Source: Pseudomonas parafulva
GTDB lineage: Bacteria; Pseudomonadota; Gammaproteobacteria; Pseudomonadales; Pseudomonadaceae
Length of the DNA: 64,000 bases
Direction: 5' to 3'
Assembly (NCBI RefSeq): GCF_000800255.1
Contig: NZ_CP009747.1
Location: 930,001 to 994,000, forward strand
The position numbers and the translations under genes were made by a program. Positions 1 to 64,000 of this stretch are shown piece by piece (position 1 is the stretch's first letter; every line of letters starts with the position of its first letter). A model generated the notes under the pieces. It was not told where the DNA came from, searched no databases, and worked only from the letters and a program-made list of their open reading frames with translations.

Positions 1-29
1 TGCTGGCTGCGTTGGCGCGGATCTGACCG

Positions 30-3000
30 ATGCGCCTGAAGTGTATCCGCCTGGCCGGCTTCAAGTCCTTCGTCGACCCCACCACCGTCAACTTCCCCAG
101 CAATATGGCGGCGGTGGTCGGGCCTAACGGCTGCGGCAAGTCCAATATCATCGATGCGGTGCGCTGGGTGATGGGCGAGAGCTCGGCGAAGAATCTGCGC
201 GGCGAATCGATGACCGACGTCATCTTCAATGGCTCCTCCGGCCGCAAGCCGGTCAGCCAGGCCAGCATCGAGCTGGTGTTCGACAACAGCGACAGCACCC
301 TGGTGGGCGAGTACGCCGCCTACGCCGAGATTTCCATTCGCCGCAAGGTCACCCGCGACGCGCAGAACACCTACTACCTCAACGGCACCAAGTGCCGACG
401 CCGCGACATCACCGACATCTTCCTCGGCACCGGTCTGGGTCCGCGCAGCTACTCGATCATCGAGCAGGGCATGATTTCCAAGCTGATCGAGGCCAAGCCC
501 GAGGAACTGCGCAACTTCATCGAAGAGGCGGCGGGCATCTCCAAGTACAAGGAGCGTCGCCGCGAAACCGAGAACCGCATCCGCCGTACCCAGGAAAACC
601 TGGCGCGCCTGACCGACTTGCGCGAAGAGCTCGAACGGCAGCTCGAACGCCTGCACCGCCAGGCCCAGGCGGCCGAGAAGTACCGTGAATACAAAGCCCA
701 GGAACGCCAGCTCAAGGCGCGTCTGTCGGCCTTGCGCTGGCGGGCGCTGGATGAACGCGTGCGCCAGCGCGAAAGCCTCATCGGCGACCAGGAAGTGGCT
801 TTCGAGGCGCTGGTGGCCGAGCAGCGCAACGCCGATGCCAGCATCGAGCGCCTGCGCGACGGTCACCATGAACTCTCCGAGCGCTTCAACCAGGTGCAGG
901 GGCGTTTCTACTCGGTGGCCGGCGATATCGCCCGCGTCGAGCAGAGCATCCAGCATGGTCAGCAGCGCCTGCGCCAGTTGCAGGATGATCTCAAGGAAGC
1001 CGAGCGTACGCGCCTGGAAACCGAGTCGCACCTGGGCCACGACCGCACCTTGCTGGCTACCCTCGGCGAAGAGTTGGCCATGCTCGAACCCGAGCAGGAG
1101 ATGACCCTGGCGGCGGCCGAGGAATCGGCGGCCACGCTCGAGGAAGCCGAGCTCGGCATGCACGGCTGGCAGGCCCAGTGGGACGATTTCAACACCCGTT
1201 CCGCCGAGCCTCGGCGCCAGGCGGAGGTGCAGCAGTCCAAGCTGCAACAGTTGGAAGGCAGCCTTGAGCGGCTGGCCGAACGTCAGCGCAAACTCAGCGA
1301 AGAGGGCGAACAGCTCGGCGCCGATCCACAGGATGCCGCGTTGCTCGAAGTGGCCGAGCAGGTGGCTGACGGCGAGCGACTGCTCGAGGAGCTGCAAGCG
1401 CAGGAGCTGCAGGTGGTCGAAAGCCTGGAGGCGCAGCGCGAAACCTTGCAGCACCTGAGCCAGGATCAGCAGCAACGCCAGGGCGAGCTGCAGCGCCTGG
1501 GCGGTCGGCTGGCGTCGCTGGAGGCCTTGCAGCAAGCGGCGCTGGAGCCAGGCGCTGGGGCGGGCGAGTGGTTGCAGCGCCAGGGGCTGGGCGAGCGGCC
1601 GCGGCTGGCCGAAGGTTTGCGGGTGCAGCCGGGCTGGGAGCTGGCGGTGGAAACCGTCTTGGGCGCCGATTTGCAGGCGGTGTTGGTGGACGATTTGGCC
1701 GAGCTGGATTTTGCTGCCCTGGAGCAGGGTGACCTGCGCTTGCTGGTTGCGGACCAGGGCGGTCGTGCGCAGGCTGTGCCCGGAAGCTTGCTGGACAAGG
1801 TCGAGGGCCGCGGCGACCTGACGCCCTGGCTCGGCCAGATCACCCCGGTCGAAACGCTCGAGCAGGCCCTGGCGCTTCGCGCGACCCTCGGTGACGGCCA
1901 GAGCCTGATCAGCCGCGATGGCTACTGGGTGGGTCGGCATTTTCTGCGGGTCAGTCGCGGCGGCGATGCCGCCGGCGGAGTACTGGCCCGCGGTCAGGAA
2001 ATCGAGCGGCTCGGTCAGGAGCAGCAGGCGTTGCAGGACGCGCTCGCTGAGCTGGAGGCGCAACTGCAAGCGCTACGCGAGCGCCAGCGCAGCCAGGAAG
2101 AGCAGCGCGAGCAATTGCGCCGTCGCAGCCAGGAGGAAAGCCGTGGGCTCGGCGAGGCCAAGGCGCGCCTCTCGGCGGGCCGGGCACGCGCCGAGCAGTT
2201 GGAGCTGCGCCGCCGTCGTTTGCAGGAAGAACTGGCCGAACTTCAGGAGCAGCGTGCGCTGGAGCTCGAACAGTTGGGTGAGGCGCGGCTGGTGCTGCAG
2301 GACGCACTGGACCTCATGGCCCAGGACACCGAACAGCGCGAGCAGTTGCTGGCCCGGCGCGACACCTTGCGCGAAGGTCTTGATCGCGTGCGCCAGGAAG
2401 CCCGGCAGCACAAGGACCATGCTCATCAGCTGGCCGTGCGCCTGGGCTCGCTGCGCGCCCAGCACGACTCCACCCGCCAGGCCCTTGAGCGTCTGGAGCA
2501 GCAGGCGGCGCGCCTGCATGAGCGTCAGGAGCAATTGAGCCTGAACCTGGAGGAGGGCGAGGCACCGCTGGAAGAGCTGCGCCTGAAACTGGAAGAGTTG
2601 CTCGAGCGGCGCATGGGCGTCGATGAAGAAATGCGTCAGGCCCGCCTGCACATGGACGAAGCCGACCGGGAACTGCGCGAGGTCGAGAAGCGTCGAACCC
2701 AGGCCGAGCAGCAGGCGCAGTTGCTGCGCGGGCAACTGGAACAGTCGCGTCTGGAGTCGCAAGGCCTGGACGTGCGCCGCAAGACCTTGCAGGAACAGTT
2801 GCTCGCCGACGGCTACGACCTGAACGGGGTGCTCGCCACCTTGGAGCCCGAGGCCAGCGAGCAGGGCACCGAACAAGAACTGGAGCAGACCGAGGCGCGT
2901 ATCCAGCGCTTGGGGGCGATCAACCTGGCGGCCATCGAAGAATACGAGCAGCAGTCCGAGCGCAAGCGTTACCTCGACGCGCAGAATGCCGACCTAGTCG

Positions 3001-3524
3001 AGGCGCTGGACACGCTGGAGACGGTGATTCGCAAGATCGACAAGGAAACCCGCAGCCGCTTCAAAGAGACCTTTGATCAGATAAATGACGGATTACAGGC
3101 ACTTTTTCCAAAAGTTTTCGGTGGTGGCAGCGCTTATCTGGAACTGACGGGCGAAGATTTACTCGATACAGGGGTGACGATCATGGCGCGTCCCCCGGGC
3201 AAGAAGAACAGCACCATCCATTTGCTGTCCGGCGGCGAGAAAGCACTGACTGCCCTGGCGCTGGTGTTTGCCATCTTCAAGCTCAATCCGGCACCGTTTT
3301 GCATGCTCGACGAAGTCGATGCGCCGCTGGACGATGCCAACGTGGGACGCTACGCCCGCTTGGTCAAGGAAATGAGCGAGACGGTGCAGTTCATCTACAT
3401 TACGCATAACAAGATCGCCATGGAGATGGCCGATCAACTGATGGGGGTCACCATGCATGAGCCTGGTTGTTCACGTCTTGTTGCAGTTGATGTGGAGGAG
3501 GCAATGGCCATGGTTGACGCGTAA
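30..3524 (+). CDS. smc: Chromosome segregation ATPase SMC
   Basis: Structural maintenance of chromosomes protein, 1164 aa, the usual length for the family. It forms the V-shaped dimer that with ScpA/ScpB organises and segregates the nucleoid. The N-terminal ATPase half has a Walker A motif GPNGCGKSN near residues 31-39. A long Glu/Arg/Gln-rich coiled coil (about 170-500) leads to a globular hinge (about 510-650), then a return coiled coil (about 660-1000). The C-terminal ATPase half carries the ABC signature LLSGGEKAL near 1065 and Walker B CMLDEVDAP near 1090. The ATG at 30 begins directly with the conserved MRLK..RLAGFKSF start, so the gene is complete. zipA and ligA follow on the same strand, the usual Pseudomonas order. 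Function is from family knowledge; motifs and length are seen directly. Confidence 0.98.
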   Translation: MRLKCIRLAGFKSFVDPTTVNFPSNMAAVVGPNGCGKSNIIDAVRWVMGESSAKNLRGESMTDVIFNGSSGRKPVSQASIELVFDNSDSTLVGEYAAYAEISIRRKVTRDAQNTYYLNGTKCRRRDITDIFLGTGLGPRSYSIIEQGMISKLIEAKPEELRNFIEEAAGISKYKERRRETENRIRRTQENLARLTDLREELERQLERLHRQAQAAEKYREYKAQERQLKARLSALRWRALDERVRQRESLIGDQEVAFEALVAEQRNADASIERLRDGHHELSERFNQVQGRFYSVAGDIARVEQSIQHGQQRLRQLQDDLKEAERTRLETESHLGHDRTLLATLGEELAMLEPEQEMTLAAAEESAATLEEAELGMHGWQAQWDDFNTRSAEPRRQAEVQQSKLQQLEGSLERLAERQRKLSEEGEQLGADPQDAALLEVAEQVADGERLLEELQAQELQVVESLEAQRETLQHLSQDQQQRQGELQRLGGRLASLEALQQAALEPGAGAGEWLQRQGLGERPRLAEGLRVQPGWELAVETVLGADLQAVLVDDLAELDFAALEQGDLRLLVADQGGRAQAVPGSLLDKVEGRGDLTPWLGQITPVETLEQALALRATLGDGQSLISRDGYWVGRHFLRVSRGGDAAGGVLARGQEIERLGQEQQALQDALAELEAQLQALRERQRSQEEQREQLRRRSQEESRGLGEAKARLSAGRARAEQLELRRRRLQEELAELQEQRALELEQLGEARLVLQDALDLMAQDTEQREQLLARRDTLREGLDRVRQEARQHKDHAHQLAVRLGSLRAQHDSTRQALERLEQQAARLHERQEQLSLNLEEGEAPLEELRLKLEELLERRMGVDEEMRQARLHMDEADRELREVEKRRTQAEQQAQLLRGQLEQSRLESQGLDVRRKTLQEQLLADGYDLNGVLATLEPEASEQGTEQELEQTEARIQRLGAINLAAIEEYEQQSERKRYLDAQNADLVEALDTLETVIRKIDKETRSRFKETFDQINDGLQALFPKVFGGGSAYLELTGEDLLDTGVTIMARPPGKKNSTIHLLSGGEKALTALALVFAIFKLNPAPFCMLDEVDAPLDDANVGRYARLVKEMSETVQFIYITHNKIAMEMADQLMGVTMHEPGCSRLVAVDVEEAMAMVDA

Positions 3525-3728
3525 TGCGCGAAGATTGGCCGGTATTCGTAGGGAAATGCGCCTTACAGGTGCGACAGACGGTGTAAAGTTGCCGGTGGTC
3601 GTGCTAGCTTAACGTCACTCGTTTTGCGCGTGGGTAAAACGCCTGTCAGAACATAGAGTTGGCGCCACGTGTTAAAGGGCTTTCAAGCCTTTGTTTTCAA
3701 GCATATTTCTATAGAGGCACGGGATTAC

Positions 3729-4613
3729 ATGGAAATCGGTCTGCGCGAGTGGCTGATCCTCATCGGCATCATTGTCATCGCCGGTATTCTTTTCGACGGC
3801 TGGCGCCGCATGCGCGGCGGCAAGGGCAAGTTGAAGTTCCGTCTGGATCGCAGCTATTCCAACGTCGCGGACGACGAGGGCAGCGCCGAGGTGCTGGGCC
3901 CTGCGCGCGTCCTGGATACGCACAAAGAACCTGAACTGGACGAGACCGACCTGCCGTCGATGAGCGCGCCGTCCCGTGAGCGCGAGCGTGAAGCCAAGCC
4001 GGCCAAGGCCGCCAAGCGCGGCAAACGCGCCGCCAGCGACGCGCCTGCCGCCGACCTGAAGCTCTCCGCCGAGCCGCGCGAACCCGACCTGTTCGCCGAC
4101 GAGGGCGACCACTACAGCGCCGATACCAGTCGCAACAGCGGATTCGCCACCAGCAACAACGCGGCCAAGGAGCTGCCACCGGTCGAGGAAGTGCTGGTGA
4201 TCAGCGTCATTTCCCGTGACGAAGGCGGTTTCAAGGGTCCTGCGTTGCTGCAGAACATCCTCGAAAGCGGCTTGCGCTTCGGCGAAATGGACATCTTCCA
4301 CCGCCACGAAAGCATGGCCGGTCACGGCGAAGTGCTGTTCTCCATGGCCAACGCGGTCAAGCCGGGCATTTTCGACCTGGACGACATCGACCATTTCAGC
4401 ACCCGTGCGGTGAGCTTCTTCCTCGGTCTGCCAGGCCCACGCCATCCGAAGCAGGCGTTCGACGTGATGGTCGCTGCCGCACGCAAGCTGGCTCACGAAC
4501 TGGACGGCGAGCTCAAGGACGATCAACGCAGCGTGCTGACGGCGCAGACCATCGAGCACTACCGTCAGCGCATCGTCGAGTTCGAGCGCCGCGCGCTGAC
4601 CCAGAAACGCTGA
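3729..4613 (+). CDS. zipA: Cell division protein ZipA
   Basis: Bitopic inner-membrane protein that tethers FtsZ polymers to the membrane at the division site. At 294 aa it has the ZipA layout: an N-terminal anchor (about residues 6-24, rich in L/I/V), a short basic stretch (RRMRGGKGK), a charged Ala/Lys/Glu/Pro linker (about 60-150), and a C-terminal FtsZ-binding domain (about 155-294, from [16 protein letters not shown]). The ATG at 3729 puts the anchor at the extreme N terminus and has GAGG about 11 nt upstream. An in-frame upstream start (3669) would add 20 residues before the anchor and is less likely. It lies between smc and ligA, as in other pseudomonads. Confidence 0.95.
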
Positions 4614-4626
4614 AACACCCAGACTC

Positions 4627-4705
4627 AAGAGCAGCCCATGGGGATTGCGGGTCGGTTCGGGAGACACCACGTCTCCCTGACCCCCACATGACCCAGGCTG
4701 CTCTT
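4627..4705 (+). terminator. Nested palindromes between zipA and ligA
   Basis: The 115-bp gap holds a 10-bp inverted repeat, AAGAGCAGCC (4627-4636) with GGCTGCTCTT (4696-4705), followed by a pyrimidine-rich run (ttgcttttcc). Inside its loop is a second perfect stem, GGGAGAC (4659-4665) with GTCTCCC (4671-4677), extended by GGGTC/GACCC. This could be a partial terminator or attenuator after zipA, or a processing site. Only the symmetry is seen; the role is inferred. Confidence 0.5.
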
Positions 4706-4725
4706 TTGCTTTTCCAGAGACCTGA

Positions 4726-7059
<2,334 letters not shown>

Positions 7060-7136
7060 GGGTGACGCACGCCTGCGCGGACCTTGCTTGAATCGTCAAG
7101 TCATTGAGAAATGATGGGTTTTTTCACCCGCAACGG

Positions 7137-7164
7137 TTGTAACTTCCTCACGTAACGGTACAAT
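7137..7164 (+). promoter_or_regulatory. Probable sigma-70 promoter of ffs
   Basis: TTGTAA (7137-7142), a 16-bp spacer and TACAAT (7159-7164) lie just upstream of the SRP RNA gene. The mature RNA 5' end is expected about 30 nt further on, so a short leader would be trimmed. Inferred from sequence match and position only. Confidence 0.6.
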
Positions 7165-7196
7165 GGCGCGGCTCGTCACCTGATGAGCTGCGTTAT

Positions 7197-7309
7197 GGTG
7201 GCCCCACCGGTCCCCCCGCATTGATTACCCGTTAACCTGGTCAGGCCCGGAAGGGAGCAGCCACAGCGGGAACATCGAGTGCCGGGGTGTGGCTGGTGGG
7301 GCCGCCACC
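7197..7309 (+). ncRNA. ffs: 4.5S signal recognition particle RNA
   Basis: Bacterial small SRP RNA that binds Ffh and directs nascent inner-membrane proteins to FtsY. The 113-nt segment closes on itself: GGTGGCCCCACC at the 5' end pairs with GGTGGGGCCgCCACC at the 3' end with one bulge. The apical part carries the conserved SRP segment TCAGGCCCGGAAGGGAGCAG with the GGAA tetraloop, the main Ffh-binding site. A TTTCT run follows the closing stem and may terminate transcription. The 3' 73 nt are part of a 78-bp direct repeat found again at 18898-18975. Confidence 0.96.
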
Positions 7310-7314
7310 TTTCT
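7237..7314 (+). repeat. attL-like direct repeat (ffs 3' end)
   Basis: Seventy-eight bases, from CTGGTCAGG through CCACCTTTCT, are identical to 18898-18975. The match stops sharply on both sides (upstream gttaac versus gcgatc, downstream ata versus gta). Here the repeat completes an intact ffs, so this is the junction where the element restored the RNA gene. Identity was read base by base; the att-site role is inferred. Confidence 0.85.
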
Positions 7315-7590
7315 ATAAGTCCTTAATTCTAGGGGCTTTCTTCGCAAGATCTCTAAGCATGACAGCGTTTAGGTACACCTTGTGGTGCACTGTGCTGGTG
7401 ATCTTACATTGATCATTAACCTCTCACCATTAAAGCCGTTTAGGTTGAATCGCCATTGACTGGTTGCTGTGGCTGAGTGGTGGATGCGAAAGCCTATTGT
7501 GGTCTTGGCGCTCGGCAATTTTCGAATCCTAACCTCTTCGCCCTATCTAGAAAACCCTTTTAATTAAACGAGTTACTTGGTTTTTTCTGT

Positions 7591-7986
7591 TTAGGTCGTA
7601 CTACTCGATTCAGCAGGTTCAGCGGGGCTTTCCTCAAGATAGAGGCGATTGAGCAGTACACCGCACGCACGCAGCGAGTTCTGAAGCTCCACCGTTCCTT
7701 CCAGTGCCTCTCGGACCCAGCACGTTGGGTAATCTTTCTCCTGGTGCCTAAAGCCCTCGACCCTGTCGCCCCTGTTTTCATCTATGAAAGAAATCGACGC
7801 ATTGTGAACGACAAGTTGATGATGCTTGATCATGTTCATGAAGGCGTGTGTGTATCCAAACCACTCTGAGGTGAGAGCGTCCTTCAGGCGATCTTTAAGT
7901 TCTCCGACCCGAAGGACTGCTTGCACATCGTGGATATAGAATTTTTTTCTCAGTGGCGCGGTTGGTACCACAAGACCGCGTAGCAA
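7591..7986 (-). CDS. Hypothetical protein, probably a C-terminal fragment
   Basis: Open frame of up to 131 aa from a TTG; no family recognised. No ATG exists before FMNM near residue 50, and the frame is closed by a stop only five codons upstream of the TTG. That pattern fits a protein whose 5' end has been lost rather than a complete gene. It ends in an Ala/Glu/Pro/Ser-rich tail (EESPAEPAESSSTT). Base composition is lower in G+C than the core genes. It sits next to the transposase remnant at 8056-8172, which may mark the break. Existence as an expressed gene is doubtful. Confidence 0.35.
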   Translation of the reverse strand: MLRGLVVPTAPLRKKFYIHDVQAVLRVGELKDRLKDALTSEWFGYTHAFMNMIKHHQLVVHNASISFIDENRGDRVEGFRHQEKDYPTCWVREALEGTVELQNSLRACGVLLNRLYLEESPAEPAESSSTT

Positions 7987-8055
7987 CTGCCCGAAGCTGT
8001 CTTACGAGTTGCGGGTGATTGCAATACAGGCAATTAGGTTGGCTTCGCTGATTAA

Positions 8056-8172
8056 GCTCGCTTGCGCCGAATCGTCACGCGCTTCGACAAGCTCGCAAAA
8101 AGTTATGCCGCAATGGTCTCGCTGGCCTATGTCATGCGGTGTATGCGACGGTATTTTTCAGGCAGAGCCTAA
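8056..8172 (+). pseudogene. IS5-type transposase, C-terminal remnant
   Basis: Reading from 8056, the frame gives RLRRIVTRFDKLAKSYAAMV and then SLAYVMRCMRRYF, ending at TAA 8170-8172. This RR.V.R.(D/E)K.A..(Y/F).AM..LA pattern is the typical C-terminus of IS5-family DDE transposases. An in-frame stop lies immediately upstream, and no N-terminal part or catalytic residues are present. Only about 38 codons survive, so this is a scar of an insertion sequence. Family assignment rests on this short motif. Confidence 0.6.
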
Positions 8173-8214
8173 ACCCCTATTGTTCGCTCTCTATGAGCAA
8201 GCCAGTGTCGGCTG

Positions 8215-9105
8215 CGGGGGAGCACCGAGTTTGTGGACTCACCCGGCCGATGAACGCCTGGCCGCCAACCCATTCGCATGTTGGGCGAACCAGGCGTGTA
8301 TCGCCGACCAGGCCAATCTCGACATGCTGTTTTTTGCCGATGTATTGGGCTTCTACGAGGTGTTTGGCGGCAACGCCGAGGCACAGTGAAATGGGCGGTC
8401 GAAGCGCCTGCCAACGACCCACTGATGATCATTCCGGGTCTGGCTGCCATCACCCAGCACCTCGCATTCGGCGCGACTGTTTCCACGACTTACGAACAGC
8501 CGTTCAGCCATGCCCGACGGTTCAGTACCCTTGATCACATGACCAATGGGCGAATCGGCTGGAACATCGTCACCTCTTATCTATCGAGTGCAGCGCGCAA
8601 CTTTGGACTGGAGCAGATGATCAAGCATGGCGATCGGTACGAACGCGCCGAGGAATTCATGGACGTGGTCTATAAGCTCTGGGAGGGCAGTTGGGCGGAC
8701 GACGCCGTAGTTGCAAACAAAGCCCGCTAGGTATATGCGCAAGGTCATCGTGTGAAACCGATCAATCACATGGGTGAGCGTTATCGTGTGGCTGGCCCCC
8801 ATCTGACTGCGCCGTCGCCACAGCGCACGCCGTTGCTGATCCAGGCTGGCTGGTCGGGTCGAGGGCGCGAGTTCGCAGCCAAGCAGGCTGAACTGATATT
8901 CATCTCGTACATGGTGCGCCCCGATGGCAGCGGCAAGCCATTAACTGCAGGAGATGTCAGGCGGCGCTTTGCCAGCGTCACGCGTGGCACGGACCTGATC
9001 CTGGTCGGCACGCCTGCGCAGGTGGCTGACCGCATTGAAGGGCATGCTGAGGTTATTCAGGCCTGTTTCACTGAGCCGTTTTGCGTGCCGATGGCTTCGG
9101 TTTTG
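8215..9105 (+). pseudogene. Broken luciferase-like FMN monooxygenase (NtaA/DszA type)
   Basis: Pieces of one flavin-dependent monooxygenase lie in successive frames. SLWTHPADERL and LDMLFFADVLGFYEVFGG are read to the stop near 8389. The next piece, from KWAVEAPANDPLM through STLDHMTNGRIGWNIVTSYL to YKLWEGSWADDAV, is read to a stop near 8730. A third, from GERYRVAGPHLTAPSPQRTP through RGREFAAKQAELIF to GTPAQVADRIE, is read from 8752. The last piece jumps from the middle of the enzyme to LTAGDVRRRFASV, implying an internal deletion. The family (about 440-450 aa, two-component with an FMN reductase) oxidises nitrilotriacetate, dibenzothiophene sulfone and similar compounds. At least two frameshifts and a deletion make this non-functional. 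Confidence 0.85.
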
Positions 9106-9175
9106 CAGGTAGAATTTGTGGCTCTGTTCGGGGGCGTTCTCGCTCTCTTCAACCTCAAATGTGTAAGGCTTGCGT

Positions 9176-10126
9176 ATGGATCTGCGTCAACTCGAAGCTT
9201 TTGCCGCTGTCATGTCTGCCGGTAGTGTCACCGCTGCTGGGAAAATGCTTGGGCGCTCACAGCCTTCGGTCACTCGGGCCATTCAGGAGTTGGAACTGGA
9301 GCTGGGCTTTGCCCTGTTCGAGCGCAGCGGGCCAAAAGTCACCCCGACCCAAAAGGCGTTCATGATGTACGGCGAGGTGGAGAGCGCGCTGCTGGGCATC
9401 CGTAATATACGGCAGCACGCACTGCAGATCGCCGCCGAGGAAAATCGCCAGATCAAACTGGTGGCGATCTCGGCGCTGGCCTCGGGGTTGCTTCCGGCGG
9501 CACTTGCCCGACTGCCCGAGTCCCTGCGCCCACGGCAGATCCAGTTGCAAAGCATGTCGCCTGAAAACGTGGTGCAGGCAGTTCTGTCCAAAACCATGGA
9601 CTTGGGTGCGGTAAGCCTGCCGCTGGAGCACCGTGGCTTGGACATCCATTGGATCGGCGAGGCCCCTTGTGTGGCGGTGTTACCGGTTGACTCGCCGTTG
9701 GCCAGCCAAGCTCGACTGTCAATGGAATTGCTGGCGGGCCAGACCCTGGTGACCATGGCGAACCCGTACCGTTTTCGTCGGCGTATCGACAAGGCTTTCG
9801 CCGATGCCGGTTATGGCACGCCGCACATGCTCGACAGCAATACATCTCTGGTCGCAATGCAGATGGCCAGGGCAGGGCTGGGTATCGCTCTGGTCGATCC
9901 GTTCACCGCGCATGGCGTGCCGGTGGAGGGGGTGGTGGTGCGGCCTATTGCCTGCAATATTCCGTTTTTCTTCGGCTTGATCTCGGCTTTTGCCAGTCCT
10001 TTATCGGATGTGGCACGCGCGCTGGTCGATGAGGTGGCGCAGACGGCTAGGCGGCTGCTGCCTGAGATGGCCCTGCACGAGGCCAGCGCACATGACGCGC
10101 TGCTGCAAAGTATTTACGCTGAATAA
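9176..10126 (+). CDS. LysR-family transcriptional regulator
   Basis: 316 aa, a normal LysR length. The N-terminal winged helix-turn-helix (residues about 3-62, MDLRQLEAFAAVMSAGSVTA through SQPSVTRAIQELE and LFERSG) is typical, followed by a linker helix and a periplasmic-binding-like effector domain (about 90-300). ATG 9176 has TAAGG 7 nt upstream; an in-frame TTG two codons earlier is possible but has no better site. It lies on the same strand as the monooxygenase/ABC operon, about 190 bp upstream, and is the only regulator in the island, so it probably controls that operon. The inducer is unknown. The A+T-rich gap downstream may hold its operator. Confidence 0.93.
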   Translation: MDLRQLEAFAAVMSAGSVTAAGKMLGRSQPSVTRAIQELELELGFALFERSGPKVTPTQKAFMMYGEVESALLGIRNIRQHALQIAAEENRQIKLVAISALASGLLPAALARLPESLRPRQIQLQSMSPENVVQAVLSKTMDLGAVSLPLEHRGLDIHWIGEAPCVAVLPVDSPLASQARLSMELLAGQTLVTMANPYRFRRRIDKAFADAGYGTPHMLDSNTSLVAMQMARAGLGIALVDPFTAHGVPVEGVVVRPIACNIPFFFGLISAFASPLSDVARALVDEVAQTARRLLPEMALHEASAHDALLQSIYAE

Positions 10127-10139
10127 CTCCTCCTAAATT

Positions 10140-10168
10140 CAAAAAAGTTATTTAAGTATGCTTTTTTG
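10140..10168 (+). promoter_or_regulatory. Inverted repeat in the lysR-operon gap
   Basis: CAAAAAAG (10140-10147) and CTTTTTTG (10161-10168) form perfect 8-bp arms around a 13-bp A+T-rich loop, just after the LysR stop. It could be a LysR-type T-N11-A operator or a weak terminator. The rest of the gap to 10318 is A+T-rich and holds no gene. Only the symmetry is observed. Confidence 0.4.
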
Positions 10169-10318
10169 AGCATTGCGAGAATAAAAAGTGCCTCTTACTA
10201 TTCTGTTTTCGCATTCAATGGCTTAATGAATTCACATTTTTCGCCTTTTGGGTGCTCAACGACATGATCTGAATCAGGATCCGGCCCTTTCCCGACCGTC
10301 ACCCGAGTACGAAGCCCC

Positions 10319-11779
10319 ATGTCCGAAGTGAACGCCCCCGCAGGCCTTACTGCCCTGGAAACCCGCCTGCGCGAGGATCTGGCCTGGCTAGACCTGCCCG
10401 CCAGCCCCTGGGTTAAGCCCCGTGTCAGCGACGGTGAAGCGGTGCTGGAGGTGGCGATCATCGGCGGCGGCATGGCCGGCCTGGCGCTGGCCGCAGAGTT
10501 GCGCCACCAGGGCGTGGCGGCGGTTATCCTCGATCAGGCGCCGGCAGGTTTCGAAGGGCCGTGGGCCACCACCGCGCGGATGCAGACGCTGCGCTCGCCC
10601 AAGCAACTGACCGGCCCCGCGCTGGGCCTGCCGGCGCTGACCTTCCGCGCCTGGTACCAGGCGCAGTTCGGCGCCGAGGGCTGGGCGGCTCTGGACAAGA
10701 TCCCGCGCCTGCAATGGGCAGAATACCTGCGCTGGTACCGCAAGGTGCTGGGGCTCGAGGTGCGCAACCAGCACCGCGTCAGCCGCGTCACGCCGCGCGC
10801 CGACGGGCTGGTGGCACTTGAGGTGCAAAGCAACGGCCGCACCCAGCATCTGCGCGCCCGGCACGTGGTGCTGGCCACCGGACGCGACGGCCTGGGCGGG
10901 CCCTGGGTGCCGGAATTCGCCCGCGGCCTGGCGCCCGAGTTGTGGGCGCATTCGGCCGATGGCCTGCAGGATGCCTGGTTCGAAGGCAAGCGCGTGGTGG
11001 TGATCGGCGGCGGCGCCTCGGCCATGGACAGCGCGGCCACCGCCCTGGAGGCCGGTGCGCTGCAGGTCGACTTGCTGATTCGTCGGGCGGACCTACCGCG
11101 CATCAACAAGGGCAAGGGCGCCGGCAACCCCGGCATGACCCATGGCTACTGGCGCCTGCCGGACGCCTGGAAATGGCGTATCCGCAACTACCTCAACACC
11201 CAGCAGGTGCCGCCGCCACGGGGCAGCACACTGCGCGTGTCGGCCTCGCCCAATGCACGTTTTCTGCTGCAAAGCCCGGTGCTGTCGGTAGCCGTCAACC
11301 CCGCCGGCGGCCTGTGGGTGAATACCCCGCAGGCCCGCCTTGACGCCGATTTTCTGGTGTTCGCCACAGGTTTTCGCACCGACTTCAGCCTGCGCCCGGA
11401 GTTCGCCGCGTTCGCCCCGCAAATTCGCGTATGGGGTGACCGCTACCAGGCGCCGGCCGGCGAAGAGGACGCCGAGCTTGCCGAGCTGCCCGACCTTGGC
11501 AGCAGCTTCGAATTCCAGGAGAAAACCCTGGGCGCCTGCCCAGGCATTGGCCAGATCCATTGCTTCAGCTACCCGGCAGCACTGAGCTACGGCGCGGTGT
11601 CCGGGGACATCCCGGCCATCAGCGAGGGCGCCAAGCGGCTTGCCCATGCCCTGATCGGGCGGCTGTTCAACGACGACATCGAGCAGCACTTCGAGGCCAT
11701 GCGCAACTACGCCGAGCCCGAGCTGCTGGGTGATGAGTGGGTCGCCGGCGAGCCCTCCGCCGCCGAGCGGCAAGCATGA
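10319..11779 (+). CDS. FAD/NAD(P)-binding monooxygenase-like oxidoreductase
   Basis: 486 aa with two Rossmann dinucleotide folds. The first, VAIIGGGMAGLALAAEL near residue 43, binds FAD; the second, VVVIGGGASAMDSAATALEAG near 223, fits NAD(P)H. This is the layout of class B flavoprotein monooxygenases and related pyridine-nucleotide oxidoreductases. ATG 10319 is preceded by only a weak GAAG. Its stop overlaps the next start by 4 bp (ATGA at 11776-11779), so it is translationally coupled to the permease genes and very likely works on the imported compound. Substrate unknown. In related clusters this protein accompanies a luciferase-like monooxygenase, which here is broken upstream. Confidence 0.85.
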   Translation: MSEVNAPAGLTALETRLREDLAWLDLPASPWVKPRVSDGEAVLEVAIIGGGMAGLALAAELRHQGVAAVILDQAPAGFEGPWATTARMQTLRSPKQLTGPALGLPALTFRAWYQAQFGAEGWAALDKIPRLQWAEYLRWYRKVLGLEVRNQHRVSRVTPRADGLVALEVQSNGRTQHLRARHVVLATGRDGLGGPWVPEFARGLAPELWAHSADGLQDAWFEGKRVVVIGGGASAMDSAATALEAGALQVDLLIRRADLPRINKGKGAGNPGMTHGYWRLPDAWKWRIRNYLNTQQVPPPRGSTLRVSASPNARFLLQSPVLSVAVNPAGGLWVNTPQARLDADFLVFATGFRTDFSLRPEFAAFAPQIRVWGDRYQAPAGEEDAELAELPDLGSSFEFQEKTLGACPGIGQIHCFSYPAALSYGAVSGDIPAISEGAKRLAHALIGRLFNDDIEQHFEAMRNYAEPELLGDEWVAGEPSAAERQA

Positions 11780-12750
11780 TCGGCTGGGCCCTGCGCCGGC
11801 TGAGCCAGTCGCTGCTGGTGATCCTGCTGATGACCCTGGTGGTGTTCGTCGGCTTGAACGCCATCGGCAACCCCATGGACATCCTGGTGGGCGAGGACCT
11901 CAACCAGGCCGAGCGCCTGCAGGCCATCGCCCACCTAGGCCTGGACAAACCCCTGTGGGAGCAGTACCTGATCTTTCTCAAAGGTGCGCTGCACGGCAAC
12001 CTGGGGCAAAGCTTCGTTTACCATGAAGACGCCATGCGCCTGATCCTGCAGCGCCTGCCGGCCACCTTCGAGCTGGCATTCAGCGCATTGCTGCTGGCGG
12101 TGTTGATCGGCGTGCCGCTGGGCATGTTCGCCGGCTGCTACCCCGAGCACTGGCTGTCGCGGCTGATGATGGCCGGCAGCATCGTCGGCTTTTCGCTGCC
12201 GGCGTTCTGGGTGGCGCTGATGATGATCATGCTGTTCTCCATCACCCTGGGCTGGCTCCCGGCCAGCGGCCGCGGCGCCACCGCCGAGCTGCTCGGCGTG
12301 CAGTGGTCGTGGCTGACCTCGGACGGCCTGCAGCACCTGTTGCTGCCGGCCTTCAACCTGGCGCTGTTCAAGATCTCGCTGGTGCTGCGCCTGACCCGCG
12401 CCGGGGTGCGCGAGGTGCTGCCCCAAGAGTTCGTCAGGTTCGCCCGGGCCAAGGGCCTGTCGCCGCTGCGGGTGATGTGCATGCACGTGATGCGCAACAC
12501 CCTGATCCCGGTGGTGACGGTGCTGGCCATGGAGCTGGGCTCGACCATCGCCTACGCGGTGGTGACCGAAAGCATCTTTTCCTGGCCCGGCGCCGGCAAG
12601 TTGATCCTGGACAGCATCAATACCCTGGATCGCCCGGTGGTGGTGGCCTACCTGATGGTGGTGGTAGTGATTTTCGTGGTGCTCAACCTGATCGTGGACG
12701 GGCTGTACTACCTGCTCGACCCGCGCGTACGTGTGGAGGCGGGACGATGA
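11776..12750 (+). CDS. ABC transporter permease (DppB/OppB type)
   Basis: 324-aa integral membrane permease of the peptide/nickel importer family. An N-terminal membrane segment (RLSQSLLVILLMTLVVFVGL) is followed by a short periplasmic region and a core of further segments. It carries the BPD_transp_1 EAA-type loop (ARAKGLSPLRVMCMHVMRNTL, near residues 225-245). ATG 11776 overlaps the previous stop by 4 bp and its own stop overlaps the next start by 4 bp. The longer in-frame start at 11737 would lie inside the monooxygenase gene and is rejected. Confidence 0.93.
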   Translation: MIGWALRRLSQSLLVILLMTLVVFVGLNAIGNPMDILVGEDLNQAERLQAIAHLGLDKPLWEQYLIFLKGALHGNLGQSFVYHEDAMRLILQRLPATFELAFSALLLAVLIGVPLGMFAGCYPEHWLSRLMMAGSIVGFSLPAFWVALMMIMLFSITLGWLPASGRGATAELLGVQWSWLTSDGLQHLLLPAFNLALFKISLVLRLTRAGVREVLPQEFVRFARAKGLSPLRVMCMHVMRNTLIPVVTVLAMELGSTIAYAVVTESIFSWPGAGKLILDSINTLDRPVVVAYLMVVVVIFVVLNLIVDGLYYLLDPRVRVEAGR

Positions 12751-13645
12751 CGGCCGTGCTCGATACCGTGCAGGCGCGCTCGCCGTGGCGGCGGGTGGTG
12801 CAAGACTTTGTCGGTGCGCCAGCCGCCATGGTTGGCCTGGTGGTGTTGCTGGCCATCGTGCTGCTGGCGTTGCTGGCACCGTGGATCGTGGTGCAGAACC
12901 CCTACGACCTGATGCAGCTGAACGTGCTCGATGCGCGACTGGCGCCGGGCAGCGCCAACCTCGACAGCGGCTACCACTACTGGCTGGGCACCGACGGCCA
13001 GGGCCGCGACTTGGTCTCGGCGATTCTCTACGGGCTGCGCATCAGCCTGTGGGTGGGCATCGGCTCGGCGTTGATTGCCGCCGTGCTCGGCACCCTGGTG
13101 GGCCTGGTGTCGGCCTATGCCGGTGGCTGGGTGGACGCCTTGCTGATGCGCCTGGTCGACTTGCTGCTGTCGTTCCCGGCGATTCTCATGGCGTTGATGA
13201 TCCTTGCCTGGCTGGGCAAGGGCGTGGGCAACGTGATGCTCACCCTGGTACTGCTGGAGTGGGCCTACTACGCCCGCACCGCACGCGGCCAGGCCTTGAG
13301 CGAAAGCCGTCGCGAGTACGTCGATGCCGCGCGCGGGCAGGGCATCAGTCCGTGGCGCATCGTCATCGGCCATGTGCTGCCCAACTGCCTGCCGCCTTTG
13401 ATCGTCATCGGCGCATTGCAGATCGCCCGTGCCATCACCTTGGAAGCCACCTTGTCGTTCCTCGGACTTGGCGTGCCTGTGACCGAACCTTCGTTGGGGC
13501 TGCTGATTGCCAACGGCTTCCAGTACATGCTCAGCAACGAATACTGGATCAGCCTATTCCCGGGCCTGGCGCTGCTGATCACCATCGTCGCCATCAACCT
13601 GGTGGGCGACCGCCTGCGTGATGTGCTCAACCCGAGGTTACAGCG

Positions 13646-13649
<4 letters not shown>
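12747..13649 (+). CDS. ABC transporter permease (DppC/OppC type)
   Basis: Second permease of the importer, 300 aa. It has an N-terminal membrane segment (PAAMVGLVVLLAIVLLALLA), the OppC-like extracytoplasmic stretch ending HYWLGTDGQGRDLVSAILYG, then the permease domain with the coupling loop VDAARGQGISPWRIVIGHVL near residue 195. ATG 12747 overlaps the upstream stop (ATGA), and the stop overlaps the next start (ATGA), so four genes in a row are coupled this way. The long upstream extension of this frame is a shadow of dppB. Confidence 0.94.
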
Positions 13650-15644
<1,995 letters not shown>

Positions 15645-15698
15645 GCGGGCGCACCGCGCGCCCGCCATGCCTTTGCCAACGCCTACAAGGGAAACCCC

Positions 15699-17264
15699 AT
15701 GCAACCACGTGTTCGCTCGCTGCTCGCCTCGGCGCTGATTCTGGCGGCCGGTAGTGTCTCGGCGCAGGACCTGCGCATCGGCTATGCCGACCCTGTTTCA
15801 TCCCTCGACCCACAACTGAACAACTACGCCGGTGACCGCTCGGTGGCGCTGCACGCCTTCGAGTCGCTGGTCAACCGCCACGACGACAAGACCCTGCCGG
15901 GCCTGGCCAAAAGCTGGAAAGTCGTCGACCCCACCACCTGGGAGTTCACCCTGCGTGATGACGTCAAGTGGCAGGACGGCACGCCGCTGACCGCCGACGA
16001 CTTCGTGTTCTCGTTCGAGCGTGCGCGCAACGTGCCAGGCAGCGTGGCGTCCTACGCCGGCGCAACGCGCACCGTGGCCGCGGTGCAGGCCAAGGGTGAG
16101 CACACGGTGATCATCAAGACCCGCATTCCGAATGCCAACCTGCTGCCGGACGTCGACTCGATCTACATCGTCAGCCGCCATGCCGGTGCCAACGCCAGCA
16201 GCGCCGACTACAACAGCGGCAAGGCAACCATCGGCACCGGGCCTTACCGCTTCGTCTCGTACGTGCCGGGCGACCGCACAATCTTCGAACGCAACGCCAG
16301 CTACTGGGGCGCCAAACCCACCTGGGACAAGGTCGATTTTCGCTTCATCGCCAACGCCGCCAACCGCACCGCGGCCTTGCTGGCGGGCGACGTCGATGTG
16401 ATCGACAAGGTTTCGCCCACCGATGTCGAGCGGCTGCGCAAGACGCCGGGCTTCAATGTGTTCGCCTACCAGGGACTGCGCGCGCTGATCATCCAGCCAA
16501 GCTTCCGCGAGGGGCCCAACGAATTCATCCGCGACAACAGCGGCAAGTCGTTGGCGCAGAACCCGCTGCGCGATGTACGGGTGCGCCAGGCGCTATCGCT
16601 GGCGATCAACCGCCAGGCCATCGACCAGCGCATCATGCAAGGCACGGTCACCGAGGCCAACCAGTGGATGCCGGCCAATACCTTCGGCTACAACCCCGAG
16701 GTCAAGAACATCCCTTACGATCCGCAGCAAGCAAAGGCGCTGCTGGCCCAGGCTGGTTTCCCCGAAGGTTTCCAGCTCACCGTGCACGTGCCGGGCGACC
16801 GCTACCCGCAAGCGCCAGAAGCGATGCAGGCGGTGGCGCAGTTCTGGTCGCGGGTTGGTGTGAAGGTGCAGCTTGAAGTGCTGCCATGGGCGGTATATGC
16901 CGGCAAGGCCAACAAGAACGAACTGGCCGTGAGCGTGATCGCCTGGGGCAACGGTACCGGCGAGGCGGCCTATGCGCTAACCAACATCCTCACCACCGTG
17001 GACAGCGCCAAAGGGCAGGGCGCCTCCAACTGGGGCCGCTATAGCAACCCGCTGGTGGACAAGGCGCTGCTCGACTCCACCGCGGAGTTCGACGACACGC
17101 GCAGGCGCCAGATCCTCGAAGGCGCGGTAAAGGTAGTTAGCGACGACGTGGGCATCATCCCGTTGTTCCACTACCAGAACATCTGGGCTGCGCGCAAAGG
17201 CCTGAAGGTCGAACCGCTGGTCAGCGACCGCACTGCCGCGATCATGGTCACCGAACAACCTTGA
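15699..17264 (+). CDS. ABC transporter substrate-binding protein (SBP_bac_5 family)
   Basis: 521-aa periplasmic receptor for the importer. A signal peptide (RSLLASALILAAGSVSAQ, cleavage near residue 23) precedes the mature family-5 fold. Conserved pieces include LDPQLNNYAGDRSVALHAFE, the W.F.LR.DVKWQDGTPLTADD motif and GTGPYRFVSY. ATG 15699 has an AAGGGA site 8 nt upstream. Family-5 proteins bind peptides, nickel or opines, so the ligand cannot be named. The gene is placed last among the transport genes and immediately before the two CMD genes, as in KPN_01854-like clusters recalled from TIGRFAM (from memory, not searched). Confidence 0.92.
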   Translation: MQPRVRSLLASALILAAGSVSAQDLRIGYADPVSSLDPQLNNYAGDRSVALHAFESLVNRHDDKTLPGLAKSWKVVDPTTWEFTLRDDVKWQDGTPLTADDFVFSFERARNVPGSVASYAGATRTVAAVQAKGEHTVIIKTRIPNANLLPDVDSIYIVSRHAGANASSADYNSGKATIGTGPYRFVSYVPGDRTIFERNASYWGAKPTWDKVDFRFIANAANRTAALLAGDVDVIDKVSPTDVERLRKTPGFNVFAYQGLRALIIQPSFREGPNEFIRDNSGKSLAQNPLRDVRVRQALSLAINRQAIDQRIMQGTVTEANQWMPANTFGYNPEVKNIPYDPQQAKALLAQAGFPEGFQLTVHVPGDRYPQAPEAMQAVAQFWSRVGVKVQLEVLPWAVYAGKANKNELAVSVIAWGNGTGEAAYALTNILTTVDSAKGQGASNWGRYSNPLVDKALLDSTAEFDDTRRRQILEGAVKVVSDDVGIIPLFHYQNIWAARKGLKVEPLVSDRTAAIMVTEQP

Positions 17265-17328
17265 ACCCCAGGCGTTGCCCGAATCGCGCAGCCGCGGGCA
17301 ACGCTGCCAACCCAGCAGGAACCCTGCC

Positions 17329-17856
17329 ATGACTTCGAACGTCCCAACCCCCGTCGCCGTCGACATGCTCGACAGCCTCCTGCAACTGCAGCCCGGCACT
17401 GCCGAGCATGCTCTGCGTCATGCCCGTGACAAGGTCGTCTCGGCGACCCAGGCCAGCCACGCACTGTTTTTTGCCGCCGAGGGCCATAAGCTGTCGCTTT
17501 ACGAGCGTTTGTGGGTGGCGTACTACGCCGCCTACCTCACGCCGCAGGCCGCACTGGCCGCTCACTATCTTGAGCATCTGCAAGCCGAGGGCCTGGACAG
17601 CGCAGTGCTGGCCAGCCTCCACTCAGGCAACCTTGATGCGCTCGAGAATGTGCGCTTGGGCGCCATCCTTACTTTCACCCGCACCCTAATCCAGTCGCCC
17701 AGGCATGGCGACCAGACCGCACTGCGGGCTTTGCAGCAGGCAGGATTGGGTACCGAGGAAGTCGTAGTGCTGGCACAGCTGATCGCTTATTTGTCCTACC
17801 AGGTGCGCCTTGCGGCCGGCCTGGGGGCATTGTTCGCCACAGGAGACGCAGCATGA
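17329..17856 (+). CDS. CMD/AhpD-fold protein without the CxxC pair
   Basis: 175 aa, mainly helical, resembling carboxymuconolactone-decarboxylase-domain proteins of the Avi_7170 group (recalled family name). The segment YERLWVAYYAAYLTPQAALAAHY matches the first CMD helices, but the redox CxxC of AhpD is absent. ATG 17329 has CAGGA 9 nt upstream; the in-frame start at 17275 would add 18 poorly conserved residues. Its stop overlaps the next start (ATGA at 17853). Likely a partner of the following AhpD-like protein. Activity unknown. Confidence 0.75.
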   Translation: MTSNVPTPVAVDMLDSLLQLQPGTAEHALRHARDKVVSATQASHALFFAAEGHKLSLYERLWVAYYAAYLTPQAALAAHYLEHLQAEGLDSAVLASLHSGNLDALENVRLGAILTFTRTLIQSPRHGDQTALRALQQAGLGTEEVVVLAQLIAYLSYQVRLAAGLGALFATGDAA

Positions 17857-18485
17857 GCGAGACGATACGCAGCAATGGCTTTACCAACGAGGTACTAAGC
17901 TGGAAGGCTTGGCTGCCAACTGTCGAGCTGGCCAGCGCCACGCCGGAACAAGTGACTGTGCTGGAAGAGAGCCACCCACAGGCAAAAACCTCGGACTACT
18001 ACCTGACCCTGGCCCACCATCCGGCCATACTGCGTCAGCGCTCGCTAGCGTTCAACGCCATCATGTATGCGCCGGGCGGCTTGCCGCGGGCCGAGCGCGA
18101 GTTGGCAAGCACCGTGGTGTCGCGGCTGAACGAATGTATCTATTGTGCATCGGTGCATGCCCAGCGTTTTGAGCAACTCGCTAAGCGAAACGATGTCGTT
18201 GCACAGATTTTCGCTGACCCGGCTACCGCTGGAGTGAGTGAACGTGAGCAGGCTATTGTCCAGTTCTCAATCGTGCTGACGCTCGAGCCTGCTTCGCTAA
18301 ACGCGAGCCATATCGAGTCGCTTCGAGCTCAGGGGCTGGATGACGGGCAGGTGCTGGATCTCATTCATTCGATTTCTATTTTCGCGTGGGCCAACCGACT
18401 GATGCTGAATTTAGGTGAGCCGGTTTTTCCGGGGGCTCAAGAAAGCCGGGAAAATAGCTGCCCTGACGCAGTTAAGGGATTTTGA
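17853..18485 (+). CDS. AhpD-like peroxidase-related protein, 3' end altered by IS remnant
   Basis: 210 aa with the alkylhydroperoxidase signature ECIYCASVHAQR near residues 91-102 (E..C..C..H), so the redox Cys pair and His are present. The family fold appears complete up to NLGEPVFP (about residue 192). The remaining tail (GAQESRENSCPDAVKGF) is read from the reverse strand of an IS256-type transposase remnant, and the stop codon itself lies inside that remnant. The protein may still be active because only the extreme C terminus is foreign. Last gene of the coupled operon. Role in thiol-dependent peroxide reduction is inferred from the motif. Confidence 0.85.
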   Translation: MSETIRSNGFTNEVLSWKAWLPTVELASATPEQVTVLEESHPQAKTSDYYLTLAHHPAILRQRSLAFNAIMYAPGGLPRAERELASTVVSRLNECIYCASVHAQRFEQLAKRNDVVAQIFADPATAGVSEREQAIVQFSIVLTLEPASLNASHIESLRAQGLDDGQVLDLIHSISIFAWANRLMLNLGEPVFPGAQESRENSCPDAVKGF

Positions 18486-18702
18486 GATCGACATCGCCAG
18501 CGCGGGTTTGCCAGAGGCGATCATGGTAGCCGTTGCGGCTATTTATCCAGTCAGCGCTTTTAACGTCGAAGCCGGCGCCGCACAGACTTTCGACATCGAA
18601 TTCCATCATGCGCTGGGCAACGAACTGGATCATTTGCTTGAGCAGATCAGCGTCTGACCCTTCCTCAGCCAACTCGGTCAGTGCGATAGTGGGCTTGGTC
18701 AT
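18415..18702 (-). pseudogene. IS256-family transposase remnant
   Basis: From ATG 18702 leftward the frame reads MTKPTIALTELAEEGSDADL, then QMIQFVAQRMMEFDVESLCG and RLWQTRAGDVDLKIP. This is the typical N-terminus of IS256-family (mutator-type) transposases. The Lys codon expected next is TAA. The same frame then continues LRQGSYFPGFLEP, still recognisable, before similarity ends near 18415. So about 95 codons of a roughly 400-codon gene remain, with a nonsense mutation, and the DDE catalytic domain is missing. Part of the IS leader probably extends right toward about 18840; the outer end could not be fixed. Confidence 0.85.
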
Positions 18703-18897
18703 CGTGGTTTCCCTGGTGAGTGTTAGGTCTTCGCAAATTCAACGTTAGCCAAGAACCACGATGACCACTCTCTTTCGCCCACAGGGCGCCTTCGGCTGGT
18801 TCAGTTACACCACTTCTCGGGACACGATCTCTGCCTGAAATCGTTGATCCATAATCGTTGCATTGATAAACGGATTCCCGAGCATGTTCGCTGCGAT

Positions 18898-18975
18898 CTG
18901 GTCAGGCCCGGAAGGGAGCAGCCACAGCGGGAACATCGAGTGCCGGGGTGTGGCTGGTGGGGCCGCCACCTTTCT
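18898..18975 (+). repeat. attR-like direct repeat (partial ffs copy)
   Basis: Exact 78-bp copy of 7237-7314, holding the SRP RNA Ffh-binding loop and 3' strand but not the 5' strand. It cannot fold as an SRP RNA and has no ffs promoter. It marks the right border of the island; bases beyond it (gtagcagc) presumably were next to ffs before insertion. Confidence 0.85.
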
Positions 18976-19193
18976 GTAGCAGCAAAATCCCTCGCCACGT
19001 CCCCCCTCACCCGCACCCCATGCCACCCGCCGCATGCGATTTCGTGCAGCCCCTCCCAACTCCAACTGCCGCAACTGGACAACTCAAAACACCCTTGCTA
19101 GTTTCCCCGAGCCATATGTTTCAACGTGTAACTACGGCGCGAAACTGACATTGAAGTGCTATCACTTCACCCACTCGGCAAGGACGCAATCCC

Positions 19194-20240
19194 ATGAAAA
19201 GCTTGCAAGGCCTCCCCAGTCTCATCAGCGCGTCGGTGGGTACGCCCGGCAAGGCGCGCAACTTGCCAGCCGATGTCCAGTGCATTCAATACCTCTTCAA
19301 CCTGATCGGCACGCAGCTGGGTTTTCCGCTGCCGGAAAATGGCCGCTGCGATAACCAGTTGGTGCAGCGCATCAGCCAATACCAGTTCCGCCAACTCAAG
19401 TACGCGCACCCCGATGGGGTGGTGGACCCCCGGGGGCGTACCTTCAACAGCCTCATCGAACAGGCCGTGCGGGTGCCGGTCAAGCTCAGCCCGGCGCTGC
19501 GCCTGCCCACCTTCGTCAATGCCTTCGCCAACAACGGCAATGCCCAGGTGCAGGGCACGGTCAATCATTACCTGGACCGGGTACGGGCGATGATCGAGGC
19601 CGAGCGGCGCAATCGGGAGATGGTGTTGCAGGTCACCTGCGACGGTAATACCAGCCTCAGCGACACCGACTTCGAGAATGCCGCCAAGCGATTGGGCAAC
19701 GGGATCTCGGCCAACCTGATCAAAGCCTTCGCCACCGTGGAATCCGGTGGTCGATCAGGCTTCGGTCCGGCCCGGTTGCCGGTGATCGCGTTCGAAGGCC
19801 ATATCTTTCAACGGCTGACCAAGCACAAGTACGACCAGACCCACCCGCTGCTGTCGTACAAGTATGTGAGAAAGGCCGGACCGCAATGGCAGGTCAACAA
19901 CAAGGACCAGACCAAGGCCTGGGAAACCATGGCCACAGCGTTCGGTTTGGATCAAGACGCCGCCTTGCAGTCGGCCTCCTGGGGCATGTTCCAGATGATG
20001 GGGTTCAACTTCGCCGATTGCGGTCATGCCAATGTGTTTGAATTCGTCGCGGCCATGAAACTCAACGCCGGCAAGCAACTCGATGGCTTCCTCGGCTTCT
20101 GTGCAAAACGCCCAGCCTTCATCAAGGCCGCCAAGAACAAGGATTATGTCGGCATGGCCACCAGTTACAACGGCTCGGATTATGGCGACTACGACGTGCG
20201 TATCAAGAAAGCCTACGAAGCACTCGAAGGGAAGAAATGA
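19194..20240 (+). CDS. N-acetylmuramidase-domain protein, candidate secreted effector
   Basis: 348 aa. The C-terminal 180 residues match the N-acetylmuramidase family (DUF3380): ATVESGGRSGFGPARLP with the probable catalytic Glu near residue 182, FEGHIFQRLT, and SASWGMFQMMGFNF, a GMFQ/G-F motif as in phage endolysins. The N-terminal half (about 15-100) looks like a peptidoglycan-binding-type helical domain (ADVQCIQYLFNLIG ... DGVVDPRGRTFNSLI). There is no signal peptide. ATG 19194 has AAGGA 8 nt upstream. The next gene, 2 nt away, encodes an exported protein. This pairing suggests a type VI secretion-type cell-wall toxin with its immunity protein; a prophage endolysin remnant is the alternative, but no phage genes flank it. 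Confidence 0.8.
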   Translation: MKSLQGLPSLISASVGTPGKARNLPADVQCIQYLFNLIGTQLGFPLPENGRCDNQLVQRISQYQFRQLKYAHPDGVVDPRGRTFNSLIEQAVRVPVKLSPALRLPTFVNAFANNGNAQVQGTVNHYLDRVRAMIEAERRNREMVLQVTCDGNTSLSDTDFENAAKRLGNGISANLIKAFATVESGGRSGFGPARLPVIAFEGHIFQRLTKHKYDQTHPLLSYKYVRKAGPQWQVNNKDQTKAWETMATAFGLDQDAALQSASWGMFQMMGFNFADCGHANVFEFVAAMKLNAGKQLDGFLGFCAKRPAFIKAAKNKDYVGMATSYNGSDYGDYDVRIKKAYEALEGKK

Positions 20241-20241
20241 C

Positions 20242-20862
20242 ATGAACCACCTGTTTTCCCGCGCGCTGCACACCGGTGCGGCGCTGCTGCTGGGACTGTC
20301 CTGCGCCGTGCAGGCCAGCGCTGCCGAGATCAAGGCCGGTCAATACGACGCGCTGATGCTGGCGGTCACCCCCGACCACCAGGTCGAGGGCTACTATTCC
20401 GAAACCCTCGGTCAAGGCGTCACCCGCACCTGTTCGTTCTACCTCAAAGGGCCGATCAACGGCGACGGTGCCGTGCCGCTGAACACCTGGGAGTACGACA
20501 GCTTCCCCGGCAGCCTGAAGGCCACCGCCGACGGGGTTACCCTCACCATCGAGAAGGGCCGGGAACACTCAGGTTGCGCCAGTGTGATGATGCCGCAGAT
20601 CGCCACCGGGCTGGATCTCAGCCGTTACGCTGAAAAGCCGTGGATCGGCCTGCTCAAGATCAGCGCCGACAAGGCTTATCTGCGCAAGCAGGCGCGCGGC
20701 AGCACCAGCAAGCGCCCCTACATCGTCAAAGACGACGTGGTCGGTGTGCTGGCGTTCAAGGACGGTTGGGCCAAGGTCGAGTTCATCAATGACAACGACC
20801 GCTCGTTCAGCGGCTGGATCAGCCAGGAACAGTACAGCCGTCTGGTGCCACCCAAGCCTTGA
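20242..20862 (+). CDS. Exported SH3-like protein, candidate immunity partner
   Basis: 206 aa with a clear signal peptide (FSRALHTGAALLLGLSCAVQ, cleavage after ASA near residue 28). The mature part has three Cys (RTCSF and SGCAS among them) and a C-terminal SH3-like segment (VVGVLAFKDGWAKVEFINDN ... WISQEQYSRL). ATG 20242 follows the muramidase stop by 1 nt with GAAGGGAAG upstream, so the two are one transcript. A periplasmic partner of an unsecreted wall hydrolase fits an immunity protein. No specific family was recognised beyond the SH3-like tail. Confidence 0.7.
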   Translation: MNHLFSRALHTGAALLLGLSCAVQASAAEIKAGQYDALMLAVTPDHQVEGYYSETLGQGVTRTCSFYLKGPINGDGAVPLNTWEYDSFPGSLKATADGVTLTIEKGREHSGCASVMMPQIATGLDLSRYAEKPWIGLLKISADKAYLRKQARGSTSKRPYIVKDDVVGVLAFKDGWAKVEFINDNDRSFSGWISQEQYSRLVPPKP

Positions 20863-20948
20863 GGCGTGTCGCGGCACCTGCTTTTATCGCCGAACAGGCT
20901 TATGATGCGCCTCTCGCAGCCCACCCATTCCTGAGAGAGGTCATCAGC

Positions 20949-21374
20949 ATGGATCAGGTTGACGATCTGACCCGCCAGCGCATTCGTGACTGGCAAGCCC
21001 GCCGTCTGCAGATCAAGGATGAGATGGCCAGCCATCCCGAGCGCACCCTCGAACTGTCGACGCTGCTCGACCAGATGGAAGACGAGCACGCGCGCATTCT
21101 CGGCGAGGCCACGCCGCTGGCTACCCAGCCTGAAGCCCCGGAAGAGGCTGAACCGGCACCGGGCCTGGCGTTGCGCCTGAGCGTCTCGGCGCGCAGCGCA
21201 GCCGACCTGCGCAAGCTGCTGGAACTGGCGCTGCATGAGCTCGACGGTGCGTTGACTGCCCAGGCGGCCGCGTCGGCTGACAGCCTTCGCCGGTATCCGG
21301 GCGGCATGTCCGGCTCGTTGGGCACTTATGCCTATGAACTCCAAGCCACACCCCATCCCGATTCCGCTGAATGA
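20949..21374 (+). CDS. Conserved small protein of unknown function
   Basis: 141 aa, acidic, no signal peptide or membrane segment. The N-terminal half (residues 1-50) is predicted helical and charged (DDLTRQRIRDWQARRLQIKD); an Ala/Pro/Glu linker (about 55-70) leads to a second helical part. I do not recognise a family. ATG 20949 has GAGAGAGG 8 nt upstream and is preferred over an in-frame start 90 bp earlier that overlaps nothing useful. The helicase gene begins 9 nt after its stop, so the two are co-transcribed and may interact. Confidence 0.7.
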   Translation: MDQVDDLTRQRIRDWQARRLQIKDEMASHPERTLELSTLLDQMEDEHARILGEATPLATQPEAPEEAEPAPGLALRLSVSARSAADLRKLLELALHELDGALTAQAAASADSLRRYPGGMSGSLGTYAYELQATPHPDSAE

Positions 21375-21383
21375 CCTGCGCGC

Positions 21384-23324
21384 ATGCAACCTGAACATTA
21401 CGATTTCGCCACCGCCGCCTTTTTGCCGGTCAGTCTGGAGGTGTGCCAGGCCCTGCTCGACGACGCCAGTGCCCTGGACGGTCTGAGCGACCCGGAGCTG
21501 GCTGCGCTGCTGGTGATCCAGAACCTGGCGCAGGCGCGCGAGCAGGTGCTCGATCCGACCGCGGCCGAGCGGGTGCTGGTCAAGCTGTTGCACTGGTCGG
21601 TCCATGGTCCGCATTCGGCAGGGGTGACCCTGACGTCCGAGGCGCAGCGCCTGTTCGACGCCCACAAGCTGTATTTCGGCCTGGAACTGCTCAAGGGCTC
21701 GCGCCTGCACCTGATGGACGCCGAGGAGGTGGCCGAGCGCGCTTACCTGCTGCCCGACGGCACCTGGGACACGCGCTTTCGCGCGCAGCGTCACCAGGCC
21801 CACAACCCGTTCAGCCAGCAGGCCATCACCGGCTTCAACAAGGAGCGCTGGCTCACCACCGAGCAGGACAAGCTGCTGCGCGTGCTGCGTGCCAATCCCG
21901 ACGAGGACCTGCACGTGCAGGGCTATGCCGGCATCGGCAAGAGCTACCTGCTCGGTGCGCTGATCGACTGCCTGCCCAAAGGCCGGGTGCTGGCCCTGGC
22001 GCGCACACCGAACAAGCTCGACGCCCTGCGCCGCCGAATCGGTAGCGGCTCGCGCGCCGGCAAGACCTTCGCCGAGTTCGCCCAGGCCCTGATCAGCGGC
22101 CCCGGCGGCTATGCGCCGCGCTCGCCAGCGCGGTTGCCGAGCAAGCGTGCGGTCGCCGAACGCCTGGCGATCATGGGCTTTCGTCAGTACGACGGCGAGA
22201 AGACCCTGGATATCGCGCTGGAAGTACTCAAGCGCTACTGCGAATCGCGCGAGCACAGCCTCAGCGCCCAGCACCTGCCGCACTTCGCCCAAGCGTTGAG
22301 TCGCGCCGACGCCCAGGTGCTGCTCGAGTACACCAGTCGCCTGTGGCTTTACGTGCAGGATCATCCCGCCTGGGACCGCCAGACCGGTTTCGCCACGCTG
22401 CTGCTGCTCAAGCGCGCCAGCCTGTCCGGCCACAGCGTGCCGAGCCGTTACAGCCATGTGATCGTCGACGAAAGCCAGGACATGCCCGGCCCGCTGCTGC
22501 AGATCATCGAGCGCGGTCGTCAGGTGCTGATCACCCTGGGCGACGAGTACCAGCGTGCCGACGGCCCAGGGCTGCGCCGCGGTCGCCAGGTGCGCCAGCG
22601 CGACATTGCCTTCTCGGTGCGCTGCGGGCAAAAAGTCGAGAAGTTGATCAATCCGCTGATCGGCATGCACTCGAACAAGTCCAAGCTGGCGTTCGAGGGC
22701 GCCGGCAGCGTCGAGGTGGGCATCGAGTACTATCCGCTGGACTTCGTGCCCCCGCCTGGTTGCGTGGTGCTGACCGCTTCGCTGTGGGACTCGATGAAGT
22801 GGGCCCTGCAATTGGCCGACAACCAGTGCCAGGTCGGTTTCGCCGACAACCCGGCGATGAAGCGCTTCATGCACAGCGCCGTGCAGTTGTTCCGCGCCGA
22901 CCTGTATGGCGCAGGCAGCGAGGGCGAGCAGACTCACCCGGCGTTCGCCCATGCGTTGAACTGGCGGCAGGTGCAAGACGAGCATCGCTATGACGAGTCG
23001 TTCCTGTGGGTCGAGGCGCGCTTGCAGGCCGGTTTTCGCATCGCCGACCTCAACGCCCTGGCCACGCGCTTCAGTCAGGACCCCGGCAGCCTGCTGCTGA
23101 TGCCGGCGCAGGAGGCCGGCGGTCAGGAGTTCGACCGCGTGCTGCTGACCCAGGAACTGATGGCGCTCAGCCCGTTCCAGGACGCCTACGCCTTCGACAG
23201 CCGCCTGTGCGCGGTGTACATCGCCCTGTCACGGGCGCGCCGCCACCTCTATCTGCCCTATGACGTGGAAGAGTGGGTGGCCTATCACAAAGGCCGCACG
23301 TTCCGGCAGTCGCATGGCTATTGA
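21384..23324 (+). CDS. UvrD/Rep-like superfamily 1 helicase-related ATPase
   Basis: 646 aa. A Walker A-like motif GYAGIGKSYL is near residue 180, Walker B with the UvrD-type Q motif VIVDESQDMPG near 360, the motif III-like LGDEYQRADG near 385, and the C-terminal motif VI-like YIALSRARRHLYLP near 615. These place it among SF1A UvrD/Rep-like proteins. The N-terminal 150 residues are unlike UvrD (a TPA-like nuclease domain was not seen). The gene ends 7 bp inside the convergent gene at 23318. Biological role unknown; repair and RNA/DNA unwinding are both possible. Confidence 0.8.
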   Translation: MQPEHYDFATAAFLPVSLEVCQALLDDASALDGLSDPELAALLVIQNLAQAREQVLDPTAAERVLVKLLHWSVHGPHSAGVTLTSEAQRLFDAHKLYFGLELLKGSRLHLMDAEEVAERAYLLPDGTWDTRFRAQRHQAHNPFSQQAITGFNKERWLTTEQDKLLRVLRANPDEDLHVQGYAGIGKSYLLGALIDCLPKGRVLALARTPNKLDALRRRIGSGSRAGKTFAEFAQALISGPGGYAPRSPARLPSKRAVAERLAIMGFRQYDGEKTLDIALEVLKRYCESREHSLSAQHLPHFAQALSRADAQVLLEYTSRLWLYVQDHPAWDRQTGFATLLLLKRASLSGHSVPSRYSHVIVDESQDMPGPLLQIIERGRQVLITLGDEYQRADGPGLRRGRQVRQRDIAFSVRCGQKVEKLINPLIGMHSNKSKLAFEGAGSVEVGIEYYPLDFVPPPGCVVLTASLWDSMKWALQLADNQCQVGFADNPAMKRFMHSAVQLFRADLYGAGSEGEQTHPAFAHALNWRQVQDEHRYDESFLWVEARLQAGFRIADLNALATRFSQDPGSLLLMPAQEAGGQEFDRVLLTQELMALSPFQDAYAFDSRLCAVYIALSRARRHLYLPYDVEEWVAYHKGRTFRQSHGY

Positions 23325-24076
23325 TCGGCACTCTGCAGTTCCGCGGCCTGGGTGTAGCGCTGGACGATACGCTCCACTTCGCCGGACTGCTTGAGCCGGA
23401 CCATGGCGCGCAGCACGCGCTGGGCCGGGATGTTCGGATCGTTGCGCACCATGCAGCCCAGGTCCTGTTCCTCGAGCAGCAACAACGGACGCAGACGTTG
23501 CTCGGCCGGTTGCTGGCGATTGAACCACTGCAGTGACAACTGGTTGCTCACCGCGTAGCGGTAGCGGCCGGCCTGCAGTTTTTGCAGGGCCAGGTCCTGG
23601 TTGCGGCTGTCTTCGCGCTGTAGCAGGTGCTGGGCGAACAGCGGCTGGAGGGCGGGGTAGGTGTAGCCGAGCACGGTGCCGATGGCTTGAGCCGGCAACT
23701 GCGCCAGCCCACCGGGCAGGGTGTCGCCGGCACGCCCCACCAGCAGGTCGCGCTGGCGGATCAAGGGCACGCTCCAGATGAAATTGCCCGGGCGCTCATT
23801 GAGCCAGTCGCTGGCCACGTAGCAGCGCACGTCGATGTCGCCGTCGAGCATCGCCTGTTCCAGGCGCAGGCGCGCCAGCACATGGTACTGCGGGGTGATC
23901 TCGGCTTCGCGGGCCACCGCCTGCATCAGGTCGAAGAGAATGCCCTGGACCGGCACCTGATCCTCCAGGCGGATCAAGGGCATGCTCCAACTTTCGGCGA
24001 TGGAAAAGCGCATCACCGACGGCTCGGCCAGCGCGCTGGCGCTGCACACGGACAGGATGGCGAGAAATCGGCGCAC
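23318..24076 (-). CDS. Periplasmic substrate-binding protein (SBP family 3)
   Basis: 252 aa with a signal peptide (RFLAILSVCSASALA, cleavage near residue 17). The mature part follows the amino-acid-binding type III fold: ILFDLMQAVAREAEI, LARLRLEQAMLDGDIDVRCY, and a C-terminal MVRLKQSGEVERIVQRY. No permease or ATPase is adjacent, so it is an orphan receptor, a sensor-like protein or a degraded importer part. It converges with the helicase gene with a 7-bp overlap and diverges from dnaX. Ligand unknown. Confidence 0.85.
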   Translation of the reverse strand: MRRFLAILSVCSASALAEPSVMRFSIAESWSMPLIRLEDQVPVQGILFDLMQAVAREAEITPQYHVLARLRLEQAMLDGDIDVRCYVASDWLNERPGNFIWSVPLIRQRDLLVGRAGDTLPGGLAQLPAQAIGTVLGYTYPALQPLFAQHLLQREDSRNQDLALQKLQAGRYRYAVSNQLSLQWFNRQQPAEQRLRPLLLLEEQDLGCMVRNDPNIPAQRVLRAMVRLKQSGEVERIVQRYTQAAELQSADQ

Positions 24077-24204
24077 GTCTACCCTCCAGGTTCATTCACG
24101 ATTTCAGCGGCGTGTACCGCAGGCATGCGGCGCAGGGTGCAATTTTGCCCCCGCTCCGCTAGCATTGGCGATCTTCCGCTTGTTCTGGCTGCGATGGTTT
24201 TTCG

Positions 24205-26238
24205 ATGAGTTATCAGGTTCTTGCACGTAAATGGCGGCCGCGCTCGTTCCGCGAGATGGTCGGGCAGACCCATGTGCTCAAGGCATTGATCAACGCCCTG
24301 GACAACCAGCGCCTGCACCACGCCTATCTGTTCACCGGCACGCGCGGCGTGGGCAAGACCACCATCGCGCGGATCATCGCCAAGTGCCTGAACTGCGAAA
24401 CCGGCATCACCTCCACCCCCTGCGGCACCTGTTCGGTGTGTCGCGAAATCGACGAGGGCCGCTTCGTCGACCTGATCGAGATCGACGCCGCCAGCCGCAC
24501 CAAGGTCGAGGATACCCGCGAACTGCTCGACAACGTGCAGTACGCACCGAGCCGCGGGCGCTTCAAGGTCTACCTGATCGACGAAGTGCACATGCTCTCC
24601 AGCCATTCCTTCAATGCCTTGCTCAAGACGCTGGAGGAGCCGCCGCCCTACGTCAAGTTCATCCTCGCCACCACCGATCCGCAGAAGCTGCCGGCGACCA
24701 TCCTGTCGCGCTGCTTGCAGTTCTCGCTGAAGAACATGAGCCCGGAGCGGGTGGTCGAGCACTTGAGCCACGTGCTCGAGGCCGAAAACGTGCCGTTCGA
24801 GCAGGACGCCTTGTGGCTGCTCGGCCGCGCCGCCGACGGTTCGATGCGCGATGCCATGAGCCTGACCGACCAGGCCATCGCCTTCGGCGAGGGCAAGGTG
24901 CTGGCCGCCGACGTGCGGGCGATGCTGGGCACGCTGGATCATGGTCAGGTCTACGGCGTGCTTCAGGCGCTGCTCGAAGGCGACGCCCGCGCGCTGCTGG
25001 AGGCAGTGCGCGAGCTGGCCGAGCAGGGCCCGGACTGGAGAGGCGTGCTGGCCGAGATGCTCAATGTGCTGCACCGGGTGGCCATCGCCCAGGCGCTGCC
25101 CGAGGCGGTGGACAACGGCCAGGGCGACCGTGACAAGGTGCTGGCCCTGGCCGCCGCGCTGCCGGCCGAGGACGTGCAGTTCTATTACCAGATGGGCCTG
25201 ATCGGCCGACGTGACCTGCCCCTGGCACCGGAGCCGCGCGGCGGCTTCGAGATGGTCCTGCTGCGCATGCTGGCGTTCCGTCCGGCTGATGCCGACGACG
25301 CCCCGAAACCGGTGCTAAAGCCGGTGGGGATCAGCCAGGCCACAGCTGATCCCGCCCAGCCGGTGGCGACGGTGGCGGTTGCCGAGGCGCCTGCGCCGGT
25401 CGTCGAGCCGGCCCCGGCGCCGGCCGTCGAAGCGCCGCTGCCCGCCGAGCCTGCGGTACCGGTGCAAGCCGAACCCGTCGCCCAGGACGAACCTGACGTC
25501 GAGCCCGCCGATGAACACGCTGTCGAGGAGGTGATCGACCTGCCGTGGGAAGCGGCCGTGGCGCCTGAGCCCCAAGCGCCTGCGCCTGTCGCGGCTCCCG
25601 CCCCGGTCCAACCGCCGCGTGGCCAGCCTGATTACGACGAGCCGCCCTTCGATCCAGGCGCCTATGCGTCGGTCGGGATGGAACGCGACGACGACGGCCC
25701 GGATGACGACTACTACGCGCCCGAAGCCGACCCCGCCAGCTTCACCTACCTGGACGAGCTGGCCGAGCACGTGCACGAAGCCGAACCGCTCACCCCGCCC
25801 GAGCCGCTGCCAGCGGCCCAGCCGGCCACCGGGCTAGCCCTGCAGTGGCTGGAATTATTCCCGCACTTGCCGGTCTCGGGTATGACAGGCAACATCGCCG
25901 CGAACTGCACGCTGATCCGCGCCGAAGGCGACGACTGGCTGCTGCACCTGGACCCGGGGCAGGGCGCGCTGTTCAACAGTACCCAGCAACGGCGCCTGAA
26001 CGAAGCGCTCAACCAGCACCTGGGGCGCAGCCTGCGCCTGCAGATCGAGCTGATTCGCCCCGAGCAGGAAACCCCAGCCCAGGCCGCCGCGCGCAAGCGC
26101 GCCGAGCGTCAGCACGACGCCGAGGTGTCGATCGAGCAAGACCCGCTGGTCCAGCAGATGATCCAGCGGTTCGGCGCACGCGTGCGCCACGATACAATCG
26201 AACCCGTGGAGACCGCCCAGGCCAGTCCTGGGCAGTGA
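24205..26238 (+). CDS. dnaX: DNA polymerase III subunit tau (and gamma)
   Basis: 677-aa clamp-loader motor subunit. The AAA+ domain (about 1-240) has Walker [10 protein letters not shown] near residue 45, a zinc module CLNCETG...CGTCSVC near 64-79, Walker [10 protein letters not shown] near 127 and SRC arginine-finger motif near 169. A collar domain (about 250-365) is followed by a long Pro/Ala/Glu linker (about 375-540) and the tau C-terminal domain that binds the polymerase alpha subunit and DnaB. No E. coli-like A_AAA_AAG slippery site was found near the domain border, so a gamma form by that route is not supported. ybaB and recR follow, the common order. Confidence 0.97.
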
Positions 26239-26249
26239 ACGAACACCCT

Positions 26250-26272
26250 GCACCCGACCCAGAGCCGGGTGC
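26250..26272 (+). terminator. Hairpin between dnaX and ybaB
   Basis: GCACCCG (26250-26256) pairs with CGGGTGC (26266-26272), but no T-run follows. It is more likely a processing or stability hairpin than a full terminator. Confidence 0.4.
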
Positions 26273-26299
26273 ATACATGACCCAATCGAGGATTTCCCC

Positions 26300-26635
26300 A
26301 TGATGAAAGGTGGCATGGCCGGCCTGATGAAGCAGGCCCAGCAGATGCAGGAAAAAATGGCCAAGATGCAGGAAGAACTGGCCAATGCGGAAGTCACCGG
26401 TCAGTCCGGCGCCGGCCTGGTCAGCGTGGTGATGACCGGTCGTCACGATGTCAAGCGGGTCAATATCGACGCCAGCCTGATGACCACCGACCCGGACGAC
26501 AAGGAAGTGCTCGAGGACCTGATCGCTGCGGCGCTGAACGACGCCGTGCGCAAGATCGAGCAGAACAGCCAGGACAAGATGGGCAACATGACCGCTGGCA
26601 TGCAACTGCCGCCGGGCTTCAAGATGCCGTTCTGA
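26300..26635 (+). CDS. YbaB/EbfC nucleoid-associated protein
   Basis: 111-aa DNA-binding protein that sits with dnaX and recR in most proteobacteria. It has the family start [19 protein letters not shown] (N-terminal helix), the [19 protein letters not shown] strand and the PPGFKMPF end. ATG 26300 has GAGG 8 nt upstream. It binds DNA as a tweezer-shaped dimer; whether it acts in recombination with RecR or as a regulator is not settled for Pseudomonas. Confidence 0.95.
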
Positions 26636-26655
26636 GGGGTTCTCGGACACCTACA

Positions 26656-26684
26656 GGGAGCACGGTCCTCTGACCGCTGCTCCC
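26656..26684 (+). terminator. Hairpin between ybaB and recR
   Basis: GGGAGCACGGTC (from 26656) pairs with GACCGCTGCTCCC (to 26684) with one bulge and a CTCT loop, followed by TTCTTCATTCT. A partial terminator or attenuator before recR is plausible. Confidence 0.5.
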
Positions 26685-26718
26685 TTCTTCATTCTGCACC
26701 ACTGACAGGCCTGTCCCC

Positions 26719-27321
26719 ATGAGTTTCAGCCCTTTGATCCGCCAACTGATCGACGCCCTGCGCGTGCTCCCCGGCGTCGGCCAGAAAACCGCCCAGCGCA
26801 TGGCCCTGCAGTTGCTCGAACGCGACCGCAGCGGCGGCACGCGCCTGGCCCAGGCCCTTGGCCAGGCCATGGAGGGCGTTGGCCACTGTCGCCAGTGCCG
26901 CACCCTCACCGAACAGGAACTGTGCCCGCAATGCGCCGACCCACGGCGCGACGACACCCAACTGTGCGTGGTGGAAGGGCCGATGGACGTGTATGCGGTG
27001 GAACAGACCGGCTATCGCGGCCGCTACTTCGTGCTCAAGGGGCACCTGTCGCCGCTCGACGGCCTCGGCCCCGAGGCCATTGGCATTCCACAGTTGATGG
27101 CGCGCATAGAAGAGCAGGGCACCTTCACCGAGGTGATCCTGGCGACCAACCCGACCGTGGAGGGCGAGGCCACCGCGCACTACATCGCCCAGTTGCTGGC
27201 CGAGAAGGGCCTGACCGCTTCGCGCATCGCCCACGGCGTGCCGCTGGGTGGCGAGCTGGAACTGGTCGATGGCGGCACGCTGGCGCATGCTTTCGCGGGC
27301 CGCCGACCGATTTCGCTCTAG
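26719..27321 (+). CDS. recR: Recombination mediator RecR
   Basis: 200 aa, full length. It loads RecA onto SSB-coated gaps together with RecO. Helix-hairpin-helix at the N terminus ([13 protein letters not shown]), a four-Cys zinc finger beginning [16 protein letters not shown] near residue 57, and a Toprim domain ([16 protein letters not shown] near 84) with a C-terminal [15 protein letters not shown]. It ends head-to-head against the hairpin before the convergent sulfate-binding gene. Confidence 0.97.
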
Positions 27322-27330
27322 CGTCAAGCG

Positions 27331-27367
27331 GCGCCGTCGCGGCAGCCAGGTGCTGCGGCGACGGCGC
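27331..27367. terminator. Bidirectional terminator between recR and sbp
   Basis: A strong symmetric hairpin lies between two convergent genes. Arms are GCGCCGTCGC (27331-27340) and GCGACGGCGC (27358-27367), with an inner GCAGC/GCTGC pair and a CAGGT loop. T-runs are short, so termination may rely on the hairpin in both directions. Confidence 0.65.
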
Positions 27368-27378
27368 GAGCGGCCTGA

Positions 27379-28377
27379 TTACTGGCCGGTGTAGATCTGG
27401 TCGAACACGCCACCGTCGTTGAAGTGGGTCTTCTGCACGGTGCGCCAGTCGCCGAAGGTCTTCTCCACCGAGAGGAAATCGACTTTCGGGAAGCGGTCGG
27501 TGTACTTGGCCAGAACCGTGGCATCGCGCGGGCGCAGGTAGTTCTGAGCGGCGATCTCCTGGGCCGCTGGCGACCACAGGTATTTCAGGTATTCCTCGGC
27601 CACGGCCTGGGTACCCTTCTTGGCCACCACCTTGTCGACCACGCTGACCGGCGGCTCGGCCTCGGCCGACACGCTCGGGTAGACCACCTCGAATTGATCG
27701 CGGCCAAATTCACGAGCGATCATCTCCGCCTCGTTCTCGAAGGTCACCAACACGTCGCCGATCTGGTTGGTCATGAACGTGGTGGTGGCAGCGCGACCCC
27801 CGGTGTCGAGCACCGGCGCCTGCTTGAACAGCTTGCCGACGAACGCGCGCGCCTTGGCCTCGTCACCGCCCTGCTTGAGCACATAGCCCCAGGCCGAGAG
27901 GTAGGTGTAGCGGCCGTTACCCGAGGTCTTGGGGTTCGGCACGATCACCTGGACGCCGTCCTTGAGCAGGTCCGGCCAGTCTTTCAGGGCTTTGGGGTTG
28001 CCCTTGCGCACGATGAGCACGGTGGCCGAAGTGAAGGGCGCACTGTTGTTCGGCAGACGGCTGACCCAGTTGTCCGGGATCAGCTTGCCGTTGTCGACCA
28101 ACGCGTTGATGTCGGTGGCCATGTTCATGGTGATCACATCGGCCGGCAGGCCGTCGATCACCGCGCGCGCCTGTTTGCTCGAACCGCCGAAGGACATCTG
28201 CACATTGACCTTCTCCTGGTGCTCTTGCTCCCAGTGCTTCTGGAATGCCGGGTTGTAGTCCTTGTAGAAGTCGCGCATCACGTCGTAGGACACGTTCAAC
28301 AGCGTCGGTGCGGCCTGGGCCAGCGTGCCCAGCGTAAGCCCGGCGACGAGCAGCGAGGCACTGAAGAGTTTTTTCAC
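27379..28377 (-). CDS. sbp: Sulfate ABC transporter substrate-binding protein
   Basis: 332-aa periplasmic sulfate/thiosulfate receptor. GTG start at 28377 gives a clean signal peptide (KKLFSASLLVAGLTLGTLA, cleavage after AQA) with AAGGA 9 nt upstream. The open frame extends further 5' but with no sensible N-terminus. Mature motifs match sulfate-binding proteins: SYDVMRDFYKDYNPAF, QMSFGGSSKQARAVIDGL, NPKTSGNGRYTYL and the C-terminal WRTVQKTHFNDGGVFDQIY. The cysTWA permease/ATPase genes are not here. Sulfur-starvation control is expected for this family. Confidence 0.94.
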   Translation of the reverse strand: MKKLFSASLLVAGLTLGTLAQAAPTLLNVSYDVMRDFYKDYNPAFQKHWEQEHQEKVNVQMSFGGSSKQARAVIDGLPADVITMNMATDINALVDNGKLIPDNWVSRLPNNSAPFTSATVLIVRKGNPKALKDWPDLLKDGVQVIVPNPKTSGNGRYTYLSAWGYVLKQGGDEAKARAFVGKLFKQAPVLDTGGRAATTTFMTNQIGDVLVTFENEAEMIAREFGRDQFEVVYPSVSAEAEPPVSVVDKVVAKKGTQAVAEEYLKYLWSPAAQEIAAQNYLRPRDATVLAKYTDRFPKVDFLSVEKTFGDWRTVQKTHFNDGGVFDQIYTGQ

Positions 28378-28407
28378 AGCGGGCGATCCTTGTTGTGAGT
28401 GAAAGTT

Positions 28408-28420
28408 TGGCAATTTGCCA
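28408..28420. promoter_or_regulatory. 13-bp palindrome upstream of sbp
   Basis: TGGCAATTTGCCA is a perfect inverted repeat around one central base, about 30 bp upstream of the GTG start. It lies near a TATAGT-like box (on the minus strand). A repressor or activator site is possible; no regulator is assigned. Confidence 0.35.
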
Positions 28421-28471
28421 GCAACTATAACCGTGGGTTCTTGCGCCTTTAAAGACCGAAACGGACTTTGC

Positions 28472-29302
28472 TTATGCCTGTCCGGCCTTGGGAAACAACG
28501 GGTTGCCGCAGCGCGAGCAGAATGCCGCCGCCGGCTCGTGGGTGTTCTTGGCACAGGTGGGGCAGTCGTGGCGCAACTGCTCGCCGCGCATGGCGTTGGC
28601 CAGCTCGGCGGTGAAGATGCCGGTGGGCACCGCGATGATCGAGTAACCGATGATCATCACCATCGAGGACACCACCTGGCCAAGCGGCGTCCTGGGCACG
28701 ATGTCGCCGAAGCCCACGGTGGTCAGGGTGACGATGGCCCAGTAGATACCCTTGGGAATGCTGGTGAACCCATGTTCGGGGCCTTCGATCACGTACATCA
28801 GCGTGCCGAACACCGTCACCAGGGTCGAGACGCTGACCAGGAACACGATGATCTTCTGCTTGCTGCCGCGCAGTGCATCGAGCAGGTAGTGCGCCTGCTT
28901 GAGGTAGGGGCCGAGCTTGAGCACGCGGAAAATGCGCAGCATGCGGATGACCCGCACGATCAGCAGGTACTGGGCGTCGCTGTAGTACAGGGCGATGATC
29001 CCCGGCACGATAGCCAGCAGGTCGACCAGCCCGTAGAAACTGAAGGCGTAGCGCAGCGGCTTGGGCGAGCAGTACAGGCGCGTCAGGTATTCGGCGAGGA
29101 AGATCGCCGTGAAGCCCCACTCGATGCCTGCCAGCAGGCCTGAGTAACTGCGGTGCACCTCGTCGATGCTGTCGAGAATGACCGTGACCAGGCTGGCGAG
29201 GATGATCAGCAGCAGGGTTTTGTCGAAGCGTCGGCCAGCCACCGTGTCGGACTGGAAGACGATGACGTAGAGCCGCTCGCGCAGGCTCGCAGGTGTGTCC
29301 AT
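28472..29302 (-). CDS. Voltage-gated-type K+ channel with zinc-ribbon tail
   Basis: 276-aa inner-membrane ion channel. It has about six membrane segments, including an S4-like helix (VRVIRMLRIFRVLKLG) with regularly spaced Arg. A pore loop with the K+ selectivity motif TTVGFGD lies near residue 192, then S6 (VVSSMVMIIGYSIIAVPTGI). The C-terminal tail ends CPTCAKN...CSRCGNP, a zinc-ribbon-like pair of Cys motifs. Ion-channel class is clear; the gating signal is unknown. A 94-bp gap separates it from sbp, downstream on the same strand. Confidence 0.92.
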   Translation of the reverse strand: MDTPASLRERLYVIVFQSDTVAGRRFDKTLLLIILASLVTVILDSIDEVHRSYSGLLAGIEWGFTAIFLAEYLTRLYCSPKPLRYAFSFYGLVDLLAIVPGIIALYYSDAQYLLIVRVIRMLRIFRVLKLGPYLKQAHYLLDALRGSKQKIIVFLVSVSTLVTVFGTLMYVIEGPEHGFTSIPKGIYWAIVTLTTVGFGDIVPRTPLGQVVSSMVMIIGYSIIAVPTGIFTAELANAMRGEQLRHDCPTCAKNTHEPAAAFCSRCGNPLFPKAGQA

Positions 29303-29348
29303 CTGAAGCGTTCCATAGGGCGTAGCGGCTGAGCCTATGGCCTGGCTC

Positions 29349-30224
29349 TCAGCCGTGCAAGCGTTGCACGTTGCGCCGCCGCGCGAGCCCGGCGAGATGG
29401 CCGCCCAGGTGCATCAGCCAGCAGGCGATGACGAAGGGTGCGGTGAGCGACGGCAGCGCGGCATGCGCGAACAGGGCCTGCACCAGCAGGGCCAGGGCGA
29501 TGGCCAGCAGGGTGATCCAAGGACGCTCGCCGTGCCGGCTGAACGCCAGCGCCGCCAGGGCGGTGTTGAAACCGTACAGCCCCAGCGCCGCGGCCTGGGG
29601 CTGGTCAGCCAGCAGGGCCGCACCACCGCCGAGCGTCGAGCCGAGCACGGCCCAGAGCGCCGCGTAGGGATGGGCGATCAACAGGCCGAGTACGATCAAC
29701 AGCCCGGCCAGCGGCGCGTCCAGCAGGAACACCTGGCCCAGCCCGCGCAGCACGCCTTGCACGGGTTCGCCCGCCACCACCAAGGGCGCGGCGGGTTCGG
29801 CGAGCGCCAGGGCCGCCCAGCCCAGGAGCACGAAGGGTGCCGTGTAGGCCGTCAGCAAGGGCCCGCCGCGCTTGCGCCATTGGTGCGTGAGCATGCTCGA
29901 CAGGCCCCCGGCGGCGAGAATCAAGGGCGGCAGGATGGCCGACCACGGCAGCACGGCGCTGATCAGCAGGCCGATCAGCACGCCGTTGTAGCTGTACAGC
30001 CCGGCCTGGCGGTCGGCGCGCTCGTAGCCTCGGCGTTGTGCCGTGAGCAGCCCGGCGAGCGCGCCGAGCAGGGCGCCGCCGACCAGGGCCGGCGCCGTGA
30101 GCAGGATGGCCAGCAGGCAGCACACGCCGCACAGGGGATTGCGCAGCAGCAGGACCTGGCTGAAGCCGTTGAGCAGGGCCGTGGCCCAGTCGGGGCACGG
30201 GTTGACGAAGTTCTTGGTGTACAT
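29349..30224 (-). CDS. Urea transporter (UT family)
   Basis: 291-aa channel-like urea permease with about ten hydrophobic segments and two internally repeated halves. The halves carry the LNGFSQVLL...NPLCGVCCLLAI and GQVFLLDAPLAGLLIVLG signatures of the UT family, and the first half also has YSYNGVLIGL. Placed downstream of pyk at the end of the glyoxylate operon, it fits export or uptake of the urea released by ureidoglycolate lyase. A gap of about 100 bp separates the two. Confidence 0.9.
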   Translation of the reverse strand: MYTKNFVNPCPDWATALLNGFSQVLLLRNPLCGVCCLLAILLTAPALVGGALLGALAGLLTAQRRGYERADRQAGLYSYNGVLIGLLISAVLPWSAILPPLILAAGGLSSMLTHQWRKRGGPLLTAYTAPFVLLGWAALALAEPAAPLVVAGEPVQGVLRGLGQVFLLDAPLAGLLIVLGLLIAHPYAALWAVLGSTLGGGAALLADQPQAAALGLYGFNTALAALAFSRHGERPWITLLAIALALLVQALFAHAALPSLTAPFVIACWLMHLGGHLAGLARRRNVQRLHG

Positions 30225-30327
30225 GGGGCAGTCAGTGAAGGTGGCAGGAAGGCGCTGGGCCTCTTCGGGCCTCGGTTTTGCGCCGTGTCGTGGTGCGCTG
30301 CGCGGCGGCGGGTAGCCGCCCCGGCAG

Positions 30328-31743
30328 TCAGATCAGGGTCTCGATCCTCAAGGTGTTGGTGGTGCCCGGTTTGCCGAAGGGCACCCCGGCGGTAATCAGC
30401 AAGGTATCGCCGCGACAGGCCATACCTTGGGCCTGGGCGATCTCCAGCGCTGTCGAACAGATTTCGTCGACCTGATGCAGGCGGTCGTTGACCACCGAAT
30501 GCACGCCCCAGGTCAGGCTCAGGCGTCGGGCGGTGCGCAGGTTGGGCGTCAGGTTGAGGATCGGCGCCGTCGGCCGTTCGCGCGCGGCACGCAGGGTCGA
30601 GGCGCCCGACTCGCTGTAGTTGACCAGCACCGCCACCGGCAGGATGGCGCTGATACGGCGGATGGCGCAGCTGATGGCGTCCGACACCGTGGCCTCGGCC
30701 TTGGGCCGGGCGACGTCGAGCTGGGCCTGGTAGTCCGGGCCGTTCTCCACCTGGCGAATGATCTTGCTCATCATCTGCACCGCTTCCATCGGGTAGTCGC
30801 CGGACGCCGTCTCGGCCGACAGCATCACCGCATCGGCGCCTTCGGCCACGGCATTGGCCACATCGGTGACCTCGGCGCGGGTCGGCGCCGGAGAAAAGCG
30901 CATGGACTCGAGCATCTGCGTGGCCACCACCACTGGCTTGCCCAACTGGCGGCAGGTGCCGATGATGCGTTTCTGGATCTGCGGCACCTGCTCGGCCGGC
31001 ACCTCCACACCCAGGTCGCCACGGGCGATCATGATCGCATCGGCCAGTTCGGCGATGGCCTGCAGGTGCTCCACCGCCGAAGGCTTCTCGATCTTGGCCA
31101 TCAGGTAGGCACGCTCGCCGATCAGTTGCCGGGCCTCGACGATATCCTCCGGGCGCTGCACGAACGACAACGCCACCCAGTCCACCCCCAGTTCCAGGCC
31201 GAAGGCCAGGTCGCGGCGGTCCTTGTCGGTGAGTGGCGAGAGGTCGAGCAGCGCCTGGGGCACATTGACGCCCTTGCGGTCGGACAACTCGCCCCCGACC
31301 AGCACCTCGGTGTCGATGGCCTCGGCGTGCTTGGCGACAACCCGCAGGCGCAGCTTGCCGTCGTCCAGCAGCAGGTCCATGCCCGGCTGCAACGCCGCGA
31401 TGATCGCCGGGTGCGGCAGGTTGACCCGCTGGCTGTCGCCCGGTGTCTCGTCCAGGTCCAGGCGCAGGTGCTGGCCGCGCTGCAAGTGCACCTGGCCTTC
31501 GGCGAAGCGCCCGACGCGCAGCTTCGGCCCTTGCAAGTCCATGAGGATGCCCAGCGGCCGATTCATCTGCTGCTCGACCTCGCGGATCCACTGGTAGCGC
31601 AGGGCGTGGTCGGCGTGCTCGCCGTGGCTGAAGTTGAGGCGAAACAGGTTGACCCCGGCCTCGACCAGTTGGCGCACCGCGTCGCGGCTGCCGATGGCAG
31701 GCCCCAGGGTCGCGAGGATCTTCACTTTCTTGTCGAGCGTCAT
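30328..31743 (-). CDS. pyk: Pyruvate kinase
   Basis: 471 aa; converts phosphoenolpyruvate and ADP to pyruvate and ATP. Starts with KVKILATLGPAIGSRDA; contains NFSHGEHADH near residue 37, the active-site block MIARGDLGVEVPAEQV near 238 and MLSAETASGDYP near 282. Its ATG overlaps the ttuD stop by 4 bp (31740-31743), so this copy is dedicated to the glyoxylate/glycerate operon, taking carbon from glycerate on to pyruvate after enolase. Organisms of this group usually carry a second pyk elsewhere (family knowledge). Confidence 0.96.
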   Translation of the reverse strand: MTLDKKVKILATLGPAIGSRDAVRQLVEAGVNLFRLNFSHGEHADHALRYQWIREVEQQMNRPLGILMDLQGPKLRVGRFAEGQVHLQRGQHLRLDLDETPGDSQRVNLPHPAIIAALQPGMDLLLDDGKLRLRVVAKHAEAIDTEVLVGGELSDRKGVNVPQALLDLSPLTDKDRRDLAFGLELGVDWVALSFVQRPEDIVEARQLIGERAYLMAKIEKPSAVEHLQAIAELADAIMIARGDLGVEVPAEQVPQIQKRIIGTCRQLGKPVVVATQMLESMRFSPAPTRAEVTDVANAVAEGADAVMLSAETASGDYPMEAVQMMSKIIRQVENGPDYQAQLDVARPKAEATVSDAISCAIRRISAILPVAVLVNYSESGASTLRAARERPTAPILNLTPNLRTARRLSLTWGVHSVVNDRLHQVDEICSTALEIAQAQGMACRGDTLLITAGVPFGKPGTTNTLRIETLI

Positions 31744-33014
31744 GGATGCGGGGCCTCGAGGATCAGAATGGCGCGGAAGTCGTTGACGTTGGTGCGGGTC
31801 GGTTCGGTGATGACCAGGGCGTCGAGTGCGGCGAAGTAGCCGTAGCCGTCGTTGTTGTCCAGCGCGGCGCTGCTCGACAGGCCCAGGGCCTGGGCGCGGG
31901 CGTAGGTGTCCGGGGTCATCAAGGCGCCGGCGTTGTCTTCCGAGCCGTCGATACCGTCGGTGTCGCCGGCCAGGGCATAGACGCCGGGCAGTCCCTTGAG
32001 GCTGTCGGTGAGGCTCAGCAGGAATTCGGCATTACGCCCGCCGCGGCCGGTGCCGCGCACGGTGACGGTGGTCTCGCCGCCGGACAGAATCACGCAGGGC
32101 GGCTTGAGCGGCTGGCCATGCAGGACGATCTGACGGGCGATGCCGGCATGCACTTTGGCCACCTCGCGCGCCTCGCCCTCCAGGTCGCCGAGGATCAGTG
32201 GGCTGAAGCCGGCCCGGCGGGCGGCGACCGCGGCGGCTTCCAGGGATTGCTGGGGCTTGGCGATCAGTTGGAAATGGCTGCGGCTGAGCGCCGGGTCGCC
32301 TGGCTTGACGGTTTCCGACGCGGGATCGTGCAGCCAGTCGATCACGGCCTGCGGCGCGTCGATGGCGTAGCGCTTGAGAATCGCCAACGCGTCGGCCGAG
32401 GTGCTGGGATCGGCCACGGTCGGCCCGGAGGCAATGACCGTGGCCAGGTCGCCCGGCACATCGGAAATGGCGTAGGTGTAGACACTGGCGGGCCAGCAGG
32501 CCTTGGCCAGACGCCCACCCTTGATCGCCGAGAGGTGCTTGCGCACGCAGTTCATCTCGCCGATGGTGGCGCCGGACTTGAGCAGCGCCTTGTTTACCTG
32601 TTGCTTGTCCGCCAGGCTCAGCCCCGCGGCGGGCAGCGCCAATAGCGCGGAGCCGCCACCGGACAGCAGAAAGATGACCCGGTCGTTTTCAGTCAGGTCG
32701 CTCACCAGCGCCAGCACCCGCGTGGCCACGGCCAGCCCGGCCGCGTCGGGCACCGGATGGGCCGCTTCGACCACTTCGATGTTCTGGCAGCGTGCGCCGT
32801 GCCCGTAGCGGGTGACCACCAGTCCGCTGACCTCACCCTGCCAGCACTGCTCGACCACTTCGGCCATGGCCGCCGCAGCCTTGCCCGCGCCGATGACGAT
32901 GACCCGCCCACTGCGATCGGCAGGCAGATGGCCCTCAAGGACCTGACGAGGATGTGCAGCCGCAATGGCCGTTTCAAACAATTCGAGCAGACGTTTCTGT
33001 GCATCGACCAACAT
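31740..33014 (-). CDS. ttuD: Glycerate 2-kinase (TtuD/MOFRL family)
   Basis: 424 aa; phosphorylates glycerate to 2-phosphoglycerate. Often annotated as hydroxypyruvate reductase, but the sequence is a MOFRL glycerate kinase: VIGAGKAAAAMAEVVE, VIFLLSGGGSALLALPA, CVRKHLSAIKGGRLA and a C-terminal MOFRL domain (GGETTVTVRGTGRGGRNAEF near residue 310, then AGDTDGIDG). An AGGAG site precedes ATG 33014. It is coupled to pyk by a 4-bp overlap and separated from glxR by a repeat-rich gap. Confidence 0.93.
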   Translation of the reverse strand: MLVDAQKRLLELFETAIAAAHPRQVLEGHLPADRSGRVIVIGAGKAAAAMAEVVEQCWQGEVSGLVVTRYGHGARCQNIEVVEAAHPVPDAAGLAVATRVLALVSDLTENDRVIFLLSGGGSALLALPAAGLSLADKQQVNKALLKSGATIGEMNCVRKHLSAIKGGRLAKACWPASVYTYAISDVPGDLATVIASGPTVADPSTSADALAILKRYAIDAPQAVIDWLHDPASETVKPGDPALSRSHFQLIAKPQQSLEAAAVAARRAGFSPLILGDLEGEAREVAKVHAGIARQIVLHGQPLKPPCVILSGGETTVTVRGTGRGGRNAEFLLSLTDSLKGLPGVYALAGDTDGIDGSEDNAGALMTPDTYARAQALGLSSSAALDNNDGYGYFAALDALVITEPTRTNVNDFRAILILEAPHP

Positions 33015-33025
33015 GGCACTCTCCT

Positions 33026-33108
33026 AAGCGGCAAGCTACAAGCGGCAAGCTGCAAGCCGATCTGCTTTAGCTTGCAGCTTGCAGCTTGCCGCTTGCCGCT
33101 TGCCGCTC
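33026..33108. repeat. Inverted repeat array of CAAGC/GCTTG units
   Basis: The ttuD-glxR gap contains AAGCGGCAAGCTACAAGCGG and more on the left and its complement (CTTGCAGCTTGCAGCTTGCC...) on the right, built from 7-8-bp units repeated three or more times per arm. The arms can pair in several registers around a ccgatctgctttag loop. Likely a Pseudomonas intergenic repeat or mRNA hairpin that separates expression of the two genes. Confidence 0.7.
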
Positions 33109-33118
33109 GAATCTTCGG

Positions 33119-34006
33119 CTAGTCGCGAATGGAAAAGTTGGCCATGTGCTCGAGGCCTTTGATCAGCGCCGAGTGGTCCCAGTTGCCGCCGTCCAGGGCC
33201 TGGCAGGTGTTGAACACCTGCTGGGCGTTGGCGGTGTTGGGCAGGTTGATGCCCAGCTCCTTGGCGCCCTGCAGGGCCAGGTTGAGGTCTTTCTGGTGCA
33301 GGTTGATGCGGAAACCTGGATCGAAGGTGCCCTTGATCATGCGCTCGGCGTGCACCTCGAGAATCTTCGAGGAGGCGAAGCCGCCCATCAGCGCCTCGCG
33401 CACCTTGGCCGGGTCGGCGCCGTTCCTGGCTGCGAACAACAACGCTTCGGCCACCGCCTGGATATTCAGGGCGACGATGATCTGGTTGGCCACCTTGGCG
33501 GTCTGGCCGTCGCCGCTGCCGCCGACGCGGGTGATGTTCTTGCCCATGGCCTGGAACAGCGGCAGGGCGCGCTCGAAGGCCTTTTCGCAACCGCCGACCA
33601 TGATGCTCAGGGTCGCAGCCTTGGCGCCGACCTCGCCGCCTGAGACCGGTGCGTCCAGGTAGGTCGCGCCGCTGCGTTCGATCTTCTCGGCGAAAGCCTT
33701 GGTGGCGGTGGGCGAAATCGAGCTCATGTCGATCACCACCTTGTTCGGGCCGACGCCCTCGGCGACGCCCTGCTCGCCGAATAGTACCCCCTCGACCTGC
33801 GGCGTGTCGGGCACCATGACGATGATGAACTCGGCCTCCTGGGCCACTTCCCTGGGGTTGGCCAGGGCCACCGCGCCGGCGGCGATCAGGTCGGCGGGGG
33901 CCGCTGAGTGGTGGGTGGAGACGAACAGGCTGTGACCTGCCTTTTGCAGGTTCTGGGCCATGGGCTTGCCCATGATGCCGGTGCCGATGAAGCCGATCTT
34001 GGCCAT
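33119..34006 (-). CDS. glxR: 2-hydroxy-3-oxopropionate (tartronate semialdehyde) reductase
   Basis: 295 aa; reduces tartronate semialdehyde to D-glycerate with NAD(P)H. N-terminal Rossmann motif GFIGTGIMGKPMAQNL at residues 4-19, substrate loop DAPVSGGEVGAKAATLSIMV near 117, and catalytic Lys in GGSGDGQTAKVANQI near 170. The open frame extends 72 codons upstream but conserved sequence begins at MAKIGFIG, with GAGGCAC upstream of ATG 34006, so that start is used. Part of the gcl-hyi-glxR-ttuD-pyk unit. Confidence 0.96.
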   Translation of the reverse strand: MAKIGFIGTGIMGKPMAQNLQKAGHSLFVSTHHSAAPADLIAAGAVALANPREVAQEAEFIIVMVPDTPQVEGVLFGEQGVAEGVGPNKVVIDMSSISPTATKAFAEKIERSGATYLDAPVSGGEVGAKAATLSIMVGGCEKAFERALPLFQAMGKNITRVGGSGDGQTAKVANQIIVALNIQAVAEALLFAARNGADPAKVREALMGGFASSKILEVHAERMIKGTFDPGFRINLHQKDLNLALQGAKELGINLPNTANAQQVFNTCQALDGGNWDHSALIKGLEHMANFSIRD

Positions 34007-34046
34007 GAGAATGTGCCTCTTTTTATTAGCGTTGTGGGTAGCTGAT

Positions 34047-34096
34047 CGCGGGGCTGCCACGAAACCCTGTGGGAACGGGCTTGCCCCGCGAATGCG
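34047..34096. repeat. REP-like palindrome
   Basis: CGCGGGGC (34047-34054) pairs with GCCCCGCG (34083-34090); the stretch CTGTGGGAACGGGCTTGCCC resembles the common fluorescent-pseudomonad GTGGGAGCGGGCTTGCC repeat. It occupies most of the hyi-glxR gap. Confidence 0.6.
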
Positions 34097-34101
34097 TTCG
34101 G

Positions 34102-34926
34102 TCAGGCGATGGAGGTGTCTGTGCGGGCGCTTTCGCGGCACACGCCCGCGCCCACCTGGGTCTTCAGCCAGCCCAGGCCGGCTTCGGTCGTGGTCAGCGG
34201 TTTGTACTCGGCGCCCACCCACCCCTGGTAACCGATACGGTCCAGGTGCTCGAACAGGAAGCGGTAGTTGATCTCGCCGGTGCCGGGCTCGTGGCGACCG
34301 GGGTTGTCGGCCAGTTGCACGTGGTTGATCAGCGCCAGGTTGGCTTGCAGCGTGCGCGCCAGGTCGCCTTCCATGATCTGCATGTGGTAGATGTCGTATT
34401 GCAGGTACAGGTTGGCACTGCCGACTTCGGCCTGGATCTCCAGGGCCTGCGCCGTGGTGTTCAGGTAGAAGCCGGGGATGTCACGGGTGTTGATCATCTC
34501 CATGACCAGACGGATACCGGCGGCCTGGAGTTTGTCGGCGGCGTACTGGAGGTTGGCGACGAAGGTCTGGCGCACGCTGGCCTCGTTCGCCGCAGGCGGA
34601 CGGATGCCGGCCAGGGCGTTGACCTGGGTATTGCCCAGCACCTTGGCGTAGTCGATGGCCTTGTCGACGCCGGCGCGGAATTCCTCGACCCGGTCCGGGT
34701 GGCAGGCGATGCCGCGCTCGCCGCTGGCCCAGTCGCCGGCGGGCAGGTTGAACAGCACCTGGGTCAGGCCATGGGCCTGCAGCTCGCGCTGGATGTCGTG
34801 GGCGCTGAAGTCGTAGGGAAACAGGTATTCGACACCGCTGAAGCCCGCGTCGGCGGCGGCCTTGAAGCGGGCCAGGAAGTCCTGTTCGGTGAACAGCATG
34901 GACAGGTTGGCGGCAAAGCGCGGCAT
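34102..34926 (-). CDS. hyi: Hydroxypyruvate isomerase
   Basis: 274 aa, TIM-barrel; interconverts hydroxypyruvate and tartronate semialdehyde. Starts MPRFAANLSMLFTEQDFLAR; carries GFSGVEYLFPYDF and the metal-site segments EMINTRDIPGF, YDIYHMQIMEGDL and HVQLADNPGRHEPGTGEINY. The last 15 residues (GAGVCRESARTDTSIA) are longer than in the 258-aa E. coli protein. An AAGGAG site precedes ATG 34926. It follows gcl by 48 bp. Confidence 0.95.
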   Translation of the reverse strand: MPRFAANLSMLFTEQDFLARFKAAADAGFSGVEYLFPYDFSAHDIQRELQAHGLTQVLFNLPAGDWASGERGIACHPDRVEEFRAGVDKAIDYAKVLGNTQVNALAGIRPPAANEASVRQTFVANLQYAADKLQAAGIRLVMEMINTRDIPGFYLNTTAQALEIQAEVGSANLYLQYDIYHMQIMEGDLARTLQANLALINHVQLADNPGRHEPGTGEINYRFLFEHLDRIGYQGWVGAEYKPLTTTEAGLGWLKTQVGAGVCRESARTDTSIA

Positions 34927-34974
34927 GGGAGTCTCCTTGCGTGGGCAGGCCCCGCCTGGGCGGGGCGTGGGCAG

Positions 34975-36750
34975 TCAGTCGAGCAGCGAGAGGGCGGTTG
35001 GCGCGTCATTGCCGACCAGCGCCAGGTCTTCGAATTCGTTGACCGCATTGATCTCGGTGCCCATGGAAATATTGGTCACGCGCTCGAGTATCACCTCGAC
35101 CACCACCGGTACGCGCAACTGCTGGGCCATTTCCTGCGCCTTGCGCAGGGCCGGGGCGATGTCGTTCGGCTCGAACACCCGCAGTGCCTTGCAGCCCAGG
35201 CCCTCGACCACCGCGACGTGGTCCACGCCGTAGTTGCCGGCCTCGGTGGCGTTGATGTTCTCGAAGGCGAGTTGAACACAGTAGTCCATGTCGAAGCCAC
35301 GCTGGGCCTGGCGGATCAGGCCGAGGTAGGCGTTGTTCACCAGCACGTGGACATAGGGCAGGTTGAACTGCGCGCCCACGGCCAGTTCCTCGATCATGAA
35401 CTGGAAATCGTAGTCGCCCGACAGCGCCACCACCTGGCGCGCAGGGTCGGCCTTGACCACGCCGAGGGCGGCGGGGATGGTCCAGCCCAGCGGGCCGGCC
35501 TGGCCGCAGTTGATCCAGTGCCGTGGCTTGTACACATGCAGGAACTGCGCGCCAGCGATCTGCGACAGGCCGATGGTGCTGACATAGCAGGTGTCCTTGC
35601 CGAACACCTGGTTCATCTCCTGGTACACCCGCTGCGGCTTGACTGGCACCTGGTCGAAGTGGGTCTTGCGTTGCAGGCTGGCCTTGCGCTGCTGGCAGTC
35701 CTGCAACCAGTCCTTGCGGCACTTGAGCTTGCCGGCCGCCTGCCACTCGCGGGCCACCTCGATGAATGCGTCGAGCGCCGCGCCGGCATCGGAGACGATC
35801 CCCAGGTCCGGGGTGAACACCCGGCCGATCTGGGTGGGCTCGATGTCCACGTGAATGAAGCGGCGGCCCTCGGTGTAGACCTCCACGGAGCCGGTATGGC
35901 GGTTGGCCCAGCGGTTGCCGATGCCGAACACCAGGTCGGATTTGAGCAAACTGGCATTGCCGTAGCGGTGCGAGGTTTGCAGCCCGACCATGCCGACCAT
36001 CTGCGGATGATCATCGGGCAGGCAGCCCCAGCCCATCAAGGTCGGGATCACCGGCACGCCGGTCAGTTCGGCGAATGCCACCAGCTTGTCGCTGGCATCG
36101 GCATTGATGATGCCGCCGCCGGCCACCAGCAGCGGGCGTTCGGCGTCGTTGAGCAGTGCCAGGGCCTTTTCCGCCTGGATGCGCGTGGCCGAGGGCTTGT
36201 GCACCGGCAGCGGCTCGTAGGCCTCGATGTCGAACTCGATCTCGGCCATCTGCACGTCGAACGGCAAATCGATCAGCACCGGGCCGGGGCGGCCGCTGCG
36301 CATTTCGTGGAAGGCTTTCTGGAAGGCGTAGGGCACCTGGCCTGGCTCCAGCACGGTGGTCGCCCACTTGGTCACCGGCTTGACGATGCTGGTGATGTCC
36401 ACCGCCTGGAAGTCTTCCTTGTGCAGGCGCGAGCGCGGCGCCTGGCCGGTGATGCAGAGGATGGGGATGGAGTCGGCCGAGGCACTGTACAGGCCAGTGA
36501 CCATGTCGGTGCCGGCAGGACCGGAGGTGCCGATGCACACCCCGATGTTGCCGGGGTTGGCGCGGGTATAGCCTTCAGCCATGTGCGAGGCCCCTTCGAC
36601 ATGGCGCGCGAGGACGTGATCGATGCCGCCAACCTTCTTCAGGGCCGAGTACAGCGGGTTGATCGCCGCGCCTGGAATGCCGAAGGCGGTGTCGACGCCT
36701 TCCCGGCGCATGACCAGTACGGCGGCATCGATTGCTCTCATTTTGCTCAT
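34975..36750 (-). CDS. gcl: Glyoxylate carboligase
   Basis: 591-aa thiamine-diphosphate enzyme that joins two glyoxylates to tartronate semialdehyde and CO2. Starts [35 protein letters not shown] replaces the usual catalytic Glu by Val, as known for Gcl. ThDP-binding [14 protein letters not shown] near residue 443 leads to [18 protein letters not shown] 36750 has GAGG 7 nt upstream. It is the first gene of the operon and has a TTGTATACAA operator 26 bp upstream of its start. Confidence 0.97.
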
Positions 36751-36775
36751 GTCTTGTGCCTCATTTATTTTGTAA

Positions 36776-36785
36776 TTGTATACAA
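36776..36785. promoter_or_regulatory. TTGTATACAA operator upstream of gcl
   Basis: Perfect 10-bp palindrome matching the FadR-subfamily GntR pattern T-GT-N2-AC-A. The same word occurs in front of the GlcG-like gene and puuE, and with one change before hiuH. Here a TACAAT -10-like hexamer overlaps it on the gcl strand, so binding would block transcription. Confidence 0.7.
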
Positions 36786-36904
36786 CGCGACTTGCGGACG
36801 AGTGTATTCATGGTCTGAGTTCAAGGTCAATGGGTTTTCATCGGATGCTCAGCAGATCGAATTGATGAGTGGGCGTGGCGCTTGATTGGTGCTGCTTTGC
36901 AGCC

Positions 36905-36930
36905 CTGTCGCGACACCGGACCGCTCCCAT
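36905..36930 (-). repeat. REP-like element
   Basis: Read on the minus strand this is ATGGGAGCGGTCCGGTGTCG plus CGACAGG, matching the GGGAGCGG..TGTCGCGA core also found at 46370 and (inverted) about 46451. The rest of the gcl to GlcG-like gap shows no gene. Confidence 0.55.
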
Positions 36931-37030
36931 ACCTAACGCGTGAGCTCAGGTTTTCGGGCAATTCTCGGGGACGGCTGCGGGACGTAGGAAGGCCACGACG
37001 CAGTGTGAACGTGCCGAAGCGTCAGGCGAA

Positions 37031-37060
37031 TTGATCGAAATTATTGTATACAAATATCTA
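37031..37060 (+). promoter_or_regulatory. Promoter with internal operator for the GlcG-like gene
   Basis: TTGATC (37031-37036) and TATCTA (37055-37060) are spaced 18 bp, and TTGTATACAA occupies 37044-37053 in the spacer. A repressor there would directly compete with RNA polymerase. Located about 65 bp upstream of ATG 37123. Confidence 0.6.
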
Positions 37061-37122
37061 TTATTCTGTGCTCTATTGGTCCGCCTGCATTCCGGCCCCA
37101 CACAACAATAAAAGGACCTCCC

Positions 37123-37563
37123 ATGACTGCACTCACCCTCAACGTCGCCAACACCCTGGTCCACGCCGCGCTCTGCGCTGGACGCCGGATCGACGCGGCC
37201 CCTCTCACCGTGGCCGTGCTGGACGCCGGCGGGCATCTGTTGGCCTTGCAGCGCGAGGACGGGGCCAGCCTGCTGCGTCCGCAACTGGCCACGGCCAAGG
37301 CCTGGGGCGCGGTGGCGCTGGGTAAGGGGTCGCGCCTGCTGGCGCTGGACGCGCAGCAGCGCCCGGCGTTCTTCGCCGCGCTCAACGGGCTGGGTGACGG
37401 CGCCGTGGTACCGGCGCCGGGAGGCGTGCTGATTCGCGATCAGGCCGGCACGGTGCTGGGCGCGCTGGGCATCAGTGGCGATACCTCGGATGTCGACGAG
37501 CAGTGCGCGATCAGTGCGATCGAGTCGCTGGGGTTGCGCGCAGATGCGGGCGCGGCGGTGTGA
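37123..37563 (+). CDS. GlcG/HbpS family heme-binding-like protein
   Basis: 146 aa, no signal peptide. It has the DUF336 fold markers: TVAVLDAGGHLLALQREDGA, QLATAKAWGAVALGKGS, and a C-terminal PAPGGVLIRDQAGTVLGALG with GDTSDVDEQCAISAI. Members are found next to glycolate oxidase (glcG) and bind heme or small ligands, with uncertain activity. AAAGGA lies 8 nt upstream of the ATG. Divergent from gcl and sharing its operator word, it probably belongs to the same glyoxylate response. Confidence 0.88.
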   Translation: MTALTLNVANTLVHAALCAGRRIDAAPLTVAVLDAGGHLLALQREDGASLLRPQLATAKAWGAVALGKGSRLLALDAQQRPAFFAALNGLGDGAVVPAPGGVLIRDQAGTVLGALGISGDTSDVDEQCAISAIESLGLRADAGAAV

Positions 37564-37611
37564 GCCGGCGGGCAGTGTCGGGCCCTTGGCAGGTGAAGGC
37601 CCGGGGGATGT

Positions 37612-38223
37612 TCACGCAGGCTCCGGCTCGCAACCCTTGAGCACCAGGCGGATGATGGTGTCGGCGGCCGCGTCGTAGTCGCTGTCGCTGAGTTTCGCCT
37701 TGCCGGTGACCACTGCGATCTGCCAGTCGAAGTCCGCGTAGGTCTGGGTCGCGGCCCAGATGCTGAACATCAGGTGGTGCGGATCGACCGCAGCGATCTG
37801 CCCGCGTTCGATCCAGCGCTGGATGCATTCGATGTTGTGCCGGGCCTGCTCGTTGAGCTGCTCCACCTGCGACGGCGACAGGTGCGGGGCGCCGTGCATG
37901 ATCTCGCTGGCGAACACCTTGGACGCATGGGGCAGGTCGCGGGAGATGCGGACCTTCGAGCGGATGTAGTTGCTGAGCACTTCCTGCGGATCGCCCTCGG
38001 CATTGAACGGCGTGGAGGCCTGCATGATCGGCGCGATGATGCTTTCCAGTACCTCGCGGTAGAGGTTTTCCTTGGACTTGAAGTAGTAGTAGACATTCGG
38101 CTTGGGCAGCCCGGCCTTGGCCGCGATGTCGCTGGTCTTGGTAGCCGCGAAGCCCTTGTCGGCGAATTCCTCGCTGGCCGCGCGCAGGATCAGTTCCTTG
38201 TTGCGCTCGCGAATCGTGCTCAT
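37612..38223 (-). CDS. TetR-family regulator, RutR-like
   Basis: 203 aa. N-terminal helix-turn-helix (FADKGFAATKTSDIAAKAGL and PNVYYYFKSKENLYREVLE, residues about 22-58) and a C-terminal RutR/YcdC-type domain (ASEIMHGAPHLSP ... ECIQRWIERGQIAAVDPHHL). RutR senses uracil/thymine and controls pyrimidine and purine catabolism in E. coli, which suits this neighbourhood. ATG 38223 is chosen because the family N-terminus begins there; the frame runs 61 codons further 5' without conservation. It converges with the GlcG-like gene. A TetR-like palindrome lies at 40369-40388. Confidence 0.9.
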   Translation of the reverse strand: MSTIRERNKELILRAASEEFADKGFAATKTSDIAAKAGLPKPNVYYYFKSKENLYREVLESIIAPIMQASTPFNAEGDPQEVLSNYIRSKVRISRDLPHASKVFASEIMHGAPHLSPSQVEQLNEQARHNIECIQRWIERGQIAAVDPHHLMFSIWAATQTYADFDWQIAVVTGKAKLSDSDYDAAADTIIRLVLKGCEPEPA

Positions 38224-38405
38224 GGTCTGTGAATCTTCCTGTGACTGGCCGCCTCTAAGAGCGAGCAGGCATGGTAGCACCGTGCCGCAGAACCGCTCAA
38301 GGTAACGGCCTGAGTGGTCTCCGTCGCGTATCATGCGCTCGGCAGGCCGGTCGGATGGGCTCGCCGAGGTGCTGACACGGCACGAATCTATCAAGGGTAA
38401 AAGCA

Positions 38406-39326
38406 ATGGCAGGCAGCAGTTTTTTCGCGTTGTTGGATGATATCGCGGCCCTTCTGGACGATATTTCGCTGATGAGCAAAGTGGCGGCGAAGAAGTCCGC
38501 CAGCGTGCTCAGCGACGACCTGGCGGTCAATGCCGAGCAGGTCACCGGCATGAAGGCGGACCGGGAATTGCCGGTGGTGTGGGCAGTGTTCAAGGGCTCG
38601 CTGAGGAACAAGGCCATTCTGGTGCCGTGCGCGCTGATACTCAGCGCCGTGCTGCCAGCGGCGGTCAAATGGCTGCTCATGGCTGGCGGCCTGTACTTGT
38701 GCTACGAGGGCTTTGAGGCGATCAAGGACAAGCTGTCACGCGACAAGCCCGGCGATGAGGCGCAGGCCAGCAAATCGGTACCGCGCAGCGCCGAGGCGCT
38801 AGCCGAGTACGAACAGCGCAAGATCAAGGGGGCGATCAAGACCGACTTCATCCTCAGCGCCGAAATCATCGTCATCACCTTGAACGTGGTGGCCGAGGCG
38901 CCGTTGTACCAGCAGATTCTCACGCTGGTGATCATCGCCCTGTTGATGACGGTCGGTGTCTACGGCCTGGTCGCCGGCATTGTGCGGCTGGATGACGCTG
39001 GCTTCGCCCTGGCCAAGTCCAAGGCCCAGGGGCTGTGGGGGCGGTGCGTGAAAAGCGTGGGGCGGGGCCTGGTGGCCGCGGCGCCGATGCTGATGAAGGC
39101 GCTGTCCTGGATCGGCACGGTGGCCATGTTCCTGGTGGGCGGCACGTTCATCGCCGAAGGCATCCACCCGTTGGAGCAGGCCCTGGAGTCGCTCGTGGCG
39201 GCCAGCGGCGCCTGGGGGCCGGTGGTCAAATATGCCCTGTTCGGGGTGGTCGGCGCGGTGGCCGGCTTCATCACGGCGCTGATCGTCGGCGGCTTTTCCA
39301 AGCTTCGCCAGCGCCAGGCGGCGTAA
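38406..39326 (+). CDS. DUF808 (YedI-like) inner-membrane protein
   Basis: 306 aa, with hydrophobic segments from about residue 70 to the end. Family markers: AGSSFFALLDDIAALLDDIS at the start, KKSASVLSDDLAVNAEQVTG, and GGLYLCYEGFEAIKDKL near 100. AAGGG lies 9 nt upstream of the ATG. The function of DUF808 is not known. Transcribed away from the TetR gene, from a 180-bp shared gap. Confidence 0.92.
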   Translation: MAGSSFFALLDDIAALLDDISLMSKVAAKKSASVLSDDLAVNAEQVTGMKADRELPVVWAVFKGSLRNKAILVPCALILSAVLPAAVKWLLMAGGLYLCYEGFEAIKDKLSRDKPGDEAQASKSVPRSAEALAEYEQRKIKGAIKTDFILSAEIIVITLNVVAEAPLYQQILTLVIIALLMTVGVYGLVAGIVRLDDAGFALAKSKAQGLWGRCVKSVGRGLVAAAPMLMKALSWIGTVAMFLVGGTFIAEGIHPLEQALESLVAASGAWGPVVKYALFGVVGAVAGFITALIVGGFSKLRQRQAA

Positions 39327-39371
39327 ACCGTCCGGCGCAGGACGCGGGCTGGCCAGCAGCCCGCGCCCCCC

Positions 39372-40154
39372 TCAGAAGTGCACCTTGACCAGCAGGCTCA
39401 TGGTGTTCTGGTCGGTGGTGAAGGCATCGCTGTCCTTGATGCCGTACTTGTTGCTCCAGTAGTCGTACTCGATGCCCACGTACAACTGTTTTTCACCCAT
39501 GTGCAGCGCCTTGCCCAGGTCGTACTTCACCTGCGGGTTGAAGTGCAGGTTGGCGTGGTAGCTGCCGCGCCCATTGCGGTCGTTGTCCACCACCCAGTCC
39601 ATGAAGCCGTCGATCAGCACGTCGGAGGCGCCCACCGGCAGGGTGTAGCCCCACACCGGGGTGATCTGCCAGACATGATCGCCCGGGCGGCTGCCGTCGG
39701 TGGTGCGGTGGTAGAAGTTGAGCTGGAAGTAGTCGAAGCCCGGCACGGCCAGGTCGAAGCCGGGGCCGATCAGGTACGACTCGGTATCGCCTTCGCCGAA
39801 CTCGTAGGTCATGGCCAAGAGCACGTCGGTCACTGGGCCGAAGGCCAGCTTCTGATCGAAGATCTTGCCGAACGACAGGCGCGGGGAGATCTCACCGTAG
39901 TAGGTGTTGGCGCCGTTGTTCCCGTCTTTCTTGCCCTGGTAGAAGATCTTGTCGACGAACAGGAAGTTGTCGCCGTACTTCCAGGAGTCGGCGTGCTCGA
40001 AGGTCAGGGTCTGCTGGGTTTCAGGGTTGACCTTGAAGTTCTTGCCCCACAGGTAGGTCAGGCTGTTGTTCTGCCAGTTCAGCAGGTCACCGGCGTGGCT
40101 GGTGGCGCAGGCCAGCAGGCCACCGGCGAGGATCAGGCTGTTGAGAATCCGCAT
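39372..40154 (-). CDS. Tsx-like nucleoside-binding outer membrane protein
   Basis: 260-aa beta-barrel precursor. Signal peptide RILNSLILAGGLLACATSHA (cleavage near residue 22). The mature part has LTYLWGKNFKVNPETQQTLT, FLFVDKIFYQGKK, YGEISPRLSFGKIF and the C-terminal Phe (KVHF) typical of outer-membrane barrels. Family: nucleoside-specific channel-forming protein Tsx/OmpK. A strong start is ATG 40154, not the earlier frame extension. It lies downstream of the urate permease and could admit nucleosides or bases to the periplasm. Confidence 0.9.
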   Translation of the reverse strand: MRILNSLILAGGLLACATSHAGDLLNWQNNSLTYLWGKNFKVNPETQQTLTFEHADSWKYGDNFLFVDKIFYQGKKDGNNGANTYYGEISPRLSFGKIFDQKLAFGPVTDVLLAMTYEFGEGDTESYLIGPGFDLAVPGFDYFQLNFYHRTTDGSRPGDHVWQITPVWGYTLPVGASDVLIDGFMDWVVDNDRNGRGSYHANLHFNPQVKYDLGKALHMGEKQLYVGIEYDYWSNKYGIKDSDAFTTDQNTMSLLVKVHF

Positions 40155-40568
40155 GGTTGAGGTCGCTCCCTTGAGTGGATGTGTGTCAGCGCTCGTGTCG
40201 GCGCTTTTTCTGTCTTTTTGGTCAGGTTTGAAGCGTGGGCCACAGCTCCCTGGCAAGTGCTGCGCCAACTTTTGCGGGTCGGTCGCAGCCATCCTGCTCG
40301 ACGGCGTTCTGAACGGATGAAAAAGGGTGCTGCTGGCTGGCACGACATCGACCAACCGCCCGAATTCATTGACTGAGCGGTCAGTAAACGCGGGCAGGAT
40401 CCGACCTGCCCTGAGCGAGGGGGCGCGCAGATTACTGACTTGCGCGCCGGGCCTCAAGTGCTCCTTCCTGGAGCGTGCTGTCGCAAAACTGGGCGTTCGG
40501 TCAGGTTGTCAGGCGTGACGCGCCATCGCCTGTGCCGAGCGCCCCGGATCGACGGGGTCGGCGCTGCC
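40155..40568. promoter_or_regulatory. Tsx upstream region with TetR-like operator
   Basis: This 414-bp gap has no supported gene. At 40369-40388 lies TTGACTGAGCGGTCAGTAAA, whose half-sites TTGACTGA and TCAGTAAA are inverted (7 of 8 match) around GCGG, similar in style to RutR operators (TTGACCA-N2-TGGTCAA). Just beyond, GGGCAGG (40392-40398) pairs with CCTGCCC (40405-40411), which may end the permease transcript. Role inferred. Confidence 0.5.
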
Positions 40569-41924
40569 TCAGTGCCGGTGACACACCCTGGTGTGGGCGG
40601 CCCGCTCGGCGCCGCCAAGAATGTTGAACAGCAGGTTCAACAGCAACGCGCTGAGGGTGGCCATGGCGATGCCACTGTGGGTGATCGGCTCCATCCAGGT
40701 CGGCATCTGCGCGAAGAATTCCGGACGCACCACCGGTATCAAGCCGAAGCCTATGCTCACCGCAACCAGCAGTTGATTACGACGGTCGCTGATGTCCGCT
40801 TCCTGCAGAATCTTGATGCCCGTGGCCGTGACCATGCCGAACATGGCGATCGACGCACCGCCCAGTACCGCCGGTGGGATCGACGCAATCAGGAACGCCG
40901 CCTTGGGCAGCAGGCTGAGCAGCATCAGCAAGACACCGGCGACCGCCGTGACCGAGCGGCAGCGCACGCCGGTCATCTGCACCAGGCCGATGTTCTGGGC
41001 GAAGGAGGAATGGGTGAAGGTGTTGAAGAAACCGGCCACGAACGAAGCGCCGGCATCGCACAACAGGCCGCGCCGCAGCATGCCGGGCGTGACCGGCCGA
41101 TCGGTGACCTTGCCCAGGGCCAGGAACATGCCGGTGGACTCGACGAAGATGATCACCACCACCAGGCACATCGACAGGATCGGTGCCAGGCTGAAGGTCG
41201 GCAGGCCGAAGTGCAGCGGCGTGACCACCTGCAACCATGGCGCCTGGGCCAGGCCCGACAGATCGACCATGCCGATGCAGCCGGCCAGCACGTAGCCCAG
41301 GCCCATGCCGACCAGCACCGAGACGTTGACCCAGAAACCGCGCATGAAGCGGTTGATCAGCAGGATCACCGCGAGCACCAGGCCGGCGACCATGAGGTAG
41401 ATGGGCGCGCCGAAGCTGTCCGCCTGCTGACCACCACCGGCCCAGTTGACCGCCACCGGGAACAGCGACAGGCCAATGGCGGTGATCACCGTGCCGGTGA
41501 CCAGCGGCGGGAAGAACCGCACCACCCTGGACATGAACGGCGCGATGAGCAGCCCGAACAGCCCAGCGGCGATGGTCGCGCCGAAGATGCCCTGCAGGCC
41601 CACGCCGGGCATGCCGGCCATGGCCACCATGCTGCCGACGGCGGCGAAGCTGGCACCCATCATCACCGGCATGCGGATACCCACCGGGCCGATGCCCAGC
41701 GACTGGATGACGGTCGCGACCCCGGCCACGAGCAGGTCGGCGTTGATCAGGAAGGCGATTTCCTCGCGTGACAGACCCGCGGCCTGGCCGATGATCAGCG
41801 GCACGGCGATGGCGCCGCCGTACATCAGCAGCACATGTTGCAGGGCCACCAGGACGAGCTGGGCCAGGGGCAGGGGTTGTCGTGGCGGCGCGACGGGAAT
41901 GGACGCCTGCGGTGACGTGGACAT
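40569..41924 (-). CDS. uacT: Urate/xanthine permease (NCS2 family)
   Basis: 451-aa nucleobase:cation symporter-2. About 14 hydrophobic segments; family motifs include QHVLLMYGGAIAVPLIIGQA at the start, the substrate signature QNIGLVQMTGVRCRSVTAVAG (Q/E/P-N-x-G type) near residue 320 and FVESTGMFLALGKVTDRPV near 260. Urate rather than uracil specificity is inferred from the adjacent urate operon. The tail ILGGAERAAHTRVCHRH is poorly conserved. It is 171 bp downstream of puuD on the same strand. Confidence 0.93.
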   Translation of the reverse strand: MSTSPQASIPVAPPRQPLPLAQLVLVALQHVLLMYGGAIAVPLIIGQAAGLSREEIAFLINADLLVAGVATVIQSLGIGPVGIRMPVMMGASFAAVGSMVAMAGMPGVGLQGIFGATIAAGLFGLLIAPFMSRVVRFFPPLVTGTVITAIGLSLFPVAVNWAGGGQQADSFGAPIYLMVAGLVLAVILLINRFMRGFWVNVSVLVGMGLGYVLAGCIGMVDLSGLAQAPWLQVVTPLHFGLPTFSLAPILSMCLVVVIIFVESTGMFLALGKVTDRPVTPGMLRRGLLCDAGASFVAGFFNTFTHSSFAQNIGLVQMTGVRCRSVTAVAGVLLMLLSLLPKAAFLIASIPPAVLGGASIAMFGMVTATGIKILQEADISDRRNQLLVAVSIGFGLIPVVRPEFFAQMPTWMEPITHSGIAMATLSALLLNLLFNILGGAERAAHTRVCHRH

Positions 41925-42095
41925 GCAGCACCTCGAGTGTTGTTCTTATTCTCGGATCCAAGCGGGCGGCGCCCGGCGCCAGGCGCTTCGCATGAAGGCC
42001 TGGATGTACCGGGGGAGCCGAACGCTCGATGCTTGCTTTTGTGTCTGTGGTGCAGCGCAGGCCGGTCGGCTATCGCGACGGGCCTGCGCCAGCCG

Positions 42096-43415
42096 CTAGT
42101 TGACCGGCGCACCCTTGGCGATCCAGTCGCCGACCAGCTTGCGCTCCTCCACGGTCATCTGGGTGATGTTGCCCAGCGGCATGATCTGGCTGGCCACGGC
42201 CTGTGCCTGGATGCGCGCGGCCTGGGTCTGGATCTGCTGTGGCGTGTCGAACATCACCCCGGCCGGAGCCGTGCTGAACAGCGGGCTGGTGGGTTTGGAC
42301 GAATGGCACACGGTGCAGCGTTCCTGGATCACGTGATGGATCGCCTCGAAGTTGCCGGGCTCAGCCTGGGCAGTAGCCTGGGCCGGGGCGGCGGCGGGGG
42401 CTTCGGCCGCCTTGGCTGCGGCCTCGGCGCGGTGCTCGGCGGCGGTCTTGCCGCCCACGGCACTGGCCGGCAGCGGCTGGTACTGGATCGGCGCGGCGGC
42501 CTGCTCGGGGCTGGCCGGCAGGGGCTTGGGCGCGGTCACGTAGGCCAGGCAGATCATCGCCAGGGCGCCGGCTGGCAGGGTCCAGGCGTACTTATTGCTG
42601 GCATGGCGGGTGTTGAAGTAATGCCGTACCAGCACCGCTGCCACCGCGATCCCGGCCAGGATCAACCAGTTGTACTGGCTGCCGTAGGTGCTCGGAAAAT
42701 GGTTGCTGATCATGATGAACAGCACCGGCAGGGTGAAGTAGTTGTTGTGCCGCGAACGCAGCAGGCCCTTGGCGGGCAGCAAGGGGTCAGGCGTCTGGTT
42801 GGCAGCGATCGCCGCGACCAACTGGCGCTGGGCCGGCATGATGATGCGGAACACGTTGCCGACCATGATGGTGCCGATGATCGCCCCGGTGTGCAGGTAG
42901 GCGCCGCGTCCGCTGAACACCAGGCTGAAGCCCCAGCAGGCGGCGATGATCAGCACGAACAGCACGCCGCCGAGCAGGGCAGGGCGCTTGCCCAAGGGCG
43001 AATCGCAGAGGAAGTCGTAGACGAACCAGCCCGCCACCAGCGAGCCGATGCCGATGGCCACGCCCTCGGCGCCGCTCAGGCTGCTGCCGGGGGCGAGCAG
43101 GTAGAGGGTCGGGTTCCAGTAGAACACCACGCAGAGCAAGGCGATGCCCGACATCCAGGTGAAATACGCCTCCCATTTGAACCAGTGCAGGTCATCGGGC
43201 ATTTTCGGCGGTGCGAGCTTGTATTTCTCCAGGTGGTAGATGCCGCCGCCGTGGATGGCCCACAAGTCGCCCGACAGGCCGTCGCGCGGGTTGCTGCGGT
43301 TGAGATTGTTCTCCAGCCAGACGAAGTAGAACGATGCACCGATCCAGGCCACGCCGGTGATCATGTGAACCCAGCGAATGCTCAGGTTCAGCCATTCGTG
43401 AAGATGTGCTTCCAC
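42096..43415 (-). CDS. puuD: Urate hydroxylase PuuD (membrane, cytochrome c-fused)
   Basis: 439 aa; oxidises urate to 5-hydroxyisourate, replacing soluble uricase in many bacteria. The N-terminal 300 residues have about eight membrane segments (starts LHEWLNLSIRWVHMITGVAW). A Pro/Ala linker (about 315-360) leads to a C-terminal cytochrome c domain with the heme motif CTVCH near residue 375 and a likely axial Met in SQIMPLGN. Electrons would pass to the respiratory chain. It lies 57 bp after allA. Confidence 0.93.
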   Translation of the reverse strand: MEAHLHEWLNLSIRWVHMITGVAWIGASFYFVWLENNLNRSNPRDGLSGDLWAIHGGGIYHLEKYKLAPPKMPDDLHWFKWEAYFTWMSGIALLCVVFYWNPTLYLLAPGSSLSGAEGVAIGIGSLVAGWFVYDFLCDSPLGKRPALLGGVLFVLIIAACWGFSLVFSGRGAYLHTGAIIGTIMVGNVFRIIMPAQRQLVAAIAANQTPDPLLPAKGLLRSRHNNYFTLPVLFIMISNHFPSTYGSQYNWLILAGIAVAAVLVRHYFNTRHASNKYAWTLPAGALAMICLAYVTAPKPLPASPEQAAAPIQYQPLPASAVGGKTAAEHRAEAAAKAAEAPAAAPAQATAQAEPGNFEAIHHVIQERCTVCHSSKPTSPLFSTAPAGVMFDTPQQIQTQAARIQAQAVASQIMPLGNITQMTVEERKLVGDWIAKGAPVN

Positions 43416-43472
43416 AGTATGTACCTCTGCCGGTCACCGGCAGGCCGCGGACCTGTGATGACCGACCTTCTC

Positions 43473-43976
43473 TTATTGGTGGGGATCGAGGATCAACATC
43501 TGCTCCTCGGGGAAGTAATGCTCGTCGCAGTTGTTGCCGGAACCACTGCGATCAACCACCAGGAAGTCATCCCGCTTTTCGATCGTCAGCACCGGGTGGT
43601 GCCAGACGCCGCGATGGTAATTGACGCCCTGCCTGCCGTTGCTACGGAAGGCGCGGACCAGACCTGATACAGGTGCATCGCCAAGTGGCGCGACCACGAT
43701 CAGAAAGGGGTTGCCCAGCAGCGGCACGAAGGCCTGGCTGCCCAGCGGATGGCGCTCCAGCATGCGGATGGTCAATGGCACCTCCAGGGCATCGGCGCGG
43801 AAGATGCTGATGATCGCCCGGTCTTCCGGCTCGGCGGTTTGCACCGTGGCGAGCTTGTGGAAGCGCATGGTCGAGCCGTTGTTGATCATGAAGTGGTCGC
43901 TGCCGTCGGTTTCGATCACGTCACCGAAGGGGGCGAAGGCTTCTTTGGTCAGCGGCTCGATCATCAGGGTACGCAT
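43473..43976 (-). CDS. allA: Ureidoglycolate lyase
   Basis: 167 aa; splits ureidoglycolate into glyoxylate and urea. Cupin-like family markers: LTKEAFAPFGDVIETDG, MLERHPLGSQAFVPL, and GVNYHRGVWHHPVLTIEKRD with the conserved His residues. Its product feeds gcl 7 kb away. Only 57 bp separate it from uraD upstream, where P. aeruginosa (from memory) has an allantoicase gene. Confidence 0.94.
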   Translation of the reverse strand: MRTLMIEPLTKEAFAPFGDVIETDGSDHFMINNGSTMRFHKLATVQTAEPEDRAIISIFRADALEVPLTIRMLERHPLGSQAFVPLLGNPFLIVVAPLGDAPVSGLVRAFRSNGRQGVNYHRGVWHHPVLTIEKRDDFLVVDRSGSGNNCDEHYFPEEQMLILDPHQ

Positions 43977-44033
43977 GCGGTTTTCTCTTGTAGTCGTTAT
44001 CGGTCAAGGGGCGAGGCCGTGTTCGGCCAGGCC

Positions 44034-44549
44034 TCACAATTGCTGCAGACGGAACAGGGCGATCTGGTTGATCTGCGCCAGCGCCTCGCGGAACTCGGCG
44101 TCGGCATCGTTATGGATGCGCTGCTCGAAGGCGGCGAGGATCTGGTGCCGGTCGCTGCCTTTGACCGCCATGATGAACGGAAACTGGAATTTTGCCTTGT
44201 AGGCGTGATTGAGCTCGGTGAAACGGGCGAATTCCTCGGCCGTGCACAGGTGAATGCCGGCGCCGGCCTGCTCGTGGGTGCTCGACTCGGTCAGCTCGCC
44301 ACGCACCGCCGCTTTGCCGGCCAGGTCCGGGTGCGCATTGATCAGCGCCAGTTGCTCGGCGTGGCTGGCGGCCAGCAGCACCGCGCTCATGCGCTGGTGC
44401 AGGGCCTCGATCTGGTCCAACGCACTGTGCTCGCCCTGGTCGAAGGCCCGCTCGGCCACCCACGGCGAGTGCTCGTAGATGTCGGCGAAGGCGGCGACGA
44501 ACGCGTCGCGGCTCAGGGTCGAAGGGGTGACGGTGGTGAAGGCGCTCAT
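44034..44549 (-). CDS. uraD: OHCU decarboxylase
   Basis: 171 aa; decarboxylates 2-oxo-4-hydroxy-4-carboxy-5-ureidoimidazoline to S-allantoin. Markers: FADIYEHSPWVAERAF, INAHPDLAGKAA with the catalytic His near residue 72, LTESSTHEQAGAG, and FPFIMAVKGSDRHQI. ATG 44549 overlaps the puuE stop by 4 bp. The longer frame upstream is a shadow of puuE. Confidence 0.95.
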   Translation of the reverse strand: MSAFTTVTPSTLSRDAFVAAFADIYEHSPWVAERAFDQGEHSALDQIEALHQRMSAVLLAASHAEQLALINAHPDLAGKAAVRGELTESSTHEQAGAGIHLCTAEEFARFTELNHAYKAKFQFPFIMAVKGSDRHQILAAFEQRIHNDADAEFREALAQINQIALFRLQQL

Positions 44550-45475
44550 CGGGCGTTCTCGGGCGTGTAGGGGTGGGTGGCGTGCCAGTGACGGGCGATG
44601 TCCACGCGGCGGGCGAACCAGACTTGCTCGTGGCTTTTCGCGTAGTCGACGAAGCGCTTGAGCGCGGCCAGGCGCGCCGGACGGCCGACCAGGCGGCAAT
44701 GCAGGCCGATGGAAAGCATCTTCGGCGCCTCGGCGCCCTCGGCGTAGAGCACGTCGAACGCGTCCTTTAGGTACTGGAAGAATTGCTCGCCGCAGTTGAA
44801 GCCCTGCACCTGGGTGAAGCGCATGTCGTTGGTGTCCAGGGTGTAGGGGATCACCAGGTGCGGCTTGTCGGTGGGGGTGTTCTTTTCCCAGTAGGGCAGG
44901 TCGTCGTCGTAGGTGTCGCTGTCGTAGAGGAAGCCGCCTTCCTCCATCACCAGGCGCCGGGTGTTGGGGCCGGTACGGCCGGTGTACCAGCCCAGCGGGC
45001 GTTCGCCTGTGATCTCGGTGAGGATGCGGATGGCTTCGAGCATGTGCTCGCGCTCCTGGGCCTCGTCCATGTACTGGTAGTCGATCCAGCGATAGCCGTG
45101 GCTGCAGATCTCGTGGCCGGCCTCGACCATGGCGCGAATCACGTCCGGGTGGCGCTGGGCGGCCATGGCCACGGCGAAGATGGTCAGCGGTACGCCGCTG
45201 TCCTTGAACAGCCGCAGCAGGCGCCAGACGCCGGCCCGGCTGCCGTATTCGTAGAGCGACTCCATGCTCTGGTTGCGTACGCCTTGCAGCGGTTGCGCCG
45301 CCACCATCTCGGAGAGGAAGGCTTCGGACTCCTTGTCGCCATGCAGGATGCAGCGCTCGCCACCTTCTTCGTAGTTGAGCACGAAGGACAAGGCGATGCG
45401 GGCGTTGCCCGGCCAGTGCGGGTGAGGAGGCGTGTTGCCGTAGCCGATCATGTCGCGAGGGTAGTCAGCGCTCAT
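44546..45475 (-). CDS. puuE: Allantoinase PuuE (polysaccharide deacetylase-like)
   Basis: 309 aa; opens allantoin to allantoate. It is the metal-independent PuuE type of the carbohydrate esterase 4 fold: PRDMIGYGNTPPHPHWPG, FVLNYEEGGERCILHGD, GHEICSHGYRWIDYQ near residue 125 and GWYTGRTGPNTRRLV. ATG 45475 is the conserved start; earlier codons in frame are leader sequence. First gene of the puuE-uraD-allA-puuD unit, with an operator overlapping its promoter at 45547-45576. Confidence 0.96.
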   Translation of the reverse strand: MSADYPRDMIGYGNTPPHPHWPGNARIALSFVLNYEEGGERCILHGDKESEAFLSEMVAAQPLQGVRNQSMESLYEYGSRAGVWRLLRLFKDSGVPLTIFAVAMAAQRHPDVIRAMVEAGHEICSHGYRWIDYQYMDEAQEREHMLEAIRILTEITGERPLGWYTGRTGPNTRRLVMEEGGFLYDSDTYDDDLPYWEKNTPTDKPHLVIPYTLDTNDMRFTQVQGFNCGEQFFQYLKDAFDVLYAEGAEAPKMLSIGLHCRLVGRPARLAALKRFVDYAKSHEQVWFARRVDIARHWHATHPYTPENAR

Positions 45476-45546
45476 GCAGTCTTCCTTATGAACGTAGAGG
45501 CTAGGTGCTGACCGCGGCGGGTTGTCGCAGGCACCGGAGTGGGACG

Positions 45547-45576
45547 ATTGTATACAACTTGTTCGGCCATTTGTAA
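45547..45576 (-). promoter_or_regulatory. puuE promoter overlapped by TTGTATACAA
   Basis: On the minus strand TTACAA (45571-45576) and TACAAT (45547-45552) are 18 bp apart; the palindrome TTGTATACAA (45548-45557) covers the -10. About 70 bp upstream of the puuE ATG. The layout predicts repression. Confidence 0.65.
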
Positions 45577-45753
45577 GCCCGATTTGCCGCAATTCTTCGT
45601 TTTTGTCGTCCTTGGATACGCCTTCAGTGCCTTGCAAGAAACCTGCCTGATTGGTCAGGTAATCCGATAGGCCGTGATGCCGGCCGTAAGTTTTCCGCCT
45701 GACGCCTGGAGATCCCGATGCAGCGGCGCAGACGCGGAGAGTGGCTTACAAAA

Positions 45754-45763
45754 TTGTGTACAA
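45754..45763. promoter_or_regulatory. TTGTGTACAA operator upstream of hiuH
   Basis: One-base variant of the shared palindrome, 107 bp before the hiuH ATG and 190 bp from the puuE site in the divergent gap. That 395-bp gap otherwise contains no gene. Confidence 0.55.
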
Positions 45764-45870
45764 TCTGCGATTCAAGTGTCTTAATTGGCCCCGTTCCGGC
45801 AAGCGCTTGCCCCGCGCAGGTGCATGCCGTCTATCTTTTGCCCAGGCCAATGACAAGAGGCGATACGCAG

Positions 45871-46224
45871 ATGGGACGTTTGACTACACATGTGCTGGAC
45901 GCCGCCCACGGCTGTCCGGGGAGCTCGATCCGAGTCGAGCTGTACCGCGTCGAAGGCCAGCAACTGACGCTGGTCAACAGCGCGCTGACCAACAGCGATG
46001 GTCGGGTCGATGCACCGTTGCTCGAAGGCGATGCGTACCGCACCGGCGTGTATCAGTTGCAGTTCAGTGCCGGCGACTACTATCGGGCGCGTGGCGTGGC
46101 GCTGCCTGACACCGCGTTTCTCGATGTCGTGGTGCTGCGCTTTGGCATCGATCAGGGGCAAGCGCATTACCATGTGCCTTTGCTGATTTCGCCGTACAGC
46201 TATTCCACCTATCGCGGAAGTTAG
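45871..46224 (+). CDS. hiuH: 5-Hydroxyisourate hydrolase
   Basis: 117-aa transthyretin-like enzyme that opens 5-hydroxyisourate. It has the family start GRLTTHVLDAAHGCPGSSI with the catalytic His, DGRVDAPLL, and the diagnostic C-terminal SPYSYSTYRGS. ATG 45871 has AAGAGG 11 nt upstream; the 51-codon upstream extension of the frame is not conserved. Divergent from puuE. Confidence 0.96.
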   Translation: MGRLTTHVLDAAHGCPGSSIRVELYRVEGQQLTLVNSALTNSDGRVDAPLLEGDAYRTGVYQLQFSAGDYYRARGVALPDTAFLDVVVLRFGIDQGQAHYHVPLLISPYSYSTYRGS

Positions 46225-46369
46225 GCGCGCCAAGAAAGCGGGCTGAGCGCGACTCGCCCGCTTTCACAAACGCGCCGGTGCAGGGTTTCACAGCCTGGGA
46301 CGGCATCGTGCGCTCAAGCCCAGGCGATCGACTGCCCTGCGCGATTTTCGAACCTTTGTGCGTTTCAAG

Positions 46370-46480
46370 TGGGAGCGGCCGTGTGTCGCGATCGGGCGCG
46401 CAGCGGCCGCAGCCCAGCACTGGAGATTGCCTCATACACCTCAGCGCCCGAGTGACGGCCGCTCCGAGGTCGATCGCGAC
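46370..46480. repeat. Facing REP-like elements
   Basis: GGGAGCGGCC..TGTGTCGCGA (46371-46392) and, inverted near 46451-46478, a degenerate GGCCGCTCCGAGGTCGATCG. Both match the GGGAGCGG..TGTCGCGA core. The surrounding 46225-46515 gap shows no gene. Confidence 0.6.
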
Positions 46481-46518
46481 GCAAGGTCTCTCGACTTCCC
46501 TCGCTGGCCATCATTTAT

Positions 46519-46547
46519 TTGACGCCACTATATTGCCACCTTATCAT
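46519..46547 (+). promoter_or_regulatory. Strong sigma-70-type promoter before the exoprotein
   Basis: TTGACG (46519-46524), 17-bp spacer, TATCAT (46542-46547). It lies in the only A+T-rich stretch upstream of the small ORF and the giant exoprotein gene and would drive both. Sequence match only. Confidence 0.65.
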
Positions 46548-46591
46548 CCGCGCCGGTTATTGGCACAACGCCATACAAAAGGACCTAACCG

Positions 46592-46780
46592 ATGTGGCGT
46601 TTGGAACGCCGGGCCGCGCATTCGATGCCGCCCACCTTCACTGACCCGGACACTGTCGTGTCGGCGCGAGTCGCCCTGATCGAGCCACTCACCGCCCACT
46701 ACCCCCGTTTTCTGAAACCACCGGCCCCCGCCACCGATCGGGCAGCGCCGGTGCGTTTACGCATGGACTTCTTTCTCTAA
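46592..46780 (+). CDS. Small ORF in frame upstream of the exoprotein
   Basis: 62 codons starting at an ATG with AAAAGGA about 9 nt upstream, a better ribosome site than the exoprotein has. It encodes an Arg/Pro-rich product ending RLRMDFFL with no signal or known family. Its TAA (46778-46780) is in the same frame as the exoprotein ATG 33 nt later. It could be a leader peptide that couples translation, or a former N-terminal extension. Real expression is uncertain. Confidence 0.45.
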   Translation: MWRLERRAAHSMPPTFTDPDTVVSARVALIEPLTAHYPRFLKPPAPATDRAAPVRLRMDFFL

Positions 46781-46813
46781 TTTTTTCACCGCCCTCGGGC
46801 ATCGGGATTTCAC

Positions 46814-49800
46814 ATGGACGTTCGTCAGTTCGCCTTCCTCGTGCGTCAGCCTTCGGCTGCCCTCAAAAGCCGTTCCCACTTTCTGGGGATGCCCAAGCGG
46901 GGTCTGGCGTTCATCCTGGCCAACGCCATGTTCTGGCAGCCGCTGCTGGTCCAGGCCGAGGGCATCGCGGTCAGCGGGCAGGGCACCACGCTCGGGCAAG
47001 CGGGCAATGGCGTGCCGATCGTCAACATCGCCGCGCCCAACGGCAGCGGCCTGTCGCACAACCAGTTCCAGGACTACAACGTCGGCGCCAACGGGGTCAT
47101 TCTCAACAACGCCACAGGCCGTACCCAGGACACCCAACTGGGCGGCATCATCGTCGGCAACCCCAACTTCCAGGGCACGGCCGCGCAGGTCATCCTCAAC
47201 GAAGTCAATGGCGCCAACGCCAGCCAACTGCGCGGCTACACCGAAGTGGCCGGGCAGTCGGCCCATGTGATCGTCGCCAACCCGCACGGCATCACCTGCG
47301 ACGGCTGCGGCTTCATCAACACGCCGCAGGCGACCTTGACCACCGGCAGGCCGGTGATCGAAAACGGCCAGCTCACCCGCTATCAGGTCGACCAGGGCAG
47401 CGTCGCCATCGAAGGCGCGGGCCTGAACGCCAGCAACGTCGACCGCTTCGAAATCATCACCCGCGCTGCCCGCCTCAATGCGCAGATCCAGGCGAACAAG
47501 CTGACCATCGTCGCCGGGCGCAACGATGTCGAGGCCGGCACCCTCAACGCCACCGCGCGCGCTGCCGACGGCAGCCAGGCGCCGGACCTGGCCATCGACT
47601 CCTCGGCGCTGGGCGGCATGTACGTGGGCGCGGTCAAGCTGGTCGGTACCGAGGCCGGGGTCGGTGTGCGCATGGCCGGCGACATGATGTCCGGTGGCGA
47701 TATCCAGATCGATGCGGCAGGGCAACTGCTGATGGGCCAGACCTCGGCAGCCACCTCGGTCAACGTCAAAGCCCAGAGCGTCGATGTCCAGGGCGCCGTA
47801 TATGCCGGCAGCGATCTGGCGCTGACCACCCAGGGCGCATTGACCAACCAGGGCACCTTGGCAGCCAGGAACAGCGTCACCTTGGACGCCGGCGGCCGCC
47901 TGACCAACCGCGGCATCATCGAGGCCGGCGTCAACGCGGACAACAGTCGCAACAGCCAAGGCGATCTGCAGCTCAAGGCGCAGGCCTTCGATAACACGGG
48001 CAAAAGCGTCATCGCCAGTCGCGACCTGCGCGTGCAAACCGGTGAACTGATCAACCAGCGCGGCACCCTCAGCGCTGCGCGCAGTGCCCAACTGGCCGCG
48101 ACCAGCCTGGACAATCAGAACCAGGGCCGCGTGCTCAGCGCCGGCAATCTCGGCATCAGCGCCGACCAGTTGCTCAACAGCCAGGCTGGACTGGTCACCG
48201 CCTCCGGCCTGCTGACGGCGAACGTCGGCCAGTTGATCAACCGCCAGGGCGAACTGTCGAGCCTCGGCCAGGCCAGCCTGCACGTGGCGTCGCTGGATAA
48301 CGTCGCCGGGCTGGTGTCGGCCGGACAAACCTTGAGCCTGAATGCGCAAGGCGCCATCGACAACCAGGGCGGACGCATCGCCGCGCAGCAGGCCGTGCAG
48401 GTCAATGCCGCCTCGCTGAACAACAGCCAGCGCGGTGTGCTGACCAGCCAAGGCGCGCTCGGCGTCGAGGTGAGTGGCGCCCTGGCCAACCAACAGCAGG
48501 GGCGCATCGAGTCCACGGCGGGGGCGACGATCAAGGCCGCGGCGCTGGACAACCAGCAGGGCGGCAAGCTCAGCGGCCAGACGCTGAACCTCACGGCAGG
48601 CGCGGTGAACAACAGCGTCGGTGGCGAGATCGCCAGCGCACAAGGCACGAACGCCAACCTGGGCCGCCTCGATCAGCACGATGGCGGCCGCTTCTACAGC
48701 AACGGCGACCTGTACCTGAACCTCAACCAGGGCCAGTTGGATAACCGCAGTGCCCTGATCAATGCCGCCGGGCAGTTGACCTTCGACCACCTCGACAGCG
48801 TCGACAACCGCCAGGGCGAAATCTCCAGTGCTCGAAGCTATTCGGTCACGGCGCGCACCCTCGACAACACGGCCGGCAAGTTGCTCAGCGACCAAGGCCT
48901 GATCCTCAGCATCGTCCAGACCTTGAACAACGGCGCCGGACTGATCGCCGCCAGCGGCCTGCAGATCGGTGCCGCCAGCCTGATCAATGACCAGCAGGGC
49001 ACCGTGAACAGTCGCGCGGCGCTGGACGCGCGTGTCGCGGGACTGTTCGACAACCGCAGCGGCAGCCTGACCAGCGCCGCCGCCAGCCAGCTCAGCGTCG
49101 GCAGCTTGAACAACGCGGGCGGCCGGGTATCCAGCCAGTCCGGCTTGAGCCTGGACCTCAATCGCGGTCATCTGGACAACCAGTCCGGGCTGATCAGCGC
49201 GCCTGGCGCATTGCTGCTGAACAACCTGAACACGGTCGATAACCGTAACGGCGCCGTCTCCAGCAGCAGCGCATTCTCCTTGCTGGCCGATGCGCTGGAT
49301 AACCGGGGCGGCACCGTGCAGAGCGACCAGTCGCTGACGGTGGCGGCTGCGCAGGTGTCGAACAGCGCGGCGGGTCGGCTATCGGGTGCGTCGCTACAAC
49401 TGTACGCCGGCAACCTCGACAACAGCGGCGGTCACGCCTTGGCCAACGGCGGCCTGAGCCTGGATGTCGCCGGTGCACTGCTCAACCACAGCGGTGAGCT
49501 GCTGGCCCGTGACGTGCGGCTCACGACGGGCTCGCTGGATAACACCCAGGGCCAGGTGCAGGCCGACCAGTCGTTGACGATCGACAGCGGCGCTCTCGGC
49601 AATCGCGCCGGCACGCTCGCCAGCGGCCAGACCCTGGCGCTGACCGCCAGCGCCCTGGACAACACCTCCGGCAAGGTGACCAGTGCGGCGGCGCTGACCG
49701 CCGCCATCTCCGGCAACCTGCTCAACCAGAGCGGGTTGATCAGCGCAGGCGCAGACCTGCAACTGAGCAGCGCCGACCTGAACAACCAGGCCGGCCAGAT

Positions 49801-52800
49801 CAGTGCCGCCCAAGCCCTGCGCCTGCGTACCGCGCAGCTGGACAACAGCGCCGGTGGCCGTATCAGCGGCAACACCCTCAGCGCCCAGGTGACGGGCCTG
49901 GACCAGCGCGGCGATGGGCGTTTGTACAGCCAGGGCGACTTGAGCCTGGACCTCGCTCGCGGCTTGTTGAATAACCAAGGGGGTGTGATCAGCGCGCCGG
50001 GCGCGTTGCTGCTGACCCAGTTGGCGACCGTCGATAACCAGGGCGGCGAAATCTCCAGCGCCCAAGGCTTCAGCCTGCAGGCGGACAGCCTGGACAACCG
50101 CGCGGGCAAGGTGGTGAGCGAACAAGCGCTCACCCTGCGTATCGCCCGTGCGCTGGAAAACGCCAAAGGCCTGATTTCGGCCTCGAGCCTGGACGCGCGC
50201 AGCGCCAGCCTGGGCAACCAGAACGGCACCCTGAGTGCGCGCGACGGCGTGATGCTGAACGTCGAGGACTTGCTGGACAACCGCAGTGGCAAGCTCCTGG
50301 GCCGTGACTTGTCGCTGAGCGCAGGTACGCTCGATAACAGCGACGGTAAAGCGCAAGGCGACACGCGCCTGACCGTCGCCAGCGGGGCGCTGACCAACCA
50401 GCGCGGCCGCCTGGTCTCGGCCAATACCGTCAGTCTCAGCGCTGCCAGCCTGGACAATACCGAGGGCACCCTCACCAGTGACGGCGCCCTGACCGCCATC
50501 ATCGCCGGCGCCGTGCTCAACCAGGCCGGCCTGCTGGCGGCCACTGCCAACCTCGACCTGACCCTGGGCAGCCTCGACAACCAGCGCCAAGGGCGCGTCA
50601 GCAGCCAAGCCAACCTGACCCTGGCCGGCACCTCGCTCGACAACCGCAACGGCAGCCTGGCGGCGGTCGGTGTGCTCAAGCTCGATGCGACGCGCCTGGA
50701 TAACCGCCAGGGCAACGTCTACGCCCAGCAGCGTCTGGACCTGGCGTTGGGCGCAGAGCTGAACAACAGCCAGCACGGCACCCTGCGCGGTGACGCCCAA
50801 CTGAATCTGCGCGCCGGCCCGGTGGACAACAGCGAAGGCGGGCGCATCAGCGCCGGGCAGACGTTGATCGCCAGCGTCACCGGGCTGGACCAGCACAACG
50901 ACGGGCGGCTGTCAGGCCAGGGCGACGTTAGCCTCGACCTCAATCGCGGCCACCTGAACAACCAGGGCGGCACCTTGACCGCGCCGGGTCAGTTGCTGTT
51001 GAGCCACCTCGCCAGCGTCGATAACCAGGGCGGGGAAATCTCCAGCAGCCAGGCCTTCACCCTGGCTGCCGACACCCTGGACAACCGTGGTGCCAAGGTG
51101 CTCAGTGAACAGGCCCTGATCCTGCGCATCGCCCGTGCACTGGACAACACCCAAGGCCTGATTTCAGCCAAGGCGTTGACCCTGCAGGCTGGCAGCCTGG
51201 ACAACCAGAGCGGCCTGCTCAGCGCCAACCAAGACCTGGCAGTGCAGGTCGGCGCGGCGCTGGACAACCGCAGCGGTCGGGTACTGGCCCGCAGCGCCTC
51301 GGTGAAGGTGGGCGCTCTGGACAATCGCCTGGGTCTGCTGCAGAGCGACAGCCTGCTCGACCTCTCCAGCCTTGGCGCCGTGGATAACCGCCAGGGCACG
51401 CTGTTCGCCGCCCAGGCCTTCGACCTCGACGCCGGCAGCCTGGACAACAGCACCGGCAAGCTGACCAGCGATGGGCGCTTGACCGCGACCCTCGCCGGTC
51501 AGTTGCTCAACCAGACCGGCCTGTTCAGCGCGGGCAGCGACCTGCACCTGATCGCCGCCAGCCTGGACAACAGCGCCGGCCAATTCACCAGCGATGCGCG
51601 CCTGACCGCGACCCTCGCCGGTCAGTTGCTCAACCAGACCGGCCTGTTCAGCGCGGGCAGCGACCTGCACCTGATCGCCGCCAGCCTCGACAACAGCGCC
51701 AAAGGCAGCCTGCACGCCAAGGGGCCGCTGGCGCTCACCGTGGGCGGCGCCTTGAACAACGCCCAAGGCGTGCTCGACAGCGACAGCACGCTGGTACTCA
51801 CGGCGGGCCAAGTGGACAACAGCCGCGCAGGACGCATCAGCAGCCAGGAGCAACTCACCGCCTCGGTCACCGGCCTCGACCAGCACGATGGCGGTCGCCT
51901 GTATGGCCAGGCCGGTGTCAGCCTGGACCTGAATCACGGCCTGCTGAACAACCAGGGTGGCTTGATCCACGCGCCCGGCGCGCTGCTGCTGAGCCACCTG
52001 GCCGAGGTGGACAACCGCGCCGGGGAAATCTCCAGTGCCCAGGCGCTGAGCTTCGACGCCCAGAGCCTGGACAACCGCCGCGGCAAGCTGCTCAGCGAGC
52101 AAGGGCTGAGCGTGCGCATCGCCCAGGCGCTGGACAATGCCCAGGGCCTGGTGCGCGCCACTGCGCTGGATCTGCGGGCCAACACGCTGGTCAATACCGC
52201 CGGTACGCTGAGCGCCCGCGACGACCTGACCGCCCAGGTCGAGGCGACACTCGATAATGGCCAGGGCGAGATTCTCGGCGCCACGACTCGCCTCACCGGC
52301 ACCACGCTGGACAACCGCTCCGGCCTGATCCAGGGCGACCAGCGGCTCACCCTCGCGGACTGGCAAGCGGTCGGTAACCGCAATGGCCGGCTCGTCACAG
52401 GCCAACGCTTCGACCTGAACGCCGCCCGCCTCGACAACACCCAAGGCACGCTCACCAGCGACGGAACGCTCGACGCCCTGATCAGCGGCCAGTTGCTCAA
52501 CCAGGCCGGTCTGATCGGCGCCAGCGCGCAACTGCAACTGACCGCAGGCAGCTTCGACAACCAGGCCAAGGGCCGCCTGCTGGGCAAGCGCGACCTGAGC
52601 CTGACCGTCGGCCAATTCGACAACCGTGGCGGCAACGTCGCCGCAGTGAACCAGTTGCAGCTCAACGGCACGTCGCTGGATAACCGCGACGGTGGCCTGC
52701 TCAATGCGGGTCAGGGCATGACCGTGGCCCTCGACAGCCTGGACAACCGTGCCGGTGAGGTCTCCAGCGTCGGTGGCCTGACCCTCGCGGCCCGCGAGCT

Positions 52801-55800
52801 CGACAACAGCGCCGGTGCGCGGCTGCTGGCCAATGACGCCCTGCAGGTGACCGTGCAGCGCCTGAACAACCAATTCAAGGGCATCATCTCCGGGCAGCGC
52901 TCCGTCGAGTTGAACACGGCGCTGCTGGACAACAGCGGCCAGGGCAGCGTGTATGCCAAGGGCAACCTGTCCCTGCTCGCCAGCGGCCAGGTGTTCAACC
53001 AGCAAGGCGCGCTGCGCAGCGATGCGGGCCTGAGCCTGCACGCCGACAGCCTCGACAACGGTAGCGGGCGCATCAGCAGCGCCGCACCGCTGGTTTTGGT
53101 CAGCACCGGCGCGCTGGGTAACCGCAACGGCGAGGTGCTCAGCGCCTCGACCCTGAGCCTGACCAGCGCCAGCCTCGACAACCAGAGCGGCACGCTCATC
53201 GGCGACGGGGCCGTGCAGGTCACCACCGGCGCCCTGAACAACCAGCAAGGTGGACGCCTCACCAGCGCCGACCGCCTCGACCTGGTGGCCGGGCAGGTGG
53301 ACAACCGCGCCGCCGGTCGCATCGCCAGTGCCCACGCACTCACGGCCAGCCTCACCGGTCTCGACCAGCGCGGCGGCGGCAAGCTGTACAGCACCCGCGC
53401 CCTGACCCTGGACCTGAACCAGGGCACGTTGAACAACGCCGGTGGCTTGATCAATGCGCCCGGCCCGCTGGTACTGCGCAACCTCGCGCAGGTCATCAAC
53501 CAAGGCGGCGAAATCTCCAGCCAGCAAGCCTTCACCCTGGCGGCGCAGAGCCTGGACAACACCGACGGCAAACTGCTGAGCGACCACGGGCTGAGCCTGA
53601 CGGTCGAGCGGGCGCTGCTCAACGTCAGGGGGCAGATCACAGCCGCCGGGCTCAAGGCCCAGGCGGGCAGTCTGGACAACAGCAAGGGCGTGTTCAACAG
53701 CGAAGAAGACCTGGCCCTTTCGGTCAGCGACGCCTTGCTCAACGTCGACGGCGAGCTGTCCAGCGCCGGCGCCAGCGTGGTCGATGCGCAGACCCTGAAC
53801 AACCGCAACGGGCAGGTGATGGGCGACGTCAGCCTGGTGCTGACGACCCGAGGCGCGCTGCTCAACCAGGGCGGCACCCTGGGCGCCGCCGAGCGCTTGC
53901 AGGTGACGGCGGCGAGCCTGGACAACAGCCAGTCCGGCAGCCTGGTGAGTGACGGCAGCCTGACCGCGAAGGTCGATGGCCTGCTCGACAACCAGGACCA
54001 AGGCCGGGTCATGGCCAAGGGCGCCATGGCGGTGCAGGCCGGTGCGCTGGACAACCGTGGCGGGCGGGTGTCCGGGCAGGATCTGCTGACCCTGAGCGGT
54101 GATCGCCTGGACAACCGTGGCGGCGCGGTGCGCGCCAATCAGGCGCTCGACCTGGCCATCGGCGAGGTGGACAACCGCGCAGGCGTGCTCAACAGCAAGC
54201 AGGCCTTGATGATCGCCAGCCAGACGCTGAGCAACCAGGCCGGGCTGATCAGCGCCGCAGGCCCGGTGCGCCTGACCGCGCAGCGTGTGGAAAACGGCAC
54301 CGGCCGCATCGCCAGCCAGCGCGACCTGGACGCCAGCGTTGGCGTGCTCAATCAACAGGGCGGCGAGCTGGTGGCCCAGGGAGAACTGACCCTCACCGGC
54401 AGCGCCCTCGATAACCGCAACGGCGGTCTGGTGGGCGCCACAAAAGCGCTGAAACTCAAGGTGGACGCGGTCGATAACCGCGCCGGGGAGCTGTCCAGCC
54501 AGGCCGCTGCCGAGTTCAGCGGCCAGCGCCTGGACAACAGTGGCGGCAAGCTGCTCGCCGCCACCGCGCTGCAACTGGCCGTGGCTCAGGTCATCAACCA
54601 GGCCAAGGGCCTGGTGTTCGCCCAGGACACGCGCTTGACCGGTGCGGGCCTGGACAACGCCCAAGGCACCTTCGCCGGCCAGCGTTCGCTGGCGCTGGAA
54701 CTGACCGCCGCGCTGGACAACACCCAAGGCACACTCAGCAGCGAAGGCACGCTGCAACTGACCGGCGAGCGGATCGACAACACCGCTGGCCGTATCACCA
54801 GTGCCGACACGCTGACCCTCGACAGCACCGCTGCGCTGATCAACCAGGGCGGGGTGGTGGAAACCGCGCAGGGCCTGACGCTCAACAGCGCCAGCCTGGA
54901 CAACAGCCAGCAGGGCCTGCTCAAGAGCCAGGGCGCCGCGCGCCTGACCACCGGCCAGTTCGACAACACCCAGGGCGGGCGCCTGATCGGTTCCGGGCCG
55001 CTCGATCTCACCGCGACACAGCTCAGCAATGGCGGCCGTGTCGCCAGCGCCGGCACCCTCAACGCCAGCCTCACCGGCCTCACGCAACAAGGCGGCGAGC
55101 TGTTCAGCAACAGCCAACTGATCCTCGACCTGAACGGCGGTGACGCCACCAACAGCGGCTTGATCAACGCACCGATCCTGGTCCTGAAAAACCTCGGCAA
55201 CCTCGACAACCGCCACGGCGAGCTCTCCAGCCAGAACGCCATCACCCTGGCCGCCCGCAGCCTGGACAACAGCCAGGGCAAGCTGATCAGCAACCAGACA
55301 CTGGTGCTGCGCATCGAACAGGCCCTGGCCAACGCCAAGGGCCACATCAGCGCCGCACGCCTCGAGACCCGCAGCGCACGCCTGGACAACAGTGACGGTC
55401 TGCTCAGCAGCCGCAGTGACCTGGACATCGTCGCCCGCGAAACGCTCGACAACCAGCGCGGCACCTTGATCGCCGACGGCCAATTGCTGCTGACCAGCGC
55501 CCAGCTGGACAACCGGGGCGGCGAGATCGCCGGCAAGGCCGACCTGAGCGTCAATGCCGCGCGCCTGGACAACCGCAGCGGCCAGTTGATCGGCACCCAG
55601 GCCGTGCAGGTCAGTGGCGCCAGCCTCGACAACCGGGGCGGTCTGGTCGGCGCCACAAAAGCGCTGAAACTCGACGTCGGTGCCGTGGATAACCGGGCCG
55701 GCGAGCTGACCAGCAACGCCGGCGTGAGCATCACCGGCCAGCACCTGGACAACAGCGACGCGGGCCAGGTGTTCGCCGTTGAGGGCCTGACGCTGAACGT

Positions 55801-58800
55801 CGAGCAGGTGCTCAACCGCCAGGGCGGTTCGCTCAGCGCCCAGCGCCTGGCGCTGACCGGCAGCCGCCTGGACAACACCGGCGGCACGCTGCTCAGCCAG
55901 CAGCCGTTGCGCCTGCAGGTGAGCGGCGAGCTGGACAACAGTTGGGGCCTGCTGAGCAGTGAAGACAGCCTCGACATCGAGGCCGGCAGCCTGAACAACA
56001 GCCACGGCAGCCTGTCCAGCGCGCACGCCTTGAACGTGGCGCTCAATGGCCAGTTGAACAACCAGAGCGGCCAGTTGGTCACCGACGGCGCCCTGGTGCT
56101 GAGCAGCACCGCGCTGGCCAACCAGCACGGCAGCATCAGCGCCAAAGGCGCGGTGACGGTGAGCGCCGGTACGCTGGATAACCAAGGCGGTCGCCTCAAC
56201 AGCGGCGACACCTTGCAGTTGACCAGCGGCCAGTTGAACAACGGCGGCAGTATCGGCAGCGCCAAGGGACTGACCGCCAGCGTCAGCGGGTTCGACCAGC
56301 AGGGCGGTACGCTCTTCAGCCACAGCGGCCTGAGCCTGGACCTGAACAACGGCGCGCTGAGCAACCAGAACGGTTTGATCAATGCCACAGGCCCACTGCT
56401 GTTGAGCAACCTCGCGGCGGTCAATAACCAGAACGGTGAAATCTCCAGTGCCCAAGCCTTCACCCTGGCCGCGCAGCGCCTGGACAACGGCAACGGCAAA
56501 CTGCTCAGCAACCAGGCCTTGGTGGTGCGCGTCGGCCAAGTGCTGGCCAACGTCAAAGGCCTGATCGGCGCCGCCCGCCTGGACGCGCACGCCGGCGCCG
56601 TGGACAACCGCGGCGGCACCCTGAGCAGTCGCAGCGACCTGCAACTGACCAGCGATGGCCTGCTCGACAACCAGGAGCAGGGCCTGATCAGCGCCAGCCA
56701 GACGCTGACCCTGAACACCGGCAACCTCAACAACCTCACCGGCAGCCTGCTCGGCGCGGCGGGCGTGACGCTCACCGCCATGGCCCTGGACAACAGCGGC
56801 GGTGGCCTGATCAACAGCCAGGGCACCCTCGACCTCAGTGCCGCCAGCCTGAACACCGGCAGCGGCGGTGAAGTGTCCGCCCGGGGCGCGATGGGCCTGA
56901 AGCTGAGCGCCCTGGCGCTGGCGGGCGGTCGGGTGATGGGCGAGCAGGGCGTGACCCTCGACCTCAACGACAGCGACCTGGACAACCGCAATGGCCAGAT
57001 CCTGGCCAAGGGGCCGCTGACCCTCAAGCGCCTGCGCAGCTTCAACAACCAGAACGGCGAACTGTCCAGTCAACGCAGCCTGACCCTGAGCACCGGCACC
57101 CTGGACAACAGCGGCGGCAAGCTGATCAGCAACGAGGTGCTGACGGTCCAAGCGGCCAGGCTGATCAACCAGAACGGCCTGGTGTCCGGCTGGCAAGGGC
57201 TGAGCGTCGGCGGCGGCAGCCTCGACAACCGCAACACCGGCACCCTGTCCAGCCGCAGCGGCGCGGTCGATGTGCGGCTCTCCGGCGAACTGCTCAATGC
57301 CGGGGCCGGCGCCCTGGTCAGCCAGGGTGCGCTGACCGTCAGCGCTGCCAGCCTGGACAACACCGGCGGCATCCTCTCCAGTGGCGCAGGGCAAACCCTG
57401 GTGGTCGGCGGCACGCTCGACAACGCCAGCGGCGGCCTGATCGACAGCGGCGCCGAGCTCGATGTACAGGCGGCCAGCCTGAACAACACCGCCGGCACCG
57501 TCACCGCCCAGCAGGCGCTGGCCGTCACCGCCACCGACCTGGGCAACCAGAGCGGTACCCTGGTCAGCAATGGCCGCCTGACCCTCGACCTGCTGGGTCG
57601 CCTGGTCAACAACCAGGGCAAGCTCGCCAGCGCCGGAACGTTGCTGTTGCAGCGCGCCACGCAGGTGGACAACCAGGGCGGCCAGATCGCCAGCCAGGGC
57701 GTGCTGACGCTGCTGGCCGGCGGCATCGACAACCGCCAGCGCGGCACCCTCGCCGGCAAGGAGCGGGTGGCGATCACCAGCACCGGCGTGCTGCAGAACG
57801 ATGCCGATGGCTTGATCTACAGCCAGGGCGCGGACGTGCACGTCAGCGCGGCCAGCCTCAGCAACCGCGCCGGCGTGGTGCAGGGCCAGCAGGGCCTGGG
57901 CCTGAGCCTCACGGGCGACTTGGACAACGAAGGCGGTACGCTGCTGGCCCAGACCGGCGACCTGAGCGCCGCCGCCAGCACCCTGAACAACCAGGGCGGC
58001 ACGCTGGCCAGCGTGGCCGGGTCGCTCGATGCCCGCGTTGGCGGGCAACTGCTCAACGGCGTCAACGCCGCCAACAAGGCAGGCGTGATCCAGGGGCAGC
58101 GCTTGAACCTGATCGCCGCCAGCGTCGACAACCAACGCGGCCGCATCGCCGCGCAAAACGGCGACGCGCTGATCAACGCCCGTTCCTTCGCCAATGCCTA
58201 TGGCGGCCTGTATGCCAAGCACTTGCTCCAGGTGATGGGGGCCGCGCTCGACAACAGTACCGGTCAGATGGCGGCCAATCGCGTGGACCTGGGGCTCGAC
58301 GGCCAGTTGGGCAACCGTGGCGGGATCATCGAAAGCGACAGCGTGCTCAACGTGCGCGCCAGCGACGTCGATAACCAGGGCGGGCAGTTGCGCGCCTTGG
58401 GCAGCAGCGGCAAGACCGACTTCCAATTGCTCGGCGGATTCGACAACCGCAATGGCCGACTCGAGACCCGTAACAGCGACCTGACCCTCAACGCCACTGG
58501 CTTGCAGAACCAGGGTGGTAGCTTGCTGCACAGCGGCAGCGGCACTTTCGAGATCGCTACCAGCAACCTGATCGACGCCGGCGGCACCCTGGTGACCCGA
58601 GGCGGCCTGACCCTGGCTGCTGACACCTGGACCAACAGCAGCGTGCTCCAGGCCGGGCGCCTGACCCTCAACGTCAACACCCTGAACCAGACCGCTAGCG
58701 GCCAGTTGCTGGCCTCCGACAGCCTGGTCGGCACGGGCGTCAACTGGAGCAACGACGGCCTGATCGCCAGCGATGGCACCGCGCAACTGACGCTGACCGG

Positions 58801-61800
58801 CCGCTACAACAGCAACGGCCGCTACAGCAGCCTCGGCCAACTCGGCCTGAGCGCCGCCCAGGTAGACCTGAGCAGTGCGGCGTCCATCGCCAGCGGGCAG
58901 GACAGCACCCTGCGCGTGGGCGGCCAGCTGAACAACGCCGGGCGCCTGACCGCCGCTGGCAACCTGACCCTCGGCAGCGCCAGCATCGGCAACACCGGCA
59001 CCCTGGCCAGCGGCGCCAACCTGACCCTCAGCGCCGACACCCTGCTCAACGACAAAGGCCTGATCACCAGCGGCGGCGACATGCAGTTGCTGGCCAACCG
59101 CTTCACCAACTCGTTCGCCGATGTGTACAGCCTGGGCAACGTGCTGATCGGCAAGGACACCAGCCAGACCAAGGCCGAGTTGCTGGACAACCGCTCCAGC
59201 ACCCTCGAAAGCGCGAAGAACCTGACGATCAACGCCATGACCGTCAACAACGTGCGTGACGTGCTGGAGTATTCGGCGCATGAAAAGAGCTACGCGAAGA
59301 TTACTGAGCTCGATTGCAACCTAATTCCGCTGGCGGGATGTGACTTCCGCAAGCATGGCCATCGCAATGGTTTGTGGCAGGTCGATGAAACTGACCGGTT
59401 GAAGGTCACGCGCAGCTCGGTAGCCTCGGCGCTGAGTAGCGGCGCGGACTTGCTGGTCAACGCCCAGACCCTCAACAACTTCAGCAGCACCATTGCCGCG
59501 ACCGGCAACCTCACCGCCAACGCGACCACCATCACGAACCAGGGTCTGCAAGCCCAGGAGATCAAGACCACCCGGACCTACTGGAGCTACGAAAGTCAGA
59601 TCTTCCTTGCGACGCAGGCGGCTGCCAACTTCAACGCGAAAAACAGCCCTACGCCTTCAGCGGCGGTGGAAGCGGATCTCGCCTATTTCCTCGGCTTCAT
59701 GGGCGGCGGCAAGCTGTCGGAAACCACGACCACTCTCAACAGCGATGGGCAGTCTTACGATGCCGTCATCCAGGCCGGCGGCAACGTCACGCTGAGCGCT
59801 TCGCAGAACATCAACAACAGCGTCGTCCGCCCCCACTACGCCTATGTCGCGGCAGGCCGCAACACGACCGACACCGGTGCAGGCAGCCGCTATTCCACGG
59901 CGGTGTCCATCAACGCCCAGTTGCCGCCTGACCTGGCCCAGCAACAGGTCAACCCGCTCGCGCTGCCCGGCTTCAGCCTCCCCACCGGCCAGAACGGCCT
60001 GTTCCGTCTGAGCGGGCAGGGCGGCAGCAGCGGGCAAGTGGCTCAAGGTTCGGCCGGGCCTGCCAGTTGGACCCTGGGCGCTGCCAGCGTCGGCCTGGAG
60101 CAACGCCAGCAACGCCTTCCCGAAACCCAAGGCCGGACGATTCAACTCGACGACGTCGCCCAGGTGTCTGCCAGCAGCCGCCAGGTGTCGGTCACGGCCC
60201 GCGAGGCCAGCGGCATCCAGGCCAGCGTGAACGCGATCAATGTGGGCGGTGTGAGCGATGCCGACGTCGGCACGCTGCAACCTGGCCGCAGCGGCGGCGG
60301 CACCATCACCGCAGTGGATGGCATCACCGCGCAGAAGCCGGTCGATGGCTCGCGCCCGGCCGTGGACCTGTCACGCCCGAACATCGACCTGTCCGGCCTG
60401 ACCCCCGCCGAGCGCGACGCCCGCATCGTGCTGACCACGCCCGACCAACCGGTTTCCGATAGCAGCCGTCCGACCTTGAACGTCCCCGGCCTGTCCACCG
60501 CCGAGCGCGACACCCGCGTGGTCACCGTCGCACCGGACAGCGCCCGCCCAGACCTCAGCGTGCCCGGCGTCACGCCGCTGGCCCCTGCGACCCAGGTGTC
60601 CGTGGAGCGGCAGCAGCCGTCGACCGTGGCGACCGTGGTGCCGACCTCCCGCGAGTTCCTACCCGCCGTCAGCCCCGTCGATCAGCCTGTCGTGGACAGC
60701 ACCGCCACCCGCCCGGCCGCCGTCACGGTCGAGCAGGTCGCCGCGAACCCGACGCCGGTCGCCAGCCAAACCCTCGAGCGCGTCCAAGGCCTTCCCGAAA
60801 AGCGCCCGGTCTCCCAGCCGCACAAATACCTGATCGAAACCAACCCCGTGCTCACCGACATGAAGCAATTCATGAGTTCGGACTACCTGCTCTCGGGCCT
60901 GGGCTACAACCCGGACGAAAGCGCCAAGCGCCTGGGCGACGGCCTCTACGAACAGCGCCTGATCCAGCAAGCCGTGGTGGCCCGCACCGGCCAACGCTTC
61001 ATCGACGGCCAAACCACCGACGAAAAGCTGTTCCGCCACCTGATGGACAACGCCATCGCCAGCCGTCAAACGCTGAACCTGGCGGTGGGCGTAACCCTCA
61101 CCTCCGAGCAGGTCGCAGCGCTGACCCACGACATCGTCTGGCTGGAAACCCATGTGGTGAACGGCGAGGAAGTGCTGGTGCCGGTGCTGTATCTGGCCAA
61201 CGCCAATAACCGCCTGGCGCCCACCGGCGCGCTGATCGCCGGTAACGACGTCAACCTCATCGCTGGCCAGGACCTGCGCAACGTCGGCACCTTGCGCGCC
61301 AGCAACAACCTCTCCGCCCAGGCCGGCAACGACATCATCAACGGCGGTCTTATCGAAGCGGGCAATCGGCTGGACCTGCTGGCGGGCAACAACATCGTCA
61401 ACAAAGCCGGCGGCATCATCGCCGGCCGCGACGTCACCCTCACGGCCCTCAAGGGCGACGTGATCAACGAACGCACCGCCACCACCCACGCCAGCAGCGA
61501 CGGCAGCCTCAGCGAACGCCGCGACTTCCTCGACAGCGCCGCGCGCATCGAAGCGGCCAATGACCTGAGCATCGGCGCAGGTCGCGACGTCTCGAACCAG
61601 GGCAGCGTGCTGCAAAGCGGGCGTGACCTGACGATTCAGGCAGGCCGCGATGTGAGCTTCGGCTCCGTCGAGCAGGTGGAGAGCCGCGACTATCGCGGTA
61701 AGCGTGACAGCAACAACAGCAGCACCGTGACCCAGAACGGCTCGACGGTGACCGCAGGACGGGATCTGTCAGCGGTGGCGGGGCGAGATCTGAAGGCCAT

Positions 61801-64000
61801 CGCCAGCCAGATCGACGCCAAGCGCGATGTGGCCATGGCGGCGACTGAAAACCTCAGCCTGAGCTCAGCGGCGGATGAACAGCACTCGGCGTTCAAGACG
61901 AAGAAGGCCAAGGGGCAGGAAGACCATGTCAGCCAGGTCGGCACGGCGGTGACGGCGGGCGGCGACGTGAGCCTGCGCGCTGGACAGGACCTGGCGATGA
62001 CGGCCAGCCGGGTATCGGCGGGGGATGAAGCGTATCTGGTGGCCGGTGGTCGGTTGGAACTGCTGGCTGAGGCTGACAGTGATTACTCGTTGTACGACAA
62101 GAAGAGCAAAGGGAGTTTTGGCAGCAAGAAAACCCAGCGCGATGAAGTGACCGATGTGAAGTATGTCGGCAGTGCGGTGTCGGCTGGGGGCGATGTGACC
62201 CTCGCGAGCGGTGGAGATCAGCGGTATCAGGCGGCCACGCTTGAGAGTGGGAAGGATCTGACGCTTGAGAGTGGTGGTGGGATTGCGTTTGAAGGCGTGA
62301 AGGATCTGCATCAGGAGAGTCACGAGAAGAGCAAGTCGGATCTGGCGTGGAATAGTGCGAAAGGCCGTGGCACGACTGACGAGACTCTTCGACAGAATCA
62401 GCTGGTTGCGCAAGGCATCTTGACAATCAAGGCTGTCGACGGATTGAAGATTGATATCAAGCATATCGATCAGGCCACTGTCAGCCAGAGTATCGACGCC
62501 ATGATCGTGGCTGATCCCAAGCTTGCGTGGCTCAAGGAAGCTGAACTACGGGGTGATGTGGACTGGCGTCGAGTCAAGGAGGTTCACGACAGCTTCAAGT
62601 ACGACCACTCAGGTTTGGGGACGGGAGCTTCACTCGTCATCGCAATCATCGTGACCTATCTGACTTGGGGAGCTGGAGCCACTTTGGTTGGAGCGGCTAG
62701 TAACTCAACAATCGGTTTTGCCGCCAACTCGGTGGTCAGTGCTGCCGCTACTAACGCTGCCACCAGTACGGTAAACAACCGTGGCAATCTCGGTGCGGTG
62801 GTCAAGGATGTGACCTCCAGCAATGCCATGAAAGGTTATGTGATGGCGGCGCTTGCACCGGGCGGTGACAGCATCGTGTCACGCATTGCGCTCAAAGCGG
62901 CGCTGAGTACGGTGGTCTACGGTGGCAGCCTGAAGGACAACGCTGTCCAGGCCGGCTTGGAGGTTGCTGCGGACGCACTGAGCGGAGCGATCTTCAATGA
63001 GGTGGGAGATCGCCTGATGGGCAGCGGGTTGCCCAAGCGTATCGCAGTGCATGCCGTCGTCGGTGGTCTGATTGCTGAAGCGGCGGGCGGTGACTTCCGC
63101 ACGGCGGCTTTGGCGGCAGGTGCGAATGAGGCTTTGGTGCAACTGGTCGGGGACAAGATCTTTCCCGGTGAAGCTCACGACCGTGTATTGGGCATGACCT
63201 CACAATTGGTCGGTATGACGGTTGCTGCCGGCCTGGGTGCTGACGCCAAAGATCAACAGGTGGCTGCTTGGGTCGCACAGCAGGCGACTCAGAACAACTT
63301 CCTCCGACATAAAGAGGTCGAGGCGTTTCTCGCCGAGCTCAAGACGTGTGATGCGACCAATTCGTGCGCTGATGTACGCAAGCGGTATGGCGACCTGAAC
63401 ATCGAAAATCAGGAGCGGCTTGAGCAACTGTGTGCCCGTGACATGGACGCCTGCCGCAGCGAGTACAAGTCGTTCTCCGATGACTACCAGAAGACCCATG
63501 CGTTGTTGGCTGACAGCATGAAGGAGGTCGGGTGGAAAGATCAGTATGCCCTCGGGGCTACGGTACTCAGTAACTACCAGGCCATGCAGACCCTCGTCGG
63601 AACCGCCATGACCAAGGCGGTGACCGATGCAGCCCAAGAGGCTGCGGGACAGGTAGGCGTTGGGGTTGATGCAGAGGATGTCGGTAAGTTTGGGATGTGG
63701 TTGCGAACTGTCGTCAAGGCAGTCACAAATCGCAAGGGAGCAGTAGGTGGTGCTGTTGGACAGGCTGGAGATAAGCCGAAGGCTTCTACCAGTGGCGGCG
63801 CGTCACAAAATCCTAACTCGACAAGTTCGCAGACAGACGCTGAAGCCGGTACGCTGGTTGATCGGAATGTTATTGGTGGAGGGGCAAAGGCCATAGGCCC
63901 TGTTCCAAATCTTACTGAGCGGGGCACGTTAGTTAACCTGCACCCAAATGATGTTGCTATTGCACAGCGACCAGTAAGAACACTCGTACAGGATGAGTCT
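46814..64000 (+). CDS. Giant filamentous hemagglutinin/CdiA-type exoprotein, 3' end beyond window
   Basis: Open for 5,729 codons with no stop to the window end, so the gene is truncated here. It begins MDVRQFAFLVRQPSAALKSR with an unusually long two-partner-secretion signal (about 50 aa, ending QAEG). The TPS domain follows (to about 300) with NPHGITCDGCGF near residue 156. Next come some 3,700 residues of hemagglutinin repeats (LDN..G.L.S/A units), a Cys-containing insert (ELDCNLIPLAGCDF near 4170) and a Pro/Asp-rich linker with AERDARIV/AERDTRVV repeats near 4530. A second repeat block (about 4800-5150) and a pretoxin DUF637-like region (about 5190-5490) follow, ending near ATQNNFL (5491-5497). 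Such proteins deliver a C-terminal toxin on contact or act as adhesins. The transporter (TpsB/CdiB) and any immunity gene are not in the window. Confidence 0.95.
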   Translation, partial: MDVRQFAFLVRQPSAALKSRSHFLGMPKRGLAFILANAMFWQPLLVQAEGIAVSGQGTTLGQAGNGVPIVNIAAPNGSGLSHNQFQDYNVGANGVILNNATGRTQDTQLGGIIVGNPNFQGTAAQVILNEVNGANASQLRGYTEVAGQSAHVIVANPHGITCDGCGFINTPQATLTTGRPVIENGQLTRYQVDQGSVAIEGAGLNASNVDRFEIITRAARLNAQIQANKLTIVAGRNDVEAGTLNATARAADGSQAPDLAIDSSALGGMYVGAVKLVGTEAGVGVRMAGDMMSGGDIQIDAAGQLLMGQTSAATSVNVKAQSVDVQGAVYAGSDLALTTQGALTNQGTLAARNSVTLDAGGRLTNRGIIEAGVNADNSRNSQGDLQLKAQAFDNTGKSVIASRDLRVQTGELINQRGTLSAARSAQLAATSLDNQNQGRVLSAGNLGISADQLLNSQAGLVTASGLLTANVGQLINRQGELSSLGQASLHVASLDNVAGLVSAGQTLSLNAQGAIDNQGGRIAAQQAVQVNAASLNNSQRGVLTSQGALGVEVSGALANQQQGRIESTAGATIKAAALDNQQGGKLSGQTLNLTAGAVNNSVGGEIASAQGTNANLGRLDQHDGGRFYSNGDLYLNLNQGQLDNRSALINAAGQLTFDHLDSVDNRQGEISSARSYSVTARTLDNTAGKLLSDQGLILSIVQTLNNGAGLIAASGLQIGAASLINDQQGTVNSRAALDARVAGLFDNRSGSLTSAAASQLSVGSLNNAGGRVSSQSGLSLDLNRGHLDNQSGLISAPGALLLNNLNTVDNRNGAVSSSSAFSLLADALDNRGGTVQSDQSLTVAAAQVSNSAAGRLSGASLQLYAGNLDNSGGHALANGGLSLDVAGALLNHSGELLARDVRLTTGSLDNTQGQVQADQSLTIDSGALGNRAGTLASGQTLALTASALDNTSGKVTSAAALTAAISGNLLNQSGLISAGADLQLSSADLNNQAGQISAAQALRLRTAQLDNSAGGRISGNTLSAQVTGLDQRGDGRLYSQGDLSLDLARGLLNNQGGVISAPGALLLTQLATVDNQGGEISSAQGFSLQADSLDNRAGKVVSEQALTLRIARALENAKGLISASSLDARSASLGNQNGTLSARDGVMLNVEDLLDNRSGKLLGRDLSLSAGTLDNSDGKAQGDTRLTVASGALTNQRGRLVSANTVSLSAASLDNTEGTLTSDGALTAIIAGAVLNQAGLLAATANLDLTLGSLDNQRQGRVSSQANLTLAGTSLDNRNGSLAAVGVLKLDATRLDNRQGNVYAQQRLDLALGAELNNSQHGTLRGDAQLNLRAGPVDNSEGGRISAGQTLIASVTGLDQHNDGRLSGQGDVSLDLNRGHLNNQGGTLTAPGQLLLSHLASVDNQGGEISSSQAFTLAADTLDNRGAKVLSEQALILRIARALDNTQGLISAKALTLQAGSLDNQSGLLSANQDLAVQVGAALDNRSGRVLARSASVKVGALDNRLGLLQSDSLLDLSSLGAVDNRQGTLFAAQAFDLDAGSLDNSTGKLTSDGRLTATLAGQLLNQTGLFSAGSDLHLIAASLDNSAGQFTSDARLTATLAGQLLNQTGLFSAGSDLHLIAASLDNSAKGSLHAKGPLALTVGGALNNAQGVLDSDSTLVLTAGQVDNSRAGRISSQEQLTASVTGLDQHDGGRLYGQAGVSLDLNHGLLNNQGGLIHAPGALLLSHLAEVDNRAGEISSAQALSFDAQSLDNRRGKLLSEQGLSVRIAQALDNAQGLVRATALDLRANTLVNTAGTLSARDDLTAQVEATLDNGQGEILGATTRLTGTTLDNRSGLIQGDQRLTLADWQAVGNRNGRLVTGQRFDLNAARLDNTQGTLTSDGTLDALISGQLLNQAGLIGASAQLQLTAGSFDNQAKGRLLGKRDLSLTVGQFDNRGGNVAAVNQLQLNGTSLDNRDGGLLNAGQGMTVALDSLDNRAGEVSSVGGLTLAARELDNSAGARLLANDALQVTVQRLNNQFKGIISGQRSVELNTALLDNSGQGSVYAKGNLSLLASGQVFNQQGALRSDAGLSLHADSLDNGSGRISSAAPLVLVSTGALGNRNGEVLSASTLSLTSASLDNQSGTLIGDGAVQVTTGALNNQQGGRLTSADRLDLVAGQVDNRAAGRIASAHALTASLTGLDQRGGGKLYSTRALTLDLNQGTLNNAGGLINAPGPLVLRNLAQVINQGGEISSQQAFTLAAQSLDNTDGKLLSDHGLSLTVERALLNVRGQITAAGLKAQAGSLDNSKGVFNSEEDLALSVSDALLNVDGELSSAGASVVDAQTLNNRNGQVMGDVSLVLTTRGALLNQGGTLGAAERLQVTAASLDNSQSGSLVSDGSLTAKVDGLLDNQDQGRVMAKGAMAVQAGALDNRGGRVSGQDLLTLSGDRLDNRGGAVRANQALDLAIGEVDNRAGVLNSKQALMIASQTLSNQAGLISAAGPVRLTAQRVENGTGRIASQRDLDASVGVLNQQGGELVAQGELTLTGSALDNRNGGLVGATKALKLKVDAVDNRAGELSSQAAAEFSGQRLDNSGGKLLAATALQLAVAQVINQAKGLVFAQDTRLTGAGLDNAQGTFAGQRSLALELTAALDNTQGTLSSEGTLQLTGERIDNTAGRITSADTLTLDSTAALINQGGVVETAQGLTLNSASLDNSQQGLLKSQGAARLTTGQFDNTQGGRLIGSGPLDLTATQLSNGGRVASAGTLNASLTGLTQQGGELFSNSQLILDLNGGDATNSGLINAPILVLKNLGNLDNRHGELSSQNAITLAARSLDNSQGKLISNQTLVLRIEQALANAKGHISAARLETRSARLDNSDGLLSSRSDLDIVARETLDNQRGTLIADGQLLLTSAQLDNRGGEIAGKADLSVNAARLDNRSGQLIGTQAVQVSGASLDNRGGLVGATKALKLDVGAVDNRAGELTSNAGVSITGQHLDNSDAGQVFAVEGLTLNVEQVLNRQGGSLSAQRLALTGSRLDNTGGTLLSQQPLRLQVSGELDNSWGLLSSEDSLDIEAGSLNNSHGSLSSAHALNVALNGQLNNQSGQLVTDGALVLSSTALANQHGSISAKGAVTVSAGTLDNQGGRLNSGDTLQLTSGQLNNGGSIGSAKGLTASVSGFDQQGGTLFSHSGLSLDLNNGALSNQNGLINATGPLLLSNLAAVNNQNGEISSAQAFTLAAQRLDNGNGKLLSNQALVVRVGQVLANVKGLIGAARLDAHAGAVDNRGGTLSSRSDLQLTSDGLLDNQEQGLISASQTLTLNTGNLNNLTGSLLGAAGVTLTAMALDNSGGGLINSQGTLDLSAASLNTGSGGEVSARGAMGLKLSALALAGGRVMGEQGVTLDLNDSDLDNRNGQILAKGPLTLKRLRSFNNQNGELSSQRSLTLSTGTLDNSGGKLISNEVLTVQAARLINQNGLVSGWQGLSVGGGSLDNRNTGTLSSRSGAVDVRLSGELLNAGAGALVSQGALTVSAASLDNTGGILSSGAGQTLVVGGTLDNASGGLIDSGAELDVQAASLNNTAGTVTAQQALAVTATDLGNQSGTLVSNGRLTLDLLGRLVNNQGKLASAGTLLLQRATQVDNQGGQIASQGVLTLLAGGIDNRQRGTLAGKERVAITSTGVLQNDADGLIYSQGADVHVSAASLSNRAGVVQGQQGLGLSLTGDLDNEGGTLLAQTGDLSAAASTLNNQGGTLASVAGSLDARVGGQLLNGVNAANKAGVIQGQRLNLIAASVDNQRGRIAAQNGDALINARSFANAYGGLYAKHLLQVMGAALDNSTGQMAANRVDLGLDGQLGNRGGIIESDSVLNVRASDVDNQGGQLRALGSSGKTDFQLLGGFDNRNGRLETRNSDLTLNATGLQNQGGSLLHSGSGTFEIATSNLIDAGGTLVTRGGLTLAADTWTNSSVLQAGRLTLNVNTLNQTASGQLLASDSLVGTGVNWSNDGLIASDGTAQLTLTGRYNSNGRYSSLGQLGLSAAQVDLSSAASIASGQDSTLRVGGQLNNAGRLTAAGNLTLGSASIGNTGTLASGANLTLSADTLLNDKGLITSGGDMQLLANRFTNSFADVYSLGNVLIGKDTSQTKAELLDNRSSTLESAKNLTINAMTVNNVRDVLEYSAHEKSYAKITELDCNLIPLAGCDFRKHGHRNGLWQVDETDRLKVTRSSVASALSSGADLLVNAQTLNNFSSTIAATGNLTANATTITNQGLQAQEIKTTRTYWSYESQIFLATQAAANFNAKNSPTPSAAVEADLAYFLGFMGGGKLSETTTTLNSDGQSYDAVIQAGGNVTLSASQNINNSVVRPHYAYVAAGRNTTDTGAGSRYSTAVSINAQLPPDLAQQQVNPLALPGFSLPTGQNGLFRLSGQGGSSGQVAQGSAGPASWTLGAASVGLEQRQQRLPETQGRTIQLDDVAQVSASSRQVSVTAREASGIQASVNAINVGGVSDADVGTLQPGRSGGGTITAVDGITAQKPVDGSRPAVDLSRPNIDLSGLTPAERDARIVLTTPDQPVSDSSRPTLNVPGLSTAERDTRVVTVAPDSARPDLSVPGVTPLAPATQVSVERQQPSTVATVVPTSREFLPAVSPVDQPVVDSTATRPAAVTVEQVAANPTPVASQTLERVQGLPEKRPVSQPHKYLIETNPVLTDMKQFMSSDYLLSGLGYNPDESAKRLGDGLYEQRLIQQAVVARTGQRFIDGQTTDEKLFRHLMDNAIASRQTLNLAVGVTLTSEQVAALTHDIVWLETHVVNGEEVLVPVLYLANANNRLAPTGALIAGNDVNLIAGQDLRNVGTLRASNNLSAQAGNDIINGGLIEAGNRLDLLAGNNIVNKAGGIIAGRDVTLTALKGDVINERTATTHASSDGSLSERRDFLDSAARIEAANDLSIGAGRDVSNQGSVLQSGRDLTIQAGRDVSFGSVEQVESRDYRGKRDSNNSSTVTQNGSTVTAGRDLSAVAGRDLKAIASQIDAKRDVAMAATENLSLSSAADEQHSAFKTKKAKGQEDHVSQVGTAVTAGGDVSLRAGQDLAMTASRVSAGDEAYLVAGGRLELLAEADSDYSLYDKKSKGSFGSKKTQRDEVTDVKYVGSAVSAGGDVTLASGGDQRYQAATLESGKDLTLESGGGIAFEGVKDLHQESHEKSKSDLAWNSAKGRGTTDETLRQNQLVAQGILTIKAVDGLKIDIKHIDQATVSQSIDAMIVADPKLAWLKEAELRGDVDWRRVKEVHDSFKYDHSGLGTGASLVIAIIVTYLTWGAGATLVGAASNSTIGFAANSVVSAAATNAATSTVNNRGNLGAVVKDVTSSNAMKGYVMAALAPGGDSIVSRIALKAALSTVVYGGSLKDNAVQAGLEVAADALSGAIFNEVGDRLMGSGLPKRIAVHAVVGGLIAEAAGGDFRTAALAAGANEALVQLVGDKIFPGEAHDRVLGMTSQLVGMTVAAGLGADAKDQQVAAWVAQQATQNNFLRHKEVEAFLAELKTCDATNSCADVRKRYGDLNIENQERLEQLCARDMDACRSEYKSFSDDYQKTHALLADSMKEVGWKDQYALGATVLSNYQAMQTLVGTAMTKAVTDAAQEAAGQVGVGVDAEDVGKFGMWLRTVVKAVTNRKGAVGGAVGQAGDKPKASTSGGASQNPNSTSSQTDAEAGTLVDRNVIGGGAKAIGPVPNLTERGTLVNLHPNDVAIAQRPVRTLVQDES
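51481..51700 (+). repeat. Recent 123-bp tandem duplication in the exoprotein
   Basis: Bases 51481-51577 recur at 51604-51700 with a single change (G to C at the equivalent of 51565). The period of 123 bp is exactly 41 codons, so one hemagglutinin unit (LTATLAGQLLNQTGLFSAGS...) was copied without disturbing the frame. Far more alike than any other repeats in the gene. Confidence 0.9.

What the first reader, a model, noticed from the sequence alone, without database searches (positions are those of the whole stretch)
7237..18975. Island bounded by identical 78-bp copies of the SRP RNA 3' end
The 3' two thirds of ffs are duplicated exactly 11,661 bp apart, and the left copy completes a working gene. 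Essential RNA genes rarely serve as insertion sites for such islands, and the SRP Ffh-binding loop would be the crossover region. No integrase is visible, so the element seems stranded. The exact identity of the repeats suggests selection, gene conversion or a fairly recent event, in contrast with the decayed IS pieces inside.
Basis: partly seen in the sequence, partly recalled or inferred. Interest (0 to 1): 0.75.

Follow-up and report, generated by a model that had tools for sequence, protein, structure and literature searches.

The report
Stranded mobile island in SRP-RNA gene
A stretch of DNA that probably once moved by itself sits inside the gene for an essential cell RNA, which it repairs by supplying a replacement end; its own mover enzyme is gone, but related Pseudomonas carry fuller versions at the same spot.

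Summary
The block between is a defective member of a family of integrative islands that use ffs as attachment site. At the same junction G189 has an empty site, G024 a 2.4-kb remnant, G259 a 13.5-kb island. Of 27 sister islands fetched, 19 carry a full-length tyrosine integrase, 17 of them beside the right repeat. The window keeps the family's left end (7315 to about 7458) and right end (18832-18897) but no integrase, nor has its genome a relative of it. An IS256 fragment and a 9.3-kb block (LysR, flavin monooxygenase, Opp-type transporter), which other Pseudomonas carry elsewhere, fill its place. ffs is no rare site here: 34 of 398 genus genomes have the left-end motif behind ffs, 30 of 398 a close integrase. 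The repeats' identity probably reflects the need for a foldable SRP RNA plus gene conversion, not recency alone. ffs targeting has precedents (pneumococcal prophages PPH015, Tn7-like I-F3b transposons); I saw no description of this Pseudomonas family in the papers my searches listed.

The parts
7196..7314 (+). Working ffs (small SRP RNA) gene, a chimera: chromosomal 5' part up to about 7236, element-borne 3' part from 7237
   Evidence: Rfam RF00169 78 bits at 7205-7301; 7196-7345 folds to a long rod plus hairpin, z -5.27; repeat border. That it is transcribed is inferred
7237..7314 (+). Left direct repeat (attL side), restores ffs 3' two thirds
   Evidence: 78/78 identity to 18898-18975
7317..7338 (+). 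Terminator-like hairpin carried by the element just after the restored ffs (AAGTCCTT...)
   Evidence: fold -9.2 kcal/mol, z -1.92, 8 of 200 shuffles as good, so modest; same place and motif in relatives; 34 of 398 genus genomes
7315..7458 (.). Left end of the element, shared with other ffs islands
   Evidence: blastn to L027, L017, L004 and others; 49.2% GC for 7315-8161 against 65.1% for the window
7591..7986 (-). ORF of 131 aa, no family found; may be element or cargo remnant
   Evidence: no Pfam, NCBIfam or PHROG match
8162..9120 (+). Luciferase-like monooxygenase pseudogene (frameshift and internal deletion against a 460-aa relative)
9170..10126 (+). LysR-type regulator
   Evidence: Pfam PF00126, PF03466
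10319..11779 (+). Flavin-dependent oxidoreductase, monooxygenase-like
   Evidence: Pfam Pyr_redox_3, Lys_Orn_oxgnase
11737..12750 (+). Opp/Dpp/Nik-type ABC permease B
   Evidence: NCBIfam matches, all below their cut-offs
12747..13649 (+). Opp/Dpp/Nik-type ABC permease C
   Evidence: NCBIfam matches, all below their cut-offs
13646..14653 (+). ABC ATPase D
   Evidence: NCBIfam matches, those shown below their cut-offs
14643..15644 (+). ABC ATPase F
   Evidence: NCBIfam matches, those shown below their cut-offs
15699..17264 (+). Periplasmic substrate-binding protein, family 5
   Evidence: PF00496 5.2e-91
17275..17856 (+). CMD-domain-like protein
   Evidence: TIGR04029 86.7 bits, below cut-off 100.75
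17853..18485 (+). Peroxidase-related (CMD) protein; 3' end replaced at about 18431-18434 by IS sequence
   Evidence: TIGR01926 206.9 bits; homology to L167, L168 and L169 stops at 18430-18432
18434..18829 (-). Truncated IS256-family element (transposase N-terminal part and one end)
   Evidence: same borders 18434 and 18829 against a plasmid and G117
18832..18897 (.). Right end of the element: degenerate ffs 5'-arm mimic, with a decayed palindrome at about 18882-18894
   Evidence: alignments to other right ends; 45.6% GC for 18830-18897
18898..18975 (+). Right direct repeat (attR side), displaced original ffs 3' end
18976..20240 (+). Chromosomal right flank with gene 19194-20240; its homologous region follows the single ffs of G189

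Best explanation
7237-18975 is a stranded integrative island that entered ffs by site-specific recombination. The tyrosine integrase of this family recombines the element's ffs-like attP with the ffs gene in the part that encodes the Ffh-binding loop. The element thereby gives the gene a new 3' two thirds and a new hairpin behind it, and the original 3' end is displaced to the far side. Here the integrase was later lost: an IS256 copy lies 68 bp from the right repeat, between att site and the place of the integrase gene, and a metabolic block that abuts this IS piece (oxidoreductases plus peptide-type ABC importer) now fills the space. Shown: the repeats, both family ends, the empty site, the integrase next to ffs in relatives, no match to it in this genome. 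Inferred: the recombination itself, the crossover point, the order of IS insertion and integrase loss, and that the repeats stay identical through selection for a foldable SRP RNA plus gene conversion.
For: Exact 78-bp repeat with a complete left ffs. Empty site in G189; at the same junction a 2.4-kb island in G024 and a 13.5-kb island in G259. The window's two ends match ends of other ffs islands. Of 27 fetched island loci, 19 have a full-length tyrosine integrase and 18 a member of a resolvase-type cluster. Among the named loci, 33 of the 36 at 56% identity or more (L043-L077, L080) have an ffs 3' end 125-224 bp upstream of the integrase; L068, L077 and L080 do not. The 19-row alignment keeps R274, K307, H377, R380, H403 and Y413 in every row (their catalytic roles are recalled). 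No integrase relative in G000 while G089 and G259 gave strong matches in the same search. G024 keeps a 56-residue integrase remnant beside its right ffs end, an intermediate of decay.
Against: No excision or integration was observed. No window sequence matches the integrase, so family membership of this copy rests on about 144 bp at the left and 66 bp at the right plus the repeat. The nearest relative by right flank (G257, 88%) has ffs followed by a different piece of about 1.1 kb, so the local history is not simple. The right copy starts at the same place as in the window, within a few bases, in only 14 of 25 sister loci. The 78-bp identity alone would also fit a recent duplication.
Confidence: 0.92

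Rival explanations
1. A Tn7-like (type I-F3b CRISPR-associated) transposon inserted beside ffs.
For: Such transposons use ffs as an att site (passage read in PMC11406308; a Vibrio cholerae case in PMC9608740, passages).
Against: No Tns, TniQ or Cas match among the 14 island ORFs scanned in Pfam or NCBIfam. The insertion duplicates 78 bp of ffs and restores the gene, whereas Tn7-type elements make a short target duplication (recalled). Sister islands carry a tyrosine integrase instead.
Confidence: 0.02
2. A duplication of the ffs end plus capture of DNA by IS256 or by homologous recombination, with no site-specific recombinase ever involved.
For: An IS256 fragment lies near the right edge and the cargo block is a chromosomal Pseudomonas locus elsewhere.
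Against: The IS lies inside the right end, 68 bp from the repeat, and both outer ends are those of integrase-bearing ffs islands. A repeat border at or near the same base recurs in 14 of 25 sister loci.
Confidence: 0.04
3. A point about timing that does not exclude the main reading: the element is recent and the exact repeats simply reflect too little time to diverge.
For: 78 of 78 identical; 17 of 25 compared left/right pairs (24 relatives plus the window) have no mismatch over 65 nt.
Against: In the same copy the palindrome next to the repeat has decayed, the integrase is gone, the monooxygenase is a pseudogene and the IS is truncated. In eight right copies the 5' ffs arm itself stands where others have the palindrome, which looks like conversion from the left gene.
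Confidence: 0.2

Closest known systems
Tyrosine-integrase genomic islands in tRNA and tmRNA genes (Islander type)
   Same: Target RNA gene is split and restored by the element; the displaced fragment marks the far end; integrase in relatives (start of the abstract of PMC4383910 seen in the listing).
   Different: Target is ffs; the integrase is lost in the window; the right end carries an ffs-arm mimic with a palindrome.
Streptococcus pneumoniae prophage group PPH015, integrated in ffs
   Same: ffs as attB, near identical flanking att cores (passages of PMC8637289 read).
   Different: A pneumococcal phage of about 39 kb with a core of 21-22 bp unlike this sequence; here a small island with a 78-bp repeat that includes the Ffh-binding loop.
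Tn7-like I-F3b CRISPR-associated transposons at ffs
   Same: Use ffs as an att site (passage).
   Different: RNA-guided transposition machinery; no restored duplicate of the gene (recalled).
Integrase-bearing ffs islands of Pseudomonas and other Gammaproteobacteria found here (type A and type B)
   Same: Same site; type A has the same ends.
   Different: They keep the integrase and carry other cargo; of ten large cargo proteins tested, seven matched anti-phage defence models at 90 bits or more.

Membership tests
RNA-gene integrative island (tyrosine integrase) | Direct repeat containing the 3' end of the target RNA gene, gene intact on one side | tested here: met
RNA-gene integrative island (tyrosine integrase) | Empty site in a relative with a single target followed by the outer flank | tested here: met
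   G189
RNA-gene integrative island (tyrosine integrase) | Integrase gene inside the element | tested here: not met
   no relative in the window island or genome; present in 19 of 27 fetched sister loci. So this copy is called a defective remnant, not an intact member
Type A ffs-island family defined here | Shared left-end and right-end sequences | tested here: met
Type A ffs-island family defined here | Intact palindrome about three bases from the repeat | tested here: not met
   decayed in the window; 33 of 44 right copies examined hold it in strict form, the window and ten others do not, so it is common but not defining
Type A ffs-island family defined here | Site-specific excision and integration | not testable with these tools
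   needs wet work
Tn7-like transposon at ffs | tnsABC/tniQ genes | tested here: not met
   none among the 14 island ORFs scanned
ICE or IME | Relaxase or conjugation genes | tested here: not met
   none among the 14 window island ORFs scanned; not tested systematically in the relatives

The most novel reading that the evidence does not exclude
ffs is a standing exchange site for one essential RNA. The elements carry a captured ffs copy whose 5' arm is interrupted, at the crossover border, by a palindrome kept through paired changes. Each integration swaps the 3' two thirds of the host SRP RNA for the element's version, so the SRP RNA evolves by horizontal part-replacement, held to foldable matches and levelled by gene conversion. 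Two integrase lineages, with the gene at opposite ends of the element, would have turned to ffs from tRNA or tmRNA targets independently.
Probability: 0.35. Interest if true: 0.68.

Novelty: new variant of a known kind. Interest (0 to 1): 0.52.

Why it matters
It points to an integration hotspot for small islands in Pseudomonas outside tRNA and tmRNA genes, and shows how an essential RNA gene can tolerate it. It gives borders for finding such islands, several with defence-type cargo, warns that the displaced ffs end can be called a second SRP RNA gene, and offers integrases with an uncommon chromosomal target.

Tried and rejected
Phage records hold no match to the ffs query and only distant relatives of the integrase (13 records, all under 60% identity); plasmid records likewise (81 records, all under 60%). 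A degenerate tRNA-like stretch near 7465-7545 was not called by ARAGORN or Rfam and was left. A tRNA target for the window island was rejected: no tRNA in the window. That one ancestral switch to ffs explains both integrase lineages could not be excluded: AU p 0.0504. Whether the right end's ffs mimic follows the host allele was looked at by eye and not claimed (L006 does not follow). The palindrome covariation used 16 distinct strings that I chose because they hold the palindrome in one register; the decayed window copy, the eight right copies with the ffs arm instead (L017-L020, L022, L054, L059, L070) and others in a shifted register (such as L016, L025, L057, L061) were left out, so it shows how the palindrome varies where present. 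Nine named loci missed the motif filter (L050, L053, L056, L062, L064, L065, L072, L073, L076) and are not in the 44 right copies counted; some of the 44 are the same genome fetched twice under two names. L077 was dropped from the tree as too short; L080 (82% over residues 199-431, no ffs) is a very long branch, perhaps a damaged copy or a wrong frame of mine. A paper on permuted SRP RNA in Thermoproteus was looked at in passages and describes no such island.
Full report
What is there. The left one completes an SRP RNA gene that scores 78 bits against Rfam; the right one, with a foreign 5' part, scores 40.2 bits at a 40-bit threshold. The left gene folds as a long rod, with a second hairpin directly behind it that lies in element DNA. 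In the whole genome these are the only two matches to the ffs query. The genus is Pseudomonas: genome G089 of the same genus has a contig of 82,535 bases with the integrase at 4386-5678, the same as the record of P. putida 31303.

Comparison with relatives. A search of 298 genus genomes, the window's included, with the ffs region found a match in 296; besides the window's genome, 36 showed two matches (which scored at most two candidates a genome; places). I fetched 27 of those 36 places; nine (G007, G050, G057, G129, G169, G178, G232, G270, G280) were not fetched. In 25 loci both copies are in view; in 14 of them the right copy begins within a few bases of the window's border, in eight (L017-L020, L022-L024, L026) it shares more of the 5' part, and in three (L016, L025, L028) less. 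Thirteen genomes with one match were also fetched (L030-L042); five show AAGTCCTT behind ffs and L036 a one-base variant, so a single match does not mean an empty site.

Empty and filled sites. In G189 the region homologous to the window's right flank resumes about 105 bases after the single ffs match, and the first bases behind ffs share CAGCAAAATCCC with the window. In G024 and G259 the same flank lies 100-131 bases behind the second ffs end. So the junction is empty in one relative, holds a 2.4-kb remnant in another and a 13.5-kb island in a third. G257, the closest by flank, has a different piece of about 1.1 kb there.

The family. In 19 of the 27 island loci there is a full-length tyrosine integrase; L021 and L026 have fragments in the same cluster and L007 (G024) a 56-residue remnant. 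Two forms exist: type A (17 loci) lies at the right end and reads inward, type B (L023, L024) lies at the left end just after ffs. A protein of a resolvase-type cluster is found in 18 of 27 loci; three members tested gave resolvase or DNA-invertase matches. Pfam places one tested integrase of each type in Phage_integrase; DUF6538 is clear in the type B one but below its cut-off in the type A one (24 against 27 bits). Of 40 island proteins of 350 aa or more that are not integrases, I gave ten to PADLOC: seven matched defence models at 90 bits or more, among them Dsr1, Hachiman HamB, an RT-protease type, TmtA and candidate PDC families; one (L018) matched only weakly and two not at all. One CBASS-like cyclase was seen in Pfam. 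The ORFs of the sister islands gave no match inside the window's island except at the left end.

How general. The first group is all Pseudomonas but one Moraxellaceae MAG; the second includes Pseudomonas, Stutzerimonas, Halopseudomonas, Neptuniibacter, Pontibacterium and Chromohalobacter. One viral-collection contig of the 44 found (L122) is type A with ffs; the other 43 were not tested. Of the 26 loci without ffs, scanned for tRNA or tmRNA, 15 have such a gene upstream of the integrase. In the tree of 79 rows, type B is one clade (100/100); the type A rows lie in one clade with L068, whose contig ends too early to tell. Holding both ffs groups together costs 25.3 log units, p-AU 0.0504, so two separate switches to ffs are favoured but not shown. 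In the genus sample, 34 of 398 genomes have the left-end motif behind ffs, against none for the pattern read backwards; 30 of 398 have the integrase at E <= 1e-100.

Why this copy is stranded. The window's left end aligns with sister islands from 7315 to about 7458 and its right end from 18832 to 18897. Between them nothing resembles the integrase, and the genome has no relative of it at E <= 0.001, while G089 and G259 gave strong hits in the same search. An IS256-family piece runs from 18434 to 18829, ending 68 bases before the repeat, where sister islands have the stretch between repeat and integrase start. To its left is a 9.3-kb block. In one search, 65 of 253 scored genomes (the window's included) matched some part of the query and 145 were not scored; ten others hold 8 kb or more of it at 77-81% identity. 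In five of these ten it lies on the contig of ffs but at least 0.78 Mb away, in three on another contig; for G085 and G022 the ffs place was not listed, but the 14 kb around the block in G085 hold no ffs. The homology of the block stops at 18430-18432, inside the last CMD gene. The luciferase-like monooxygenase left of it is a pseudogene.

Why the repeats are identical. Over 65 bases, 17 of 25 left/right pairs (24 relatives and the window; L013, L028 and L029 were not compared) show no mismatch; the summed mismatches are 36, against a mean of 124 and a minimum of 80 in 20,000 re-pairings between genomes. Relatedness of genomes is not controlled in that test. By inference, the element-borne tail must pair with the chromosomal 5' strand to give a working RNA, and the displaced tail was matched to the same strand; this alone favours likeness. 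Gene conversion is suggested because in the window the neighbouring palindrome has decayed while the 78 bases have not, and because in eight right copies the ffs 5' arm stands where others have the palindrome. L009, L010, L016, L025 and L026 differ by 4 to 10 bases, so the levelling is not complete.

The right end. Of 44 right copies looked at (the window's included; some genomes counted twice), 37 have an ffs-arm-like stretch such as GCAACGAT or GCATTGAT upstream of the repeat and 33 a strict palindrome such as GCATGC-NN-GCATGC, mostly three bases from it. In 16 distinct strings chosen because they contain it, 4 of 6 pairs show changes on both sides, 97.9% of cells pair, and none of 500 shuffles reaches the covariation score (selection told under Tried and rejected). 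It may be an integrase or accessory-factor site; its role is not shown.

What is known. Passages read show that pneumococcal prophage group PPH015 integrates into ffs (PMC8637289) and that I-F3b transposons use ffs (PMC11406308; PMC9608740). Term searches inside a 2025 survey of Pseudomonas islands (PMC12629846), a 2026 integrase paper (PMC12884075) and the Pf-5 mobile-element paper (PMC2647930) found no mention of ffs. Searches for ffs or SRP RNA together with integrase, island or attachment terms listed no paper that names this family by title or abstract start; I saw 15 of 15, 20 of 83, 20 of 282, 20 of 51, 20 of 252, 20 of 539 and 25 of 325 papers. DUF6538 with integrase gave none. The 2020 target survey by the TIGER authors is not held (recalled), so an earlier listing of ffs as an integrase target there cannot be excluded.

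Noticed in passing
window 7465-7545: A stretch that looks by eye like a worn serine/leucine tRNA; neither ARAGORN nor Rfam calls it.
   Followed up: partly
window 21384-23321: Encodes a protein 54-56% identical to proteins carried inside ffs islands L018 and L028 and with relatives behind ffs in L032, L038 and L039; genes seem to pass between island and neighbourhood.
   Followed up: partly
L014 (G184) 5000-7174: An ffs island carries a protein with a Pfam tape-measure match (TMP_3); with a KilAC-domain protein in L008 this hints at phage-satellite traits in the family.
   Followed up: no
islands L003-L027: The resolvase-type protein belongs to clearly different sequence types in different islands (compare L003, L006, L017, L023), as if exchanged as a module.
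   Followed up: no
L030 (G257) 1308-2255: Nearest relative by flank has a 315-aa ORF between ffs and the flank gene, without a second ffs end.
   Followed up: no
G007 C24:50533-50680: The two ffs matches in this genome lie about a dozen bases apart and overlap in the query, as if one ffs held a short internal duplication or an assembly fault.
   Followed up: no
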